Assembly: GCF_000597725.1 (NCBI RefSeq)
Contig: NZ_JFBL01000004.1
Span: forward strand, 1-64,000
Length of the DNA stretch: 64,000 bases
Reading direction: 5' to 3'
Source of the DNA: Sulfurospirillum arcachonense DSM 9755
GTDB lineage: Bacteria; Campylobacterota; Campylobacteria; Campylobacterales; Sulfurospirillaceae
The translations under genes were made by a program, and so were the position numbers. The number at the start of each line of letters is the position of its first letter. Position 1 is the first letter of the stretch. The notes under the pieces were generated by a model, which saw only the letters and a list, made by a program, of their open reading frames with translations, ran no database searches and was not told where the DNA came from. Below, one piece after another: positions 1-64,000 of the stretch.

Positions 1-458
1 ATATATTAGAAAAATTAGACTTAGAAGAAAATAGAGAAGATGATGATTTAGACATTAGTGATCTTGAAAAGGTAATGGATTCAATAGAGATAGAAGAAGA
101 TTTAAAACTAGAAGATGAAGATGACGAAGAAGAGATAGCTTCTCTAGAAGAGGATTTAGAAGATACTTCTGTAGAAGAATTAGAAACAACACTCGATTCT
201 CTTGTTGAAATGAGTACCGAAATTTCAAATATAGATGAATTAAGTGAAAATGATCTTTTAGCAGCACTTGGAAATGAATCTGAAGTTTCTGAAGAAGTTT
301 CTGTAGCAGTAGAGGTTAATGAAGAATTAACTATAGAAGATGAGATAGAAGAAAAAGTTAGTCAAAGTGTAAAAGATACATTGAATGAAAGTTCGATTAA
401 AGATGCTTTAAAAGGTATGAAAGTAAATATAACAATAACGTTTGAAGAGGATAATTAA
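1..458 (+). CDS. Acidic protein of unknown function, C-terminal part (5' end outside window)
   Basis: The reading frame is open from the left edge (first full codon at base 3) and stops with TAA at 456-458, so about 151 C-terminal residues are visible. The visible part is extremely rich in Glu and Asp for its first two thirds, with few aromatic residues. It ends in a more ordinary segment of about 30 residues with a predicted amphipathic helix and a short strand (VNITITFEEDN at the C-terminus). I recognise no domain. It lies 48 bp upstream of gmk on the same strand and may be in the same transcript. A start at base 75 would be possible in this frame, but the upstream codons have the same composition, so the gene most likely begins before the window. 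Confidence 0.7.
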   Translation, partial: ILEKLDLEENREDDDLDISDLEKVMDSIEIEEDLKLEDEDDEEEIASLEEDLEDTSVEELETTLDSLVEMSTEISNIDELSENDLLAALGNESEVSEEVSVAVEVNEELTIEDEIEEKVSQSVKDTLNESSIKDALKGMKVNITITFEEDN

Positions 459-506
459 ATATGATAATAATACGTAAAGCAGAAGTATTGAAAAAGGAAT
501 ATTAAC

Positions 507-1115
507 GTGAAAGGAAGCATGTTAATTATATCTGGACCAAGTGGGTCTGGTAAAAGTTCTTTAATGAATGAAATGTTTAAAAAAATAGAAGATATTTATT
601 TCTCAATCTCAACTACAACAAGAGATATAAGAGATGGAGAAGTTGATGGTGTTAATTATCATTATATCTCAAAAGAAGAGTTTGAACAAGATATAGAAGA
701 AGGGCTTTTTTTAGAGTGGGCTAAGGTTCATGATAATTATTATGGAACTTCTTTAAAGCCTATGTTACAAGCTTTACATAATGGTAAATTAGTAGTTCTT
801 GATATAGATGTGCAAGGTCATAAAATTGCAAGAGAAAAATTTGGTAACTCTATTACTTCTATTTTTTTAACGACAGCAAATCAAAAAATTTTAAAGTATA
901 GATTATCAAATAGAGGAACTGATACTGATGAAGTTATAGAAAAAAGAATAAATAATGCAGTTTCTGAAATGACAAGAATTAAAGAATATGATTATATTTT
1001 GGTTAATGATAACTTTGATGAAACGTTAAAAAAACTTACTGCAATAGCCGTATCTTCGAGATGTAAAGTAAGTGCTATTGATACAGAAGATTTTATAAGT
1101 TCTTGGGTTTATTAA
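507..1115 (+). CDS. gmk: Guanylate kinase
   Basis: This enzyme phosphorylates GMP to GDP with ATP in the cytoplasm. The 202-residue protein has the P-loop GPSGSGKS at residues 10-17 and the GMP-binding segment STTTRDIRDGEVDGVNYH from about residue 36. The length is normal for the family. I keep the GTG start at 507 because an AAAGGAA-like ribosome site sits about 10 nt upstream. The ATG at 519 would leave the GGAAG only 3 nt away, and epsilon Gmk proteins commonly begin with MKG. It is followed after 89 bp by tatA and then argS, the usual order in this phylum. Confidence 0.95.
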   Translation: MKGSMLIISGPSGSGKSSLMNEMFKKIEDIYFSISTTTRDIRDGEVDGVNYHYISKEEFEQDIEEGLFLEWAKVHDNYYGTSLKPMLQALHNGKLVVLDIDVQGHKIAREKFGNSITSIFLTTANQKILKYRLSNRGTDTDEVIEKRINNAVSEMTRIKEYDYILVNDNFDETLKKLTAIAVSSRCKVSAIDTEDFISSWVY

Positions 1116-1155
1116 AACTCAAAGTACTTCTTAATTTACCTTTAGAATATAATGG

Positions 1156-1161
1156 TATAAT
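1156..1161 (+). promoter_or_regulatory. Probable -10 box for tatA-argS
   Basis: A perfect TATAAT lies 44 bp upstream of tatA in the gap after gmk. No good -35 is visible, which is normal for sigma-70 promoters in Campylobacterota. It suggests tatA-argS can be transcribed independently of gmk. Confidence 0.5.
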
Positions 1162-1204
1162 ATCCGGATTAAAAAATTTAAAGTAAAGAGATAAAGGAGA
1201 TAGT

Positions 1205-1432
1205 ATGGGCGTTCCTAGTATGCCAGAACTACTAATTATTTTAGCAATCGTTGTATTGTTATTTGGAGCAAAAAAAATTCCAGATCTTGCAAAAGGTATT
1301 GGTAAAGGTATTAAGAGTTTCAAAAGTGAAATGAAAGAAGATGAAATAGCTGAAAATAAAGCTGATGAAAAAATAGAAAAAAAAGAAGAAACTACATCTG
1401 CTGATAAAGTAGAAGATACTAAACAAGCTTAA
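1205..1432 (+). CDS. tatA: Sec-independent translocase subunit TatA
   Basis: This is the pore-forming subunit of the twin-arginine translocon, which exports folded proteins across the inner membrane. The 75-residue protein has one membrane helix (about residues 8-20). The family hinge [17 protein letters not shown] and an amphipathic helix follow, then a charged Lys/Glu tail that is probably disordered. A strong AAAGGAG ribosome site precedes the ATG. No tatB or tatC is next to it. It is 11 bp upstream of argS. TatA and TatE cannot be told apart at this length, but a single-copy gene at this place is TatA. Confidence 0.92.
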
Positions 1433-1443
1433 GAGACATAGTA

Positions 1444-3030
1444 TTGAAAAAACGTGTCATACAAGCGATAAAAGACGAATTACAAAGAGAGTTTATTTTA
1501 GAAAAACCTAAAGACCTCTCTTTTGGTCACTATGCAACACCAATCGCATTTTCACTTGCAAAAGAGCTGAAAAAATCACCAATGGTAATCGCAGAAGAAT
1601 TATGTAAAAAATTTGAAAATAGTGTTATATTTAAAGAAGTTACCTCTGTGAAAGGGTATATCAATTTTAGACTTAGTGAAGAGTTTTTAAATGAATATGC
1701 AACTTTCGCAATTATGAATGAAAAAGATTTTGCAAAATCAAATAAAAATGAGTCAATCCTTTTAGAGTACGTAAGTGCAAATCCTACAGGTCCTTTACAT
1801 ATCGGACATGCTAGAGGAGCTGTTTTAGGTGATTCTCTTGTTCGTATTGGAAATCATTTAGGATATAAAGTAGTTAGTGAGTATTATGTGAATGATGCTG
1901 GAAGTCAAATGGAAATGCTTGGACTTTCTATTTATCTAGCAGGTCGTGAAAATGTTTTACATGTAGATGTTGAGTGGCCTGAAGAGTTTTATAGAGGTGA
2001 ATATATTGTTGATTTGGCACATGAGGCGAAAGATGAACTTGGCTTAGCTATTTTTGAAGATGAAAAAAATATAGAAAAACTGTCATTTTGGGGCAAAGAT
2101 AAAATGATAGAGCTTATAAAATCAAATCTCTCGGCTGTTGGTATAGAATTTGAACAGTTCGTAAGTGAAAAATCTCTTTATAACAAATGGGATGATAGTT
2201 TTGATAAGCTTCAAAAATCTAATAAAACATATAAAGAAGCTGGAAAAACTTGGATTCGTTCAACAGATTTAGGTGATGAAAAAGATAGAGTTGTAATTCG
2301 TGATGATGGAAGACCTACTTATCTTGCGGGTGACATTATTTATCATGACAATAAATATCAAAGAGAATATGACCACTATATAAATATTTGGGGTGCAGAT
2401 CACCATGGATACATTTCAAGAGTAAAAGCAGCAATCAACTTTTTAGGATATGATGAAAAAAAATTAGAAGTAATTTTAGCTCAAATGGTTTCTTTGTTAA
2501 AAGCAGGCGAACCATATAAGATGAGTAAACGTGCTGGTAATTTTATCTTAATGAGTGATGTTGTAAAAGATGTTGGAAGTGATGCTTTAAGATTTGTATT
2601 TTTAAGTAAAAAAAGCGATACTCATTTAGAGTTTGATGTAGATATGTTTAAACAAGAAGATAGTTCAAACCCTATTTTCTATATAAACTATGCACATGCT
2701 AGAATAAATCAAGTATTTAACAAAAGTGGTAAAACTGTAGAAGATATTAAAGATGTTAAATTAGAAGATTTAAATGATGATGCAGCGAATCTTTTATACA
2801 GTGCATTATTATTGCCAGAAGTTTTAGAAGACGCTTTTGAATCACGTCAATTACAAAAAGTAACTGAGTACTTAAAGTCTCTTTCTGCTAGTCTACATAA
2901 ATTTTATAATGAAAATAGAGTTGTAGGTGAAGTTAATGAAGAGAAGTATTTGAAACTCTTTGCAATGGTTGGAGTAAGTATCCGTTTAGGTCTTCATCTC
3001 ATAGGTATCAAAGCAAAAGATAAAATGTAA
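1444..3030 (+). CDS. argS: Arginyl-tRNA synthetase
   Basis: This class I aminoacyl-tRNA synthetase charges tRNA-Arg. The 528-residue protein has the HIGH motif (in GPLHIGHARGA, residues about 119-122) and the KMSKR loop at about 359-363. The N-terminal tRNA-recognition domain and the C-terminal anticodon-binding DALR domain are both present. It begins at a TTG codon 11 bp after tatA and ends in front of a strong bidirectional terminator. Confidence 0.96.
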   Translation: MKKRVIQAIKDELQREFILEKPKDLSFGHYATPIAFSLAKELKKSPMVIAEELCKKFENSVIFKEVTSVKGYINFRLSEEFLNEYATFAIMNEKDFAKSNKNESILLEYVSANPTGPLHIGHARGAVLGDSLVRIGNHLGYKVVSEYYVNDAGSQMEMLGLSIYLAGRENVLHVDVEWPEEFYRGEYIVDLAHEAKDELGLAIFEDEKNIEKLSFWGKDKMIELIKSNLSAVGIEFEQFVSEKSLYNKWDDSFDKLQKSNKTYKEAGKTWIRSTDLGDEKDRVVIRDDGRPTYLAGDIIYHDNKYQREYDHYINIWGADHHGYISRVKAAINFLGYDEKKLEVILAQMVSLLKAGEPYKMSKRAGNFILMSDVVKDVGSDALRFVFLSKKSDTHLEFDVDMFKQEDSSNPIFYINYAHARINQVFNKSGKTVEDIKDVKLEDLNDDAANLLYSALLLPEVLEDAFESRQLQKVTEYLKSLSASLHKFYNENRVVGEVNEEKYLKLFAMVGVSIRLGLHLIGIKAKDKM

Positions 3031-3033
3031 AAC

Positions 3034-3071
3034 TTGAAATATAAGTAGAAATAAATCTACTTATATTTCAA
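3034..3071. terminator. Bidirectional terminator between argS and the Fur-family gene
   Basis: A perfect 16-bp inverted repeat (arms 3034-3049 and 3056-3071) with a 6-nt AATAAA loop lies between two convergent genes. It is followed on the plus strand by a short T-rich stretch and on the minus strand by A/T-rich sequence, so it can serve both genes. Confidence 0.8.
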
Positions 3072-3076
3072 AATTT

Positions 3077-3478
3077 TTAAGAACAATTAGAACAAATTCC
3101 CCTTAAAACTACAAAACTTTTTTCTATTTGAAAATTGTTTTCTACTGAAATATCATTATATACATTATCTAAATTTATATTGTAATCTTGTACATAATTA
3201 CATTTTTTACATAAAAGATGAACATGTGATTCTTTTTTTATTTCATATTGATGTTTTAGTTCAGGTAATTTTATCTCTTCGATAATATTTGATGCAATTA
3301 AGTCATTTATATTTCTATACAGAGTAGCTTTAGATAAGGTAGTAAAATTTTTGGTAAGTTGAGAATACAATAAATCAATATCTATATGTCCTGCTTTATC
3401 AATGTTGTGTAGTATAGATAATCTTTGGTGTGTTGATTTTAGGTTATTGTTTTTTAATAATTTTTGATATTTTTCCAT
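3077..3478 (-). CDS. perR: Fur-family transcriptional regulator, PerR-like
   Basis: This 133-residue metal-dependent repressor has an N-terminal winged-helix domain (recognition helix about residues 49-66, TLSKATLYRNINDLI). Its dimerisation domain has structural-zinc cysteine pairs C90-x2-C93 and C129-x2-C132, and a His-rich regulatory-metal segment around residues 85-87. The protein is shorter than Fur and lies divergent from a cytochrome c peroxidase, which favours a peroxide-sensing PerR role. That assignment is inference from the neighbour, since sequence alone does not separate PerR from Fur cleanly. The gap between the two genes carries duplicated operator-like sites, so it probably regulates both itself and the peroxidase. 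Confidence 0.75.
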   Translation of the reverse strand: MEKYQKLLKNNNLKSTHQRLSILHNIDKAGHIDIDLLYSQLTKNFTTLSKATLYRNINDLIASNIIEEIKLPELKHQYEIKKESHVHLLCKKCNYVQDYNINLDNVYNDISVENNFQIEKSFVVLRGICSNCS

Positions 3479-3497
3479 ATTTAACCTTTCTTGCTAA

Positions 3498-3553
3498 TAA
3501 GACATTAATTATCCTAATTATATAAAAATAATATAAATAAGACATTAATTATC
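3498..3553. promoter_or_regulatory. Twin operator-like direct repeats upstream of the peroxidase and regulator
   Basis: The 16-mer TAAGACATTAATTATC occurs at 3498-3513 and again, unchanged, at 3538-3553, so the copies are exactly 40 bp apart. They lie between the divergent PerR-like and peroxidase genes. AT-rich elements of this look are typical of Fur/PerR boxes, but no experimentally defined consensus is matched exactly. Confidence 0.55.
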
Positions 3554-3668
3554 TTAGTTAAAAAGAAATTTCATAAAAAATATTGAACAGTATAAAATCT
3601 TTAATGATATTAAATCCTATTTAAGATTTTATACTGTATAATTTTTTACTTTAAAAAAAGGAGTAGAA

Positions 3669-4694
3669 ATGAAAATTTCTAAAGTTTTAAGTTTGTGTGT
3701 TTTGGGTAGTACAGTTTTATTTGGAGCCAACTCTTTAGTGAGTGAGGCAATGAATTATGGTTTAAAAGCTATTCCGCAAAGTAATTATGAGCTTTTAAAA
3801 CTTATTGATGATGCTAAAGATCCTATAACATCTCAAAAGGTAGAACTTGGTAAAAAATTATATTTTGACCCTAGAATGTCAAAAAGTAGTTTAATAAGCT
3901 GTAATACTTGTCATAATCTAGGTTTAGGTGGAGCAGATGGAGTTAGTGCTGCTATTGGGCATGGTTGGACAGTAAATCCTCACCATCTAAATTCGCCAAC
4001 AGTTTATAATTCAGTATTTTTTAAAGCTCAGTTTTGGGATGGAAGAAGTCCTCATTTAGCTGACCAAGCACAAGGTCCTGTTCAAGCTGGTCCAGAGATG
4101 GCAGCACCACCAAAGCTTGTTGAAGCAAGAATTAATTCAATCTCAGAATACGTAAATGAGTTTAAAAGTGCATATGGCTCAAATGTAAAAATAGATTTTG
4201 CAAAGATAACTTCTACTATATCTATTTTTGAAAAAACATTAGTGACTCCATCTAGATATGATGATTTTTTAAATGGAGATGATGAAGCCTTAAGTTCTCA
4301 AGAAAAAGAAGGATTTAAAATATTTTTAGATAAAGGTTGTGCAACTTGTCACAATGGCATTGCTCTTGGTGGAACTATGCAAGCATTTGAAATTGCTAAT
4401 AAATATAGATTTACAAAAGTTGGTGATTTTAAAGGTGATAAACAAGGTATGGTAAAAACTCCTACACTTAGAAATATTACTCAAACAGCTCCATATTTTC
4501 ATAATGGTCAAATTTGGTCACTAAGAGATGCAGTTAAAGAGATGGGTAGTGTGCAACTTGGAATTAAGATTAATGATAAAGATGCTAGCAAGATTGTTAC
4601 TTTCTTAAAAGCATTAGATGGAAGAAAACCAGTTATTAGTTATCCTCAATTACCTGAGAGTACAGATACAACACCAAAGCCTAATTCTAAATAG
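3669..4694 (+). CDS. Di-haem cytochrome c peroxidase
   Basis: This periplasmic enzyme reduces hydrogen peroxide to water with electrons from cytochrome c. The 341-residue protein has a signal peptide (residues 1 to about 20) and two haem c sites, CNTCH at 78-82 and CATCH at about 224-228. Conserved CCP/MauG-family segments follow the first site (NSPTVYNSVF, FWDGRSPHLADQA, GPVQAGPEMA). Length is normal for bacterial CCP. It has its own AGGAG ribosome site, stands alone, and is divergent from the PerR-like regulator, which fits peroxide-inducible control. Confidence 0.93.
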   Translation: MKISKVLSLCVLGSTVLFGANSLVSEAMNYGLKAIPQSNYELLKLIDDAKDPITSQKVELGKKLYFDPRMSKSSLISCNTCHNLGLGGADGVSAAIGHGWTVNPHHLNSPTVYNSVFFKAQFWDGRSPHLADQAQGPVQAGPEMAAPPKLVEARINSISEYVNEFKSAYGSNVKIDFAKITSTISIFEKTLVTPSRYDDFLNGDDEALSSQEKEGFKIFLDKGCATCHNGIALGGTMQAFEIANKYRFTKVGDFKGDKQGMVKTPTLRNITQTAPYFHNGQIWSLRDAVKEMGSVQLGIKINDKDASKIVTFLKALDGRKPVISYPQLPESTDTTPKPNSK

Positions 4695-4704
4695 GCTAAA
4701 GTTG

Positions 4705-4728
4705 GGAGAAGAGTATCTACTCTTCTCC
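4705..4728. terminator. Bidirectional terminator between peroxidase and nadD-rsfS
   Basis: Arms 4705-4715 and 4718-4728 form a perfect 11-bp stem (GGAGAAGAGTA and its complement) with a 2-nt centre. The stem overlaps the last codons and stop of the minus-strand nadD-rsfS gene. It serves convergent transcripts, though the T-tract on either side is weak. Confidence 0.6.
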
Positions 4729-5601
4729 TGCTTCAAATTGTAATTTTTTCATTTCAGCATCGCGTTCTGATAAAAATTCTTCAATATTATATTTTGATCT
4801 ATATTGTGGACTCATTAGGTGAATTAAAATATCTCCTAAGTCAATAACAATCCATTCATTTTCATCATCTATTTGTAAAAAAGACTCATTTTTATCTTTT
4901 AAACCTTTTTTTAAATCATCTAGTAAAGAGATACCATGTCTCTCACCCATAGTTGTTGCAAGAACAACTTGTTCTACAAAATAGTCTTTATCACTCATAT
5001 CAAAAATTTGGATATTCTCTGCTTTTTTGTTATCTAAAATATTAACTATATTTTCTATTCTTTGTTTCATTTTATAATGCCTTTTAATTTCATCTTCGAT
5101 GATTTGTGGTATGAAAGAGGAGTTCATATTTTCTCGTAAGTTTGAAGAGCTAATTTTAGCATTTATTGCTAATTTTATCAAGTTTTCTGGAATGATTTTA
5201 TTATCTCTTGAAGCAACTACAAATTGGACTAATTTTGAGAGTTCTTCATACTTATACCATTTATGTAGAGTAGCTAAATTATCAGCACCTATTATGAGAT
5301 AAATTTTTTGTATATTTGCATATTTTTTTTTAAGGTATTGTATAGTTTCTATTGTAGGAACTGATCTTTCTTGTTCTATTTCATAATTTAAAATTTCTAA
5401 TTTATCTTTACATGTAAAGACTTTTTGAAGCCAATTTAATCGTAAGGAAGATGATGCAAATGATTTTTTTTTAAAAGGATTTAAGTAGGTTGGAACTATA
5501 AAAAGTTTGTCTATATGCAAAGAGTTTAATGCTTCATTAATAATTTGAATATGGCCAACATGAAGGGGATCAAAAGAGCCACCAAATACTGCTATTTTCA
5601 T
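4717..5601 (-). CDS. nadD: Fusion of nicotinate-nucleotide adenylyltransferase (NadD) and ribosomal silencing factor (RsfS)
   Basis: Residues 1 to about 176 are NadD, which adenylates nicotinate mononucleotide in NAD synthesis. It has GGSFDPLHVGH with the HxGH motif at residues 14-17, and an SSSNLRE segment around 150. Residues from about 177 to 294 are RsfS, which binds ribosomal protein uL14 and blocks subunit joining in starvation (IQIFDMSDKDYFVEQVV at its start, WIVIDLGDILIHLM later). In C. jejuni these are two adjacent genes. Here one frame runs straight through, with an internal Met codon (MKQRIENIV) exactly where a separate RsfS would begin. Both domains look intact. Internal initiation could still give free RsfS. 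Confidence 0.88.
   Translation of the reverse strand: MKIAVFGGSFDPLHVGHIQIINEALNSLHIDKLFIVPTYLNPFKKKSFASSSLRLNWLQKVFTCKDKLEILNYEIEQERSVPTIETIQYLKKKYANIQKIYLIIGADNLATLHKWYKYEELSKLVQFVVASRDNKIIPENLIKLAINAKISSSNLRENMNSSFIPQIIEDEIKRHYKMKQRIENIVNILDNKKAENIQIFDMSDKDYFVEQVVLATTMGERHGISLLDDLKKGLKDKNESFLQIDDENEWIVIDLGDILIHLMSPQYRSKYNIEEFLSERDAEMKKLQFEAGEE
5407..5418. repeat. Dispersed palindrome copy in nadD-rsfS
   Basis: A perfect TTTACATGTAAA copy. It encodes Phe-Thr-Cys-Lys at residues 62-65 of the NadD domain on the minus strand. Confidence 0.8.
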
Positions 5602-5670
5602 TAAAGATTTTCCTTATCTCATTTTAGATAAAATACTTAAATTTACAATGTAGTATAACAAAAGTTACCG

Positions 5671-5676
5671 TACAAT
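5671..5676 (+). promoter_or_regulatory. Probable -10 box for the gapA operon
   Basis: TACAAT lies 43 bp upstream of gapA in the divergent gap with nadD-rsfS. No clear -35 is seen. Confidence 0.35.
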
Positions 5677-5718
5677 AGCGAGGTTTTAGTTATACAAATT
5701 AAATTACAAGGAAAATTT

Positions 5719-6717
5719 ATGGCATTAAAAGTTGCGATTAATGGGTTTGGAAGAATAGGAAGATGTGTTGCTAGAATTATAGATTCTAGAGATGATGTAG
5801 ATTTAGTATGTGTGAATGACACAGCTAGTAGAGAGATGACTGAGCAACTTTTAAAATATGATAGTGTACATGGTACATTTGCGGGAGAGATTAAGAGTCT
5901 AGAAGATAACTATATGCAAATAGGAAATTCTAAAGTCAAAATGTTTTCTACAAGAGATCCAAAAGAACTTAATTTTGCTGATTATAGTGTGGATGTTGTG
6001 TTAGAGTGTACAGGTGCATTTTTAACGACTGAAAAAGCTCAAGTTTTTATTGATAATGGTGTAAAAAAAGTAGTTATGTCTGCACCTGCAAAAGATGATA
6101 CACCAACATTTGTTATTGGTGTAAATGAAGACAAGTATGCTGGTCAGGCTATTGTTTCAAATGCAAGTTGTACAACAAACTGTTTAGGACCAGTTGCAAA
6201 AGTTCTTGATGATGCTTTTGGTATTGATAAAGGCCTTATGACAACAGTACATGCTTATACAAATGGACAAAATATTTTAGATAATAAGAGCGGAAGAGAT
6301 TTACGTAGAGCTCGTGCTGCTGCTGTGAATATTATACCTACAACGACAGGTGCTGCAAAAGCTATCGGTTTAGTACTTCCTCAACTAAAAGGTAGATTAC
6401 ACGGACAAAGTGTAAGAGTTCCAACTCCAAATGTTTCAATGGTAGATTTAAATGTTTTAGTAAAAAAAGATACGACCATTGAAGAAATAAATGCTATTTT
6501 GAAAGAAAAAGCAAATGGAGAATTAAAAGGTATTTTAGAAGTTGATGAAAGTTATAGAGTGTCTCAAGACTTCCAAAGCTGCCCAATTAGCTCAATTGTT
6601 GCAAGTGATTTAACTCAAGTAATTGCAGGTAATATGGTTAAAGTTATGGCTTGGTATGATAATGAGTGGGGGTATTCAACTCGTTTAATTGATATGGCTC
6701 TACACGTAAGTAAATAA
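5719..6717 (+). CDS. gapA: Glyceraldehyde-3-phosphate dehydrogenase, type I
   Basis: This enzyme interconverts glyceraldehyde-3-phosphate and 1,3-bisphosphoglycerate with NAD(P). The 332-residue protein has the N-terminal GFGRIGR dinucleotide fold and the catalytic SNASCTTNC motif with Cys151. The conserved HAYTNGQN and WYDNEWGYS segments are present. It opens a tight run gapA-pgk-tpiA-fabI (8 bp, 1-nt overlap and 21 bp between genes), in the order found in C. jejuni. In this phylum the trio mainly serves gluconeogenesis. Confidence 0.97.
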
Positions 6718-6725
6718 GGAAAATA

Positions 6726-7925
6726 ATGGTTAGATCTATTCGTGATATAGATATAGAAAATAAAAGAGTATTTATTCGTTGTGATTTTAATGTACCTTTA
6801 GACGAGTTTATGAATATAACTGATGATAGACGTATTCGCTCAGCAATTCAAACAATTAGATATTGTTTAGACCAAAAGTGTACCGTTGTTATTGCTAGTC
6901 ATTTAGGTCGTCCAAAAGGTATTTTTGAAGCAAAATACTCTTTGGATCCTGTTTTTAAAAGACTCACTCGTATTCTTAATTGTAATGTAAAATTTGCAAA
7001 AGATGTTATAGGTGTAGATGCTAAAGAAAAGGTAGCATCTTTAGAAAATGGGGAAGTTCTTCTTTTAGAAAATCTAAGATTTGATAAAGGGGAAACAAAA
7101 AATGATGAGAATTTTGCAAAAGAGTTAGCAAGTTTTGCAGAGATTTTTATTAATGATGCTTTTGGTGTATGTCATAGAGCTCATGCTTCTGTAGAAGCAA
7201 TTACAAAGTTTTTTGATACAGATCACAGTGCAGCTGGATTTTTATTACAAAAAGAAGTAGAGTTTTCGAAAAATTTATTAAAAGCACCTGCACGTCCTTT
7301 TGTTGCTGTTGTTGGAGGAAGTAAAGTAAGTGGGAAACTACAAGCACTTATAAATTTACTTCCTAGAATTGATAAGCTAATTATTGGTGGTGGAATGGCA
7401 TTTACATTTTTAAAAGCACAAGGTTTAGATGTTGGAAATTCCCTTGTAGAGGATGATTTAATTCCAGAAGCTTTAAATGTATTAGAAGAAGCAAGAAAAC
7501 TTGGTGTTAAATTGTATCTTCCTGTTGATGTAGTTGCAGCACAAACATTTTCTCAAGAATCTGCTATTAAATTTGTAACAACACAAGAAATTCCAAAAGG
7601 TTGGATGGGATTAGATATTGGACCTGCTAGTTCAAGACTTTTTAGAGAAGCTTTAAGTGATGCACAAACAATTCTTTGGAATGGTCCAATGGGTGTTTTT
7701 GAATTGGAAAAATTTGCTAAAGGAAGCTTTAAAATTTCTCATGCAATTAGTGAAGCTCATGCAACTACAGTTGTTGGTGGTGGAGATACTGCTGATGTTG
7801 TGGCACGTGCAGGGGACGCCGATGAAATGACATTTATTTCAACAGGTGGTGGAGCTAGTTTAGAGCTTATTGAAGGAAAAGAACTACCTGGTGTAAAACC
7901 TTTAAATACTAAGGAAATGGACTAA
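6726..7925 (+). CDS. pgk: Phosphoglycerate kinase
   Basis: This enzyme transfers phosphate between 1,3-bisphosphoglycerate and ADP. The 399-residue protein shows the family hallmarks: RCDFNVPLD near the N-terminus, [17 protein letters not shown], and the C-terminal nucleotide-binding GGGDTADV and [19 protein letters not shown]. It starts 8 bp after gapA, and its TAA stop overlaps the tpiA ATG by one base (TAATG), so translation is coupled. Confidence 0.97.
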
Positions 7926-8629
7926 TGATAATTGCATCAAATTTTAAAACTAATCATACAAGAAAAAGTACAAAAGAGTTTGTTTTAAAAGTAGAAAATT
8001 TTGTGCAACAAAATAATTTGGATGTAGAGGTTCGTATTTATCCTACAGCCACTGCTTTAGATAAATTTGATGTAAATAAAACTATAAAAGTTGGAGCACA
8101 AAACTTCTATCCAACTTATAATGGTTCTTTTACAGGAGAAGTTGGATTTGAGCAACTTGAAGAGTTTGGTGTAGATACAGTTCTTATTGGACACTCAGAG
8201 CGTCGTCATGTTTTAAAAGAAAGCAATGAACTGACAGCGCAAAAATATAATTTTGCTAAAGAACAGAATCTAGAAATAGTCTATTGTGTTGGTGAACCTA
8301 AAGAGGTAAGAGTTGCTGGAATTGATGCAGTAATGGCTTATGTTTGGGAACAGTTTGCTGGAATTGATTTGGATTATAAAAAACTTGTTGTTGCTTATGA
8401 GCCTGTTTGGGCAATTGGAACTGGATTAACAGCTAGTGATGATGATATAAAAGAAGTTTTACAAAGACTAAGAGAAAAGATAACAAAACCACTTTTATAT
8501 GGTGGGAGTGTTAAAGTGGATAATGTTGGTGATATTTTAAAAATACAAAATTGTAATGGTGTTCTAGTTGGAACTGCAAGTTGGGAAGCAGAAGATTTTT
8601 GTAAAATGATAGAAGCTGCAAAAAAATAA
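7925..8629 (+). CDS. tpiA: Triosephosphate isomerase
   Basis: This enzyme interconverts dihydroxyacetone phosphate and glyceraldehyde-3-phosphate. At 234 residues it is on the short side, as in other Campylobacterota. It keeps the N-terminal NFKTN with the substrate-binding Asn and Lys, the catalytic His in IGHSERRHV, the catalytic Glu in AYEPVWAIGTG, and the phosphate-binding YGGSV. Its start overlaps the pgk stop. Confidence 0.96.
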   Translation: MIIASNFKTNHTRKSTKEFVLKVENFVQQNNLDVEVRIYPTATALDKFDVNKTIKVGAQNFYPTYNGSFTGEVGFEQLEEFGVDTVLIGHSERRHVLKESNELTAQKYNFAKEQNLEIVYCVGEPKEVRVAGIDAVMAYVWEQFAGIDLDYKKLVVAYEPVWAIGTGLTASDDDIKEVLQRLREKITKPLLYGGSVKVDNVGDILKIQNCNGVLVGTASWEAEDFCKMIEAAKK

Positions 8630-8650
8630 ATTAAAATGAGGAAGTAATAG

Positions 8651-9475
<825 letters not shown>

Positions 9476-9559
9476 ATGAAATACAGAAACTTTGTTTCGT
9501 ACTTTAGTGATATGAATTTGACTTGGGCTTGGCTCAAGTTAAAGAAGACAGTTAAATGA
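9476..9559 (+). CDS. Possible 27-residue small protein between fabI and the ABC permease
   Basis: An ATG immediately follows the fabI stop (TAAATG). The frame runs 27 codons and its TGA overlaps the permease ATG (ATGA). The peptide begins MKYRNFVSYFSDM, contains the Trp-rich stretch LTWAWLKL and ends in Lys-rich residues, compatible with an amphipathic membrane peptide. The tight coupling on both sides is the only evidence for translation. It may just serve to couple ribosomes into the permease gene. Confidence 0.4.
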   Translation: MKYRNFVSYFSDMNLTWAWLKLKKTVK

Positions 9560-10521
9560 TTGCACTACAAAAAATCTCTTATGTAGTGTTAATGCTTTTA
9601 ATAATATGTCTAATATCTTTTGGAGCTATTCATTTAGCTCCAAATTCTTTTTTTGCAACTGGTGAACTAAATCCAAACATAACAGCAGAGTCAATAGAAC
9701 AGTTAAAAAGAGTTTATGGCTTAGATAAATCTTTACCTGCACAATTTATATCTTGGCTTAGTGCTGTTGTACAACTAGATTTTGGTATATCTTTTGCAAG
9801 TGGGAAAAGCGTTCGTGATGAAATACTTTCTCGTTTGCCTATAACGTTGCTTTTAAATATAATCAGTTTAGTATTAGTTTTTAGTATATCTATGTTTTTA
9901 GGGATAAAATCAGCACTAAAACAAAATAATAGATTTGATAAATTGGTAAAACAATTTTCCCTTTTTTCTTATGCTATGCCTTCTTTTTATTTAGCACTTC
10001 TTTTAGTCATAATTTTTAGTGTAAAGTTTAATTTATTTCCTATTTCAGGGCTCCATTCAGTTGATGTTAAAAGTGGATTTAGTTACTATATAGACTTCGC
10101 TTGGCATTTGATTTTGCCTATTTTTGTTATGGTTTTTGGAGGTATTGGAAGTCTTACTATGTATATAAGAAGTTTAACTTTAAGTATTTTAAAAAGTGAT
10201 TATATCTTTTTTGCACTTTCACGTGGAATCAAAGGTAATAAGCTTTTTAGGTATTTTATATTACCCAATATTTCGCCACCTATTGTAACTATTTTGGGTC
10301 TATCGCTTCCTGGTCTTATTGGAGGAAGTGTTATTTTAGAATCAATTTTTGCAATAAATGGGATGGGGCTTCTTTTTTATCAAAGTGCACTTAGTAGAGA
10401 TTATCCTGTGATTATGGGAATTCTTATTGTATCTGCATTTTTAACTTTAATAGGAAATATTGTTGCAGATTTAGTTTTACTTAAGTTAAATCCACATTAT
10501 AAAAACTCAAATAAAGTTTAA
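9556..10521 (+). CDS. ABC transporter permease, DppB/OppB family
   Basis: This 321-residue inner-membrane protein belongs to the peptide/nickel-type permease family. It has an N-terminal membrane segment followed by a periplasmic region (HLAPNS..., YGLDKSLPAQFISWL). Further membrane segments surround the cytoplasmic coupling loop, with the EAA-like region at FFALSRGIKGNKLFRYFILPN. The C-terminus has the typical LPGLIGGSVILESIFAINGMG. It would pair with a DppC-type partner, two ATPases and a binding protein, but none is adjacent, so it is an orphan in this window. The substrate cannot be told. Confidence 0.85.
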   Translation: MIALQKISYVVLMLLIICLISFGAIHLAPNSFFATGELNPNITAESIEQLKRVYGLDKSLPAQFISWLSAVVQLDFGISFASGKSVRDEILSRLPITLLLNIISLVLVFSISMFLGIKSALKQNNRFDKLVKQFSLFSYAMPSFYLALLLVIIFSVKFNLFPISGLHSVDVKSGFSYYIDFAWHLILPIFVMVFGGIGSLTMYIRSLTLSILKSDYIFFALSRGIKGNKLFRYFILPNISPPIVTILGLSLPGLIGGSVILESIFAINGMGLLFYQSALSRDYPVIMGILIVSAFLTLIGNIVADLVLLKLNPHYKNSNKV

Positions 10522-10573
10522 TTAAGCTTAAAAATTGTAATCTTTAGTAAGCATATATACATAAAGGTTTATT

Positions 10574-11176
10574 ATGAAGATAAAATATTCTGGACCTAGG
10601 CCTTTTATAACCCATCATGGAGTAACATTTAAAGATGGAAAAGAAGATAAATATGTTTATCTTATGATTGGTATACAAATACTTCAAGCAATCGATAAAG
10701 ATTTTGGTGAAAAAAAATCTTACTCATATGATATTACTACAAAAAGATTAAGCAATGAAGAAATTTTAAATATCATGCTTCAATACGAGCCAAGCCTTGA
10801 AAAAGATACAAATTTAGAAAGAATATCTTATGAAGAAAAACTCGATGAAGAGATATACAATGTCAGTACTAAAGACAATCTGACAGAATTAGAAAAAGAG
10901 ATATTAGCGAATAATTTAAAAATTATGAAAGAATATAGAATTCAAAGAGCAATTAATAAAATATATTATATGCACAATATTTATGAAATTGGATCAGTGA
11001 TAAAACGAGAGAAAATAACTGAGATTGATACACCATTTTATGAAAAGTATTGGCATGTATTAAGAACGATTCAAGGTGAGTTAACAAAAGGAAAAAGCTC
11101 AATAAATACGGAATTAAAAATTGAAGAAAATGCAAAAGGAGATATGGTAGCTAAGTTACTTATATCAAATATTTAG
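10574..11176 (+). CDS. Conserved-looking protein of unknown function
   Basis: This is a 200-residue soluble protein without signal peptide or membrane segment. I do not recognise a domain. The N-terminus (KIKYSGPRPFITHHGVTF, then a YVYLMIGIQILQAID segment) looks like a folded beta-alpha unit. The middle is charged and helical (about residues 55-130). The C-terminus reads ISNI. It ends 4 bp before a hairpin built from two palindrome copies and is convergent with nusA. Codon use matches the neighbours, so it is probably a native gene. Confidence 0.75.
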   Translation: MKIKYSGPRPFITHHGVTFKDGKEDKYVYLMIGIQILQAIDKDFGEKKSYSYDITTKRLSNEEILNIMLQYEPSLEKDTNLERISYEEKLDEEIYNVSTKDNLTELEKEILANNLKIMKEYRIQRAINKIYYMHNIYEIGSVIKREKITEIDTPFYEKYWHVLRTIQGELTKGKSSINTELKIEENAKGDMVAKLLISNI

Positions 11177-11179
11177 GGG

Positions 11180-11212
11180 TTTACATGTAAAGGTTTAACC
11201 TTTACATGTAAA
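11180..11212. terminator. Hairpin made from two facing TTTACATGTAAA palindromes, probable bidirectional terminator
   Basis: Copies at 11180-11191 and 11201-11212 flank GGTTTAACC, so the whole 33 nt form a perfect 16-bp stem with a single-base centre. It lies between convergent genes (the 200-residue protein and nusA). A run of U is missing, so as a terminator it would depend on the long stem. Confidence 0.65.
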
Positions 11213-11218
11213 GATATA

Positions 11219-12334
11219 TTAGTTCTCACCAAACAGGTTTTGAAGTGCATTTGGATCTTTGGCTGAGTCAGTAGATTCCCCATTACCACTACTTTGACCT
11301 TCTAATTCTACAAGTTCTATATCCATTCCAACAAGCATAGAAGTTAAACGAATATTTATACCACTTTTACCAATAGCTTTAGATTTTTGATCACTTGGTA
11401 GAGTTACAATAGCTTTATCATCCACTATTTTTACATTTGAGATGATAGCAGGACTAAGGGCTCGTGAGATAAAAATTTCTGGAATTGACGAGTACTCTAT
11501 ACAGTCAATATTTTCACCATTTAATTCTCCACTTACAGCATTGATTCTCATACCTTTTGTTCCAACTGTTGCACCTACTGCATCAATATTTGGATGAAGT
11601 GAAGTCAGGGCTACTTTAGCTCTTTCTCCAGGGATTCTCGCTGAACTATTGATAGTTATCATTTCATCTTTAATTTCAGGGACTTCAAGAGTTAGAAGAG
11701 ATTCTAAAAATTTTGGACTTGTTCTTGAAATTTCTACATAAATACCTTGGGCTTTATCTATAAAAACTTTTCTTATAACTGCTTTAACAACATCACCAAC
11801 TTTAAATTTTTCACCTTTGATTCTGTTTTTTCTTGGCATTACTGCACGAACTTCATCAAATTCAACATAAGTTGCTTCTTCATTATCTATTCTTGTTACA
11901 GTTCCAACAATACTATCACCAACCATATTTTTATATTTTTCAAATATTTGATTTTCTAATAATCTTTGTATATGGAATTCCAATTCTCTATGTAAAGTAG
12001 CAGCTGCTGTACGTCCGAGGTTATCTAGAGGTAATTCATAAGTAAGTTCATCTCCTATTTCAATATTTGGATCAACTTCTTTTGCTTCACTTATTGCAGT
12101 ATATTTGTCTTTTTCATTTTCTAATCTTTCATCATCATCTTTAACTACTAATACTTTTTGATAAAGGTTTAATGTTTTAGTATCAGTATCTATAATAGTT
12201 TCATAATCATAATCTTCACCATATATTCTTTTTGCTGTTTTTGTTAATGCAAAACATACAGTTTTTTTTACATCTTCAATATTTAAGTCTTTTTCATGAG
12301 CAATTGATTCTATTATATCTATAATTTTTTCCAT
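11219..12334 (-). CDS. nusA: Transcription termination/antitermination factor NusA
   Basis: NusA binds RNA polymerase and nascent RNA and modulates pausing, termination and antitermination. The 371-residue protein has the N-terminal polymerase-binding domain (1 to about 125) and an S1 domain (about 132-200, starting VGDSIVGTVTRID). Two KH domains follow (GERAKVAL...VGATVGTKGMRI and AIGKSGINIRLTSMLVG). It lacks the C-terminal acidic repeats of the E. coli protein, as is usual in this phylum, and ends in a short Ser/Gly-rich tail. It stands alone with a long structured upstream region. Confidence 0.95.
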   Translation of the reverse strand: MEKIIDIIESIAHEKDLNIEDVKKTVCFALTKTAKRIYGEDYDYETIIDTDTKTLNLYQKVLVVKDDDERLENEKDKYTAISEAKEVDPNIEIGDELTYELPLDNLGRTAAATLHRELEFHIQRLLENQIFEKYKNMVGDSIVGTVTRIDNEEATYVEFDEVRAVMPRKNRIKGEKFKVGDVVKAVIRKVFIDKAQGIYVEISRTSPKFLESLLTLEVPEIKDEMITINSSARIPGERAKVALTSLHPNIDAVGATVGTKGMRINAVSGELNGENIDCIEYSSIPEIFISRALSPAIISNVKIVDDKAIVTLPSDQKSKAIGKSGINIRLTSMLVGMDIELVELEGQSSGNGESTDSAKDPNALQNLFGEN

Positions 12335-12652
12335 ATTTTCCTCTTCATTTTTAATTTTTCATAATTACTAAAAAATAATTTAGTAATTAAAATTTTGTAC
12401 TAATAGAGTATTTTTACTCTATTCATTTCTCTTTAAAAAACTCTATTTTTACTAAAATAATTTAATCATTATTCAAGCATAATCATAGCTTTTTTATTGT
12501 CGCAATATAAAAGTTATGTTAATGTTTTTTAGGGATTGCTGGAGAAGGTCTGAATTATATCTTAAATATGCTTTTAGTTACTTTAATGCGAAATTTATTC
12601 AAATATTGTTATACTCTTCGATTATAATAATGTTTGAGAAAGAGGAAGACTC
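12335..12652. other. 318-bp divergent intergenic region with hairpins and promoters
   Basis: Between nusA (leftward) and the HP0268-like gene (rightward) I see no gene. Two inverted repeats lie in the nusA leader: 12363-12372 with 12379-12388 (10 bp, loop 6) and 12402-12410 with 12415-12423 (9 bp, loop 4). A visibly GC-richer patch lies around 12530-12555. Rightward -10-like boxes are TATACT (12610-12615) and TATAAT (12623-12628). No tRNA or known small RNA is recognised. Confidence 0.5.
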
Positions 12653-12895
12653 ATGGAATTAAAATTAGCAAGAAATGAAATAAATGCAAAACCAAAAACA
12701 ATTCTTTTAGAAAAAGTAGAAGAGATAATAGCAAAAGAGGGTCACAAAATATTTTATTTTGATAAAGAAAACTCGCATAAAGACTTAGTAGCTTTAGTAG
12801 AGTATTTTGAAGAAAAAGACTTTAGTGTCTATCTTCGTGAAGTAAAATATGGACTAGGGGAAGAGGATTATATGTATGAGATACATATACTGTAA
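12653..12895 (+). CDS. Small HP0268-family protein
   Basis: This is an 80-residue protein resembling H. pylori HP0268, a small alpha/beta protein reported to have nicking-nuclease activity. It shares the overall pattern: a charged N-terminus, then [29 protein letters not shown], and a C-terminal YEIHIL. In H. pylori and C. jejuni the homologue also sits directly upstream of miaB, which supports the call. Whether the nuclease activity is general is not established from sequence. An AAAGAGGAAG ribosome site precedes the ATG. It is 11 bp upstream of miaB. Confidence 0.75.
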
Positions 12896-12906
12896 GGTTT
12901 GATTTT

Positions 12907-14217
12907 TTGAGTAATAAAAAGAAATTATATATTGAAACTTTAGGTTGTGCAATGAATACTCGTGATACCGAGCATATCATTGCAGAACTAAGTTCAAAAG
13001 ATAGTTATGAGCTTTGCAATGAGGCAAAAATTGCAGACTTGATTATGATAAACACTTGTAGTGTTAGAGAAAAACCAGTTAATAAACTTTTTTCAGAAAT
13101 TGGTGTTTTTAATAAATTAAAAAAAGATGGAGCCAAAATAGGGATTTGTGGATGTACTGCAAGCCATTTAGGTGATGAGATTTTTAAACGTGCACCATCT
13201 GTTAGTTTTGTACTTGGTGCAAGAAATGTATCAAAAGTAGTTGAAGCTGTAAATACAGATAAGTTTTTAAGTGTTGATATAGATTATGATGAGAGTACTT
13301 ATGCTTTTGGTGAATTTAGAAACTCTATGAATAAAGCTTATGTAAATATTTCTATAGGTTGTGATAAACAATGTACATATTGCATAGTTCCTCATACTCG
13401 TGGTGATGAGATATCAATTCCTCCTGAATTAATCATTAAAGAAGCTAAAAAAGCAGCACTTAGCGGTGCAAAAGAGATTTTTTTACTTGGCCAAAATGTT
13501 AATAATTATGGGAAAAGATTCTCCTCAAAAAGAGATGAAAAAATAGACTTTTCAGATTTATTAAATTTAATAAGCCAAATAGAAGAAGTTGAGCGTATAC
13601 GATTTACTTCTCCACATCCTTTACATATGGATGATAAATTTTTAGAGACATTTGCTAAAAATCCCAAAGTTTGTAAGTCTATGCATATGCCTCTTCAAAG
13701 TGGTTCTACCCATATTTTAGAGCAGATGAAAAGAGGATACACAAAAGAGTGGTTTTTAAATAGAGCCATGAAACTTAGAGAATTAGTTCCTAATGTATCT
13801 ATTAGTACAGATATTATAGTAGCATTTCCAGGTGAGAGTGAAAAAGACTTTGAAGATAGTATGGATGTGATTGAAAAAGTAAGATTTGAGCAAATATTTG
13901 CTTTTAAATACTCTGCTCGTCCATTAACAAAAGCAGCAGAATTTACAAATCAAATAGATTCGGAAACTGGTTCAGCAAGACTTAAAAAGCTTCAAGATAG
14001 ACAAAATGAAATACTTGATGAAATTGCAAGTCAAAAATCTGGTCAAGTTTTAGATGTGTATTTTGAAGAGTTAAGAAATAATGGGTTAGTAGCAGGAAGA
14101 AGTGATAATAATGCACTTGTTCAAGTTGAGGGCAATGAAGAGTTACTTGGAAAGACGTTAAAAGTAAAAATAACAAACCCTAGACGTCTGGCACTTTATG
14201 GCGAAATTGTTCAATAA
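12907..14217 (+). CDS. miaB: tRNA-2-methylthio-N6-dimethylallyladenosine synthase
   Basis: This radical-SAM methylthiotransferase modifies A37 of tRNAs. The 436-residue protein has the N-terminal UPF0004 domain ([29 protein letters not shown]). The SAM cluster motif CDKQCTYC covers residues 152-159, and a C-terminal TRAM domain follows. The start is TTG at 12907. It overlaps the next gene by 20 nt. A paralogue, rimO, lies at 18,410. Confidence 0.95.
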
Positions 14218-14836
14218 GACTACAAAAAGAAAAATGGAGGCCCTCTTGGTGCCTCCTTTGTTATATATTCTCCTTTATTTTATATACTTTACATGTAAAA
14301 AAAGATACCATTTTGATAGAACAAAAGTTTTAGATACACCTAGTGTATTTGTTTTTTGGCATGGTGAGTTATTGATGCTGACATTTGGATATATGGATTA
14401 TAGAAGATCAAAAAATGTAGATACTATGGTAAGTCGACATCATGATGGAGAGATAGCAACGAGATTGTTAAATCTTTTAGGGGCAGGGGCAATTAGAGGA
14501 AGTTCTTCAAAAGGTGCAATGCAGGCTTTAAAAAGTGCTTTTAAATCTCTTAATCTAGGAAGAGATGTTGCAATAACTCCAGATGGCCCAAAAGGTCCAA
14601 GATACTCTGTTGCTGATGGAGCAGTCGTAATAGCTCAAAAGAAAAATGTTCCAATAGTAACAATGAATTGCAAAGCAACAAAAGCTTGGAGATTAAATAG
14701 TTGGGATAAGTTTTCAATCCCAAAACCTTTTTGTACATTAGATTTTTATTATAGTGATCCCTTTTATATCACAGAGGATAATTTAAACGATGCAAAAGAA
14801 AAAATTAAAGAAAGGCTCATGAAAAATGCTTTCTAA
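14198..14836 (+). CDS. DUF374-family lysophospholipid acyltransferase-like protein
   Basis: This 212-residue membrane-associated protein has an N-terminal hydrophobic segment (about residues 14-30). It carries DUF374 acyltransferase motifs: [35 protein letters not shown] and [11 protein letters not shown]. The substrate is unknown, with lipid A or phospholipid acylation being the usual suggestion. The start could be 14198 (overlapping miaB) or the ATG at 14234. The longer form is kept because it is in phase with translational coupling. C. jejuni has a similar gene after miaB. Confidence 0.8.
14288..14299. repeat. Dispersed palindrome copy in the DUF374 gene
   Basis: A perfect TTTACATGTAAA copy. 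It encodes Phe-Thr-Cys-Lys at residues 31-34, just after the membrane segment. Confidence 0.8.
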
Positions 14837-15278
14837 GATTAATTTGATTATTTTTACGATTGTTATTTTTGCAGGAAGTTTTTACTACTTTAATTCTAAT
14901 TCTTCTTATCAAAACTCTATTCAAGCAAGGGTGTATTATTTTTTAGGCAATTATGATAGTGCTTATGAGTTAGCAAAAAAAGCTTATGAAGAAGATACGT
15001 ACAATAAAATGGCAAATACAGTTATGATTCAAAGTAAAATTGCTAAAACGTATGAATCGTATATTCAGCAGGGAAATGATTATCTTCAAAAAATAGATGA
15101 AATTAGTATAAAAAAAGATTATACACAAGCAGATAAAGCAAGAGTAAAAATGATGTGTGAGATTATGATTGAAAGTTATAAAAATTTGGCTCCATCAACT
15201 CTTACTGATAAAACTCTTCAAGAAACAAGTCAAAAAATGCAAAAAAAGTTTATACAGTTATATGAAGAATTGTTTTAG
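14826..15278 (+). CDS. Membrane-anchored small protein, possibly TPR-like
   Basis: This 150-residue protein has one N-terminal membrane helix (about residues 5-23) followed by a helical periplasmic region. The segment VYYFLGNYDSAYELAKKAYEEDTYNKMA looks like a single tetratricopeptide-type helix pair. No enzymatic motif is visible. It overlaps the DUF374 gene by 11 nt, so it belongs to the same transcript. I do not assign a function. Confidence 0.7.
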   Translation: MLSKINLIIFTIVIFAGSFYYFNSNSSYQNSIQARVYYFLGNYDSAYELAKKAYEEDTYNKMANTVMIQSKIAKTYESYIQQGNDYLQKIDEISIKKDYTQADKARVKMMCEIMIESYKNLAPSTLTDKTLQETSQKMQKKFIQLYEELF

Positions 15279-15305
15279 GAACTTCTTTTGCTTTAATAAA
15301 GTATC

Positions 15306-15326
15306 ATACCGAATATTTGGTATAAT
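15306..15326 (+). promoter_or_regulatory. -10 box overlapped by a palindrome, upstream of the PilM/N/O-like trio
   Basis: TATAAT lies at 15321-15326. An 18-nt near-perfect palindrome, ATACCGAATATTTGGTAT (15306-15323, one mismatched pair), overlaps it. The position suits a repressor binding over the promoter. No known regulator is identified. Confidence 0.45.
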
Positions 15327-15355
15327 ACAAACAAATTAGTAAAAAACGGGTGTAT

Positions 15356-16408
15356 ATGGCATTAAAAAAAGTTTTTCAAAAATATTTTTCAAATTTATTT
15401 ATCTCTATAGTACAAGAAAATAATGAATGGATTATCTACTCAAAAATTCTTAAAAATGGAGTTATAAAAGATAAATTTTCTGAAAGCTTTATAATCTCAG
15501 AAGATGGCAGTATCCCTCCTAAAATGGAAAAATATTTAGAAGAATTTCATGCAAAATATAATTTTATATATGTATCTGTATTTTTAGATTCAATGGGACA
15601 GGGTGCAATAAGTGGCACTAGTGCTAATGATTTTGAAAAAAATAGTATTGATATGAAAAATGTAGTGCATTTTGACATAGATAAAAAGTGGTCAGTGTAT
15701 GCCTCATTTATAGATATAAATTGGGTTAAAAAACTTTTTCAATCTACAGGAATAGATTTTATATATTCACCTTTTGTTATACAAAATGTACTTATAAAGA
15801 AGCAAAAGTCTATAACACAGCCTATTTTATACATTTTGAACCATAAAGATTCAGTTACAATTAGTATTTTTGAAAATGAGGAACTTACATTTGGTGCTTA
15901 TTTTAAAACAACTACAGATGATAATCTCTCAAGTGGAGAAGAAGATTGGGACAATGTTGACGAAGAAGAGGGCGTTGATAATTTAATAGAATTAGATACT
16001 ATTGAAGATGATGAACTTGGTAGTGTGGACGAATTAGAAAATTTAGATGAATTAGATAGTTTAGATGATGTGGAAGATAATGATTTTGAAGATATTGACT
16101 CAGAAAGAGATCATAATTTAGGACATTTTGAAGGTGATGAAGAGAGTATAGAAGAAGAGAGTAATTTGGAATTATTTGGTAGAGATATATTATTATATAA
16201 GTATTTAAACACTTCATTACAAGAATTTTATAAAAATCCACTGTATAAAAGTAACTTTATAGAAAAAGTTGTTATTTTTGATGGATATGAAATTAGTTCG
16301 GAATTAATAGAGATGATTGAAGATGAGCTTTTGATGGATATTGAGATGAATAAAATCAATATCAATGAAGTAGTTTGTGATATGTCTATAAAAGAGGCTT
16401 TACAATGA
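15356..16408 (+). CDS. PilM/GspL-like protein with a long acidic linker (tentative)
   Basis: This is a protein of about 350 residues in three parts. The first is an alpha/beta domain (to about 190) with the strand-rich look of PilM or GspL cytoplasmic domains. The second is an Asp/Glu-dominated linker of about 75 residues (GEEDWDNVDEEEGVDN onward). The third is a C-terminal domain. No clear ATP-binding motif is seen, so the assignment rests mainly on the next two genes, which look like PilN and PilO. I prefer the ATG at 15356 over the GTG at 15350. It overlaps the next gene by 4 nt (ATGA). Confidence 0.5.
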   Translation: MALKKVFQKYFSNLFISIVQENNEWIIYSKILKNGVIKDKFSESFIISEDGSIPPKMEKYLEEFHAKYNFIYVSVFLDSMGQGAISGTSANDFEKNSIDMKNVVHFDIDKKWSVYASFIDINWVKKLFQSTGIDFIYSPFVIQNVLIKKQKSITQPILYILNHKDSVTISIFENEELTFGAYFKTTTDDNLSSGEEDWDNVDEEEGVDNLIELDTIEDDELGSVDELENLDELDSLDDVEDNDFEDIDSERDHNLGHFEGDEESIEEESNLELFGRDILLYKYLNTSLQEFYKNPLYKSNFIEKVVIFDGYEISSELIEMIEDELLMDIEMNKININEVVCDMSIKEALQ

Positions 16409-16929
16409 AATTAAAATATAGTTTAATTACGCCTCGAAAAAAATATTTTTTTACTATGTTTACAAAAGTTTGGATGGTTTTTATATTTTCCATAGTTGTT
16501 TTATTAAATATATTTAATCTATTTGTAATTTATAAAAATTATGATTTTAAAAATACTGCAAAAGAGTATGGTTTAGAACGTGTTAAATTAGAAAAAAACA
16601 TAGATAATATAGACGAAAAAATAGGATTTATTTTAAGACAAAAAGCAGTTGCTGAAGAGATATATGCAAATAATATCATTTTAAAAGATAGCATGAAAAA
16701 TCTTTTTGATTTAGTTCCTGATCAAATTACTTTAAATAAGGTAATTATGGAAAAAAATTCACTTGTTATTTATGGGGTAACTCCTACAAAAGACGCGTAT
16801 AATTTTCTTTTAGCAGCACCTTTAAAATCTATATTTCATACAAGTAACACAATTTTTTATCTTACTGATAAAGGTTGGTATAATTTTGTTAGTACTAATA
16901 AAATAATTAATCCAGAGGACTTTTTATAA
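16405..16929 (+). CDS. PilN-like bitopic membrane protein (tentative)
   Basis: This 174-residue protein has a short cytoplasmic N-terminus and one membrane helix (about residues 19-43). A periplasmic coiled coil follows (about 48-85), then a small domain with the PilN/ComC-like pattern LVPDQITLNKVIMEKNSLVI. This matches the plan of PilN or GspL C-terminal proteins in type IV pilus, type II secretion and transformation systems. In C. jejuni the equivalent Cts proteins are needed for DNA uptake. The start overlaps the upstream stop, and the stop (TAA) overlaps the next ATG by one base. Confidence 0.55.
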   Translation: MKLKYSLITPRKKYFFTMFTKVWMVFIFSIVVLLNIFNLFVIYKNYDFKNTAKEYGLERVKLEKNIDNIDEKIGFILRQKAVAEEIYANNIILKDSMKNLFDLVPDQITLNKVIMEKNSLVIYGVTPTKDAYNFLLAAPLKSIFHTSNTIFYLTDKGWYNFVSTNKIINPEDFL

Positions 16930-17459
16930 TGGATAAAAGTATGGAGAAAATAGATATAGTAAAGTTATTGCTTTATCTATTGGTTTTTATTGTATTAACT
17001 CTGTTTATGGTTTTAGGAGTTATTGTTCCTAATATTAAAGATTATCGTGCATCAAAAGGTGTTTATAAAAAGGCATTTATTCATAAAATGAGAGTTGAAA
17101 ATGTCCTTGCTGATAGAAATAAAGAATTGAGTAATTTAAAGACAGAAAATAGACGCGCAATAACTTCCTTTGTACGTAAGTTTTCTACAGAAAATTTCAT
17201 AAAGTATGCAGGTACGTTTTTTAATGATGTATCTTTAGTCAAAGTTAGTAAAAAAGATTATAAAAAAGAGTTTGTAGAATATGAGTTGAGAGTCAGTTCA
17301 AGCCTTAAGAGTCCTACAAATTTTTATACTTTTTTAGAAGGTCTTAATAGATATGAAAATATAGTCCAAGCAGATTTTCCTATACATATGGAATCAAATG
17401 CAAGTAAAATAAGTTCAGCTTTTACGATTAAAGTATATGATATAAATTCTACAAAATAG
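16929..17459 (+). CDS. PilO-like bitopic membrane protein (tentative)
   Basis: This 176-residue protein has a membrane helix at about residues 12-34, a short coiled coil (about 45-75) and a periplasmic ferredoxin-like domain typical of PilO/GspM. The segment SSSLKSPTNFYTFLEGLNRYENIVQ is a recognisable PilO-type helix-strand. With the two preceding genes it would form an inner-membrane alignment complex of a pilus-like or transformation machine. No secretin, ATPase or pilin gene is in the window. It overlaps tilS (convergent) by 11 nt. Confidence 0.55.
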   Translation: MDKSMEKIDIVKLLLYLLVFIVLTLFMVLGVIVPNIKDYRASKGVYKKAFIHKMRVENVLADRNKELSNLKTENRRAITSFVRKFSTENFIKYAGTFFNDVSLVKVSKKDYKKEFVEYELRVSSSLKSPTNFYTFLEGLNRYENIVQADFPIHMESNASKISSAFTIKVYDINSTK

Positions 17460-18438
17460 TTTCAATAGAAATATTTTCTTTATACATGTAAGGTCTTATC
17501 TTTGAAGGGATTTTTTCTACCCTACAAGCTTCTTTAAATTTTTTATCCATAGTTATTTTAATCCAAGGACAAATATAGATTTTATTTTGAGAAAAAACAA
17601 CAGCTATTTTTGATGAGACAATACAATCTTTTGTTCGTAGTATCTCTTCTCTACTAGCACTACTTAAAAGAGTTCCTAGTTTTTTAACAATCTTATCGAT
17701 TCCTCTAATATTGATTAAATCATCTTCGTTATTTTCTAAAATATAGAGGTTTTTTATATGTTGTGTATTCTTAGGCAATAGTCTTTTTGTATCTCTTTGA
17801 AGATAGTCAAAACTTTTTTTAATGCCATTGGCATACTTTTCACAAAAAGCATTTGAAAACTCATTTCTTATTTGATTTCTAAAATACTTTTTATCATTAT
17901 TAGAAGCATCTAAAAAGTATTTTATTTTGTTTACATGTAAAAATGTTTCAATCTGTTTTTTTTCTACATGTAACAAAGGGCGTATGGTCTTAAAATTTTG
18001 CGTTTCTTCTACTTCGTTCATACCACTAAGTTCTACAGCTCCAGCCCCACGGCTTAATTGCATTAAGAACCATTCAAATTTATCGTTTAAATGGTGTGCT
18101 GTTAAAAGGACATCATAAGCATTTTTATCTATAATTTCTTGAAAAAATGTGTATCGTGTGCTTCTTGCATTATGTTCAAAATTGTTATTCTCAAGTTTAC
18201 ATGTAAGAGTAAAGCACTCTTTGTTATTTTGTTTTGCTAGTTGTTTAGCATACTCTTCTTCTAAAGAGCTTTCTTTTCTAGTTTGGTAATTTACTAAGGC
18301 AACATCAAATTTTATGTTTAATTCTTTGAGTATAAAAAAAAGGGCAGTTGAATCACTACCCCCAGAAAAGGCTAAAAGATTTTTTGTAGTTTTTAATATT
18401 TCTATCGCGTTAGCTGATAGTTTTGGTAACTGTTGCAA
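17449..18438 (-). CDS. tilS: tRNA(Ile)-lysidine synthase
   Basis: This enzyme modifies C34 of the tRNA-Ile with CAU anticodon so that it reads AUA. The 329-residue protein has the PP-loop ATPase motif SGGSDS at residues 25-30 and the conserved [20 protein letters not shown] segment. The C-terminal domain is short, as in other epsilons. Its start lies inside rimO (29-nt overlap), so the two are co-transcribed. The gene carries four copies of the TACATGTA core. Confidence 0.92.
17930..17941. repeat. Dispersed palindrome copy in tilS (first of a cluster)
   Basis: A perfect TTTACATGTAAA copy, read here as Leu-His-Val. Shorter core copies are nearby at 17484-17491 and 17965-17973, each in a different reading context. 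Confidence 0.8.
18196..18206. repeat. Dispersed palindrome copy in tilS (second 10-mer)
   Basis: TTTACATGTAA followed by G, read as Leu-Thr-Cys-Lys. It is a near-perfect copy. Confidence 0.75.
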
Positions 18439-19726
18439 CTAGTTTATCTCCAGCAAGTTCACTTACTTTTGCTTCATAACATTTTCCTACTTCTAACTCT
18501 CCAACTTCAGAGTCATTTAGTAGGATTTCACCATCAATTTCAGGAGCCCAAAGTAATTTTTTAGCACCCATAAAAAACTCATGTTCGCTACTTGGTCCTT
18601 CACATACGACATGTAAGGTTTTTCCTATTTCTACTTGTAAAGATTTTTCGTGTTTTTGTTTTACTATCTCTTCAATTTTCTCAATTCTCTCATTAATAAT
18701 ATCTTCTTCTATCTTTTCATCCATCTCATAAGCAGCAGTATCTTCTTCATCTGAGTATGGAAATAATGATACTCTGTCAAAATCAAAGTCAGTAACAAAG
18801 TCTAAAAGCTCATTGAACTCTTTTTCACTCTCTTTAGGATGACCAACAATAAGACCTGTTCTTAAAAAACTATTTTCTGCTTTTCTCATCATAGTGAGTT
18901 GTTCAGTAATCCTAGCTTTTCCTGCACCTCTTTTCATTGTTTTAAGCATCATATTACTTATATGCTGTATTGGCATGTCAAAGTAGTTGTGAAAGGTTTT
19001 AGAGTTTATTATAGCTTGTATTAGTGCATCAGAAGTTGTTGTAGGGTAAAGATATAAAATCCTTGCACTTTTTACTCCTTCTATATTCTCAATAGTTTTA
19101 ATAAGTTTTATTAGACCTTCCTTTTCACCCAAATCTCTCATAAAAGAGCTACTATCCTGAGAAATAAAAGAAAAATCGTAAAAGCCTTTTTTTACAAGAT
19201 TTGTTACTTCCTTTTCTATTGATTCAAGCGTTCTTGAGTGAAGTTTACCTTTGAAATTTGGAATAGCACAAAAACTACAACTTTGGTTACACCCTTCACT
19301 AAGTTTGATATATGCATGTGAATTTGAGCCGGTTATAACTCTTTCTTCATCATTTAAAAGGTAAGTTGCAGGAGTAAATCGACTCTCTTTTTTATTAATG
19401 ATTTCATCAATTTTGTCATAATCCCCAACACCAGTAAACAGATCTACCTCTTTAAGCTCTTCTTGTAACTCTTCACGATAACGCTCAGTCAAACAGCCAG
19501 TTACTACAAGTAAAGACTCTTTACGTCTTAGTTCATGAAGTGAAAAAATAGTATCTAAACTCTCTTCTTTTGCAGGTCCTATAAATCCGCAAGTATTTAC
19601 GATGAGTACATCAGCATTTTCTGGCTCATTGATGATTGTATAGTTTTTTAATTTTCCTAGCATTACTTCTGAATCTACTAAGTTTTTATTGCATCCTAGT
19701 GAAACTAGGTATAAATTTTTACTCAT
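18410..19726 (-). CDS. rimO: Ribosomal protein S12 methylthiotransferase
   Basis: This radical-SAM enzyme methylthiolates an Asp of ribosomal protein S12. The 438-residue protein starts [20 protein letters not shown], which is diagnostic for RimO over MiaB. It has the second cluster cysteine in [13 protein letters not shown] and the SAM motif [13 protein letters not shown] domain is at the C-terminus. It leads the rimO-tilS pair. Confidence 0.95.
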
Positions 19727-19771
19727 TTTTTATCTTTATAATTTTTTTGCATTATACAATATAATTTCTTC

Positions 19772-20632
19772 TTATTGCTGAGTTACGTTTTTTAGTTTAT
19801 CAAATGTTTTTACTACTAAAAGTACTATTATCCCAAAGATGATACCTACTAAAAACTCATTGGCCATTGCAGGGATAAAATCTAAAAAGTAATGATGTAT
19901 GGCATTGATATTATGCGAGAGAATACCACCACCTACAAGAATCATAGCAATTGTACCAACAAACGATAAAGTTTTAATGATTTTTGGCATAAGTGAAACT
20001 AAAAAATTTCCACTTTTAACACGATTTTTTTCTATAAGCCAAAATCCAACATTGTCTATTCTTACTATTAGTGCAACGAAACCATACACTCCTATTGTTG
20101 CTAAAATTGCAACAAAAGTTGTAGCAAAGATTTGAATTATAATTGGTTCATTTAAAACGGTTCCAAGGGCTATCATTACAATTTCTATTGATAAAATAAA
20201 ATCAGTTAAAATAGCAGCTTTAATTTTTTTCTTTTCAACTTCAAGTATATTTTCATTTGAAGCTTTCAATACTTTTTTATCTTCACTTGTTATATGCTTT
20301 TTGTGAAAAAATTCTTCTATTTTTTCTATTCCTTCATATAAAAGATAAAGTCCACCAAGTATAAGAATGTAAGGGATAACGAATGGTGCAAAAAAACTGA
20401 GTAAAAAGGCCAAAGGTAAAATAATAATTTTATTTTTTAAAGAACCTTTAGTAATAGCCCAAATAACTTTAAGTTCTCTATGTTGCGCAAATCCAGTAGC
20501 TTTTTCTGAGTTTACTGCCAAGTCATCTCCTAAGATACCAGCTGTTTTTTGAGTAGCTATTTTACTCGCAACAGCAACGTCATCTGCAAGCATTGCTATA
20601 TCATCTAAGAGTGCAAATATTCCTGATGCCAT
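19772..20632 (-). CDS. DUF808 family inner-membrane protein (YedI-like)
   Basis: This 286-residue protein has a soluble N-terminus and several membrane helices. It shows the DUF808 signature DDIAMLADDVAVASKIA...KTAGILGDDLAVN near the N-terminus. Residues from about 70 on alternate membrane segments (about 72-100, 150-165, 170-195, 220-245, 262-280) with charged loops. The function of the family is unknown. It lies 1 bp downstream of panC and is probably co-transcribed with it. Confidence 0.85.
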   Translation of the reverse strand: MASGIFALLDDIAMLADDVAVASKIATQKTAGILGDDLAVNSEKATGFAQHRELKVIWAITKGSLKNKIIILPLAFLLSFFAPFVIPYILILGGLYLLYEGIEKIEEFFHKKHITSEDKKVLKASNENILEVEKKKIKAAILTDFILSIEIVMIALGTVLNEPIIIQIFATTFVAILATIGVYGFVALIVRIDNVGFWLIEKNRVKSGNFLVSLMPKIIKTLSFVGTIAMILVGGGILSHNINAIHHYFLDFIPAMANEFLVGIIFGIIVLLVVKTFDKLKNVTQQ

Positions 20633-20633
20633 C

Positions 20634-21464
20634 TTAAACCCACATATTATCGATAAGTCTTGTAGTTCCTACTTTTGCAGCAACTAAGACTATACTATCT
20701 TTTAAGATGATTTTCTCAATCTTTTCAAATTTTCTATTTGTTATCTCTATATATTCAATTTGAAGTTCACTTAAAATTTCACTCATTTTTTCTTTTATCA
20801 CCTCTACATTTAATTCACCTTTAATCATTTCTTTAGAAGCGATTTTTAGTGACTTTGATATATTAAGAGCTTTTTGTTTTTCTGCATCACTTAGATAGGT
20901 ATTTCTTGAAGAAAGAGCTAATCCATTCTCATCTCTTATTATTTCACAAGGAACAATATTTGTATCAATAAAAAGAGTTTTAACCATATTTTGTATTAAA
21001 AATAGTTGTTGTGCATCTTTTTTACCAAAGTAAGCATTGGTTGCTTTTGTAAGATTTAGTAGTTTTAAGACAACTTGTAAAACTCCATCAAAATGTTTAG
21101 GACGTCTTTCTCCTTCTAAGATATAACTTTGTTTCATTGGAGCGATGATTGATGGTTCATTTTTGAAATATATATCATCTATATTTGGAATAAAAAGGGC
21201 ATCTACTCCTGCGAGTTCACAGATTTTTAAATCTGCTTGATATCTATTGGGATAAGTTGTAAAATCTTCTCCTTCTAAAAATTGGGTTGGATTTACAAAA
21301 ATAGAAACTATTGTATTTTGATTATTTGAGATAGATGTTTTTATTAAAGAGATATGCCCTTGATGTAGGGCTCCCATGGTTGGAACAAATCCTGTGTCTT
21401 GTTTTAAAGTTTTTCTATAATTTATTAGTTCTTCTGTTGTTTGTAATATTTTCATTTTAGGCAC
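20634..21464 (-). CDS. panC: Pantothenate synthetase
   Basis: This enzyme joins pantoate and beta-alanine using ATP to make vitamin B5, the precursor of coenzyme A. The 276-residue protein has the nucleotidyltransferase motif in FVPTMGALHQGHISLI, and FVNPTQF, GVLQVVLKLLNL and YFGKKDAQQL, all typical. The start is GTG at 21464. The ATG three codons later (21455) is equally likely, since most PanC proteins begin MKI. It is divergent from prfB with a 45-bp gap. Confidence 0.94.
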   Translation of the reverse strand: MPKMKILQTTEELINYRKTLKQDTGFVPTMGALHQGHISLIKTSISNNQNTIVSIFVNPTQFLEGEDFTTYPNRYQADLKICELAGVDALFIPNIDDIYFKNEPSIIAPMKQSYILEGERRPKHFDGVLQVVLKLLNLTKATNAYFGKKDAQQLFLIQNMVKTLFIDTNIVPCEIIRDENGLALSSRNTYLSDAEKQKALNISKSLKIASKEMIKGELNVEVIKEKMSEILSELQIEYIEITNRKFEKIEKIILKDSIVLVAAKVGTTRLIDNMWV

Positions 21465-21509
21465 TTTGTTGTAAAATAAGAACTTATTATATCAAAAAAG
21501 GATTATAAT

Positions 21510-22607
21510 TTGGATAGCTACGAATATACCGAGCTTTTAAAAAAATTAGCAATTAAAATAGACAATATCGCACAAATTATAAAACCTGATTCAATTAAAG
21601 CCAGATTGAGTGAGATTGAAGAGTTGGAACAAAATCCAGATTTTTGGAGTGATGCAAAAAATGCTGCTAGTATTTCAAAAGAAAAAACTAGTGCAAGTTC
21701 AATTTTAAATAGATACGAAAAAGCTAAAAGTGCTGTTGATGATACCAATGACATTTATGAGATGGCAAGTGAAGAGGGTGATGAAGATACTATTAGTGAA
21801 CTTGTTGAGGATGCTTCTAGTTTAGAAACGCTTGTGAGTGACTTAGAGATTGCTATGATGCTTAGTGGTGAAGATGATAGTAAAGATGCTATTATCTCTA
21901 TACATCCAGGGGCTGGTGGTACTGAGAGTCAAGATTGGGCTAGTATGCTTTATAGAATGTATTTAAGATGGGCAGAGAGGCATGATTTTAAAGTTGAAAC
22001 ACTTGATTTTCAAGAAGGTGATGAAGCAGGTTTAAAAGATGTGAGTTTTGTGATACGTGGGATGAATGCTTATGGTTATATGAAAGTAGAAAATGGTATT
22101 CATAGACTCGTAAGAATTTCTCCCTTTGACTCAAATGCAAAAAGACATACCTCATTTAGTTCTGTAATGGTGAGTCCTGAAGTTGATGATGATATTGATA
22201 TTGTGATTGAAGATAAAGATTATAGACTTGATACTTATCGTGCAAGTGGAGCGGGTGGACAGCATGTTAATAAAACCGATTCAGCAGTACGTTTAACGCA
22301 TATTGAAACAGGTATTGTAGTGCAATGTCAAAATGATAGAAGTCAGCATAAAAATAAAGCGAATGCTATGAAAATGTTGAAATCAAGGTTATATGAACTT
22401 GAATTAGAAAAGCAGCAAGCAGAAAAAGCAGGGATAGAAAAAAGTGAGATTGGTTGGGGACATCAAATACGCTCTTATGTTATGGCACCATACCAACAAG
22501 TAAAAGATACAAGAAGTAATATAGCTTACTCAAATGTAAGTGGCATTCTCGATGGTGACATATCAAAAATGTTGGAAGATGTATTAATATCTCAGCAAAG
22601 CAAATAA
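21510..22607 (+). CDS. prfB: Peptide chain release factor 2
   Basis: RF2 reads UAA and UGA stop codons and triggers peptide release. The 365-residue protein has the codon-recognition SPF in [15 protein letters not shown] and the catalytic GGQ in [18 protein letters not shown] (about residue 248). The frame is continuous from the TTG start at 21510, so the programmed +1 frameshift that controls RF2 in E. coli is absent here. Confidence 0.95.
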
Positions 22608-22639
22608 ACCATAAAGGAGTAGTACGACCGAAAGGTTGT

Positions 22640-22693
22640 GCTTCAGTGCAAGGAATTTTTCAAGGACTTTGTTCTTGAAAAAGGAAACAATTA
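22640..22693 (+). repeat. 54-nt element with RNA hairpin, copy 1 (upstream of the 107-residue gene)
   Basis: This block matches 34950-35003 without gaps, with 46 of 54 positions identical by my count. Inside it, 22656-22667 and 22671-22682 pair as a 12-bp stem (one G-U) with a UUU loop. It is followed by an AAAAAGGAAACAA ribosome-site-like stretch, which is duplicated once more just before the ATG at 22711. Confidence 0.7.
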
Positions 22694-22710
22694 AATAAAA
22701 AAGGAAACAA

Positions 22711-23034
22711 ATGACAAATGATGCTATTTTAAAGCAATTAGACTACACTGTAACTCAAAGTGCATTAGCGCAATTGGATAAAGTTAAAAAAAATACAAAT
22801 GGATTTGATTATGTAGAGAAACACCTTATTACTCTTCATGATCAATTAAAATCTCATTTATCTTACGTGGCACTTTCAAGTAACCAAGACTATTTTAAAA
22901 TTAAGAATGAAGCAAAAGGTGATGCTATGATTAATGAAGTAACTGAAATAATAAAAAAGTGGTCTGAAAAATTTAAAATAGAGATAGAAAAAGTAGATGG
23001 TAAAAATACGTATTATATTATAGGATACAAGTAA
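22711..23034 (+). CDS. Small protein of unknown function
   Basis: This 107-residue soluble protein has no signal peptide or membrane segment. It looks mostly helical (about residues 1-60 and 70-95), ending in a short strand segment NTYYIIGYK. I recognise no family. It has a good AAGGAAACAA ribosome site and its own terminator. A structured repeat that also precedes gmhA lies just upstream, which suggests shared post-transcriptional control. Confidence 0.7.
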   Translation: MTNDAILKQLDYTVTQSALAQLDKVKKNTNGFDYVEKHLITLHDQLKSHLSYVALSSNQDYFKIKNEAKGDAMINEVTEIIKKWSEKFKIEIEKVDGKNTYYIIGYK

Positions 23035-23039
23035 ATTTA

Positions 23040-23071
23040 TTAGTTACAGCCATTTTTTAGGCTGTAACTAA
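23040..23071. terminator. Bidirectional terminator
   Basis: Arms 23040-23051 and 23060-23071 form a perfect 12-bp stem with an AT-rich loop of 8 nt containing six T. It lies between the convergent 107-residue gene and the phytase-like gene. Confidence 0.75.
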
Positions 23072-23078
23072 CATAATG

Positions 23079-24293
23079 TTATTTTGATAGTTTTGTAATA
23101 TATGTATTATATCTATCAATACCAAAGTCATTGTCGTTGATTAAAATCCAGTTGTTTTCATCAATATAAGCAATACCTTCAATTTTTTTAGGCATATTTT
23201 TAAGAGTACTTGTATCTAAAACTAGCTCTTTGGGCATAATATTATTTACATCTTTACTTTGTTCTAAGGATGGAGATGTCGCTATATCGTCCCATTTTGA
23301 ACCTAAAATTGAATTTTTGAATTTTACTTTATAAAACTTTGTTGTTTTTGATACTCTTTCTAAAATTATAAGTTCATCATCTCCAATTGAAACCATTTCA
23401 GAAATTTTAACAGCATTTTGTTTTTTCTTATTATCTAGCTTAAATGATTGGGCTTTATCCATTTTATAAAGATATTCACCAATGACTTCATCTTTTTTTA
23501 TGTCATATTTAAACATTCTTACAATATTAGATTTCTTGTATGCATTGGTATCAGGATTTGCTAGAGGACTTTGCATAGAAAAGTATAAATAGTTTTCATC
23601 TTGACTTATAGCAATTGATTCAATGCCTCTATTTAAAGGTCTTTTTGCAACTATTGCAGGAAGAGATGAGCTTATTTTATATTGAGCATTTTTTAAATTT
23701 TTTTCAAATCCAGCGGGAACAACTCTTTTTAGTATTTTTCCATCACTTGCGAGATGTAAAATAGATGCTCCATACTCTTCAGCAATCCAAAAACTTCCAT
23801 CGGAGAGTTTTACCAAAGCTTCAGCATCTAATCCTTGTGGATCAAACGAGATTGGATTACCTTTAATGTCATAGGCGTTTTCAGTTCCTTCATTTGATAC
23901 ACCACTTACTTGGATTCCATTGGCATTTTTTATCTGTATCTTTTCTAGCACTTTATAATAATTTTTAAAAAGTTTTATTTTATAGATAGTTGGTGTAAAG
24001 TTGACTACAGGAAAAATTTTACCTTTTTTACATAGTTTTTCACCCATAAGTTTTTTAGAGTCTTTACATTTTATGTTAGGACCACGATCAGTAATAGTAT
24101 AAAATATATCAGCAGGGTCATTTTTATAGTGGTATGCACCACTCCCAATACCAATATCAAGATGTAAGGTTTTATTTTTTAACTGTATAACATCAAGTTC
24201 TTCAGCAACTTGAACCTTTTTTATATCCCATGCTAAAGCATTACATGTAAGTAGTATGCCAACTAATAAAACAGATTTTATTTTCATCATCAA
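23079..24293 (-). CDS. Phytase-like/esterase-like secreted protein
   Basis: This 404-residue exported protein has an N-terminal signal peptide (residues 3 to about 21). It resembles the 'esterase-like activity of phytase' family, a predicted beta-propeller. Recognisable segments are FYTITDRGPN, FDPQGLDAEALVKL, FWIAEEYGASILHL, NRGIESIAIS and KIEGIAYIDENNWILINDNDFG. The true substrate of this family is uncertain, and the phytase name comes from weak activity reports. It stands alone, convergent with the upstream small gene and followed by its own short leader. Confidence 0.75.
   Translation of the reverse strand: MMMKIKSVLLVGILLTCNALAWDIKKVQVAEELDVIQLKNKTLHLDIGIGSGAYHYKNDPADIFYTITDRGPNIKCKDSKKLMGEKLCKKGKIFPVVNFTPTIYKIKLFKNYYKVLEKIQIKNANGIQVSGVSNEGTENAYDIKGNPISFDPQGLDAEALVKLSDGSFWIAEEYGASILHLASDGKILKRVVPAGFEKNLKNAQYKISSSLPAIVAKRPLNRGIESIAISQDENYLYFSMQSPLANPDTNAYKKSNIVRMFKYDIKKDEVIGEYLYKMDKAQSFKLDNKKKQNAVKISEMVSIGDDELIILERVSKTTKFYKVKFKNSILGSKWDDIATSPSLEQSKDVNNIMPKELVLDTSTLKNMPKKIEGIAYIDENNWILINDNDFGIDRYNTYITKLSK
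24241..24250. repeat. Dispersed palindrome copy in a signal peptide
   Basis: TTACATGTAA, encoding Leu-Thr-Cys in the hydrophobic core of the phytase-like signal peptide. Confidence 0.7.
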
Positions 24294-24361
24294 TACTCCT
24301 AAATTAGATAAATTTTAGTTAATGTTATCAGTGAAGTATTACAAATTGGTATCAGTTAAAT

Positions 24362-26038
24362 CTAAACCTTAGGGTATATTTTTATCTCTTTAGGTTCAAA
24401 CATTTCTTGTATTTTTTTTACAAAAGGGTCATTGAGTATCTCTTTTGCTTCAGCTTCTTTTTTATCTGCTGTTATGTGACCTGAAATACAACTTTCTGTA
24501 TTTGTCCCTTCATTTGGATTAAACTCAATTGACTCTATCATTGAAGAAGTATCTTCGTTTGCGTGAGAGTCATCTACCTTTTTTTTTTCTTCGTTTTGAC
24601 TCATTTTGATTTTTGTGTCAATTCCAAATATTTCTTGGACAAATTGCCTTATGATAGGGTAACCATGTTTAAGTGAGTTTTTGTCTTCACCTTGTGCTGA
24701 AGATGACCAAGTAAGTGTTCCTTCTTCATATGAGATAAATTCTATATAGTTTTTAAAGCAAGTTGCTAAATCATAACTTCTATCTTCAAGTTTAACAATA
24801 AGTTGGGCAAAAAGTTCCATTCCTTTATTTTTTACAGGCTCAGGAATATTTTCTTGGACTTTTTCTATCTCTTCTTGTATAGGTTCAGGAGTCTTACTCG
24901 GTTCTTGTATAATTGGTCTTACATGTTCTTTATCTATTTTGTGTGCTTCCACAATTTCTTGTACTTTTGGTACTCTAAACTTTTCATCTTCAAGGGACTC
25001 TACCATCTCTTCAATAGTTTTTATATGTAACGCTTCAATCATTTTAAAAAACAGAAGTGTTAACACAAAACCATTATCTGCATTTAAAAAGAGGAGGTTT
25101 TTTGATTCACTTAAAATTCTAAAAAAACGTTCAGTAATGAGAGTTGAGAATCTTCCATCAGAGTTAAAAAATGACTCTTTGAGATAAGCTATAAGCTCAT
25201 CAATAACAACTTCACATTCATAATTTTCTAACTCTTTTATTATCTCTATGAGTCTAGTTCGATCACCTTTTAAAATAGTATCAAAGATCATTTCAAGTTG
25301 TTTAGGGTCTAACAATCCCAACATAGAAGCTATAGCTTCAGGAGTAATATAGCCTTTTGAAAATATAATTGCTTGATCTAGAAGTGTTAAAGTATCTCTT
25401 AGTGAGCCATTTCCTGCACGACTAAGCATATCTAAGGCTTCACTCTCATAATTAACATTTTCAAGATTCAAAATATGTGATAAGTGATGTGTTATATCTT
25501 TATTTGCAATTTGTTTAAATCGAAAGTGCTGCGTACGAGAAAGTATAGTTGCTGGTAATTTTAAAGGATCTGTTGTAGCTAAGATAAATTTTACAAACTC
25601 TGGCGGTTCTTCAAGTGTTTTGAGTAGAGCATTAAATGCTTCTTTTGTAAGCATATGAACTTCATCAATGATAAATATTTTGTATCTTGCAGAATTTGGT
25701 CTATATTTTGTGTGTTCAATTAGATCACGAATGTCATCAATTTTTCTACTACTAGCAGCATCCATTTCTATGATATCTATATGTCTGCTTTCATTTGCCA
25801 TTTTACAATGTTCACAAACTTCACAAGGTGTTGCAGTAGGACCATTTTCACAAACTAATGCTTTTGAAAAAATTCTCGCAGTTGAAGTTTTTCCACTCCC
25901 ACGTAAACCTGAAAATAGGTATGCATGTGATACTCTATTTTGGTTTAAAGCAAGACTGAGAGTTTGAGTTACAGCGTCTTGTCCTATAAGCTTATCAAAG
26001 GAACTTGGACGATATTTTAGTGCTAGTACTTGAGACAA
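24362..26038 (-). CDS. dnaX: DNA polymerase III subunits gamma and tau
   Basis: This is the clamp-loader ATPase and replisome organiser. The 558-residue protein has Walker A GLRGSGKT at residues 44-51, four zinc-binding cysteines (about 64, 73, 76, 79) and Walker B DEVHML. An SRTQHF arginine-finger region follows. The C-terminal half is acidic and less conserved. Codon 487 lies at the end of an A10 run that contains the classic slippery heptamer A AAA AAG in frame. A -1 shift would end two codons later, giving a product of about 489 residues. The gene is divergent from a tiny lipoprotein gene and near rho, as in C. jejuni. Confidence 0.95.
   Translation of the reverse strand: MSQVLALKYRPSSFDKLIGQDAVTQTLSLALNQNRVSHAYLFSGLRGSGKTSTARIFSKALVCENGPTATPCEVCEHCKMANESRHIDIIEMDAASSRKIDDIRDLIEHTKYRPNSARYKIFIIDEVHMLTKEAFNALLKTLEEPPEFVKFILATTDPLKLPATILSRTQHFRFKQIANKDITHHLSHILNLENVNYESEALDMLSRAGNGSLRDTLTLLDQAIIFSKGYITPEAIASMLGLLDPKQLEMIFDTILKGDRTRLIEIIKELENYECEVVIDELIAYLKESFFNSDGRFSTLITERFFRILSESKNLLFLNADNGFVLTLLFFKMIEALHIKTIEEMVESLEDEKFRVPKVQEIVEAHKIDKEHVRPIIQEPSKTPEPIQEEIEKVQENIPEPVKNKGMELFAQLIVKLEDRSYDLATCFKNYIEFISYEEGTLTWSSSAQGEDKNSLKHGYPIIRQFVQEIFGIDTKIKMSQNEEKKKVDDSHANEDTSSMIESIEFNPNEGTNTESCISGHITADKKEAEAKEILNDPFVKKIQEMFEPKEIKIYPKV
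24578..24588 (-). other. Slippery A10G run in dnaX
   Basis: On the coding strand ten A are followed by G at codons 484-487. Read in frame this includes A AAA AAG. A -1 ribosomal shift or a one-base RNA slip in either direction meets a stop within three codons (TGA or TAG). Confidence 0.6.
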
Positions 26039-26062
26039 ATCAAAACCCTTTATTTTTTATTG

Positions 26063-26068
26063 TATAAT
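26063..26068 (+). promoter_or_regulatory. Probable -10 box for the small lipoprotein gene
   Basis: A perfect TATAAT lies 32 bp upstream of the TTG start, in the gap divergent from dnaX. Confidence 0.45.
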
Positions 26069-26100
26069 TTTACAATTATTACATATAAGAGGATATTAAA

Positions 26101-26205
26101 TTGAAAAAGTTTATAGCTATTGGAACATTAATTTTATTAGCATTGGTAACTTTTAGTGGATGTGAAAAAAATGATTATCAACATCCACTACATAGAAGTA
26201 AATAA
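26101..26205 (+). CDS. Tiny lipoprotein of 34 residues
   Basis: From a TTG start with an AGAGG ribosome site 8 nt upstream, the frame encodes MKKF, a hydrophobic stretch and the lipobox TFSGC, with the lipid-accepting Cys at residue 21. Only 13 residues follow, ending HPLHRSK. The length and plan resemble LptM (YifL), a short lipoprotein that helps LptD assembly, but the conserved GxKGPLYxP tail of LptM is not present, so this is only an analogy. It has a -10 box and its own terminator, which argues for a real gene. Confidence 0.7.
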   Translation: MKKFIAIGTLILLALVTFSGCEKNDYQHPLHRSK

Positions 26206-26206
26206 T

Positions 26207-26226
26207 AAAAAGGCATAAGCCTTTTT
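26207..26226. terminator. Intrinsic terminator after the tiny lipoprotein gene, shared with rho
   Basis: Arms AAAAAGGC (26207-26214) and GCCTTTTT (26219-26226) with a 4-nt loop make a typical terminator usable in both directions. It overlaps the rho stop codon on the other strand. Confidence 0.8.
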
Positions 26227-27559
26227 ATTCGTTCATATGAGATAAAAATTCTTCGTTAGATTCTGTTTTTAACATTTTTGCATATAAAAATTTGAGAGCT
26301 TCTACATCTTCCATTTGACTTATAGCACTTCTAAGAGCCCAAACACGTTGGAGTTTTTCTGGAGATTGAAGTAATTCTTCTTTTCTTGTAGCAGATTTCA
26401 TAATGTTAATTGCTGGATAAATTCTTCTATCAGAAATATTTCTATCAAGAACCATTTCTGAGTTACCTGTTCCTTTAAATTCTTCAAAAATAACTTCGTC
26501 CATACGACTACCCGTATCTACAAGTGCCGTTGCTACGATTGTTAAACTTCCACCAAATTCGATATTTCTTGCAGCTCCAAAAAATCTTTTTGGTTTATGT
26601 AGAGCATTAGCATCAACACCACCTGTTAGGATTTTACCACTTGATGGGGTTACTGTATTGTAAGCACGAGCAAGTCTTGTGATTGAATCAAGTAAGATTA
26701 CAACATCTTTACCCATTTCAACACTTCTTTTTGCTTTTTCTATTACTAAGTTTGCTACTCTTACATGGTTATTTGCTGGTTGGTCAAAGGTTGAGCTAAA
26801 AACTTCACCTCTAACACATCTTTCCATATCAGTAACTTCTTCAGGACGTTCATCTACTAATAAAACAATCAATTCAACATCAGGATGATTTTTAGCAAGT
26901 CCATGAGCTAACTCTTTCATGATTTCAGTTTTACCACTTCTTGGAGGTGCGACAATAAGAGCACGTTGACCTTTTCCAATAGGTGTAAAAAGATCGAGTA
27001 CACGACCTGTTTTTTTCATTTGTTCGTATTCAAGTTTAAATGATTCTGTTGGGTATAGAGGTGTTAGGTTTTCAAAAAGAGGTCTTTTTTTACTGTCTTT
27101 TAACGGAAGATAATTAATAGCTTCTATTTTTAAAAGAGCATTATATCTCTCTTGATCTTTTGGAGGACGTACTTGTCCTGTTACAATATCACCATTTCTA
27201 AGAGCAAATTTTCGTACTTGTGTTGCACTTACATAAGAGTCATTAGCAGTATCAGAAAAGTTAGCATCTAAAGCTCTTAAAAAACCATAACCTTCATTTG
27301 TAATTTCTAAAATACCTGTAAAGAGTATAAAACCACCTTGTGATACTTGTGATTTTAAAATTTCAAACATCAAGTCTTGACGTTTTAATTCATTTGGGTT
27401 TTCAACTTGTAGCTCTAATGCAATCTCAAGTAACTTATCTAAAGGAGTGTTTCTTAGTTCTTCTATTTTGTAACCGCTCACTGGTACGTGAGTTCTTGCT
27501 TTGTTGTTATGGTGTTTAGTCGTCTTGTGGGGGTTAGACGCAGTACTGTTACCGCTCAT
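26225..27559 (-). CDS. rho: Transcription termination factor Rho
   Basis: Rho is a hexameric RNA helicase that ends transcription. The 444-residue protein has a polar N-terminal extension rich in His, Lys and Asn (about 1-30). The Rho N-terminal domain and the cold-shock-like RNA-binding domain come next, with Walker A in [10 protein letters not shown] and Walker B in [15 protein letters not shown]. The Q- and R-loop region ([14 protein letters not shown]) is intact. It has its own promoter and a leader of about 100 nt. Confidence 0.96.
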
Positions 27560-27663
27560 TTTACCTTCTTTGTATATTTTATTGTTCTTGAAGCTGTTAA
27601 GTTTCAGAAGTATTATTGCTTTAAGGCAATTTGATTCATGTAGTTTATCAATCTTAAAACAGA

Positions 27664-27692
27664 ATTTTATAATAAAGCAGAAATTTTGTCAA
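27664..27692 (-). promoter_or_regulatory. Near-consensus sigma-70 promoter of rho
   Basis: On the minus strand TTGACA (27692-27687) and TAAAAT (27669-27664) are 17 bp apart. This is unusually close to the E. coli consensus for this phylum, where -35 boxes are normally absent. The leader to the rho ATG is about 100 nt and contains a short ATTGC/GCAAT hairpin. Confidence 0.6.
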
Positions 27693-27705
27693 GAAAATCT
27701 CTTTT

Positions 27706-28101
27706 TTAATTAAAAGCAAAAAAGAAAATAGTTGGATAAATAATTAATCCAGCCCCTTTAATACCTATGGAGAGTGGATAGTTTGCTTTTAAAAGAGGGG
27801 CAAATGCTCCTAAATCTTTTTTCTTATAAATTTTATCCATAAGTGACATTTTAAAGCTAATATCTAAAAATTTAATTAAAATAAGTAAAGAAGATAAAAA
27901 AGAGTAGTTTTGAAATGACATTTGTGCGAATATCACAAAATAAAGGCTAGGATGGAGTAATATAAAGAAAATCACACCTTTTTTGTAAAAATAGAAGAGA
28001 TTACCTACATAGTCTCTAAAATTCTTACCTCTTTGCCAAAAGAGCTCAAAGATTTCTAAAAATATTAGGATTATTAAAAATAGTTGTATGTTTTGACTCA
28101 T
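27706..28101 (-). CDS. Small integral membrane protein of unknown function
   Basis: This 131-residue protein has about four hydrophobic segments (roughly residues 4-18, 38-60, 66-80 and 110-130) with basic loops between them. No motif is recognised. It lies upstream of rho on the same strand but separated by the rho promoter, and is divergent from ccoI. The aromatic, Phe-rich composition is normal for membrane proteins in this low-GC genome. Confidence 0.65.
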   Translation of the reverse strand: MSQNIQLFLIILIFLEIFELFWQRGKNFRDYVGNLFYFYKKGVIFFILLHPSLYFVIFAQMSFQNYSFLSSLLILIKFLDISFKMSLMDKIYKKKDLGAFAPLLKANYPLSIGIKGAGLIIYPTIFFFAFN

Positions 28102-28183
28102 TGATCGCTTCTTTGTTATTATAATTATTTCAAAAAATTTATGAATTTTATCATAAATTAGCTACATATAAAAGAAGCAAGGA

Positions 28184-28189
28184 TATAAT
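28184..28189 (+). promoter_or_regulatory. Probable -10 box for ccoI
   Basis: A perfect TATAAT lies 31 bp upstream of the ccoI start, in the divergent gap. Confidence 0.45.
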
Positions 28190-28220
28190 GACAAATTAAA
28201 AACAATTGAAAGAAAAATAA

Positions 28221-30596
28221 ATGTCCAAAAGAAAATGTGATCATTGTCATTTAGAATATGATGAAAATGTTCTTATAAATGATAGTGGAAAATATTTTTG
28301 TTGCAAAGGTTGTCAAGGAATTTATCACCTTTTACAAGATGAAGGGTTAGATAGTTTTTATAAAAAAATGGGTGAAAATTCCATAGAACCTCCAAAAGAA
28401 TTGCATGATGATATTAATAAGTTTGATTTAGATGGTTTTGTTAAAAAGTATGTCAAACAAAAGGATGGCTTTAGTGAAATATCTCTTATTATTGACGGTA
28501 TTCATTGTTCTGCTTGCGTTTGGCTTAATGAAAAAGTATTGCATAAAACAGCGGGTGTTGTAGAAGCCTCTATAAATCATACAAATAATAAAGCAAAGGT
28601 GATTTGGGACAATGAAACCATAAAACTCTCCGAGATTATACAAACTATAAGGAATATAGGCTATAACGCTTATCCATATGATGCAAGTATGCAAGAAGAA
28701 CAAGCTAATGCAAAACGAAGAGATTATTATTCTAGACTTTTAGTAGGTGTTTTTACTACTATGAATATTATGTGGATTGCAATTGCTCAATATGGAGGCT
28801 ATTTTACTGGTATGAGGGCTGATATAAAAAGTATATTAAATTTTGCAGAGTTTATTTTAGCAACACCTGCTCTTTTTTATACAGGAGGTATCTTTTTTAA
28901 AGGTTCGTACTATGCTTTAAAAAACCGTTTTGTTAATATGGATTTACTTGTAGTCAGTGGAGCTTTAAGTGCATATCTGTTTTCAATATACTCTATGTTT
29001 AGTGGACATGGGGAAGTTTATTTTGAATCAGTTACTATGATAATTACTTTTGTATTTGCTGGAAAATATCTTGAAGTTCTTACAAAGAAAAAAGCAGTTG
29101 ATACGATGGATAGCTTTAGTTCATTTGTTCCAAATGAAGTGAGTGTTATAAGGGATAATGAAAAAGTTATTATAGGTGTAGAAGCTGTAGAAGTTGGGGA
29201 TATTATAGAGTTAAGAGGTGGAGATAAAGTTGCTTGTGATGGAGTTATAGTGAGTGGTGAAGGCTCTTTTGATAATTCAACTTTAAGTGGAGAGAGTGAG
29301 CCTGTTTTATTAGGCTTAAATGACCAAATATTAAGTGGCTCTATTTGTGTGGATAGTGTTATAAGATATAAAGTATTAAAGCCTTATGCTTCTTCAACAC
29401 TGAGTAAAATAATCTCACTACTTGAAGACTCTATGGATAAAAAACCATATATAGAAAAGTTGGCAAATACTATATCTGGATATTTTTCAAGTGTAATTTT
29501 GGTTTTAGCAGTACTTACTTTTTGTGGTTGGTTTTATTATACAAACTCTTTTGAATCAGCTTTAATAGTAGCAATTTCTGTAGTAGTTATAGCTTGTCCT
29601 TGTGCTTTGGGTCTTGCTACTCCAGTAGCTACTTTAGTAGGAATTTCAAAAGCTGCAAAAAAGGGAGTTTTGTTTAAAGAAGCAACTTTTTTAGAAACTA
29701 TTGCAAAATGTAGTACAGTTGTATTAGATAAAACAGGCACTATTACCAATGGAACTCCAAAAGTAGTAAGCTCTTTTATCCAAGAAAGTTTTGATAAATC
29801 TATACTCTATTCTCTGGTATGTCTTTCAACACATCCAATTAGTAAAGGTGTCAAAGAGTTTTTAACTGATGAAAAACTCTCATTTTATGATTTAGATGAT
29901 GTAAAAACAGTAGAAGCAAAAGGCATAAAAGCTCTTTATAAAGGAAAGTATATTTATGCGGGTAATTTAGTTTTTATGAAAGAAAATGGCTTTACATGTA
30001 AAGAAAATGCAAACTCCTATAGCCATCTTTTTGTTGTATATGATTCTATAGAAGTAGCACAATTTTCTTTACAAGATTTACCTAGAGATGGAGCTTTAAA
30101 AACAATAGAATATATGAAAAAAAGTGGCTTAAAGGTTATAATGCTTACAGGTGATAATGAGCAAGTTGCTAAAAAGATTGCTGATGAGGTAGGAATCAGT
30201 GAGTATAAATCCTCTCTTTTGCCTCAAGAAAAAGCCGAATATATTGCTAATCTTAGAAAAAGTGGTGAAAAAGTTGTTATGGTAGGAGATGGTATAAATG
30301 ACACTTTAGCTTTAGCAAATAGCGAAGTAGCAATAACTCTAGGCAGTGGCACAGATGTTGCCGTGAATGTAAGTGATATAGTGCTTATAAATGATTCTTT
30401 TGAAGGATTAAAAACCGTGTTTGAAATTTCAAAAAGTACTTTTTCAAAAGTTAAACAAAATTTAGCAATTTCTATTTTGTATAACGTAATAACAATTCCT
30501 TTAGCAATGGCAGGTTTTGTTATCCCTTTAATAGCTGCATTGAGTATGTCGTTTAGTTCTTTGATAGTAGTTGGAAATTCAATGAGGATAAAATGA
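28221..30596 (+). CDS. ccoI: Copper-transporting P-type ATPase, CcoI/FixI type
   Basis: This inner-membrane pump supplies copper for cbb3 cytochrome oxidase assembly. The 791-residue protein starts with a four-Cys zinc-finger-like module (CDHC near residue 6 and CCKGC near 28-32), typical of CcoI. An HMA domain follows with GIHCSACVW, then eight membrane helices with the CPC metal site in ACPCALGLATP. It has the phosphorylation motif DKTGT, the HP motif (STHPISKG) and MVGDGIND. ccoS follows after 13 bp, confirming the role. Order and neighbours match C. jejuni. Confidence 0.95.
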   Translation: MSKRKCDHCHLEYDENVLINDSGKYFCCKGCQGIYHLLQDEGLDSFYKKMGENSIEPPKELHDDINKFDLDGFVKKYVKQKDGFSEISLIIDGIHCSACVWLNEKVLHKTAGVVEASINHTNNKAKVIWDNETIKLSEIIQTIRNIGYNAYPYDASMQEEQANAKRRDYYSRLLVGVFTTMNIMWIAIAQYGGYFTGMRADIKSILNFAEFILATPALFYTGGIFFKGSYYALKNRFVNMDLLVVSGALSAYLFSIYSMFSGHGEVYFESVTMIITFVFAGKYLEVLTKKKAVDTMDSFSSFVPNEVSVIRDNEKVIIGVEAVEVGDIIELRGGDKVACDGVIVSGEGSFDNSTLSGESEPVLLGLNDQILSGSICVDSVIRYKVLKPYASSTLSKIISLLEDSMDKKPYIEKLANTISGYFSSVILVLAVLTFCGWFYYTNSFESALIVAISVVVIACPCALGLATPVATLVGISKAAKKGVLFKEATFLETIAKCSTVVLDKTGTITNGTPKVVSSFIQESFDKSILYSLVCLSTHPISKGVKEFLTDEKLSFYDLDDVKTVEAKGIKALYKGKYIYAGNLVFMKENGFTCKENANSYSHLFVVYDSIEVAQFSLQDLPRDGALKTIEYMKKSGLKVIMLTGDNEQVAKKIADEVGISEYKSSLLPQEKAEYIANLRKSGEKVVMVGDGINDTLALANSEVAITLGSGTDVAVNVSDIVLINDSFEGLKTVFEISKSTFSKVKQNLAISILYNVITIPLAMAGFVIPLIAALSMSFSSLIVVGNSMRIK
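29991..30002. repeat. Dispersed palindrome copy in ccoI
   Basis: A perfect TTTACATGTAAA copy. It encodes Phe-Thr-Cys-Lys in the nucleotide-binding domain, a poorly conserved loop. Confidence 0.8.
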
Positions 30597-30609
30597 GAGG
30601 AACACTTAA

Positions 30610-30852
30610 ATGGATAATTGGGTAGTTGCAATGATGTTAACAGCTTCAACACTTCTTGGAGCATTTGGTCTTTGGGCACTTTTATGGGGATTAAAAACAG
30701 GACAATTTGATGATCCTAAAAAGTTTTTAGATGGAGCTCAATTAGACAGTGAAGAAGCTTTGCATGATGCTATAGATATGGAAAATAAGAAAAAAGACAT
30801 TTTAGAAAAAAGAGAAGAGAAAAAGGAGAACGCTTATCGTCCTCCTGATTAA
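30610..30852 (+). CDS. ccoS: cbb3-type cytochrome oxidase assembly protein CcoS
   Basis: This 80-residue protein has one N-terminal membrane helix (about residues 5-27, ending LLWGLKTGQFDD) followed by DPKKFLDG, the CcoS/FixS signature, and a charged tail. CcoS is needed for cofactor insertion into cbb3 oxidase. It follows ccoI closely and shares its transcript. The gene is convergent with the cytochrome gene, only 4 bp apart. Confidence 0.92.
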   Translation: MDNWVVAMMLTASTLLGAFGLWALLWGLKTGQFDDPKKFLDGAQLDSEEALHDAIDMENKKKDILEKREEKKENAYRPPD

Positions 30853-30856
30853 ATAT

Positions 30857-31153
30857 TTATTTTAAACCAGCAATATATGCAGATACTGCTTTTATTTGAG
30901 CATCATCATATGAAGCTACTTGACCCTTCATAAGAGCTTTCATTGCTTTTCCATAAGTACCTTTTTTATAACCGTGAAGTGCTGCTTCTATTTTAGCTGC
31001 ATCCCAACCTTGGATAACTTCTGATTTATTTAAAGCTTTTTTTTCAGCTTTTGCACCGTGACATGCCGCACATTTTTTATAAAGTGATGCACCATCTGCT
31101 GCCATAAGCGTTGAAGCTGCCGCAATCATTAATGCTAATGATAATTTTTTCAT
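30857..31153 (-). CDS. Small periplasmic cytochrome c (c553-like)
   Basis: This is a 98-residue class I cytochrome c. It has a signal peptide (cleavage about after residue 18), the haem site CAACH at residues 28-32 and a likely axial Met in the MKALMKGQV segment. Such cytochromes carry electrons from the bc1 complex to cbb3 oxidase or to cytochrome c peroxidase. Both partners are represented in this window (CcoI/CcoS for the oxidase and the peroxidase at 3,669). Confidence 0.9.
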   Translation of the reverse strand: MKKLSLALMIAAASTLMAADGASLYKKCAACHGAKAEKKALNKSEVIQGWDAAKIEAALHGYKKGTYGKAMKALMKGQVASYDDAQIKAVSAYIAGLK

Positions 31154-31181
31154 TCTTACTCCTAGATATAATTTGAGATAA

Positions 31182-31187
31182 ATTATA
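31182..31187 (-). promoter_or_regulatory. Probable -10 box for the cytochrome c gene
   Basis: TATAAT on the minus strand, 28 bp upstream of the cytochrome start codon. Confidence 0.4.
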
Positions 31188-31257
31188 TCGCATTTGGCTT
31201 TAACATTGCTTACTTATTAGCTTTAATGCTAGGACTGAGGTAAATATAATTTTTTTT

Positions 31258-31266
31258 TGCTATAAT
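31258..31266 (+). promoter_or_regulatory. Extended -10 promoter for the TPR-like gene and ADP-heptose operon
   Basis: TGCTATAAT, an extended -10, follows a T9 run and lies 26 bp upstream of the start at 31293. The downstream genes up to the heptosyltransferase are close together, so this may drive them all. Confidence 0.5.
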
Positions 31267-31292
31267 TATTTTAAGATAAGTGTGAGGTAAAT

Positions 31293-31994
31293 ATGAGATT
31301 AATGTTATTGTTTTTATTATTGTTTGGTGTGTTAGAAGCGAATGTTAATATAGTTTGTAAAGCTGGAAGTATGGATGCGACGAGTGCAAAAAAGTATATT
31401 AAGAAGTTTTTAGCAAGTCAGCCAGATAATATAGAATGTATCATAAAACTAGCAGATATTTATTTAAAAAGTGGGGAGTTACTCCAAGGATATAAACTTG
31501 TAACACAAGCGTATAACGTAAATCCATATGCAGTTGAGCATAGTTCTATATCAAATATTCTACCTTATGCTATGAAAATGACAAAACTAGAAGAAAGAGC
31601 AAAACAGAATAATGATGTTAATTTGTGGAATAAATTAGGCAACATTTTTTTTGATATGGGCATTTATGGAGAGTCAATTTCTGCCTATAAAAATAGTTTA
31701 GCTTTAGATGAAAATCAAGTAGATGTAAGTTTAAAATTAGCTTTATGTTATAAAAAAAGTAATAAAATTGATAAAGCAATAGAGCAATTAAAAACTTTAA
31801 TAAGCCATAATAGTGAAAATTTTTATGCGAATTATTATATAGGTAAACTTTTATTATATTCTCAAAGAGATGAACAAAGTGCAAAAAAACATTTGATGGA
31901 TGCACAAAAAATTTTAATATCTTCAAAAGGTAATTTTACAGCTAAAGAGTATCCTTATTTTATGAAAGATATAACTTTAGAATTAGGCAAATAG
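31293..31994 (+). CDS. Secreted TPR-repeat protein
   Basis: This 233-residue protein has an N-terminal signal sequence (about residues 1-16) and helical repeats of tetratricopeptide type. The clearest are WNKLGNIFFDMGIYGESISAY and VDVSLKLALCYKKSNKIDKAIEQL. It probably acts as a protein-binding scaffold in the periplasm. The partner is unknown. It lies 13 bp upstream of gmhB, at the head of the heptose operon. Confidence 0.8.
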   Translation: MRLMLLFLLLFGVLEANVNIVCKAGSMDATSAKKYIKKFLASQPDNIECIIKLADIYLKSGELLQGYKLVTQAYNVNPYAVEHSSISNILPYAMKMTKLEERAKQNNDVNLWNKLGNIFFDMGIYGESISAYKNSLALDENQVDVSLKLALCYKKSNKIDKAIEQLKTLISHNSENFYANYYIGKLLLYSQRDEQSAKKHLMDAQKILISSKGNFTAKEYPYFMKDITLELGK

Positions 31995-32007
31995 GGTATA
32001 ATACCCT

Positions 32008-32517
32008 ATGAAAAAAGCAATATTTTTAGACCGTGATGGCATTATAAATGTAGACCACTCTTATGTATATAAAATAGAAGATTTTGAGTTTTGTGAAGGT
32101 GTTTTTCAAACACTCAAATATTTTCAATCACTAAATTACTCTCTTTTTATAGTAACAAATCAATCAGGAATAGGCAGAGGATACTATACTCAAGAAAATT
32201 TTGAGAAACTTACTTCTTGGATGATTGATGCTTTTACATGTAAAGATATAAAAATCACAAAAGTATACCATTGTCCACACTCTCCGCAAGAAGGATGCAG
32301 TTGCAGAAAACCTCAAATCGGCATGTTTGAGCAAGCTCAAAATGAATTTGATATAGATATGCACAATTCATGGATGATAGGTGATAAAACAAGTGATATA
32401 CAAGCAGGAATAAACGCAAATATACCCAATACAATCTTCGTAAACACTCTTATATGTAAAGACGCTAAATATAATGTTAAATCAATCTTAGATACAATAG
32501 ACATCATAAAAAAATAG
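32008..32517 (+). CDS. gmhB: D-glycero-D-manno-heptose-1,7-bisphosphate 7-phosphatase
   Basis: This HAD-family phosphatase is a middle step of ADP-heptose synthesis for the LPS inner core. The 169-residue protein has the catalytic DxD in FLDRDGIIN (Asp8, Asp10), the second motif VTNQSGIGRG, and zinc-ligand cysteines in CPHSPQEGCSCRKP. The final Asp motif is in MIGDKTSDI. It is followed by hldD, hldE and gmhA, so all four pathway genes are together. Confidence 0.94.
   Translation: MKKAIFLDRDGIINVDHSYVYKIEDFEFCEGVFQTLKYFQSLNYSLFIVTNQSGIGRGYYTQENFEKLTSWMIDAFTCKDIKITKVYHCPHSPQEGCSCRKPQIGMFEQAQNEFDIDMHNSWMIGDKTSDIQAGINANIPNTIFVNTLICKDAKYNVKSILDTIDIIKK
32233..32244. repeat. Dispersed palindrome copy in gmhB
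   Basis: A perfect TTTACATGTAAA copy. It encodes Phe-Thr-Cys-Lys between the second and zinc motifs, a variable loop. Confidence 0.8.
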
Positions 32518-32525
32518 GAATATTA

Positions 32526-33521
32526 ATGATATATAATGATATAGATTTTAATACAAAAAAAGTTTTGATTACAGGTGGTGCTGGATTTATAGGAAGTAAT
32601 TTAGCTTTTTATTTTCAAGAAAATTTTCCTGAGTGCGAAGTAGTTGTGTTTGATAAGTTTAGAAGTGAAGAGACATTTTCAAATGGTAATTTAAAAAGTT
32701 TTGGACATTTTAAAAATCTTCTTGGTTTTCATGGAGAAATTATTAGTGGAGATATAAATTGTGCTAGTGATATAGAGAAACTAAAAACATATAACTTTGA
32801 TTATATCTTTCATCAAGCTGCAATCTCTGATACTACTGTTATGGACCAAGCCATTATGGTTCAAACCAATGTAAATGCATTTAAAACTTTGCTTGATATG
32901 GCAATAGATATGAATGCAAATATGATTTATGCTTCAAGTGCTGCAACTTATGGGGATAGTGATGTTTTTAGTATAGGATATGAAAAACCAAATAATGTAT
33001 ATGGATTTTCAAAATTAATGATGGATAATTTAGCCTATAAATATATGAAAAAGTCTCCAATCTCTATTGTAGGTTTAAGATATTTTAATGTTTATGGAGA
33101 GCGAGAATTTTTTAAAAATAAAACAGCTTCTATGGTTTTACAATTTGGTTTGCAACTCTTAAGTGGTAAAAATGCAAAACTTTTTGAAGGAAGCGATAAA
33201 ATCAGAAGAGATTTTATCTACATACAAGACGTTATACAAGCAAATATAAAAGCATGTGAACCTAAAAAAAGTGGTGTATATAATGTGGGTACTGGAAATG
33301 CAAGAAGTTTTCAAGACATCGTAGATACAATCAAAAATGAATTAAATATACAAATAACTGATGAGTATATTCCAAATCCATTTATTGGACAGTATCAGTT
33401 TTTTACTGAGGCTGATATATCTTTAAGTGAAGAATTTTTAGAGTATAAACCAAGATTTTCTTTAGAAGAGGGAATAAAATCTTATATAAATGAAATAAAA
33501 AGAATAGATAAAAATGGATAG
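32526..33521 (+). CDS. hldD: ADP-L-glycero-D-manno-heptose-6-epimerase
   Basis: This enzyme inverts carbon 6 of ADP-heptose, the last step before heptosyl transfer. The 331-residue extended short-chain dehydrogenase has GGAGFIGSNLA near the N-terminus, the HQAAISDTT and SSAATYG segments typical of HldD/RfaD, and the catalytic Tyr-x3-Lys in YGFSKLMMD. The RYFNVYG substrate region follows. It overlaps hldE by 8 nt. Confidence 0.95.
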   Translation: MIYNDIDFNTKKVLITGGAGFIGSNLAFYFQENFPECEVVVFDKFRSEETFSNGNLKSFGHFKNLLGFHGEIISGDINCASDIEKLKTYNFDYIFHQAAISDTTVMDQAIMVQTNVNAFKTLLDMAIDMNANMIYASSAATYGDSDVFSIGYEKPNNVYGFSKLMMDNLAYKYMKKSPISIVGLRYFNVYGEREFFKNKTASMVLQFGLQLLSGKNAKLFEGSDKIRRDFIYIQDVIQANIKACEPKKSGVYNVGTGNARSFQDIVDTIKNELNIQITDEYIPNPFIGQYQFFTEADISLSEEFLEYKPRFSLEEGIKSYINEIKRIDKNG

Positions 33522-34929
33522 ATTAAAAAGTTATAAGCCACGTATTTTAGTTGTTGGTGATTTGATGCTTGATCACTATCTTTGGGGAAATTGTGAGAGA
33601 ATTTCACCAGAAGCTCCTGTTCAAGTAGTAGATGTAAAAAAAGAGACAACAGTACTTGGTGGAGCAGGTAATGTTATCAATAACCTATTAGCAATGGGTG
33701 CAAATGTAAATGTTTTAAGTGTTATTGGTGAAGATAGTAACGGGGAAGAGCTTTTAGAGATGCTTAGTGACTCTGGTGCAGATGCAAGCCAACTTGTTAA
33801 GAAAAAAGGTCGAAATACAAGTAAAAAAAGCCGTGTCATAGCAGCACATCAACAAATCATAAGATACGATAGTGAGTCTAAAAATGATATAGATGAAAAA
33901 AGTGAAATGGAACTTTTTAATAGATTTAAAAAAATTATAACAGATGTTGATGCTCTTTTACTTTCTGATTATGGAAAAGGTGTTTTGACAGAATCTCTTA
34001 CATGTAAACTCATAAAGTGTGCAAAAAAACATGAAAAATTTATTTTAGTTGATCCAAAAGGAGAAGACTACAGTAAGTATAAAGGTGCAACGCTTATAAC
34101 ACCAAATAAAAAAGAAGCTGTCTTAGCTACAAAGATAGATATACAAGATGAACAAAGTTTATATGAAGCAGGGGAGTTACTAAAAGACTCTTTAGAACTT
34201 GATTATACGATTATTACTCTTAGTGAAGATGGTATGGCTATATTTGGAGAAGAGGTGACTAAGGTACCAACAGTTGCTAGAGAAGTTTTTGATGTAACAG
34301 GAGCTGGGGATACTGTACTAGCTTCTTTTGGATATGCTTTATCTTGTGGACTAGATATAAAAGAAGCAGCTTTGTTTGCAACAAGTGCAGCAGCAGTTGT
34401 AGTTGGAAAACTTGGAAGTGCAACTGTGAGTTTAGATGAAGTAGATATGTATGAACAAAGTTTAAGAAGTGCTAAAGCAGATAGTAAAATAAAAACAAAA
34501 GAAGAAATTAGTAAATTATTGGAAAAGTTTAGAGATAAAAAAATAGTGTTTACTAATGGCTGTTTTGATATTCTTCATGTTGGGCATGTGAAATACCTTG
34601 AAATTGCAAAAAGTTTTGGAGATATGCTTATAGTGGGTCTAAATTCTGATGATTCAGTTAAAAGACTTAAAGGTGAGAGTAGGCCAATAAATCCTAGTGA
34701 AGATAGGGCATATGTTTTAAGTGCACTTGAGTCAGTAAGTTTTGTAGTTGAGTTTGAAGAAGATACCCCTTATGAGCTTATAAGCATAGTACAACCTGAT
34801 GTTTTAGTAAAAGGTGGAGACTATGAAGGAAAAGTTGTAGTTGGAAGCGATATTGCAAAAGAAGTGAGATTGGTTGATTTTGTTGATGGAAAAAGTACTA
34901 CAAATATAATTAAAAAGGCACAGTTATGA
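33514..34929 (+). CDS. hldE: Bifunctional heptose-7-phosphate kinase / heptose-1-phosphate adenylyltransferase
   Basis: The N-terminal domain (about 1-315) is a ribokinase-type sugar kinase with GGAGNVINNLLAMG and the catalytic GAGDTVLASF. The C-terminal domain (about 340-471) is a nucleotidyltransferase with FTNGCFDILHVGHVKYL and GESRPINP. Together they make ADP-heptose from heptose-7-phosphate, with GmhB acting between. The stop overlaps a 27-codon ORF (ATGA) that leads into gmhA. Confidence 0.96.
   Translation: MDRLKSYKPRILVVGDLMLDHYLWGNCERISPEAPVQVVDVKKETTVLGGAGNVINNLLAMGANVNVLSVIGEDSNGEELLEMLSDSGADASQLVKKKGRNTSKKSRVIAAHQQIIRYDSESKNDIDEKSEMELFNRFKKIITDVDALLLSDYGKGVLTESLTCKLIKCAKKHEKFILVDPKGEDYSKYKGATLITPNKKEAVLATKIDIQDEQSLYEAGELLKDSLELDYTIITLSEDGMAIFGEEVTKVPTVAREVFDVTGAGDTVLASFGYALSCGLDIKEAALFATSAAAVVVGKLGSATVSLDEVDMYEQSLRSAKADSKIKTKEEISKLLEKFRDKKIVFTNGCFDILHVGHVKYLEIAKSFGDMLIVGLNSDDSVKRLKGESRPINPSEDRAYVLSALESVSFVVEFEEDTPYELISIVQPDVLVKGGDYEGKVVVGSDIAKEVRLVDFVDGKSTTNIIKKAQL
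33998..34008. repeat. Dispersed palindrome copy in hldE
   Basis: TTACATGTAAA, encoding Leu-Thr-Cys-Lys in the kinase domain. Confidence 0.7.
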
Positions 34930-35009
34930 AAATTCTATGTGAAGCATTAGCTTTAGTGCAAGGAATTTTTTCGGGGCTTTGCTCAGGAAAAAGGAAACAA
35001 TTAATATGA
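34926..35009 (+). CDS. Possible 27-residue small ORF bridging hldE and gmhA
   Basis: The ATG overlaps the hldE stop (ATGA), and 27 codons later its TGA overlaps the gmhA ATG (ATGA again). The peptide contains [19 protein letters not shown]. Most of it lies over the structured repeat, so the frame may be incidental or may serve coupling through the hairpin. In the sister copy at 22,640 the same frame has a stop and no start, which argues against a conserved peptide. Confidence 0.35.
34950..35003 (+). repeat. 54-nt element with RNA hairpin, copy 2 (upstream of gmhA)
   Basis: This is the second copy of the element at 22640-22693. Arms 34966-34977 and 34981-34992 pair with one mismatch and a UUU loop. 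Compared with copy 1, two pairs change on both sides (A-U to G-C and A-U to C-G). The GGAAACAA ribosome-site stretch directly follows the stem and precedes the gmhA ATG at 35006. Confidence 0.7.
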
Positions 35010-35572
35010 TGGATATGATACAACGAGAGATGAATGCTCACAAAGAAGTGATAGAACTCACAATAGAGAATTTACAAAACCACATTTATACAGCATGTAT
35101 TATAGCAAGTGAAACAATTAAAAATGGTAATAAAATTTTACTTTGTGGTAATGGTGGAAGTGCTGCAGATGCGCAACACATAGCAGCTGAGTTAAGTGGA
35201 AGATATAAAACAGAACGTCGTGGACTTCCAGGAATTGCTCTTACGACTGATACATCAGTTTTAACAGCTGTCGGAAATGACTATGGATACGATAGAGTAT
35301 TTGAAAGACAAGTAGAAGCACTTGCTCGCGAGGGAGATTTGATAATAGGTATCTCAACAAGTGGCAATAGTAAAAATGTCTTAAGAGCTTTATCTCTTGG
35401 TAGAAATATGGGGTGTAAAACCATAGGCTTTTCTGGAGGCAATGGTGGTGCTATGAATGAATTTTGTGATATAAACTTAGTAATACCAAGTGATGATACA
35501 CCAAGAATTCAAGAGATGCATATTATGATAGGACATATTATTTGTCAAGATATAGATGATGAATGTAAATAA
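35006..35572 (+). CDS. gmhA: Sedoheptulose-7-phosphate isomerase
   Basis: This enzyme converts sedoheptulose-7-phosphate to heptose-7-phosphate, the first step of ADP-heptose synthesis. The 188-residue SIS-domain protein has [21 protein letters not shown] and [11 protein letters not shown], with the catalytic Glu and His regions intact. I start it at the ATG at 35006, which overlaps the small-ORF stop and follows AAGGAAACAA. The longer TTG frame from 34979 would run through the RNA hairpin. It overlaps the glycosyltransferase by 17 nt. Confidence 0.94.
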
Positions 35573-36506
35573 AATATTAGTCATACGCTATAGTGGTTTG
35601 GGTGATATAGTTATGTTACTTCAAACACTCAAAAAATTAAAAGAAAAATACAATAACTCTACAATAACACTTTTAACAGACCACTCTAATAGTGCTATTT
35701 TAAAAAATACCTGTGGAGTAATAGATGAGATTATCCCTATAAATCGGAAAGTATTTAAAGAAAAAAAAATAATTGCACTTTTAAAAGAACTTCAAAGTCT
35801 TTTTTTTAATGTAAGAAAAAAACAGTATGATTTACTTATAGACTTTCAAAATTTTGGAGAAACAGCAACAATAAGTTATTTAGCCAAAGCCACTGAAAAA
35901 ATAGGTGCTCCAAAAAAAGAAAAGTACTATTATGGTTATACAAAAATAGTTCAAAGAGATGAAAGTGGACATAGAAGCCAGTTTTTTAGTAGAATTGCAG
36001 AGGTGAGTGATAATTTAGACTTTTCAAAACTTTGTTTAGAATCTAATGGTGAAAAATATAAAAATTCTCTTTTAAAAAGATTAGATAAAAATAAAAAAAT
36101 TATTGGTTTAAACATAGGTTCAACTCAAGATAGTAGAAGATGGAGTGAGCAAAATTTTTATAAATTGGCAAAAGAGTTAGAAGAAAAATATAATATTTTA
36201 GTATTTATAGGACCTGCAGAGAAAAAATTTGAGAGTACTTTTAAAGATTTATATGTAGTAAAAGATACTTCATTAAATCAGCTTTGTGGAGCAATCTCAA
36301 TTTGTGATTATTTTGTTACTAATGATACTGGTCCAGCACATATAGCTGCTGGATTTGGTGTGCCAACTTTAACATTTTTTGAAATAGCTATAGATGAAAA
36401 TACAGGTGCATTAATAGATAAGAAACTATTTATAAAAAATACCAAAATTAATGAAATAAGTGTAAAAGAAGCCAAAGATAAGCTTCTGCAATTAACAAAT
36501 ATATAG
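35556..36506 (+). CDS. GT9-family heptosyltransferase (WaaF/WaaC-like)
   Basis: This 316-residue glycosyltransferase of family 9 adds heptose to the LPS inner core from ADP-heptose. It starts [19 protein letters not shown] and has the C-terminal nucleotide-binding [23 protein letters not shown]. The position after gmhA matches waaF in C. jejuni, but GT9 sequence alone does not distinguish heptosyltransferase I from II or later enzymes. It is convergent with the rfb operon and ends 8 bp from rfbC. Confidence 0.85.
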
Positions 36507-36513
36507 GTAGGTA

Positions 36514-37065
36514 TTAGTCAAAATACTCACTTTTTTTAAAAGTTGGTTGATCTAAATCTTTATGTGATAATTTTAGGTTATTTTTGTGAATTTGCCAATC
36601 TATTTGCAAACTTGAGTCATTAAAAGCTATTCCTCTATCATGCTCTGGTGAATAGTAATTGTCTACTTTATATGCAAAGATTGCTTCTTCACTTAGTACA
36701 ACAAACCCATGGGCAAATCCTTTTGGAATTAAGAGTTGTCTTTTATTTTCTTCTGTTAGTTCAATAGCTACATGTTTTCCAAACGTAGTACTATGTTTTC
36801 TTAAATCAACAGCAACATCAAGAATTTTACCTTTTATTACTCGAACTAGCTTTGTTTGGGCAAATGGTTCTAACTGATAATGAAGTCCTCTAAGGACTCC
36901 GTAGGATGATTTTGACTCATTGTCTTGGCAGAAATTTAAATTATATCCTAGAAAATTCTTTAACTTATCAGCTCTAAAAGTTTCAACAAAATAACCTCTA
37001 TTATCACCATGTACAGTGGGTTCACATATAATTACATCTTCAATTTTAGTTCTTTTAAAGATCAT
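36514..37065 (-). CDS. rfbC: dTDP-4-dehydrorhamnose 3,5-epimerase
   Basis: This is the third enzyme of dTDP-L-rhamnose synthesis. The 183-residue cupin has [15 protein letters not shown], the catalytic His in GVLRGLHYQ and the conserved [27 protein letters not shown] follows. Its start overlaps the rfbA end by 11 nt. It is the last gene of the long leftward operon. Confidence 0.96.
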
Positions 37066-37948
37066 GGATTCTTCCTTGATTTGCTCGTTGAATTAGATAT
37101 TGCCCATATTGATTTTTCTTTAATGGCTCTGCTAATTCTAGAAGTTGCTCTTTAGTTATATAGCCTTTTTCATAAGATATTTCTTCTATACAAGCAACTT
37201 TCAAATTTTGACGATTTTCTATAGTTTGAATAAATGTAGATGCCTCTAGTAGGGATTCATGTGTACCCGTATCTAGCCAGGCATAACCTCTACCCATTAG
37301 TTCTACTTTTAAATTAGATTGTTTTAAGTACTCTTGATTAATTGATGTAATTTCTAATTCACCTCTATCACTTGGATTAACATTTTTAGCTATTTTTATT
37401 ACAGAATTAGGATAAAAATATAATCCTATTATTGCATAATTACTTTTTGGATTTTTGGGCTTTTCTTCTATTAAAATGACATCACCTTGTTTATTAAACT
37501 CAGCAACACCGTACCTTTGTGGATCTTTTACATAATAACCAAAAATAGTTGCTTTGCTTTCTTCTTTAATATTTTTTACAGATTTTGCTAATAATTCTGT
37601 TAAACCATGACCATAAAATATATTGTCACCAAGTACTAAACATACATCATCATTACCTATAAACTTTTCTCCTAATATAAATGCTTGAGCTAATCCATCA
37701 GGTGTAGGTTGTTCTATGTAGCTAAATTTTAGTCCTAAATTTTTTCCAGAACCAAATAAATCTTTAAATCTAGGTAAATCATGGGGTGTTGATATAATAA
37801 GTATTTCATTTATTCCTGCTAACATTAAAACAGAAAGAGGATAATAGATCATAGGTTTATCATAAATTGGCACTAATTGTTTAGATACACCTTTTGTTAT
37901 AGGATATAGTCTTGTACCAGAACCTCCAGCTAATATAATACCTTTCAT
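37055..37948 (-). CDS. rfbA: Glucose-1-phosphate thymidylyltransferase
   Basis: This enzyme activates glucose-1-phosphate with dTTP, the first step of dTDP-rhamnose synthesis. The 297-residue protein starts [24 protein letters not shown], the nucleotidyltransferase signature. It has [16 protein letters not shown] and the conserved [15 protein letters not shown]. The length is normal. It overlaps the acetyltransferase gene by 4 nt. Confidence 0.96.
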
Positions 37949-38520
37949 ACAATTTCCTTTATATGTGTTTTAATAAATTTATCTATATCGTTATTTAAAA
38001 TCAAGTCAAAATTATTTTCTATTTTCCAAATAGGCCAATTCCACCATTTTATTTTTAGCAAACTTTGAATTTGAGTTTCATTAAAACGGTATTTTATGTG
38101 TTTTGCTGGATTTCCTCCCACAATAGAGTAAGGTTTTACATCTTTTGTAACAACAGCTCGAGCAGCTATAACAGCACCATCTCCTATAGTTACACCAGAT
38201 AAAATTAAAGCCCCATCTCCAATCCATACATCATTACCTATAATGACATTACCTTTTGTTGTAGAACACTCTTTACAATTAAATTTTACACTAAAATGAT
38301 AACTACTTACCCAATCATAGTGATGTTCTGCACCACTATAGATTTTAACTTCATCGGCTATTGAACAAAAAGAGCCTATTTGAATAGTATTATCATGACC
38401 ATAAGCTTTGGGTTTACCATATGTATAATTTCCTATTTTATATTTTTTATATTTTTTATTATCTTTCATATAATAAGGCCTTCTTTTTTCCTTAATATAT
38501 TTTTTTATTCTTTTTAACAT
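37945..38520 (-). CDS. Hexapeptide-repeat acetyltransferase, CatB/LacA-like
   Basis: This is a 191-residue left-handed beta-helix acyltransferase. It has hexapeptide repeats ([37 protein letters not shown]) and the [17 protein letters not shown] segment of xenobiotic/sugar acetyltransferases. The catalytic-type His lies in [14 protein letters not shown]. Within the O-antigen operon it probably O- or N-acetylates a sugar residue. The exact substrate is unknown. Confidence 0.85.
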
Positions 38521-38529
38521 TTTATTCTT

Positions 38530-39510
38530 TCATTGAAAATTTTGCATTATTGTTGCAGTACGATATTTATAAGAATAATTACTATTTTTTACTCTTTTTT
38601 CACCATTTTTTGCAATTTTTTTTGCAAAAAAATTGTCTTTTTGGAGTTTTTCTACTATTCCTTCTAACTCTTCAAGTGAGTTATAAATAAGAATTTCTTT
38701 TTCTGGTTCAAAACATAATTCTATATCTTTAACATTGTCATTTATCAAGCAACTTCCACAAGCTGTTGCTTCAAAACAACGCATATTTGCCATATTTATT
38801 ATATTTTCTTTTTGAGCTACATTTAATGTAGCTAAAGTTGAATTATATATATTTACTATTTTTTGTTGAGAAACTTTTTTATTTGAAATATTCCATTTTT
38901 GTGAGATATTATTGAGTTTTTCCCATTTTGTACCATGTATTTGCATTGGATAATTTGAAATTTTTTGGAACGCTAAGTCTCGTTCTCGTGTAAATGAACC
39001 CACAAAATTGATAGAATTATTTCTAATTATATTGTTATTAATATGTAAGTTTTCATCATAACCAAATTGTAATAAATTTACATTTTTGAATCCATAATTT
39101 TTTGCATTTTCAATAAAAGCAGAATCACTAACGTATAAAAAGTCTAGAATATCTACGTAGGTGGTTTTATCTTCGTAAAAAAGGTCACCAACCCAACCTA
39201 TTGTTATTATTTTTTTTTCTTTACATAGAGCGAATAACTCTTTATCCACAAAAAATGCTCCTACAAATACTGCAATATTTGGTTTGAAATTTTTTATAAG
39301 ATTATCTAATTCATCTAATTGTAGAGATAGGTCATCTTTTTTAATACCTTTATAAATACTTTTCAAAAAAGTGTTTTTTAATGATAGTTTATTTGTAAAA
39401 AAGTGTTTTACTTCGTAGTTATTGGATAAAAAACCATTTATTGTGTGTTCTATCCAGCCTAAATGATTCTGCTTTCCTATAATTAATATTTTTTTATTTT
39501 TCATGTTCAT
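38530..39510 (-). CDS. CgeB-like glycosyltransferase
   Basis: This 326-residue GT-B-fold protein belongs to the CgeB/Glyco_trans_1_2 type. The N-terminal half is divergent (KKILIIGKQNHLGWIEHTI). The C-terminal half shows INFVGSFTRERD, MRCFEATACGSCLINDN and a Glu in the usual sugar-nucleotide site. It starts at 39510 or 39504. It overlaps the end of a 47-codon remnant ORF. The sugar is unknown. Confidence 0.75.
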   Translation of the reverse strand: MNMKNKKILIIGKQNHLGWIEHTINGFLSNNYEVKHFFTNKLSLKNTFLKSIYKGIKKDDLSLQLDELDNLIKNFKPNIAVFVGAFFVDKELFALCKEKKIITIGWVGDLFYEDKTTYVDILDFLYVSDSAFIENAKNYGFKNVNLLQFGYDENLHINNNIIRNNSINFVGSFTRERDLAFQKISNYPMQIHGTKWEKLNNISQKWNISNKKVSQQKIVNIYNSTLATLNVAQKENIINMANMRCFEATACGSCLINDNVKDIELCFEPEKEILIYNSLEELEGIVEKLQKDNFFAKKIAKNGEKRVKNSNYSYKYRTATIMQNFQ

Positions 39511-39637
39511 TTTTTAGTTTTTTGACAATTATATCACTAATATACGGTATAAAATGATTTGAATCAAAAAAATTGTTCTTATCCATAACAATAAACTTTG
39601 TAACTTTTTCAAATATATTAATTGAGTTTTTAAGCAT
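39494..39637 (-). pseudogene. C-terminal stub of an SGNH-hydrolase-like protein (47 codons)
   Basis: Starting one base after the rfbB stop, a 47-codon frame encodes KVTKFIVMDKNNFFDSNHF and then a helix ending EHEK. The FDSNHF segment looks like the Asp-x-x-His catalytic block V found at the very C-terminus of SGNH hydrolases and the SGNH domains of OafA-like acyltransferases. The upstream Ser, Gly and Asn blocks are absent, so it is best read as the remains of a deleted gene. A ribosome site inside the rfbB tail (AAGGAA) could still allow translation. Confidence 0.45.
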
Positions 39638-40654
39638 TTATTTGCTTTCCTTATATTTATTTATATACCAATTTATTGTTTTAACTATACCACTTTCAAA
39701 ATTTTCATCAGCTTTCCAGCCAAGTTCATTTTCTATTTTTGTGGCATCAATAGCATATCGTCTATCATGTCCCGCTCGATCTTCAACAAATGTAATTAAT
39801 TCTTTATAGCTTTTATTTATAGGTATTTTTTTATCTAAGATGGTACAAATTGAGTCAACAATTTGCAAATTTGTTCGCTCATTTCTTCCACCTATGTTAT
39901 AAACATTTGACTCCTTACCTATATGATAAACAATGTCTATGCCTTTACAGTGGTCAAGTACATATAGCCAGTCTCTAATGTTTTTCCCATCACCATAAAT
40001 AGGGATATTTTCTCCTGCCAATGCTTTTCTAATGATAGTAGGTATTAATTTTTCATTATGTTGTTTAGGCCCATAGTTATTAGAACAATTTGTTATAACA
40101 GTATTTAATCCATAAGTCTCTTGATAGCTTCTTACTATCATATCACTTGATGCTTTAGAGGCACTATATGGACTATTTGGCGCATAAGGTGTAACTTCTG
40201 TAAAAAGGTCTGTTTTATTTAGTGTTCCATATACTTCATCTGTTGAGATATGATGAAATCTACACCCTTTATAGTTTATTTTGTATTCAAATGGTTTATT
40301 CATCCAATAATGTTTAGCTACATCTATAAGTGTAAAAGTTCCATTTACATTTGTTTCTATAAAAATACCAGGATTTTTAATAGAGTTATCTACATGGCTT
40401 TCCGCTGCAAAGTGTATAACTCCTTTTATATCATATTCATTAAAGATAAATTCTACAAGTTCACGGTTACAAATATTACCTTTGATAAATTTATACCTAG
40501 GATTAGATTCTACTTCTTTTAGGTTTTTAAGATTCCCTGCATATGTTAGTAAATCTAAATTTATAATATTATATTCTGGGTATTTTTCTAGGAAATATGG
40601 AACAAAGTTACTTCCTATAAATCCAGCACATCCTGTTAGTAATATATTTTTCAT
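39638..40654 (-). CDS. rfbB: dTDP-glucose 4,6-dehydratase
   Basis: This is the second enzyme of dTDP-rhamnose synthesis. The 338-residue extended short-chain dehydrogenase has GCAGFIGSNFVPYFL, the AAESHVDNSI segment, the catalytic Asp/Glu region in STDEVYG and YSASKASSDMIVRSY. NNYGPKQHNEKLIP follows. Its stop and the rfbD ordering (rfbD upstream) place it in the rfbDBAC set, although interrupted by two inserted genes before rfbA. Confidence 0.96.
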   Translation of the reverse strand: MKNILLTGCAGFIGSNFVPYFLEKYPEYNIINLDLLTYAGNLKNLKEVESNPRYKFIKGNICNRELVEFIFNEYDIKGVIHFAAESHVDNSIKNPGIFIETNVNGTFTLIDVAKHYWMNKPFEYKINYKGCRFHHISTDEVYGTLNKTDLFTEVTPYAPNSPYSASKASSDMIVRSYQETYGLNTVITNCSNNYGPKQHNEKLIPTIIRKALAGENIPIYGDGKNIRDWLYVLDHCKGIDIVYHIGKESNVYNIGGRNERTNLQIVDSICTILDKKIPINKSYKELITFVEDRAGHDRRYAIDATKIENELGWKADENFESGIVKTINWYINKYKESK

Positions 40655-41520
40655 TATTTTCTTTCTCCTAATTCTTTAAGGCATATATCTAAACTATCTT
40701 TCCAAAAAGGAATAGTTACGTTGAATTGATTTTTAATTTTTAATTTATTTAATAAACTATAGTGTGGTCTTTTAGCGGGTGTTGGATAATGTTTTGTTTC
40801 TATTGGATTTATTTTGCAAGATAGTTTTGCCATTTTCATTATCTCTTTTGCAAAATCATACCAACTTAAAACACCCTCATTGGAGTAATTGTATATTTCT
40901 ACTTTTTTATTTTTTATTTTTGGTAATATTTCTAAAATAGTTTTTGCTAAATCACCGGCATAAGTAGGTGTCCCAATTTGGTCAAATATAATGTTCAGCT
41001 CTTCTTTTTGTTTTCCAAGGCTAATCATGGTTTTTAAAAAGTTATTTCCATAGCTCGAATATATCCATGAAGTTCTTATAATGATTGAGTTTAAAGGATT
41101 AATATCAATCATAGATTTTTCACCATCCAACTTTGTTTTACCGTATATGTTTTGAGGGTTTGTTGAATCTTCTTCATTATAAGGTTTATAGTTTTTACCA
41201 TCGAAAACATAATCTGTAGAAATATGAATTAGCTGAATGTTTTTTTCTTTAGATATTTGTGCCAAATTTTTTACGGCTTTATTATTTATATTATTGGCTA
41301 AGTTTTTATTTTCTTCTGCTTTATCTACAGCTGTATATGCAGCACAATTGATGATTGTATTTATATTATTTTTTTCTATAAAAGATATTAGCTCTTCTTC
41401 CTTAGTAATATCCAATTTATACTTACATGTGAAAAAATAGTTATTTTCATAATTAAATGAAAGCTTTTTCAACTCCAAACCAAGTTGTCCGTTACTTCCT
41501 GTTATTAAAATATTTTTCAT
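40654..41520 (-). CDS. rfbD: dTDP-4-dehydrorhamnose reductase
   Basis: This is the last step of dTDP-L-rhamnose synthesis. The 288-residue protein has the GSNGQLGLELKK dinucleotide site, CAAYTAVDKAEEN, STDYVFDGKNYKPY with the catalytic residues, and YGKTKLDGEK. RTSWIYSSYG follows. It shares one base with rfbB and overlaps the polymerase gene by 4 nt. Confidence 0.95.
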   Translation of the reverse strand: MKNILITGSNGQLGLELKKLSFNYENNYFFTCKYKLDITKEEELISFIEKNNINTIINCAAYTAVDKAEENKNLANNINNKAVKNLAQISKEKNIQLIHISTDYVFDGKNYKPYNEEDSTNPQNIYGKTKLDGEKSMIDINPLNSIIIRTSWIYSSYGNNFLKTMISLGKQKEELNIIFDQIGTPTYAGDLAKTILEILPKIKNKKVEIYNYSNEGVLSWYDFAKEIMKMAKLSCKINPIETKHYPTPAKRPHYSLLNKLKIKNQFNVTIPFWKDSLDICLKELGERK

Positions 41521-42710
41521 ATTATTTTCTTACCATCATACGTTTTTTTAGAAAAAATAAAAAAGGCAAATAGTGTTAGTGAAGATAGAGAAGCTATACT
41601 TTTAATAATACTATGGTCAAATTGTGTTATAGTCAAGAAGGCAAAAAACAACCCAATATAGATAGTGTTTTTACTAGAGATTACTTTTTTTAATATTTGC
41701 CATAGTAGGTTTGTGTATACAAGGAAACCAAACAATCCAAGGAAAAGCAATATTTCAAGGATACTATTATGAACGCCACTGATCCCCTTTATCCCTATCT
41801 GACTATATGACATTAATCCATAACCAAAGAAAAGTTTCTGCTTTATTAATTCAAGAGAGTGTAGCCAAATTTCATATCTATGTGAACTATTTCCTTCTAT
41901 TAAACTATAAAACCTATGTAATAAAGAATGATTAGATAAAAATATTGTTACCGATATAAATAAAAAAGTAGTAAAAAAAACAATATGATATTTATCTATT
42001 TTTTTACAATTTGTAGAAAATAAAATTAATGAGAATATTGTAAAAAATAACCAAGATGCTCGTGAGTATGAAAAAAATAGATTAAATACAAAAAGGATAC
42101 AAAGTGCAATTAGTAAAAATATTTCATTTTTTCTCAAAGTAAGTAATTTGTAATGAAATAAAAGACCAGCACTAATAGAAGCTCCAATTGACATAAACAT
42201 ACCAAACGCATTTCTATTAAAAGTAGCACCTGCTAAACCATCGGAAGGATTATACTTGATTCCTTTAATAAAATCATAATGAAATACAGTTTGGAATAGA
42301 CCATCGGCCGCTTGAATGAATAAGGAAAATAATATAGTAATAATTAAGAATTTTTTTGTAAAAAAGTTTTCTTTATATAAAAATAGTAATATTAAAAATA
42401 GAAGTAAATACCTAAATATATAATGAAATTCAGCTCTCCATCCTGTAAAATTAAAAATGTTGTTAAAACTATTAGATATTGTCATAGCCACTATCACTAA
42501 CGAAAATGAAAGTAAAAGATTTTTATATTCTTTTATCATTTGAGTAACTTGTATTATCTTTTTTTTAGTACAAATATATATTAAAAATAAAACAATCATT
42601 AAAGCATAACTCATTGGATAAATTGATGTTTTCATAGGTATGAAGAGTATCCAAATAAAAAGAAATATTTTAAATAAAACTTGAAGATTATAGTTTTTTA
42701 CTTTTAACAT
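41517..42710 (-). CDS. O-antigen polymerase/ligase family membrane protein
   Basis: This 397-residue protein has about ten membrane helices and a large periplasmic loop (about residues 255-310, with HRFYSLIEGNSSHRYEIW). This plan is that of Wzy_C/WaaL proteins. It could join O-antigen units (Wzy) or attach O-antigen to lipid A-core (WaaL), which sequence alone does not separate. It overlaps its neighbours by 1 and 4 nt in the O-antigen operon. Confidence 0.8.
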   Translation of the reverse strand: MLKVKNYNLQVLFKIFLFIWILFIPMKTSIYPMSYALMIVLFLIYICTKKKIIQVTQMIKEYKNLLLSFSLVIVAMTISNSFNNIFNFTGWRAEFHYIFRYLLLFLILLFLYKENFFTKKFLIITILFSLFIQAADGLFQTVFHYDFIKGIKYNPSDGLAGATFNRNAFGMFMSIGASISAGLLFHYKLLTLRKNEIFLLIALCILFVFNLFFSYSRASWLFFTIFSLILFSTNCKKIDKYHIVFFTTFLFISVTIFLSNHSLLHRFYSLIEGNSSHRYEIWLHSLELIKQKLFFGYGLMSYSQIGIKGISGVHNSILEILLFLGLFGFLVYTNLLWQILKKVISSKNTIYIGLFFAFLTITQFDHSIIKSIASLSSLTLFAFFIFSKKTYDGKKII

Positions 42711-43225
42711 TAGTGATGTTCCTTAGATATGAAAATATTATTTTGTATATTTTTTCTAATTACTTTTTCATTAAAACAAGAATGTGCTTTTTCCCAACTA
42801 TTCCTTGCTATAGTTTCTTTTTCTTTATCATATCGTCCTATAAGTAATAAGTCATATTTATGATTTTTTTGTTCATATGCTTTAAAAGTATCAATTGATT
42901 CATCACAAAAATTTGGCAGATAATCACATTTTTTTATTATGCTTTCTTCTATATTCATTTTTTTTAATTCACTATGACCTAAAAGCAATAAGTCAGGCTC
43001 AATATTTTTAATTGTTTCAATTAGTTTACTATTTACATGTTTTGTGCCAAATTTTTTATTTTTACAAAAAGTTGAGTTTTTAGCTATCTCTCTATAACTA
43101 AAGTCATAAACAAAATGACCATTTCTTATTAATCCATTACTCATTTTTCTATCAATTGAGTAGTAAACAGAGCCATTTTTAGATTCACTAAAATTTGCAC
43201 AATGAACAATTTTTATATTTTTCAT
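42710..43225 (-). pseudogene. Shortened paralogue of the CgeB-like glycosyltransferase at 45,154
   Basis: This 171-residue frame aligns by eye with the 321-residue protein at 45154-46119: KIVHCANF with MKIIHCAPF, FSYREIAKNSTFCKNKKFG with FDYRDIARYFSFFKNKKSG, and LLLLGHSEL with LIIFGHAEL. A block of roughly 37 residues around the MMFWYND segment is then missing. Alignment resumes at DYLPNF, and the C-terminal nucleotide-sugar half is lost. It is probably a decaying duplicate, although the frame is open and could be translated. Confidence 0.6.
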
Positions 43226-44193
43226 ATTGAGCCTTTCAATTCTTGTACTAAATCATAAACTTGACTTGTAGTGATACTTTCCATACATTCATGTTTTGTT
43301 GGACAAATTGATTTATAACATGGATGACATTTTATATCTTCACTAGGTTTTATATAAAGGTGTTTCCCTATATATTTTTCAAATTTTACACAATGTTTTA
43401 TATCTGTAGATCCAAAAATAGTTATTGTTGAAGTACCAACACTCGCAGCTATATGTGATGGTCCACTATCATTTCCTATATATATATCAGCTTGTTTTAT
43501 TATTTGCTTTAAGCCTGTTAAATCTGTTTTATTTACAAAATTAATAACATTTGGAAATTTTTGAACTACCTTATTTGCATCATTTAGTTCTAGTTTTGTA
43601 CCTACCAAAACTACTTTAAAGTTATTTAAAATTAATTTTTCAATAAGGTTTATATAATTGTTTATTCCCCATTGTTTACTTTGCCATTTTTCACTGCTTC
43701 CTGTAGAAATTACAATAACTTTTTTATTTGTTTTTATGAGTTGAGTCTCTTTTGTAGGTAGATAAATATTTTTATAATTTTCATTATTTATATATTTATC
43801 TACAGTGTATTCGTTTAAACCACTTTGTATAAGTGTATTTTTAATTGAGTTTACAGTGACTTTTATATGTAATAGTTTTTGAAGTAGATTTGCAGCGGAA
43901 TTTACTGTTTTTTGTTTTTTAGCAAATAGTAACAGAAAATGTGAAAGACTATTGCAATGCAGGTTAAATACAATATTATACTTATATTTCCTTATTTCTT
44001 TTATACTTTGCAAATAGTTTTTATGTACTATATAATTATCAGCAAAATCTGTATCTTGATATAATTCTTTTCCTATATTTGAAGTTAAAAAAGTAATATT
44101 ATGTTTTGGGTAAAAATATCTAATTGCCCTAAGAATAAGGCTTAAAGTTACTAAGTCACCTAGTGAAGAAAATCTTGTAATTAATATATTCAT
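43222..44193 (-). CDS. GT9-family glycosyltransferase (heptosyltransferase-like)
   Basis: This 323-residue protein has the N-terminal MNILITRFSSLGDLVTLSLIL and the C-terminal YIGNDSGPSHIAASVGTSTITIFGS typical of family 9 enzymes. Near the C-terminus it has several cysteines (CHPCYKSICPTKHEC) seen in this subfamily. It probably adds a heptose or similar sugar to the outer core. It is the second GT9 in the window. Confidence 0.85.
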   Translation of the reverse strand: MNILITRFSSLGDLVTLSLILRAIRYFYPKHNITFLTSNIGKELYQDTDFADNYIVHKNYLQSIKEIRKYKYNIVFNLHCNSLSHFLLLFAKKQKTVNSAANLLQKLLHIKVTVNSIKNTLIQSGLNEYTVDKYINNENYKNIYLPTKETQLIKTNKKVIVISTGSSEKWQSKQWGINNYINLIEKLILNNFKVVLVGTKLELNDANKVVQKFPNVINFVNKTDLTGLKQIIKQADIYIGNDSGPSHIAASVGTSTITIFGSTDIKHCVKFEKYIGKHLYIKPSEDIKCHPCYKSICPTKHECMESITTSQVYDLVQELKGSI

Positions 44194-44195
44194 AT

Positions 44196-45161
44196 TTATT
44201 TTGTATCCAATTGTTCTATAAAGTTAATAAAATTATTTTGTGTTTTACTATATAGATCTAGAAAACTATTGTGTCCATTAGTAGATATCTGTTTTCTAAG
44301 TGATCCATTTTCTATAATTATGATTAATTTTTCTGCTAGTATTTCTGCTTTATTTTCACATTGTATTAAATCGTTTGATGTGAAAAACTCATCTAAAGCA
44401 CTACTTTTCATAGTTATAATGGTTTTTTTGCACGCAAGTGCTTGGTATACTTTATTAGGTACAACAGAAGTTGCTTTTGTACTATTACCAAAAACTCCAA
44501 GCACTATATCTGTATCTCTTATTTTATTTGCTAAGTTTTTTTCAGTTATAAAATTGCCGTCCATTTTCACATTAGTTAACTTTAGATTTACAAATAACTT
44601 TTTCATCTCTTTAAAAGTCTGACCATTTCCAATAATATTAGCATTAAAAGATATATTATTATTTTCCAATATTTTAAATGCATTTAAAATTATATCTATT
44701 CCATGAAGAGGAATAAATGAACCATAAAATAAAATTTCTATAATATCATGTTTTTTTTCTTTTGTATTTGGATAGTAAATATTTTTATCTGCAAGAACAG
44801 GCAAGACAAAATGTTTACCAGAAAATTTACCAAATAATTTTTCCCAGTACTCAAAATGTTTTTGAGTATCTGAAAGTAAGTACTTAGAAAATCTAAAATT
44901 AATCCAATCTTGAAAATATTTCCACCAAGCTCTTGGATTTATTTTGGAAATTTTTTTTCTATCAAAAACATATGTATCATAGTTTGAAATAAAAAAATCA
45001 TTTATTATTTTATTTCTTTTAAAAAAATGTTTTATAAATTGATTTTTTGAAAAAGGTAAAAGGACATAAATATTATTTTTACATGTGGTATCTTTAAGAA
45101 GCTGTTTTATTATGTTGTATCTCGAGTAATCTTTGTCATGTCTTGATATATATTTAATCAT
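44196..45161 (-). CDS. Glycosyltransferase, GT-B fold (family 4-like)
   Basis: This 321-residue protein has a divergent basic N-terminal domain. Its C-terminal domain is GT4-like, with IIEILFYGSFIPLHGIDIILNAFKIL, then NIIGNGQTFKEMKKLF and VVPNKVYQALACKKTIITMKS. The EX7E-like region is degenerate. Donor and acceptor are unknown. It overlaps the next gene upstream by 8 nt. Confidence 0.75.
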   Translation of the reverse strand: MIKYISRHDKDYSRYNIIKQLLKDTTCKNNIYVLLPFSKNQFIKHFFKRNKIINDFFISNYDTYVFDRKKISKINPRAWWKYFQDWINFRFSKYLLSDTQKHFEYWEKLFGKFSGKHFVLPVLADKNIYYPNTKEKKHDIIEILFYGSFIPLHGIDIILNAFKILENNNISFNANIIGNGQTFKEMKKLFVNLKLTNVKMDGNFITEKNLANKIRDTDIVLGVFGNSTKATSVVPNKVYQALACKKTIITMKSSALDEFFTSNDLIQCENKAEILAEKLIIIIENGSLRKQISTNGHNSFLDLYSKTQNNFINFIEQLDTK

Positions 45162-46119
45162 TCCACCACTCGTATATATTTAATTTTTTTGTATTTTCTT
45201 TATGAAGATTTATTAAGTATTCTCCAATACGTTTTGCATTAAAAAGCTGATGAACTCTTGCATGAAGCCATTTTGATTTAGTCAATCTTTCTTCAGCGTT
45301 TTCTAAAAAGTATTCTGTTTTTTGTTTTAGTTCTTCTAAATTTGAATAATATTCTAATTTATCTTCAAAAAAATCTTCCCCATTTATTATTGGAGTACTG
45401 AGTGAAAATGAGCCATTTCCTAAAATATGCATAAGTCTATCAGAGGTGAACCATTTATATTGTAATGTGAAATTTCGATTATGATTGAGGCATATTTTAG
45501 AATCTACTATCTTTTGGAAATATTGTTCCCCAATAAGAACGGATTTTTTTGTATCTCCTATAAATTTTGATTTACAGTTTATTTTATTTTTTATATATTT
45601 GATTAATTGGCTTCTTTCTTCATCATTTCGGCCTGAAAATAAAAGATCATTTTCCCATGAATTATTTGTAAATGAAGTTCGTTTTTCAATACTATGATGG
45701 ACTAAATTAGGAAGAAAATAACTATTTTCAGTATATGCAGTAGCTAAAGAGTGTGAAAAATAGCTTTTAATTTCATTTAAATATTCAGGAAAAGGAATAT
45801 CGTTGTACCAAAACATCATTTTTATATTTTGTTTTTGAATTGATTCAAAAGTTTCTTTGGAAATAAGTTCGGCATGTCCAAAAATAATTAAATCTGGTTT
45901 TATATCATTTATTATTTTCAAAAAGTGGATGTTCATTTTTTTAGCACCACTTTTTTTGTTTTTAAAAAAAGAGAAATATCTAGCTATGTCTCTATAGTCA
46001 AAGTTATGTACAAAACAATTATTTTGAATCAATCCTAACGATATTTTTATAGGATTAGCATATAAAGCGCCACCACTTTTTGTTATAGTATTGAATGGTG
46101 CACAGTGTATTATTTTCAT
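45154..46119 (-). CDS. CgeB-like glycosyltransferase (intact paralogue)
   Basis: This is a 321-residue GT-B protein. The N-terminal MKIIHCAPFNTITKSGGALY and KMMFWYNDIPFPE are followed by a C-terminal domain with KICLNHNRNFTLQYKWFTSDRLMHILGNGSFSLS. A glycosyltransferase-1 type tail (NLEELKQKTEYFLEN...) completes it. It is the full-length relative of the degenerate gene at 42,710. Its substrate is not known. Confidence 0.7.
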   Translation of the reverse strand: MKIIHCAPFNTITKSGGALYANPIKISLGLIQNNCFVHNFDYRDIARYFSFFKNKKSGAKKMNIHFLKIINDIKPDLIIFGHAELISKETFESIQKQNIKMMFWYNDIPFPEYLNEIKSYFSHSLATAYTENSYFLPNLVHHSIEKRTSFTNNSWENDLLFSGRNDEERSQLIKYIKNKINCKSKFIGDTKKSVLIGEQYFQKIVDSKICLNHNRNFTLQYKWFTSDRLMHILGNGSFSLSTPIINGEDFFEDKLEYYSNLEELKQKTEYFLENAEERLTKSKWLHARVHQLFNAKRIGEYLINLHKENTKKLNIYEWWND

Positions 46120-46125
46120 GAATTA

Positions 46126-47199
46126 CTAACCTTTGTATACATCTATGGTTTTTTCTACCATCTGCTCAAGAGAAAAATTATCTTTAACATAACTAAATCC
46201 ATCAAACTTTAATTCTTTTGCTTTTATAATTTGTTTTGCAAATTCTTTTTCATTACCAATTTTAACAAAATATCCATTTTTATTTTTGTTGATTATATCT
46301 AAAACGCCACCATGATTAGTTGCAATCACTGGTGTATTAAGTGCTAAGGCTTCAGCAACACTTCTTCCAAAACTTTCAGGTTTTTTAGAAGTACTTGTTA
46401 CAATATCGCTTAAGTGATATATTTCAGCTACATGACTTTGGCTTCCTGTAAAAATAACGTTTACATGTAAAGAGTGTATTAGCTCTTTTAAGCCATCAAA
46501 ATATTTCTGTTTGTCTTCTCTTACTCCACCAACAATTAAGCCGGTAACATTGGGAGTACCTTCTTGGATAATCGCAAGAGCTTTTATAAATGTTTCTAAA
46601 TCTTTAAGTTGCGTTACTCTTCCAATAGTAGAAATAATAAATTTATCATTTAAATTGAATTTTTCTTTAAATTCACTTATGAAATTTTCATCAAGATTAT
46701 TTGGATTAAAAGTAACTAAATCAATTCCTCTAGGGATGATACTTATTTTTTCTTCTTTTGCAGCATAGTGTTTTTGAATATACTCTTTTATAGCACCACT
46801 CACACAGATGATTTTATCAGCATTTGTCATTATGCGGCTGTATGAACTTACAGAGTTAAACCCATGTACTGTTGAAACAACCTTTACATGTAAGGATTTA
46901 TTTGCATAGTAAGTTAGCCAAGCAGGGACTCTACTTCTTACATGTAAAACATCAGGATTGAGTTTTTTTAAAATCTTACGTAGACCCCAAACTCTCCAAA
47001 AGACCGTGAAAGGATTTTTGCTACAAACATCAAAGTTTATATGAGTACTTCCTTCTTTCTCTAATTGCTTTACTAGTTTACCACCATGGCTAATGACAAT
47101 AGAGTCAAAACCTTTTTTAACAAGTTCACGACTAAGTTCAATGGTACCTCTCTCCACACCACCTTCATTAAGTTCTGGTAAAAGTTGGACTATTTTCAC
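46126..47199 (-). CDS. Family 4 glycosyltransferase
   Basis: This is a 357-residue retaining GT4 enzyme. The N-terminus MKIVQLLPELNEGGVERGTIEL has the glycine-rich acceptor loop. The C-terminal domain has FIISTIGRVTQLKDLETFI and the catalytic EX7E-type segment KKPESFGRSVAEALALNTPVIATNHGG. It resembles inner-core LPS transferases. The gene carries three copies of the dispersed palindrome, more per kilobase than most. Confidence 0.9.
   Translation of the reverse strand: MKIVQLLPELNEGGVERGTIELSRELVKKGFDSIVISHGGKLVKQLEKEGSTHINFDVCSKNPFTVFWRVWGLRKILKKLNPDVLHVRSRVPAWLTYYANKSLHVKVVSTVHGFNSVSSYSRIMTNADKIICVSGAIKEYIQKHYAAKEEKISIIPRGIDLVTFNPNNLDENFISEFKEKFNLNDKFIISTIGRVTQLKDLETFIKALAIIQEGTPNVTGLIVGGVREDKQKYFDGLKELIHSLHVNVIFTGSQSHVAEIYHLSDIVTSTSKKPESFGRSVAEALALNTPVIATNHGGVLDIINKNKNGYFVKIGNEKEFAKQIIKAKELKFDGFSYVKDNFSLEQMVEKTIDVYKG
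46460..46471. repeat. Dispersed palindrome copy in the GT4 gene (1)
   Basis: A perfect TTTACATGTAAA copy, read on the minus strand as Leu-His-Val. Confidence 0.8.
46883..46893. repeat. Dispersed palindrome copy in the GT4 gene (2)
   Basis: TTTACATGTAA followed by G, read as Leu-His-Val-Lys. Confidence 0.75.
46938..46948. repeat. Dispersed palindrome copy in the GT4 gene (3)
   Basis: TTACATGTAAA, read as Leu-His-Val-Arg, only 45 bp from the previous copy. Confidence 0.75.
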
Positions 47200-48047
47200 A
47201 ATGCAACCTTTTGAAGATAAGGAGTATAATCAAACTTACCATCTATATTTTGCACAATATTTGCTAGTTTATGGTATTTTGTATCTTGTTTATTTGCTTG
47301 TAAATTTATTACATGTAAAGATGCATTTGAATTTGCTTTTGCTTCACTTAACATAGAAGTTGAATCAATAGTTATAAACAACTCTTCACATACATGTAAA
47401 AAATCAGGTATAGGATTTATAGAAGGGTTTTTAGAATAAATAACACTATAATCAAAATCATAATTTTCTAAAAGGGTATCTATCTGACTTGGAGTTCTTC
47501 TTGAAGTAGTTATGTACTTTAAGTGATTTGGATATTTTTTAAAAATAGAGTCAAGTTCTTTTTTTATTTCTTCTTTTTTCATTTCAAATATATTGTTACT
47601 TCCCCCAACGATGATACCTAAAGCCTTTTGATCTTTGTGTTTTATATAACCTTTTGGCTCACTTATAGATAAATTTATAGGAAGTTCTATTATGTTTTTT
47701 TCTTTTGGAGGATTGTCATGAGAACACGCTAAAATACAATCAAAATCACTATACCGAAAACTACTAGGAAGCATAATCGCAATTGATTTTATATTGAGTT
47801 TTTTAGCTAAATATTTGTTTGCATAGTATGTTGCAGAACCAGCTGAGACTATCGCTTGATAGTTATTGTTTTTTGCTTTTAAGTCAAAAAGATTTATGTA
47901 GATTCCAAAAAAATCAAGGAGATAAGTTAAAATTTTTAAATTATTATCTACTTCTAAAATATTATATTCAAGATTTTTTAATTTAGCAAATGCAATAGAT
48001 TGATTAACATGTCCAGCTTTTTTGTCACTTAGTATTAAGATTTTCAA
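47196..48047 (-). CDS. ELM1-family (DUF1022-type) GT-B-like protein
   Basis: This 283-residue protein starts MKILILSDKKAGHVNQSIAFAK. It has VSAGSATYYANKYLA, ALGIIVGGSNNIFEMK and a late FITIDSTSMLSEAKA segment, the pattern of the ELM1/mitochondrial-fission-like family that is common in LPS loci. It probably acts in nucleotide-sugar or lipid A-core glycosylation, but the reaction is unknown. It overlaps both neighbours by 4 nt. Confidence 0.75.
   Translation of the reverse strand: MKILILSDKKAGHVNQSIAFAKLKNLEYNILEVDNNLKILTYLLDFFGIYINLFDLKAKNNNYQAIVSAGSATYYANKYLAKKLNIKSIAIMLPSSFRYSDFDCILACSHDNPPKEKNIIELPINLSISEPKGYIKHKDQKALGIIVGGSNNIFEMKKEEIKKELDSIFKKYPNHLKYITTSRRTPSQIDTLLENYDFDYSVIYSKNPSINPIPDFLHVCEELFITIDSTSMLSEAKANSNASLHVINLQANKQDTKYHKLANIVQNIDGKFDYTPYLQKVAL
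47309..47319. repeat. Dispersed palindrome copy in the ELM1-like gene
   Basis: TTACATGTAAA, read as Leu-His-Val. A shorter core copy follows at 47391-47400. Confidence 0.75.
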
Positions 48048-48931
48048 CTAAGTCTCCATCTGTTGTGCATCCAAAACCATTGTTCAGGATATGTTCTGAT
48101 AACTTCTTCAAATATATCATTATATCTTTGGGTCATTTTCTCAATTTTTTTGTTTTTATCACTCTCTTCTTCAGCAATGTATTCAATAGGTTCTATTATA
48201 AGTGGGGTATATTTTCCATCTTTATCTCTTGGTGCAAAAATAGGAATTATGAGAGGATTGTATTTTAATTTTAACACAGCTATAGAATTTGTAGTGTCCG
48301 CATCCAATCCAAAAAACTTTACTTTTATACTACTTTTTCCACCAGCTTTTTGGTCTATCAACAATCCAACATTTTTTGATTCTTTTAACGCTTTTATGAT
48401 ATTAAGGATGGCTTGTTCTTTATAAACATTTTTATTACCATATCTTTCTCTAAACGGAGTAGTGAGTTGTTTTTCTATTAACTTGTTGTTTCCCTTTCTT
48501 CCCACAGCAACCATTGGGTAACCATTACGTGGTAAAAATTGGGCTGCTAACTCCCAGTTAGAAAAGTGAGCCGTTATAATAATAACTCCATTTTTAGCAT
48601 CTTTTGTATATTCTTTTAATTTTTCTAAAAATTCTTCTTTCCCATTTATCATAGCATCAAAGTCAAGTTTGTCATTTAGCATAAGAATTATTTCTGCCAT
48701 TGTTATTGCTATATTGTCATATGCGCCAATAGCAAGTCTATATATCTCTTCTTCATTTTTGTCTGGGAAGGCAGCTTTTAGATTTTTAAAAGTCAATACA
48801 CTTCTTCTTTTTTCATATTTAAAAAATAGTTTAGCGATAAATTTCATTGTTTTATATAGTGCAGAATTTGGGAGTAGTCCAACTAACCAAATAAAAAGTT
48901 TAACAATAAAATATTCTAATTTTTCTCTCAT
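48044..48931 (-). CDS. Lipid A late acyltransferase, LpxL/HtrB family
   Basis: This inner-membrane enzyme adds a secondary acyl chain to Kdo-lipid A. The 295-residue form starts MREKLEYFIVKLFIWLVGLLP with a membrane helix. It has the catalytic H-x4-E in ITAHFSNWEL and the conserved GLLIDQKAGGKSSIKVKFFG. Near the end is EQWFWMHNRWR. A longer frame begins at 48970, but the start at 48931 gives the normal family N-terminus. It is the first gene of the leftward operon and is divergent from the phosphomutase gene. Confidence 0.9.
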   Translation of the reverse strand: MREKLEYFIVKLFIWLVGLLPNSALYKTMKFIAKLFFKYEKRRSVLTFKNLKAAFPDKNEEEIYRLAIGAYDNIAITMAEIILMLNDKLDFDAMINGKEEFLEKLKEYTKDAKNGVIIITAHFSNWELAAQFLPRNGYPMVAVGRKGNNKLIEKQLTTPFRERYGNKNVYKEQAILNIIKALKESKNVGLLIDQKAGGKSSIKVKFFGLDADTTNSIAVLKLKYNPLIIPIFAPRDKDGKYTPLIIEPIEYIAEEESDKNKKIEKMTQRYNDIFEEVIRTYPEQWFWMHNRWRLS

Positions 48932-49045
48932 TCTAATTTTAGCCTTTAAATTAAGAGTATTATTATACAAGATTAGAGCTAAATAGATAATTAGGTGAGT
49001 TTAGTTATAATAATAACTTTGAAAAAAATTATAGGAATTATTTAA

Positions 49046-50413
49046 ATGAATAGTATTTTTAGAGAGTATGATATACGTGGAATTTATGAAAAAGAGTTAA
49101 ATGAAAGAACAACTAAACTTATAGGGTATTTTTTAGGTTTACATATAAAAAAAATTGGTGGTGTTGTAGCTCTTGGTTATGATGCCAGAAGTCACTCTCC
49201 AATTCTTTGTGATTATCTAACTAGTGGGTTTAATAAAGCTGGTTGTGAAGTTTTAAATATGGGACTTGTAGCAACTCCAGTAAATTATTTTGCAAACTAT
49301 CAAAGCTTCGATGGTATAACTCCAAATGCATCTGTGATGATAACAGGCTCGCATAATCCAAGTGAGTATAATGGTTTTAAAATCACTATTGATAAAAAGC
49401 CTTTTTTTGGTGAAGATATTTATGCTTTGGGCAGAGAAATAATGAAAAATTTTGATATGTCAATCGAAGATAATGTTACATGTAAAAAAATAGATGCAAA
49501 AAATAGATATATTGATTTTTTAGTTAAAGAGTTTGAACATTTAAAAGATTTTGATACACCTTTTGTTTATGATTGTGGCAATGGTGTAGCAGGAGTTGTA
49601 GCTCCTCAAATCTTTGAAAAACTAGGCTTTACATGTAAGGGGTTATTTGTTGAACCAGATGGAACTTTCCCAAATCATCATCCAGACCCTACGGTTGAGA
49701 AAAACTTAGTAGATATTAAAAAAGAATTATCTAGGGAGTTTGACTATGGATTTGCTTATGATGGGGATGCTGATAGAATAGCATTTTTGACAAAAGAGAA
49801 TAATGTCAAAGGCGATATCATGGCGATATTTTTTTCTGAGGCTATGGAAAATCCAACAGTTGTTGGAGAAGTAAAATGCTCACAGGTTATGTATGATACG
49901 ATAAACGAGTATGGAAAAGCTTACATGTATAAAACAGGACATAGTAATTTAAAAGTAAAAATCGCTGAATTGAATGCTGATTTTGCAGCAGAAGTGAGTG
50001 GACATCTGTTTTTTAATGATAGATACTTTGGTTATGATGATGCTATATATGCAACTCTTCGTATGATAGAGCTTGTTAAAAATGGTTTGAATGTAGATGA
50101 GAGAATTGCAAAGCTTCCTTTGGTTTATTCAACTGAAGAGATAAAAGTTAAAACTACTGAAGAAGAAAAATTTGGATTAATAGAGAAAGTAAAAGAGTTA
50201 TTGAAAAACCCTCCAAGTGATTTTCCATATATAAAAGAGATTATTGATGTAGATGGTGTTAGAGTTATATTTGATGAGGGTTGGGGACTTGTAAGAGCAT
50301 CTAATACAACACCTGTTTTAGTAACTCGTTTTGAATCAACTAGCAAGAGTAAAGTTAAAGAGTATGAAGAAAAATTAAATGCACTTCTAAAAAAGGCGAA
50401 AGAGAGTTTATAA
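49046..50413 (+). CDS. Phosphomannomutase/phosphoglucomutase, AlgC/ManB type
   Basis: This enzyme interconverts hexose-6- and hexose-1-phosphates that feed nucleotide-sugar synthesis. The 455-residue protein has N-terminal [11 protein letters not shown], the phosphoserine loop [13 protein letters not shown] and the metal loop [10 protein letters not shown]. The sugar-binding region around EVSGHLFF is present. The stop shares one base with the next ATG. It starts the rightward sugar-nucleotide group. Confidence 0.93.
49476..49486. repeat. Dispersed palindrome copy in the phosphomutase gene (1)
   Basis: TTACATGTAAA, read as Val-Thr-Cys-Lys. Confidence 0.75.
49628..49638. repeat. Dispersed palindrome copy in the phosphomutase gene (2)
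   Basis: TTTACATGTAA followed by GG, read as Phe-Thr-Cys-Lys. A third partial copy (TTACATGTAT) starts at 49921. Confidence 0.75.
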
Positions 50414-51462
50414 TGAAGATTTTAGTAACAGGAACAGCTGGTTTTATAGGATATCATTTGTTGAATTATCTTTTAAAACGAGGTGATGAGGTTATTGGAA
50501 TTGATTGTATAAATGATTATTATGATATCAATGTAAAGTACGGAAGGTTGGATAGAAGTGGTATACAAAAAAAAGAGTTAGAGTATGGAAAACTTATTCA
50601 ATCAACAATACAAAAAAATTATAAATTTATTCAACTCAATCTTGAAGACAAAGAAAATTTAGAAAAACTTTTTAAAGAAGAGAAGTTTGATAAAGTATGT
50701 AACTTAGCAGCACAAGCTGGGGTTAGATACTCTTTAACAAATCCAGATGCTTACATACAAAGTAATATTGTGGGTTTTTTAAACATTTTAGAGTGTTGTC
50801 GCCATTACAAAATAAAGCATTTGGCATACGCAAGTAGTTCTAGTGTATATGGATTAAATAAATCACAACCTTTTTCTACAAGTGATGATGTAAGTCATCC
50901 TATTAGTCTTTATGCGGCAAGTAAAAAATCAAATGAACTTATGGCTCATACATACTCTCATCTTTATGATATTCCTACTACTGGACTTAGATTTTTTACA
51001 GTGTATGGACCTTGGGGAAGACCTGATATGGCACTGTTTTTATTCACAAAAGCAATTTTAGAAGGTAAAAGTATTGATGTCTTTAATCACGGAGAGATGC
51101 AAAGAGATTTTACGTATGTAGATGATATTGTTGAAGGTGTTGTTAGAGTTATAGATAATCCTCCTAAAGGTGTTAAAGAAGAGAATATGAATCCTTCAAA
51201 TTCAACAGCACCTTACAAAGTGTACAACATAGGAAACAATAATCCAGTAAAACTTATGGATTTTATAGAAGCTATTGAAAAAAAGATAGGCAAGGTTGCA
51301 AAAAAAAATATGCTTCCACTTCAAGCAGGAGATGTTCCTAGTACATATGCGGACGTAAGTGATTTAATAGAAGATTTAGATTATAAACCTGAAATTAGCA
51401 TAGAAGAGGGTATAGATAAGTTTGTTGATTGGTATGTTGATTTTTTCAAGGTAAAATTATGA
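50413..51462 (+). CDS. UDP-glucuronate 4-epimerase-like NAD-dependent epimerase
   Basis: This 349-residue extended short-chain dehydrogenase has [15 protein letters not shown] and the family marker [40 protein letters not shown] and the catalytic YAASKKSNE follow, and [15 protein letters not shown] is typical of UDP-GlcA epimerases. It would convert UDP-glucuronate from the downstream ugd product into UDP-galacturonate. It overlaps pgi by 4 nt. Confidence 0.9.
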
Positions 51463-52712
51463 CAAACAGACTTTTTTTTGAAGTTAAACCTGAATATAGT
51501 GCTTTTGAAGCTATCTGTAAAGAACAAAATGAAATAGGTTATTATAGTCTGCCTGAACAAGATTTAGGTTATTTAGAACAATACAAAAAAGACTTTTATG
51601 CAAAAAATAAAAATGTAAAACATTTAGTAATTATTGGTATTGGTGGAAGTTCATTGGGGCTTAAGGCAATATATAGGACACTTAAAACGACTAAAAAATT
51701 TACTAAAAAAATCCATTTTTTAGAGAGTACTGATCCCATTGCTATTAAATCAGAGTTAGAAAAAGTAGAACTTGAATCTGCTCATTTTTTTGTTATCAGT
51801 AAATCAGGTACAACGATAGAAACAACGGCTATTTATAAATATATTTTAGGGCTTTTAAGTGAACAAAAAATTGACGAAGATTATATGTTTACATATGTTA
51901 CAGATAAGGGAAGTTTACTTGAGGCTCATTCCAAATCTAAAAAATCATTTTGTTTAAATATCCCAAAAAATGTAGGGGGAAGATTTTCTGTTCTCTCTGC
52001 CGTTGGATTGGCTCCACTTTCACTCATAGAGGTTGATATAAAAGAACTATTAGATGGTGCAAAACAGATAAAAAATAGTTTTTTAAAAAATGGATATTTA
52101 AAAGACATATTATTGAAAAAAGCTACATATTATGCAAAAAATTCTATGAAGTATAATATCAATACGCTCTTTGTATATAGTGAGAGTTTTAAATATTTTA
52201 CAGAGTGGTATGTTCAACTATGGGGTGAGAGTCTGGGTAAAAAACAGTTAAATAGTAGTTTTAATGTGGGACTTACTCCAGTGGGAATTACTGGACCAAA
52301 AGATCAGCACTCTTTTTTACAACTTATCGTAGATGGCTTTAGAGATAAAAGTGTCACCGTTTTAAAAATAAGAAATTTTAATTATGATATAAAAATTCCA
52401 GATATAAACCTTAAAGAACTTGAAAGTTTGGATTCTATAAATAAACTCTCTTTTAACTCTCTTATAAACTTACAAGCAGATTCTGTTATAGAAGCTTTAG
52501 TTGATAAAGGTGATATTCCAGTAGATACTATAGAATTAGAATGCATAGATGAAGAGAATATTGGAAAATTTATATTTTATTATGAATTGTTAACTTCACT
52601 TGTAGCTAATTTGATAGGTGTGGAAGCATATGGGCAACCTGGAGTTGAAGAGAGTAAAATAATATTAAAAAATAAATTATCAAAAGAGAGAAGTTTATAT
52701 GAAAACTATTAA
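51459..52712 (+). CDS. pgi: Glucose-6-phosphate isomerase
   Basis: This enzyme interconverts glucose-6- and fructose-6-phosphate. The 417-residue protein is the short form usual in Campylobacterota. It has [14 protein letters not shown], the [16 protein letters not shown] phosphate site, the [13 protein letters not shown] segment and [12 protein letters not shown] with catalytic residues. It links central carbon metabolism to the sugar-nucleotide genes around it. The decayed galU begins inside its last codons. Confidence 0.94.
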
Positions 52713-53506
52713 AAAATGTTTATTTCCAGCAGCTGGGGTACGGAACAAAATTTTTACCAGCAACGAAATCAATGCCTAAAGAGATGTTACCAATTATGAC
52801 TAAGCTACTTATTTAGTATGGTGTTGAAGATGTGACACTATGGCTATAGTAACAGGGCGTGGTAAATGTTCAATCGAAGATCATTTTGATATAAGTTATG
52901 AGTTAGAACACCAGATTAAGGATACATCAAAAGAGCATTACCTTACGGAAATAAGAGATGTAATAGAAAAATGTACGTTTACTTATACTAGACAAGTAAA
53001 GATGAAAGGTCTAGGTCATGCGATACTTACAGGCAAGTCTTTAATAGGAAATGAACCATTTGCTGTGATACTTGCTGATGATTTATGTGATAGTGGAAAT
53101 TTGAGTGTACTGTCTCAAATGGTAAAAGTATATAAAAATATGGCTGTTGTGTAGTAACTATAGAAGAAGTACCTAAAGAGGATACTAGTAAATATGGTGT
53201 TATTGCAGGTAATTTGGTTGATGGACTAATGATACTTATAGAGTTGAAACAATGGTAGAAAAACCAGCTTCTCAAGATGCTCCAAGTAACTTAGCGATTA
53301 TAGGAAGATATATACTTACTCCTAATATTTTTGATATTTTAGAAAAAACTAAACCAGGAAAAGGTGGAGAAATCCAGATAACAGATGCTCTTTTAGAAAT
53401 GGCTAAGCAGGGTAAAGTCATAGCTTATAAATTTAAAGGTAAGAGGTTTGACTGTGGTAGTGTAGATGGTTTTGTTAAAGCTACTAATTATTTTTATAAA
53501 AAATAG
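52699..53506 (+). pseudogene. galU: Decayed UTP-glucose-1-phosphate uridylyltransferase gene
   Basis: All GalU segments are readable but split among frames. The start [13 protein letters not shown] at 52699 is followed by an extra G in the run 52735-52738. The next frame, with FLPATKSMPKEMLPIMTK, meets TAG at 52814-52816, where GalU has Gln. A deletion of roughly a dozen bases follows near 52831-52839. The block from 52840 (MAIVTGRGKCSIEDHFDISY) is intact until a one-base loss near 53141, and another one-base loss lies near 53225. The last block from 53252 (VEKPASQDAPSNLAIIGRY) ends normally. No functional enzyme can be made. Confidence 0.92.
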
Positions 53507-53571
53507 TGTTCTAAAGTATTATTTAATTTTTTATTAGATAGGATTTAATATCTTAATCTAAAGGAGAATAT

Positions 53572-53823
53572 ATGAAAATTGTGTTATTAGTTTTTGTTTT
53601 TATTGGTTTTTTATTTGCGAGTGTTGATATAAACAATGCAAATCAAAAAGATTTTACTACCTTAAAAGGTGTTGGAAGTAAAAAAGCTGAGCAAATTGTA
53701 GTATTTAGAAAAACTAATGGATGTTTTAAATCTATAAATGAATTAGCAAAAGTAAAAGGAATAGGCAAAAAAACTGTTGAAAAGAACAAAGGCAATCTTA
53801 CTCTTGGAAAATGTCCAAATTAA
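53572..53823 (+). CDS. ComEA-like helix-hairpin-helix DNA-binding protein
   Basis: This 83-residue exported protein has a signal sequence (residues 1 to about 16, ending FLFASV). Two helix-hairpin-helix motifs follow (LKGVGSKKAEQIVVFRK and VKGIGKKTVEKNKG). Proteins of this size and plan bind incoming double-stranded DNA in the periplasm during natural transformation. It is followed by a strong terminator and then by a secreted DNA ligase, which supports a DNA-uptake role. Confidence 0.85.
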   Translation: MKIVLLVFVFIGFLFASVDINNANQKDFTTLKGVGSKKAEQIVVFRKTNGCFKSINELAKVKGIGKKTVEKNKGNLTLGKCPN

Positions 53824-53825
53824 TC

Positions 53826-53864
53826 TACATGTAAGGCTTTTAATGAAGTCTTACATTCTTTTTT
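53826..53864 (+). terminator. Intrinsic terminator of comEA containing a palindrome core
   Basis: ATGTAAG (53829-53835) pairs with CTTACAT (53850-53856), with extra pairs inside, and is followed by a T-rich tract (53856-53864). The left arm is part of a TACATGTAAG copy of the dispersed motif. Confidence 0.65.
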
Positions 53865-53877
53865 GATAAAATAATAT

Positions 53878-54705
53878 ATGATTATATGTAAATACCTACT
53901 AATTCTTTTTTTACCATTTTTTTTATTTGCTCAAAAGCCTGATTTATTGCTTTTAAAAACATATAATGAAAGTCTACATGTAGATGGATGGTTTATGAGT
54001 GAAAAGCTTGATGGAGTAAGAGCGTATTGGGATGGAAAAAAGCTTATATCACGAGGTGGTAAAGTATTTAAAGCTCCAAAGTGGTTTACTAAAGACTTCC
54101 CGCTATTTGAAATAGATGGTGAACTTTGGAGTAAAAGGGACGATTTTGATAATATATCAGGAATTGTTAGAAAGCAAACTCCTCATAAAGGTTGGAAAAA
54201 TCTAACTTATAATATTTTTGAAGTTCCAAATCAAAAAGGTGGATTAAAAAATAGGTTAGATGTATTAGACGATTTTTTAAAAGTTAAACCCAATAAATAT
54301 ATAAAAATAATAAAACAAATTACATGTAAAGATAAACAACACTTAAAATCTTTTTTAAAAAAGATAGAAGATAAAGGTGGAGAAGGAGTAGTTATAAGAA
54401 ATCAAAATGCTTTATATATAAATAAAAGAACAGCAGAAGCTTTAAAAGTAAAAAGTTTTTTTGACAGTGAATGTGAAGTAATAGGATATAAAAAAGGTAG
54501 AGGAAAATATGAAAATTTACTAGGTTCTCTTATTTGTAAAATGAAAAATGGAGTAATTATTAATCTAGGAAGTGGTTTAAGTGATATATTAAGGAGAAAT
54601 CCACCTAAAAAAGGTATAATAGTAACTTTTAAATATCAGGGATTAACTAAAAATGGAAAACCAAGATTTCCAGTTTTTATGAGAGTAAAAGATGAAATTA
54701 AGTAA
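53878..54705 (+). CDS. ligE: Secreted ATP-dependent DNA ligase, LigE type
   Basis: This is a minimal 275-residue ATP-dependent ligase with a signal peptide (residues 1 to about 18, ending LFAQ). Motif I is EKLDGVRAYW with adenylation Lys43. Further motifs are FEIDGELW, GGEGVVIR and ALKVKSF, followed by an OB domain. LigE proteins occur in naturally competent Gram-negative bacteria and are thought to act in the periplasm. The place next to comEA fits this. It has two palindrome-related sites inside. Confidence 0.88.
   Translation: MIICKYLLILFLPFFLFAQKPDLLLLKTYNESLHVDGWFMSEKLDGVRAYWDGKKLISRGGKVFKAPKWFTKDFPLFEIDGELWSKRDDFDNISGIVRKQTPHKGWKNLTYNIFEVPNQKGGLKNRLDVLDDFLKVKPNKYIKIIKQITCKDKQHLKSFLKKIEDKGGEGVVIRNQNALYINKRTAEALKVKSFFDSECEVIGYKKGRGKYENLLGSLICKMKNGVIINLGSGLSDILRRNPPKKGIIVTFKYQGLTKNGKPRFPVFMRVKDEIK
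54320..54330. repeat. Dispersed palindrome copy in ligE
   Basis: TTACATGTAAA, read as Ile-Thr-Cys-Lys. A related CTACATGTAG palindrome is at 53974-53983 in the same gene. Confidence 0.75.
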
Positions 54706-54882
54706 GTCTATTTAAATATAATTTAAAATTAAAGTAAAATATCAAGTTATATTTATTTTGTAGTAGGGCATATGATATAAAAATATAGAATAATGTTAAA
54801 TTATGTTAGAGATAAAAATTGGATATGTTATAGTTTAAACAAAAAATATTCTTGTTAAAAATGTATGAAAAAATGAGTAAAA

Positions 54883-56208
54883 ATGAAGATAAGTATAATA
54901 GGAACAGGATACGTAGGATTAGTAAGTGGTACATGTTTTGCCCAGATGGGTAATAGTGTTGTATGTGTAGATATAGATGAAAAAAAAGTAAAAGATTTGG
55001 AGAGTGGGATTATTCCTATCTATGAGCCAGGGCTTGAAGAGATGGTTTTGGAAAATTTTCAAGCTGGAACTTTAAAGTTTACTACAGATACAAAAAAAGC
55101 ACTTGATATTAGTGATATATGTTTTATTGCAGTTGGAACTCCTATGGGAGAAGATGGAAGTGCAGATCTTAAGTATATGTTAGCAGTTGCAAAAAGTATA
55201 GGAGAACATATAAATAAACATACTTATGTCATAGATAAATCAACAGTTCCAGTAGGTACAGCAGATAAAGTAAGAGATGAAGTTCAACAAGCACTTGATA
55301 AGAGAAATTCAAAGTTAACTTTTGATGTTATAAGTAATCCAGAGTTTTTAAAAGAAGGAGCAGCGGTAGAAGACTTTTTGAAACCTGATCGTGTGGTCAT
55401 CGGAGCAGATAATGAAAAAGCTTTTGAAGTTATGAGAGAACTTTATGCGCCTTTTACAAGGAATCACGATAGATTTATAACTATGGATATAAAAAGTGCA
55501 GAAATGACAAAATATGCAGCAAATGCTATGCTTGCAACAAAAATAAGTTTTATAAATGAAATGTCAAATATATGTGAAAGAGTTGGAGCAGATATCAATA
55601 AAGTCAGAAATGGCATAGGAAGTGATTCTCGTATAGGATATAGTTTTATTTATCCAGGCTGTGGATATGGGGGAAGCTGTTTTCCTAAAAATGTTCAAGC
55701 TTTAGCAAAAACTGGAAAAGACCATGGATATACTCCAAAAATATTAGATGCAGTTGAAGATGTAAATTATGCTCAAAAAAAGGTTATTTCAGATAAAATA
55801 ATCAAAAAATTTGGAAACGACTTAACAGGTATGACTTTTGCTATTTGGGGACTTAGCTTTAAACCTGAAACTGATGATATGAGAGAAGCAACAAGTATAA
55901 CAGTTATAAATGAGCTTACAAGCAAAGGTGCAAAGATAAAAGCATACGATCCAAAAGCTATAAATGAAGCAAAAGAATTTTATCTAAAAGACAATTTACA
56001 TGTAGAGTATATGAATAGCAAATATGACGCATTGGATAACTGTGAAGCCATGATACTTTTAACAGAATGGAAAGAGTTCAGAAGTCCAGATTTTGATGAG
56101 ATAAGTAAAAGACTTAAAAATAACATTATTTTTGATGGAAGAAATCAATATGATAAAAATAGGCTAGAAACTCAAGATTTTGAGTATTTCCAAATAGGTG
56201 TAAAGTAA
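54883..56208 (+). CDS. ugd: UDP-glucose 6-dehydrogenase
   Basis: This enzyme oxidises UDP-glucose to UDP-glucuronate. The 441-residue protein has the N-terminal [17 protein letters not shown] dinucleotide site, [20 protein letters not shown] and the catalytic Cys in [27 protein letters not shown] follows in the C-terminal domain. Its substrate normally comes from GalU, whose gene just upstream is dead, so another source of UDP-glucose is needed. A 178-bp gap with no gene precedes it. Confidence 0.95.
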
Positions 56209-56209
56209 T

Positions 56210-57457
56210 ATGAATAAAATAGCAGTTATAGGATTAGGTTACGTAGGACTTCCATTAGCAGTAGAGTTTGCAAAAAAGTATGATGTAGTTGGATTTGATA
56301 TATATCAAACACGCATAGACGAACTTAAAAATGCACACGATAGAACTTTAGAGTTAACTGGAGAACAGTTAAAAGAAGCTATATCAAATGATATGAAGTT
56401 TACATCTAAAATTGAAGATATCTCTATATGTAACATTTATATAGTTACAGTTCCAACTCCAATTGATAAAAATAAACGCCCAGACTTAACGCCACTTATA
56501 AAAGCAAGTGAGAGTATAGGTAAAATTCTTAAAAAAGATGATGTTGTTATATATGAGAGTACTGTATATCCAGGAGCTACTGAAGAAGACTGTGTTCCTG
56601 TTTTAGAAAGAGTATCTGGTTTAAAGTTCAACAAAGACTTTTTTTGTGGATATAGTCCAGAGAGAATCAATCCAGGAGACAAAAAGCACACTGTAACAAA
56701 GATACTTAAAGTGACAAGTGGAAGTACTCCAAAAATTGCAGATAAAGTAGATGATTTATATGCAAGTATTATTACAGCTGGAACTCATAAAGCACCAAGT
56801 ATAAAAGTAGCAGAAGCCGCAAAAGTGATAGAAAATAGCCAAAGAGATATAAATATAGCTTTTGTAAATGAACTTGCAATGATCTTTAGTAAACTTAATA
56901 TTGATACAAATTCTGTCTTAGAAGCGGCAGGAACAAAGTGGAATTTTTTACCATTTCGTCCAGGCCTTGTTGGAGGCCACTGTATAGGAGTCGATCCTTA
57001 TTATCTTACTCATAAAGCTCAGGAAGTTGGTTTTAATCCAGAGATTATACTAGCAGGTCGTCGTATCAATGATAATATGGGCATATACGTAGCAAACCAA
57101 GTAATAAAACTTATGATAAAAAAAGGTCATAAGATAGAAGGTTCAAAAGTATTAGTATTGGGAATTACTTTTAAAGAAAATTGTCCAGACATAAGAAACT
57201 CAAGGGTTATAGATGTAATAAACGAACTAAAAGAATTCGGATGTGATATAAGTGTAAGTGACCCATGGGCAGATAAAGAGGAAGTTAAAAAAGAGTACGG
57301 TTTAGATTTGAAAGAAGAAGAAAACTTAAAAGAGTATGAAGCTATTGTTTTAGCTGTCTCTCATGCTGAGTTTAAATCTTTACATATAAAGAAAAATGAT
57401 AAGCAAGTTATATATGATATAAAAAATATTTTGAAAAATTCTGATGGAAGGTTATAA
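56210..57457 (+). CDS. UDP-N-acetylhexosamine 6-dehydrogenase, WbpO/TviB-like
   Basis: This is a 415-residue nucleotide-sugar dehydrogenase. [41 protein letters not shown], and the active-site Cys in [15 protein letters not shown] are characteristic of enzymes acting on UDP-GlcNAc or UDP-GalNAc. It would provide the UDP-HexNAc uronate that the following WbpB/D/E/I-like enzymes modify. Sequence alone does not fix Glc versus Gal. It starts 1 bp after ugd. Confidence 0.9.
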
Positions 57458-57458
57458 A

Positions 57459-58427
57459 ATGGCAAGTACGAAAAATTTTGCACTCATAGGAGCCAGTGGA
57501 TATATAGCACCACGACATATGAGGGCCATAAAAGAGACTGGTAATGAACTTGTGGCTGCATTAGATCCATATGATGGTATAGGTATTATGGATAGTAATT
57601 TTCCTCAAGCCAGTTTTTTTACAGAATTTGAAAGATTTGATAGATTTGTAGATAAATGGCATAGAGATGGTAATAAAAAAATAGAATATATAGGTATAAC
57701 TACTCCTAACTATCTTCATGATGCACATATAAGATTTACACTTAAGAGTGGTGCTCATGCAATATGTGAAAAACCTCTTGTTTTAAATCCGCATAATATA
57801 GACCAGTTAAAAGTTATAGAGGAAGAAACGGGCAAAAAAGTTTATAATATTTTACAATTAAGACTTCATGAATCTATCATAGCTTTAAAAGAAAAAATTT
57901 CAAAAGAGTTAGAAAAAAATCCCAATAAAATTTATGATATTGATTTAACGTATCTCACTAGTCGTGGTAAATGGTATTTTGTTTCTTGGAAAGGTAATGA
58001 AGAAAAATCAGGAGGAATTGCTTCAAATATAGGAGTTCATTTTTTTGATATGCTCTCTTGGATTTTTGGACCAATTGAAGAAAATTTTGTTCATATAAAA
58101 GACCCCGACACAAATGCTGGGTTTATGAAACTAAAAAATGCAAATGTTAGATGGTTTTTATCTGTAAATTACAATTATATACCTAAAGACATAAAAGCCA
58201 CTGGTAAAACTACATATAGAAGTATCACTGTTGATGGTGAAGAGTTTGAATTTAGTGAAGGTTTTACAGACTTACACACAAGGAGCTATGAACATATTTT
58301 AAGTGGTGGGGGATTTGGATTAGAAGAAGCTCGAAAGTCTATCAACATAGTTTCAGTTATACGAAAGCTAGTACCTCTTGGATTAAATGGTGAATATCAT
58401 CCTTTTTGTAAAAAGGTGATAAGTTAA
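57459..58427 (+). CDS. Gfo/Idh/MocA oxidoreductase, WbpB/WlbA-like
   Basis: This enzyme oxidises carbon 3 of UDP-GlcNAc uronate in the pathway to 2,3-diacetamido uronic acids. The protein of about 322 residues has [22 protein letters not shown] and the conserved [13 protein letters not shown] with the family Lys. [15 protein letters not shown] and a long C-terminal domain follow. I prefer the ATG at 57459 (AAGG 8 nt upstream) over 57444, which overlaps the previous gene. Its stop shares a base with the next ATG. Confidence 0.9.
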
Positions 58428-59005
58428 TGGCCTCTTATTTTACACATGAGTCTTGCTATGTAGATGATAATGTTTCTATAGGGGATAATACAAAGATTTG
58501 GCATTTTTCACATATTTTATCAGGTTCTCATATCGGAGAAAATTGCTCTTTTGGACAGAATTGTGTAGTTGGACCTAAAGTAACAATTGGGAGTGGTGTT
58601 AAAGTACAAAACAATATCTCTATTTATGAAGGTGTAGAAATTGAAAATGATGTTTTTCTTGGACCTTCTATGGTGTTTACAAATATTATAAATCCAAGAG
58701 CATTTATAGTGAGACGTAAAGAGTTTAAACAAACACTTCTTAAAAAAGGTTGTTCAATTGGTGCAAATGCTACAGTAGTTTGTGGTGTAACTATTGGAGA
58801 ATACGCACTTATAGGAAGTGGAGCAGTTGTAAATAAAGATGTAAAGCCATATGCACTTGTGGTAGGAGTTCCAGCAAGACAAATTGGATGGGTAAGTAAA
58901 GCTGGAAACACCTTAAAATTTGATGAAAATAGTATTGCTATAGATGATTTTGATACTACAAAATATAAAATAGAAAATGACAATTTAACTTTAATAGAAG
59001 AGTAA
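58427..59005 (+). CDS. WbpD/WlbB-like sugar N-acetyltransferase
   Basis: This is a 192-residue left-handed beta-helix acetyltransferase. Its hexapeptide repeats include [36 protein letters not shown] and [19 protein letters not shown], and the C-terminal [16 protein letters not shown] is typical of WbpD. It would acetylate the 3-amino group made by WbpE. It sits directly in front of the gutted wbpE. Confidence 0.92.
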
Positions 59006-59007
59006 CA

Positions 59008-59268
59008 ATGAAAATAAATTTTGCAAATTTACAATATCAATATAATCTTTATAAAAATGAATTACAAGTGACACTAAAAGAACAAGGTATTCCAACAGTG
59101 GTACATTATCCTATGCCATTACATTTACAAGAAAGTTTTTCATATATGGGATATAACAAAGGTGATTTTCCAATTTCAGAAATAGTACCAAAAGAGATGA
59201 TGAGCTTACCTATGAATCCTTATGTTATTAATGAAGTAATCGAGTATATTGTAGAAAATTTAAAATGA
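59008..59268 (+). pseudogene. Remnant of a WbpE-like aminotransferase with a large in-frame deletion
   Basis: The 86-residue frame joins the first 19 or so residues of a DegT/WbpE enzyme (MKINFANLQYQYNLYKNEL) to its last about 65 (LKEQGIPTVVHYPMPLHLQ and the MSLPMNPYV end). Full-length WbpE proteins have about 360 residues, so about 280 in the middle are missing. The lost part includes the PLP-binding Lys. It overlaps the next gene by 4 nt, so its translation could still couple to it. Confidence 0.88.
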
Positions 59269-60332
59269 AAATACTTACAATATTAGGGGCAAGACCACAA
59301 TTTATAAAAGCAGGTTCTGTTAGCAGAGAAATTGCGAAACATAATGAAATAAAAGAAATTATAGTGCATACTGGACAACACTATGATACAAATATGAGTG
59401 ATATTTTTTTTGAAGAGATGAAAATACCCAAACCCAATTATTTTCTTGGTATTGGTGGTAAATCACATGGTGCGATGACTGGGCAAATGATTGAAAAGAT
59501 TGAAGAGGTAGCACTAAAAGAAAAACCTGATTGGATTATGGTATATGGTGATACTAATTCGACTTTGGCAGGAGCTATAGTTGCTTCTAAGTTACATATA
59601 AAATTGGCGCATATTGAAGCAGGGCTTAGAAGTTTTAATATGAATATGCCAGAAGAAATAAATAGAATTCTTACTGATAGAGTGAGCAATATACTTTTTT
59701 GTCCTACTGATGTAGCTATAAAAAATTTAAGAGATGAAGGCTTTGCTAGTTTTAAGTGCAAAATTATTAAGTCAGGTGATGTTATGCAAGATGGGGCAAT
59801 GTTTTATAAAAACTTAGCAGTAAAACCTACTTGTGAAATAAAAGATGAATATATTCTTTGCACTATACATAGAGCAGAAAATACAGATAATGTAAATAGA
59901 TTAAGAAGTATATTTGAAGCTTTGAATAAAATAGGAAAAGATAAACAAGTTATATTACCAGTGCATCCAAGAACAAAAAAACTCTTAGAAAATTTAAATT
60001 TAGAGATAAAAAACTTAACATTAATAGACCCTATTGGTTATCTTAAAATGGTATGGTTAATAGATAATTGTGATTTTGTAATGACAGATAGTGGAGGACT
60101 TCAAAAAGAAGCTTTCTTTTTTGAAAAACAGTGTATTACCTTAAGAGATGAAACAGAGTGGGTTGAGTTAGTAAACTGTGGTGCTAACACTCTAGTTGGA
60201 GCAAATAAAGAAAAAATATTAAATTCATATAGAAATAATTCAGACTTTAATATAGATAATTTAAAGTTAAATTTATATGGCACTGGAAAAGCTGCTGAAA
60301 TTATCATAAAAAAGCTATTGGAGTATAGATGA
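59265..60332 (+). CDS. UDP-N-acetylglucosamine 2-epimerase family, WbpI-like
   Basis: This 355-residue protein has the epimerase signature MKILTILGARPQFIKAGSVSREI. It also has HTGQHYDTNMSDIFF, HIEAGLRSFNMNMPEEINR, ILPVHPRTKKL and TDSGGLQKEAFFF. In the Wbp pathway it turns UDP-2,3-diacetamido-glucuronate into the manno form. A plain UDP-GlcNAc 2-epimerase role (WecB) is possible, but the operon favours WbpI. Its start overlaps the wbpE remnant. Confidence 0.88.
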   Translation: MKILTILGARPQFIKAGSVSREIAKHNEIKEIIVHTGQHYDTNMSDIFFEEMKIPKPNYFLGIGGKSHGAMTGQMIEKIEEVALKEKPDWIMVYGDTNSTLAGAIVASKLHIKLAHIEAGLRSFNMNMPEEINRILTDRVSNILFCPTDVAIKNLRDEGFASFKCKIIKSGDVMQDGAMFYKNLAVKPTCEIKDEYILCTIHRAENTDNVNRLRSIFEALNKIGKDKQVILPVHPRTKKLLENLNLEIKNLTLIDPIGYLKMVWLIDNCDFVMTDSGGLQKEAFFFEKQCITLRDETEWVELVNCGANTLVGANKEKILNSYRNNSDFNIDNLKLNLYGTGKAAEIIIKKLLEYR

Positions 60333-60562
60333 AGTGTCACATGTGTATAGAATTTTTATTTAGAAATATATAGGTATAGAAAAAATATAGAGATGAATTT
60401 AAGCTAATTTTCGATTGAATAAGGTATCAACTTTTAATAAAGATATTAATAAATTCGTGTAAGATTTTGTGTTTTAACATGGAATAAAATGGACGTATAG
60501 TTTACATATATTTTGCTTTTGCAAAATACATATATTGAAAAAAATAAAAAGGGAAATAAAAA

Positions 60563-61546
60563 ATGTCAAATAAATTAAATAATGCAAAAGTTTTAGTAAT
60601 AGGTGCTGCTGGATTTATTGGTGGTTTTGTTGTAAGTGAATTACTTAAAGAACCTGTAAAAGAAGTAATTATTTATGACAATTTTACTCGTGGTAAAATG
60701 GAAAATCTTGAAGATAGTTTAAAAGACCCAAGATGTTCTATTTTCCCTTATGGTGGAGACGTAAGAGAATTAGATATTTTAGATAAAGCTATGGATGGTG
60801 TTGATTATGTATTTCATTTAGCCGCTATGTGGTTATTACACTGTAAAGATTTCCCTAGAACTGCATTTGATGTAAATATCGCTGGTACATTTAATGTTTT
60901 AGAAGCTTGTGTAAAACACAAAGTTAAAAAACTAATCTATAGTTCATCTGCTTCTGTTTATGGAGATGCCGTTCAAGTTCCTATGACTGAAGATCATCCT
61001 TTTAATAATAAAAATTTTTATGGTGCTACAAAAATAGCTGGTGAGGCTATGTGTACAGCTTACAATGATAGATATGGTTTAGAAATAGTAGGTCTTAGAT
61101 ATATGAATGTTTATGGTCCTGGACAAGATCAACATGCTGTTTATAGTGGAGTAGTACCAATAGTTTTAAATAAGATTGATAGAAATGAAGCACCAAGTGT
61201 AAATGGTGATGGTTCTCAAGCTTACGATTTTATTTATGTTGAAGATATTGCAAGGTGTAATATAGCTGCAGCTAAATCTGATATAAAACTAGGCTACTAT
61301 AATGTAGGAACAGAAGTACAAACTACTATAAAACAACTTTGCAATACAATGTTGAAGCTTAAAAATTCTGATTTGGAAATAAATTATATTCCATATAGTG
61401 CCGATGATGCAAGACAACTTGTACAAAATAGGATAGGTTCAAGAGAAAAAGCAGAAAAAGAACTTGGGTTTAAATACAAATACTCTTTAGAAGATGGTTT
61501 AAGTGCTCTAATTAAGTGGAGAGCAGAAAAAGGAATTAGGGGTTAA
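60563..61546 (+). CDS. NAD-dependent nucleotide-sugar epimerase/dehydratase
   Basis: This is a 327-residue extended short-chain dehydrogenase. GAAGFIGGFVVSELL, VFHLAAMWLLHCKDFPRTAFD, SSSASVYGDAV, catalytic FYGATKIAGEA and RYMNVYGPGQDQH are visible. It resembles UDP-GlcNAc/UDP-Glc 4-epimerase relatives in O-antigen loci, but the exact reaction is not determined. A 230-bp gap precedes it, so it probably has its own promoter. It is followed by an aminotransferase and an amidotransferase, with which it may form a separate module. Confidence 0.85.
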   Translation: MSNKLNNAKVLVIGAAGFIGGFVVSELLKEPVKEVIIYDNFTRGKMENLEDSLKDPRCSIFPYGGDVRELDILDKAMDGVDYVFHLAAMWLLHCKDFPRTAFDVNIAGTFNVLEACVKHKVKKLIYSSSASVYGDAVQVPMTEDHPFNNKNFYGATKIAGEAMCTAYNDRYGLEIVGLRYMNVYGPGQDQHAVYSGVVPIVLNKIDRNEAPSVNGDGSQAYDFIYVEDIARCNIAAAKSDIKLGYYNVGTEVQTTIKQLCNTMLKLKNSDLEINYIPYSADDARQLVQNRIGSREKAEKELGFKYKYSLEDGLSALIKWRAEKGIRG

Positions 61547-61550
61547 TCAA

Positions 61551-62741
61551 ATGAAAATGAATATACCTATTACTAAAACAATTTTTGGTGATGAAGAAAA
61601 AGAAGCTATGGTAAAACCCCTTGAAACAGGTTGGGTAGTTCAAGGACCAAATGTAGCAAAGTTTCAAAAGATGTTTAGTGAGTTTACTGGTGCAAAGTTT
61701 GCTCATGCTACTACAAGCTGTACTACTGCTTTGCACCTTGGATTAGAAGCTATGGGTATTACAAGAGGGGATAAGGTAATTGTTCCATCTTTTACTTATG
61801 TAGCAAGTGCAAATGCAGTTGAATATACAGGTGCAGAAGTTGTATTTTGTGATATTGATTTAAGAACATTTAATATAGATGAAACAAAATTAGAAGATTT
61901 AATAAAAAACGATACTTCAATAAAAGCAATTATGCCAGTAAATCTTTTTGGTCTTTGTTCAAATATGCCATATATTATGAATTTAGCAAAAAAATATGAT
62001 TTAAAAGTTATTGAAGATAGTGCTTGTGGATTTGATGGTTGGATAGGAGATAATCACTCTGGTACATTTGCAGATGTAGGTTGTTTTTCATTTCATCCAA
62101 GAAAATCAATATGTACTGGTGAAGGTGGTATGCTAATTACTAATGATGATAAAATTGCAAATAAAGTATCTCAACTAAAAGACCATGGTGCAAGTAAATC
62201 TGATCTTCAAAGACATAAAGAAAAGGGTGGGTCACTACTTCCAGATTTTACCATGAGAGGGTACAACTATCGAATGACAGATATGCAAGGTGCTCTTGGT
62301 GTTTGTCAAATGGATAAAAAAGAATATATTATGAATGGTAGAAGAGAAGTTGCTGTAAAGTATGATGAAGCACTAAAAGATATATCACAATTAGTAACTC
62401 CGTATATCCCTGAGAACTATAAACATGGATATCAATCGTATGTTTGTATATTTACAGATGGGGAAGATATATCAAATCTAACAAAAGAACAAATAGATAG
62501 ACTTAATATCAAAAGAAATATTTTTATGGAAAAACTAGAGGAAATGACAATAGCTACAAGGCAAGGTACTCATGCAGTTCATACTCTAGGGTATTATAAA
62601 AATAAAAATAATTTTAAAGATGAAGATTTCCTTATGAGTTATGCAGCAGATAGACTTTCTATTGCATTGCCTCTTTATGCTGGTATGAGTGATGAAGAGT
62701 TTGATTATGTTATCACAAATATAAAAGAGGCTTTAAAATAA
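61551..62741 (+). CDS. DegT/DnrJ/EryC1/StrS family sugar aminotransferase
   Basis: This is a 396-residue PLP-dependent enzyme. The N-terminal substrate loop GWVVQGPNVAKFQKMF, SFTYVASANAVEYTGAEVVFCDI, and the PLP Lys in SFHPRKSICTGEGG are all present. GYNYRMTDMQGALG follows. Members transfer an amino group to a keto-sugar nucleotide. It could in principle replace the missing wbpE, or act on the product of the upstream epimerase. The stop codon is 1 bp before asnB. Confidence 0.92.
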   Translation: MKMNIPITKTIFGDEEKEAMVKPLETGWVVQGPNVAKFQKMFSEFTGAKFAHATTSCTTALHLGLEAMGITRGDKVIVPSFTYVASANAVEYTGAEVVFCDIDLRTFNIDETKLEDLIKNDTSIKAIMPVNLFGLCSNMPYIMNLAKKYDLKVIEDSACGFDGWIGDNHSGTFADVGCFSFHPRKSICTGEGGMLITNDDKIANKVSQLKDHGASKSDLQRHKEKGGSLLPDFTMRGYNYRMTDMQGALGVCQMDKKEYIMNGRREVAVKYDEALKDISQLVTPYIPENYKHGYQSYVCIFTDGEDISNLTKEQIDRLNIKRNIFMEKLEEMTIATRQGTHAVHTLGYYKNKNNFKDEDFLMSYAADRLSIALPLYAGMSDEEFDYVITNIKEALK

Positions 62742-62742
62742 T

Positions 62743-64000
62743 ATGTGCGGAATAGTAGGAGCTTTATCACTTAATAAACCATCTATAAATGTTGATTATG
62801 CTAAACCTATGGCAGATAAGATAGCTCATAGAGGTCCAGATGATGCAGGATATTTATGTTTTCATACGGGCTCTCGTCATAATATAAGAGTTTCTTTTTA
62901 TCAAAATTTAACAGATGAAAAATTTAAAAATATAGATGATATGCTTCCTGCTATAGAATCATACTCAGCACAAAGAGAGTTACATTCACATGATTATGAC
63001 CTTTATATGGGCCATAGAAGATTATCAATTCTTGATGTTAGTTATGCTGGACATCAACCGATGTCAGACTTATCTAAAAATATTTGGATAGCTTACAATG
63101 GTGAGATATATAACTTTAAAGAGTTAAGAGTAGAACTAGAAAAACTAGGGCATAGATTTAAAAGTCATACAGATACAGAAGTAATCATATATGCTTATAT
63201 TGAGTGGGGAATAGAGTGTATCAAAAGATTTAATGGTATGTTTGCATTTTCTTTATATGATAACTTTCAAAAGAAGTTTTATCTTTGTCGTGATAGATAT
63301 GGTATAAAGCCAGTTTATTATCATATTACACAAGATAAAACTTTTATATATGCAAGTGAGATAAAGTCTATTTTGGAATATAAAGATTATAAAAGTGAAG
63401 TAGATAAAGAAGCACTTTTGGAATACTTTACATTTCAAAATATATTTACAAATAAAACACTTCATAAAGATATACAAATACTTGAAGCTGGACATTACTT
63501 TGAAATTGATTTATTGTCTAAAAAAATAGAAAAAAAACAATATTGGGATTTTGATTTTAGTGAGCCAGAAACTATAAAAGATGAAAGAGAATATATAGAA
63601 GAACTAGATAGACTTTTTACTCAAGCAGTTGAGCGACAACTTGTAGCAGATGTTCAAGTAGGAAGCTACTTAAGTGGTGGTATGGATAGTGGTAGCATAT
63701 CTGCAATTGCATCAAATCATTTTCAAAAGTCAAACGACTTTTTGAAAACTTTTACTGTAGGATTTGATTTATCAAGTGCAAGTGGGATGGAACTAAGCTT
63801 TGATGAGAGAGCAAAATCAGAATGTATATCTTATAAGTTTAAAACAGAACATTATGAGATGGTTTTAAAATCAGGTGATATGGAAAGATGCATGAATAAG
63901 TTTTCTTATCATCTTGAAGAACCAAGAGTAGGACAAAGTTATCCAAACTATTATGCGGCAAAACTTGCTAGTAAATTTGTAAAAGTAGTGCTTAGTGGTG
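62743..64000 (+). CDS. Asparagine synthase-like amidotransferase, N-terminal part (3' end outside window)
   Basis: The frame starts ATG at 62743 and stays open to the right edge (419 codons seen). Residue 2 is the catalytic Cys of a class II glutamine amidotransferase (MCGIVG). KIAHRGPDDAGYL and AYNGEIYNFKELR follow, and RDRYGIKPVYY ends that domain. The synthetase domain begins with YLSGGMDSGSI, the ATP-pyrophosphatase loop. Such genes in O-antigen loci can amidate sugar uronic acids rather than make asparagine. With several uronic-acid genes upstream this is plausible here. Confidence 0.92.
   Translation, partial: MCGIVGALSLNKPSINVDYAKPMADKIAHRGPDDAGYLCFHTGSRHNIRVSFYQNLTDEKFKNIDDMLPAIESYSAQRELHSHDYDLYMGHRRLSILDVSYAGHQPMSDLSKNIWIAYNGEIYNFKELRVELEKLGHRFKSHTDTEVIIYAYIEWGIECIKRFNGMFAFSLYDNFQKKFYLCRDRYGIKPVYYHITQDKTFIYASEIKSILEYKDYKSEVDKEALLEYFTFQNIFTNKTLHKDIQILEAGHYFEIDLLSKKIEKKQYWDFDFSEPETIKDEREYIEELDRLFTQAVERQLVADVQVGSYLSGGMDSGSISAIASNHFQKSNDFLKTFTVGFDLSSASGMELSFDERAKSECISYKFKTEHYEMVLKSGDMERCMNKFSYHLEEPRVGQSYPNYYAAKLASKFVKVVLSG

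Follow-up and report, generated by a model that had tools for sequence, protein, structure and literature searches.

A small, probably mobile repeat of Campylobacterota that doubles as a structured leader

The genome of Sulfurospirillum arcachonense DSM 9755 (the source genome) harbors a family of roughly 50 to 60 copies of an element with a unit of about 80 bases, which works like a small mobile repeat doubling as a leader. Copies have been gained at pre-existing sites, mostly with their own Shine–Dalgarno (SD) sequence correctly spaced before the start codon. The second of the two hairpins in the unit is kept by Watson–Crick covariation, and the strands flanking this hairpin, including the SD AAGGAG, covary as non-Watson–Crick pairs. 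The analysis started from the window, that is, the first 64,000 nucleotides of contig NZ_JFBL01000004.1, and was extended to related genomes; G, L, and g numbers denote genomes, loci, and genera.

Anatomy and size of the repeat family

The original prediction held that a 54-nt block at 22,640–22,693 recurs without indels upstream of gmhA and that both blocks fold into a 12-position stem with a UUU loop. Positions 22,640–22,696 and 34,950–35,006 indeed align without gaps, and the stem is found at 22,656–22,667/22,671–22,682 in the first copy. Pair-by-pair comparison of this stem (hairpin 2) between copies 1 and 2 gave exactly the differences that had been claimed: two double changes (A–U to C–G and A–U to G–C), one single-sided change (C–G to U–G), and one lost pair (A–U to G/A), all other pairs being identical. 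The match is only part of a longer unit, roughly 22,621–22,696 in copy 1, with another hairpin (hairpin 1) outside the reported block; it had been overlooked that the block belongs to a two-hairpin unit usually ending in an SD and a start codon. Because copy 1 folds only moderately better than shuffled sequences (z = −1.7) and copy 2 no better (z = 0.0), these two copies alone are weak proof of a structure, and the claim becomes strong only with the family of further copies.

All features in the window are on the forward strand. Copy 1 consists of a predicted hairpin 1 (22,621–22,642; AGTACGACC-GAAA-GGTTGTGCT), whose position and hairpin habit recur in other copies, the conserved strand GCTTCAGTGCAAGGAA (22,640–22,655; model positions 1–16), which forms the 5′ side of a non-canonical internal loop as judged by conservation and by the 11:47 and 13:45 couplings described later, hairpin 2 (22,656–22,682; 12 bp, UUU loop), supported by folding and covariation, and the SD-containing 3′ strand GGAAACAATTAAAT (22,683–22,696), assigned from sequence and coupling. 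A second AAAAAGGAAACAA occurs at 22,698–22,710, immediately 5′ of the ATG at 22,711, with which a 107-aa ORF begins (orf107; 22,711–23,034). This ORF is present in 42 of the 44 genomes of the host family, has no Pfam match, and has no assigned function.

The whole copy 2 insert (34,930–35,005) lies between the stop codon of an hldE-like gene (TGA, 34,927–34,929) and the gmhA ATG at 35,006, as determined by filled/empty comparison with 29 orthologues, and its ends are uncertain by a few bases, ATGA being common to both sides. Its hairpin 1 (34,941–34,954; GAAGC-ATTA-GCTTT) was read from the sequence and is part of a longer alternative hairpin in energy folding. Hairpin 2 (34,966–34,992), identified by folding and alignment, has one mismatch, and the SD-containing strand (34,993–35,005) adjoins the gmhA start codon, at which the copy ends. 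Copy 3 (9483–9557), a covariance-model match, comprises a hairpin 1 (ACAGAAAC..GTTTCGT) and a core at 9501–9557; it is an SD-poor variant (U13, A45), and its end is the ATG of an ORF at 9556–10,521.

Throughout the family, the order of the unit is hairpin 1, conserved GCUUUAGUGnnAGGAAUUU, hairpin 2, and AAGGAGACAnUUAAAUG, and the 3′ part usually contains the SD and the start codon of the next gene. Reading of more than 100 copies showed that hairpin 2 is followed by AAGGAGACAnUUAAAU and then usually by the G of ATG. Hairpin 1 occurs in several sequence types (ACGACC..GGUUGU, CUAUGC..GCAUAA, ACAGAAGC..GCUUCGU, and UUCUCGCC..GGCGUA). Variants with an extra hairpin, either in the hairpin-2 loop or substituting for the GCUUUAGUG stretch, were seen at L091 (7625–7704), L063, L112 (3841), and L251, and short units, each consisting of a hairpin 1 plus GCUUUAGUG, form tandem arrays just 5′ of type 1 copies (the element described here) at L084, where the unit is TAGAATTTTTCTTGCTGACAAGCAAAGCTTTAGTGAGAAG, and at L100, where it ends in ACGACCGCAAGGTTGT.

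A covariance model built from the two copies, which had been suggested as a check, gave 46 matches in the source genome at E ≤ 0.05, a number that rose to 51 when the limit was relaxed to E ≤ 0.5. A refined model, rebuilt from 109 matches, gave 64 matches at E ≤ 0.5, 57 of which had E < 0.001. Copies are hence numerous and hairpin 2 covaries among them, which is the opposite of the two outcomes (no further copies, or differences that ignore pairing) named beforehand as speaking against the element. Matches were found in 32 of the 44 genomes of the host family, and copy number differs hundredfold between relatives, from 0 to 3 copies per genome in genus g4 to as many as 93 in genus g2. In a survey of 397 Campylobacterota genomes, in which no more than 14 candidates were scored per genome so that copy counts are lower bounds, 66 genomes from 16 of the 68 genera had a match. 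All 60 pattern matches in genome contigs came from Campylobacterota, and the exact two-copy pattern was not found in viral contigs. Rfam gave no family match in the window and, with permissive thresholds, only chance-level matches; one of these, the Na+ riboswitch (RF03071; E = 0.88), was rejected because its aligned stems mismatch the two hairpins. We found no published description of the element in the open-access literature, which is weak evidence of absence.

The structure was assessed in two sets of copies. In a set gathered by a pattern search that placed no constraint on the hairpin-2 interior and was thus not fitted to the structure, 57 distinct interiors had a mean minimum free energy of −10.6 kcal/mol versus −2.3 kcal/mol for shuffled sequences, and the 24 nt upstream gave −4.1 versus −1.4 kcal/mol. 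In an alignment of 106 distinct copies, which was fitted to the structure, 95.7% of the hairpin-2 cells are paired, double changes occur at nine of the 12 pairs, and the covariation score is 0.687, compared with 0.214 for shuffled and at most 0.160 for slid alignments.

An ordered internal loop that contains the SD

Mutual information in the 106 copies, calculated for columns that the covariance model treats as independent, revealed coupling between positions 11 and 47 (GG 68, AA 18, UG 18, AG 2) and between positions 13 and 45 (GG 91, UA 10), counts that derive from related copies and hence do not represent independent events. Both pairs are in the same antiparallel register as 9–49 (G–C) and 8–50 (U–A). 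A pattern set of 149 copies in which these positions were left free agrees on the whole (11:47: GG 105, UG 17, AA 14, others 13). Positions 44–48 on the 3′ strand are the SD, which is therefore embedded in an ordered internal loop, rich in purines and bounded by hairpin 2 on one side and by a short UG/CA helix on the other. We also considered, and rejected, a base triple in which an upstream UUCUN strand would join positions 11 and 47, the association not being clean.

The loop resembles loop E and sarcin-type internal loops in that purine-rich non-Watson–Crick strands are framed by helices in both. Bifurcated G·U pairs are known only beside other non-canonical pairs, for example in bacterial loop E (PMC6617799), and such a context would suit the U·G variants of the element. 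This is a resemblance only.

Position, mobility, and selection

Among 52 inspected copies in the source genome, 37 have their start codon at one particular spot at the element end, give or take 5 nt, 11 have it 12 to 46 nt further on, and four lie before rRNA genes (three contig ends with a 16S leader and one 23S). Most copies lie inside operons, because about 33 of the 52 have a same-strand ORF ending at most 100 nt upstream. When all copies are considered, a start codon at the fixed spot goes with an intact SD: it was found for 101 of 128 copies with G45 versus one of 15 with A45 (p = 5 × 10⁻⁸). In the exceptions, such as dnaK and 23S, the SD has been lost, yet the fold is retained, with U·A at 13:45 in most cases. 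The conserved structure with an SD at a fixed distance from the start codon is as expected of a cis-acting translational leader.

Genes whose ribosome-binding site is borne by the element include fusA, purA, ispH, metG, argG, and pyrB, as well as gmhA in the window, and ispH, purH, and two further genes carry it in more than one family; apart from those with a Pfam match, gene names were assigned by reading N-terminal sequences. The expectation that the element stands in front of unrelated genes thus holds for many copies in this genome and its relatives. These are repeated leaders, as proposed, but not restricted to mRNA, since copies also occur before 16S and 23S rRNA and within what, judging by the flanks, is RNase P RNA, where the copy sits between CTACCAT and a GGAAAAGGTGAAACGG stretch in four g4 genomes (L035, L337–L339). 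A short ORF within the element was rejected as an explanation; the open frame differs between the selB copy (L006) and the gmhA copy, so coding is not conserved.

The original prediction had not noticed mobility, which is apparent from empty orthologous sites, tandem arrays, and differing 16S copies. In total, 60 filled/empty site comparisons were made, and insertion polymorphism of the kind expected of a mobile element was seen at the gmhA, orf107, dnaK, and 16S sites. Of 30 gmhA orthologues read, only the one in the source genome has the element; in most of the other 29, the hldE-like gene runs directly into gmhA, and some have a different insert. The orf107 site is filled in the source genome, carries another subtype in G006 (L181), appears from its sequence to hold a decayed copy in G041 (L158), and lacks the element in the other genomes read. 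In relatives, the dnaK site is empty, filled, or occupied by a related type 2 element. One 16S operon of G023 is filled and the other empty, and the two 16S genes of G018 are preceded by type 3 copies that differ from each other. Tandem copies are recurrent, with a spacing of 72 to 86 bp.

Several related inserts were observed along the way. Some g4 genomes (L137, L146, L149, L155) have another conserved insert (GAGAGATGATAAACAAAAGTGAACTGCTTCACTTTTGTCAGCTCGG...) separating hldE from gmhA. The type 2 element begins with hairpin 1 and GCUUUAG as in type 1, continues with GUGCCCUAGUGGCUAACGUAGCC...GGCGU, looks like a three-way junction, and has no Rfam match; it occurs upstream of dnaK (L267, L269, L273, L276, L279, L282, L283, L286), at L030, and, in other families, at L102 and L236. 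Type 3 (hairpin 1, GCUUUAGUAUUUGGUUCUUU...AAAGAAC) takes the same position before 16S in genus g4 (L294, L295, L302, L308, L316). The likeness of type 2 to type 1 suggests that both belong to a superfamily sharing one 5′ module.

The ends of the element were inspected for traces of a transposition mechanism. None of the three window copies has an inverted repeat spanning its ends, as would be typical of MITEs of DDE transposons. The only candidate target-site duplication at gmhA is the ATGA common to both ends, and the presence of a start codon would by itself lead one to expect a shared ATG. At the left end, ATG is not enriched, and ATGA was found in 37 of 99 copies versus a mean of 22.7 and a maximum of 40 in shuffled sequences. 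The gmhA, 16S, 23S, and RNase P sites had pointed to insertion strictly after ATG, an idea that was discarded, the dnaK and SD-poor copies ending in AAAT plus another base. Y1_Tnp genes are present in 39 of the 44 genomes, but a clear copy at a distance of about 1.5 kb or less was seen at only one of 30 Y1 loci (L186), so a flanking RAYT was not generally found. Y1/RAYT proteins were rejected as the mobilizer: the genes are widespread, but those read bear GGGGTCAGG/GGGGACAGG-type ends. The single Y1 transposase genes at L192–L200, L204, L213, and L214 (about 250–350 aa) form a separate transposon-like family, and many of them are bounded on either side by GGGGTCAGG/GGGGACAGG repeats.

The pyrB copy is under purifying (host) selection. 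In genus g4, it has diverged by 0 to 16% between species, compared with 26 to 73% at fourfold sites, and for the pair L023/L024, there are 0 differences in 77 element positions versus 29% at fourfold sites. Comparisons with L036 were unusable because the beginning of its pyrB has an apparent frame shift in a run of Ts, either real or a sequencing error. This constraint, together with the presence of the element at the same genes in more than one family, indicates that some copies serve the host. Other copies have decayed, including the source genome's own pyrB copy (L256), in which hairpin 2 is damaged, and L158.

Function, rival explanations, and known systems

We consider it likely that, in general, the element is both a mobile element and a selected structured leader. 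The element, about 80 bp long, would be non-autonomous, moving as DNA with the help of an enzyme provided in trans, and would become a structured leader once transcribed. In the mRNA, the folded loop may keep the SD partly closed until a protein, the ribosome, or ions open it, by which translation of the downstream gene would be set or regulated. That such SD gating is the main function is a tentative proposal, which we hold with somewhat less than even confidence. It is not the whole story, because the SD-poor, 16S, 23S, and RNase P RNA copies keep the fold without using the SD.

These latter copies are better accounted for by an RNA-processing site, in which the rod of hairpin 2 and the ordered internal loop is cut by an RNase III-like or other double-strand-specific nuclease, separating cistrons and trimming RNA 5′ ends, with insertions before rRNAs or within RNase P RNA being tolerated because they are cut or looped out. 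In line with this idea, copies occur immediately ahead of the mature 5′ regions of 16S and 23S, inside RNase P RNA, and mostly within operons, and SD-poor copies retain the fold; for comparison, RNase III cleaves the Correia elements of Neisseria (PMC10969869). However, the stem, at 12 bp, is short for a substrate of classical RNase III, neither the strict start-codon spacing nor the association with the SD is explained, and close relatives lack the element at the very sites concerned, 16S among them. We regard processing as unlikely. We are equally doubtful about a purely selfish repeat, moved by hairpin-dependent DNA transposition, whose structure is kept for moving only and whose SD makes insertions at start codons harmless. 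This reading explains decay and arrays, and the presence/absence differences and the hundredfold range of copy number also agree with it, as do the independent insertions that recurred at identical 16S and dnaK positions. It conflicts with the purifying selection that acts on the pyrB copy where a genome has just one to three copies and with the recurrence at the same genes in different families, and no transposase or terminal repeat was found.

A further concern is the covariation itself. Compensatory change had been taken to mean that RNA structure is kept; the structure is kept, but compensatory change alone is not an airtight argument, since hairpin-templated mutation, in which one arm is copied from the other, could mimic it. 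Such repair of imperfect palindromes is known, and the hairpin-2 arms are far more variable between copies than the flanking motif, yet remain paired. On the other hand, the coupled changes at 11:47 (G·G to A·A) and 13:45 (G·G to U·A) lack palindromic character and could not arise by arm copying, and hairpin 2 of pyrB is nearly frozen across large synonymous divergence. An artifact of this kind is therefore very improbable, and the case for RNA structure is made by the non-Watson–Crick covariation and the pyrB constraint.

Among known repeats, the Correia elements and the TAACTGA repeats of Beggiatoaceae come closest in habit. Correia/NEMIS elements of Neisseria are likewise small mobile repeats that enter transcripts, where they can be processed (PMC10969869), as the present element may be, but they have terminal inverted repeats, which the window copies of the present element lack. 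The TAACTGA repeats of marine Beggiatoaceae are abundant, lie a few bases 5′ of the start codons of unrelated, partly essential genes, and have been proposed to be translational regulator sites (PMC4679880). They are heptamer direct repeats at genes where a canonical ribosome-binding site is rare, in contrast to a structured two-hairpin unit that includes the SD. REP/REPIN sequences (associated with RAYT, IS200/IS605-type Y1 proteins), of which REPs have been reported in Sulfurovum (PMC3733652), are also short, hairpin-forming, intergenic, presumably non-autonomous, and present in tens to hundreds of copies and tandem arrays. REPs lie downstream of genes, whereas this element, with its SD, is found on the upstream side, at the start codon; moreover, no constant REP tag was found within 60 nt upstream (GTAG in 17 and CGTC in 4 of 141 copies).

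A bolder possibility, which we think improbable as it stands, is a phylum-wide mobile RNA regulon of Campylobacterota, in which a leader that inserts at start codons locks the SD in a non-Watson–Crick, possibly loop-E-like module, and housekeeping genes, rRNA operons, and RNase P RNA share one trans-acting factor, possibly a protein that recognizes the module. Small bacterial repeats are usually regarded as junk or as terminator- or stability-type hairpins. In this case, dozens of genes per genome receive their ribosome-binding site from a single family, through a conserved fold with non-canonical pairs. If this fold gates translation, mobile insertion would be a route by which many genes gain the same post-transcriptional control together, and the family would provide a testable system for the origin of RNA regulons in an ecologically major lineage of vents and sediments.
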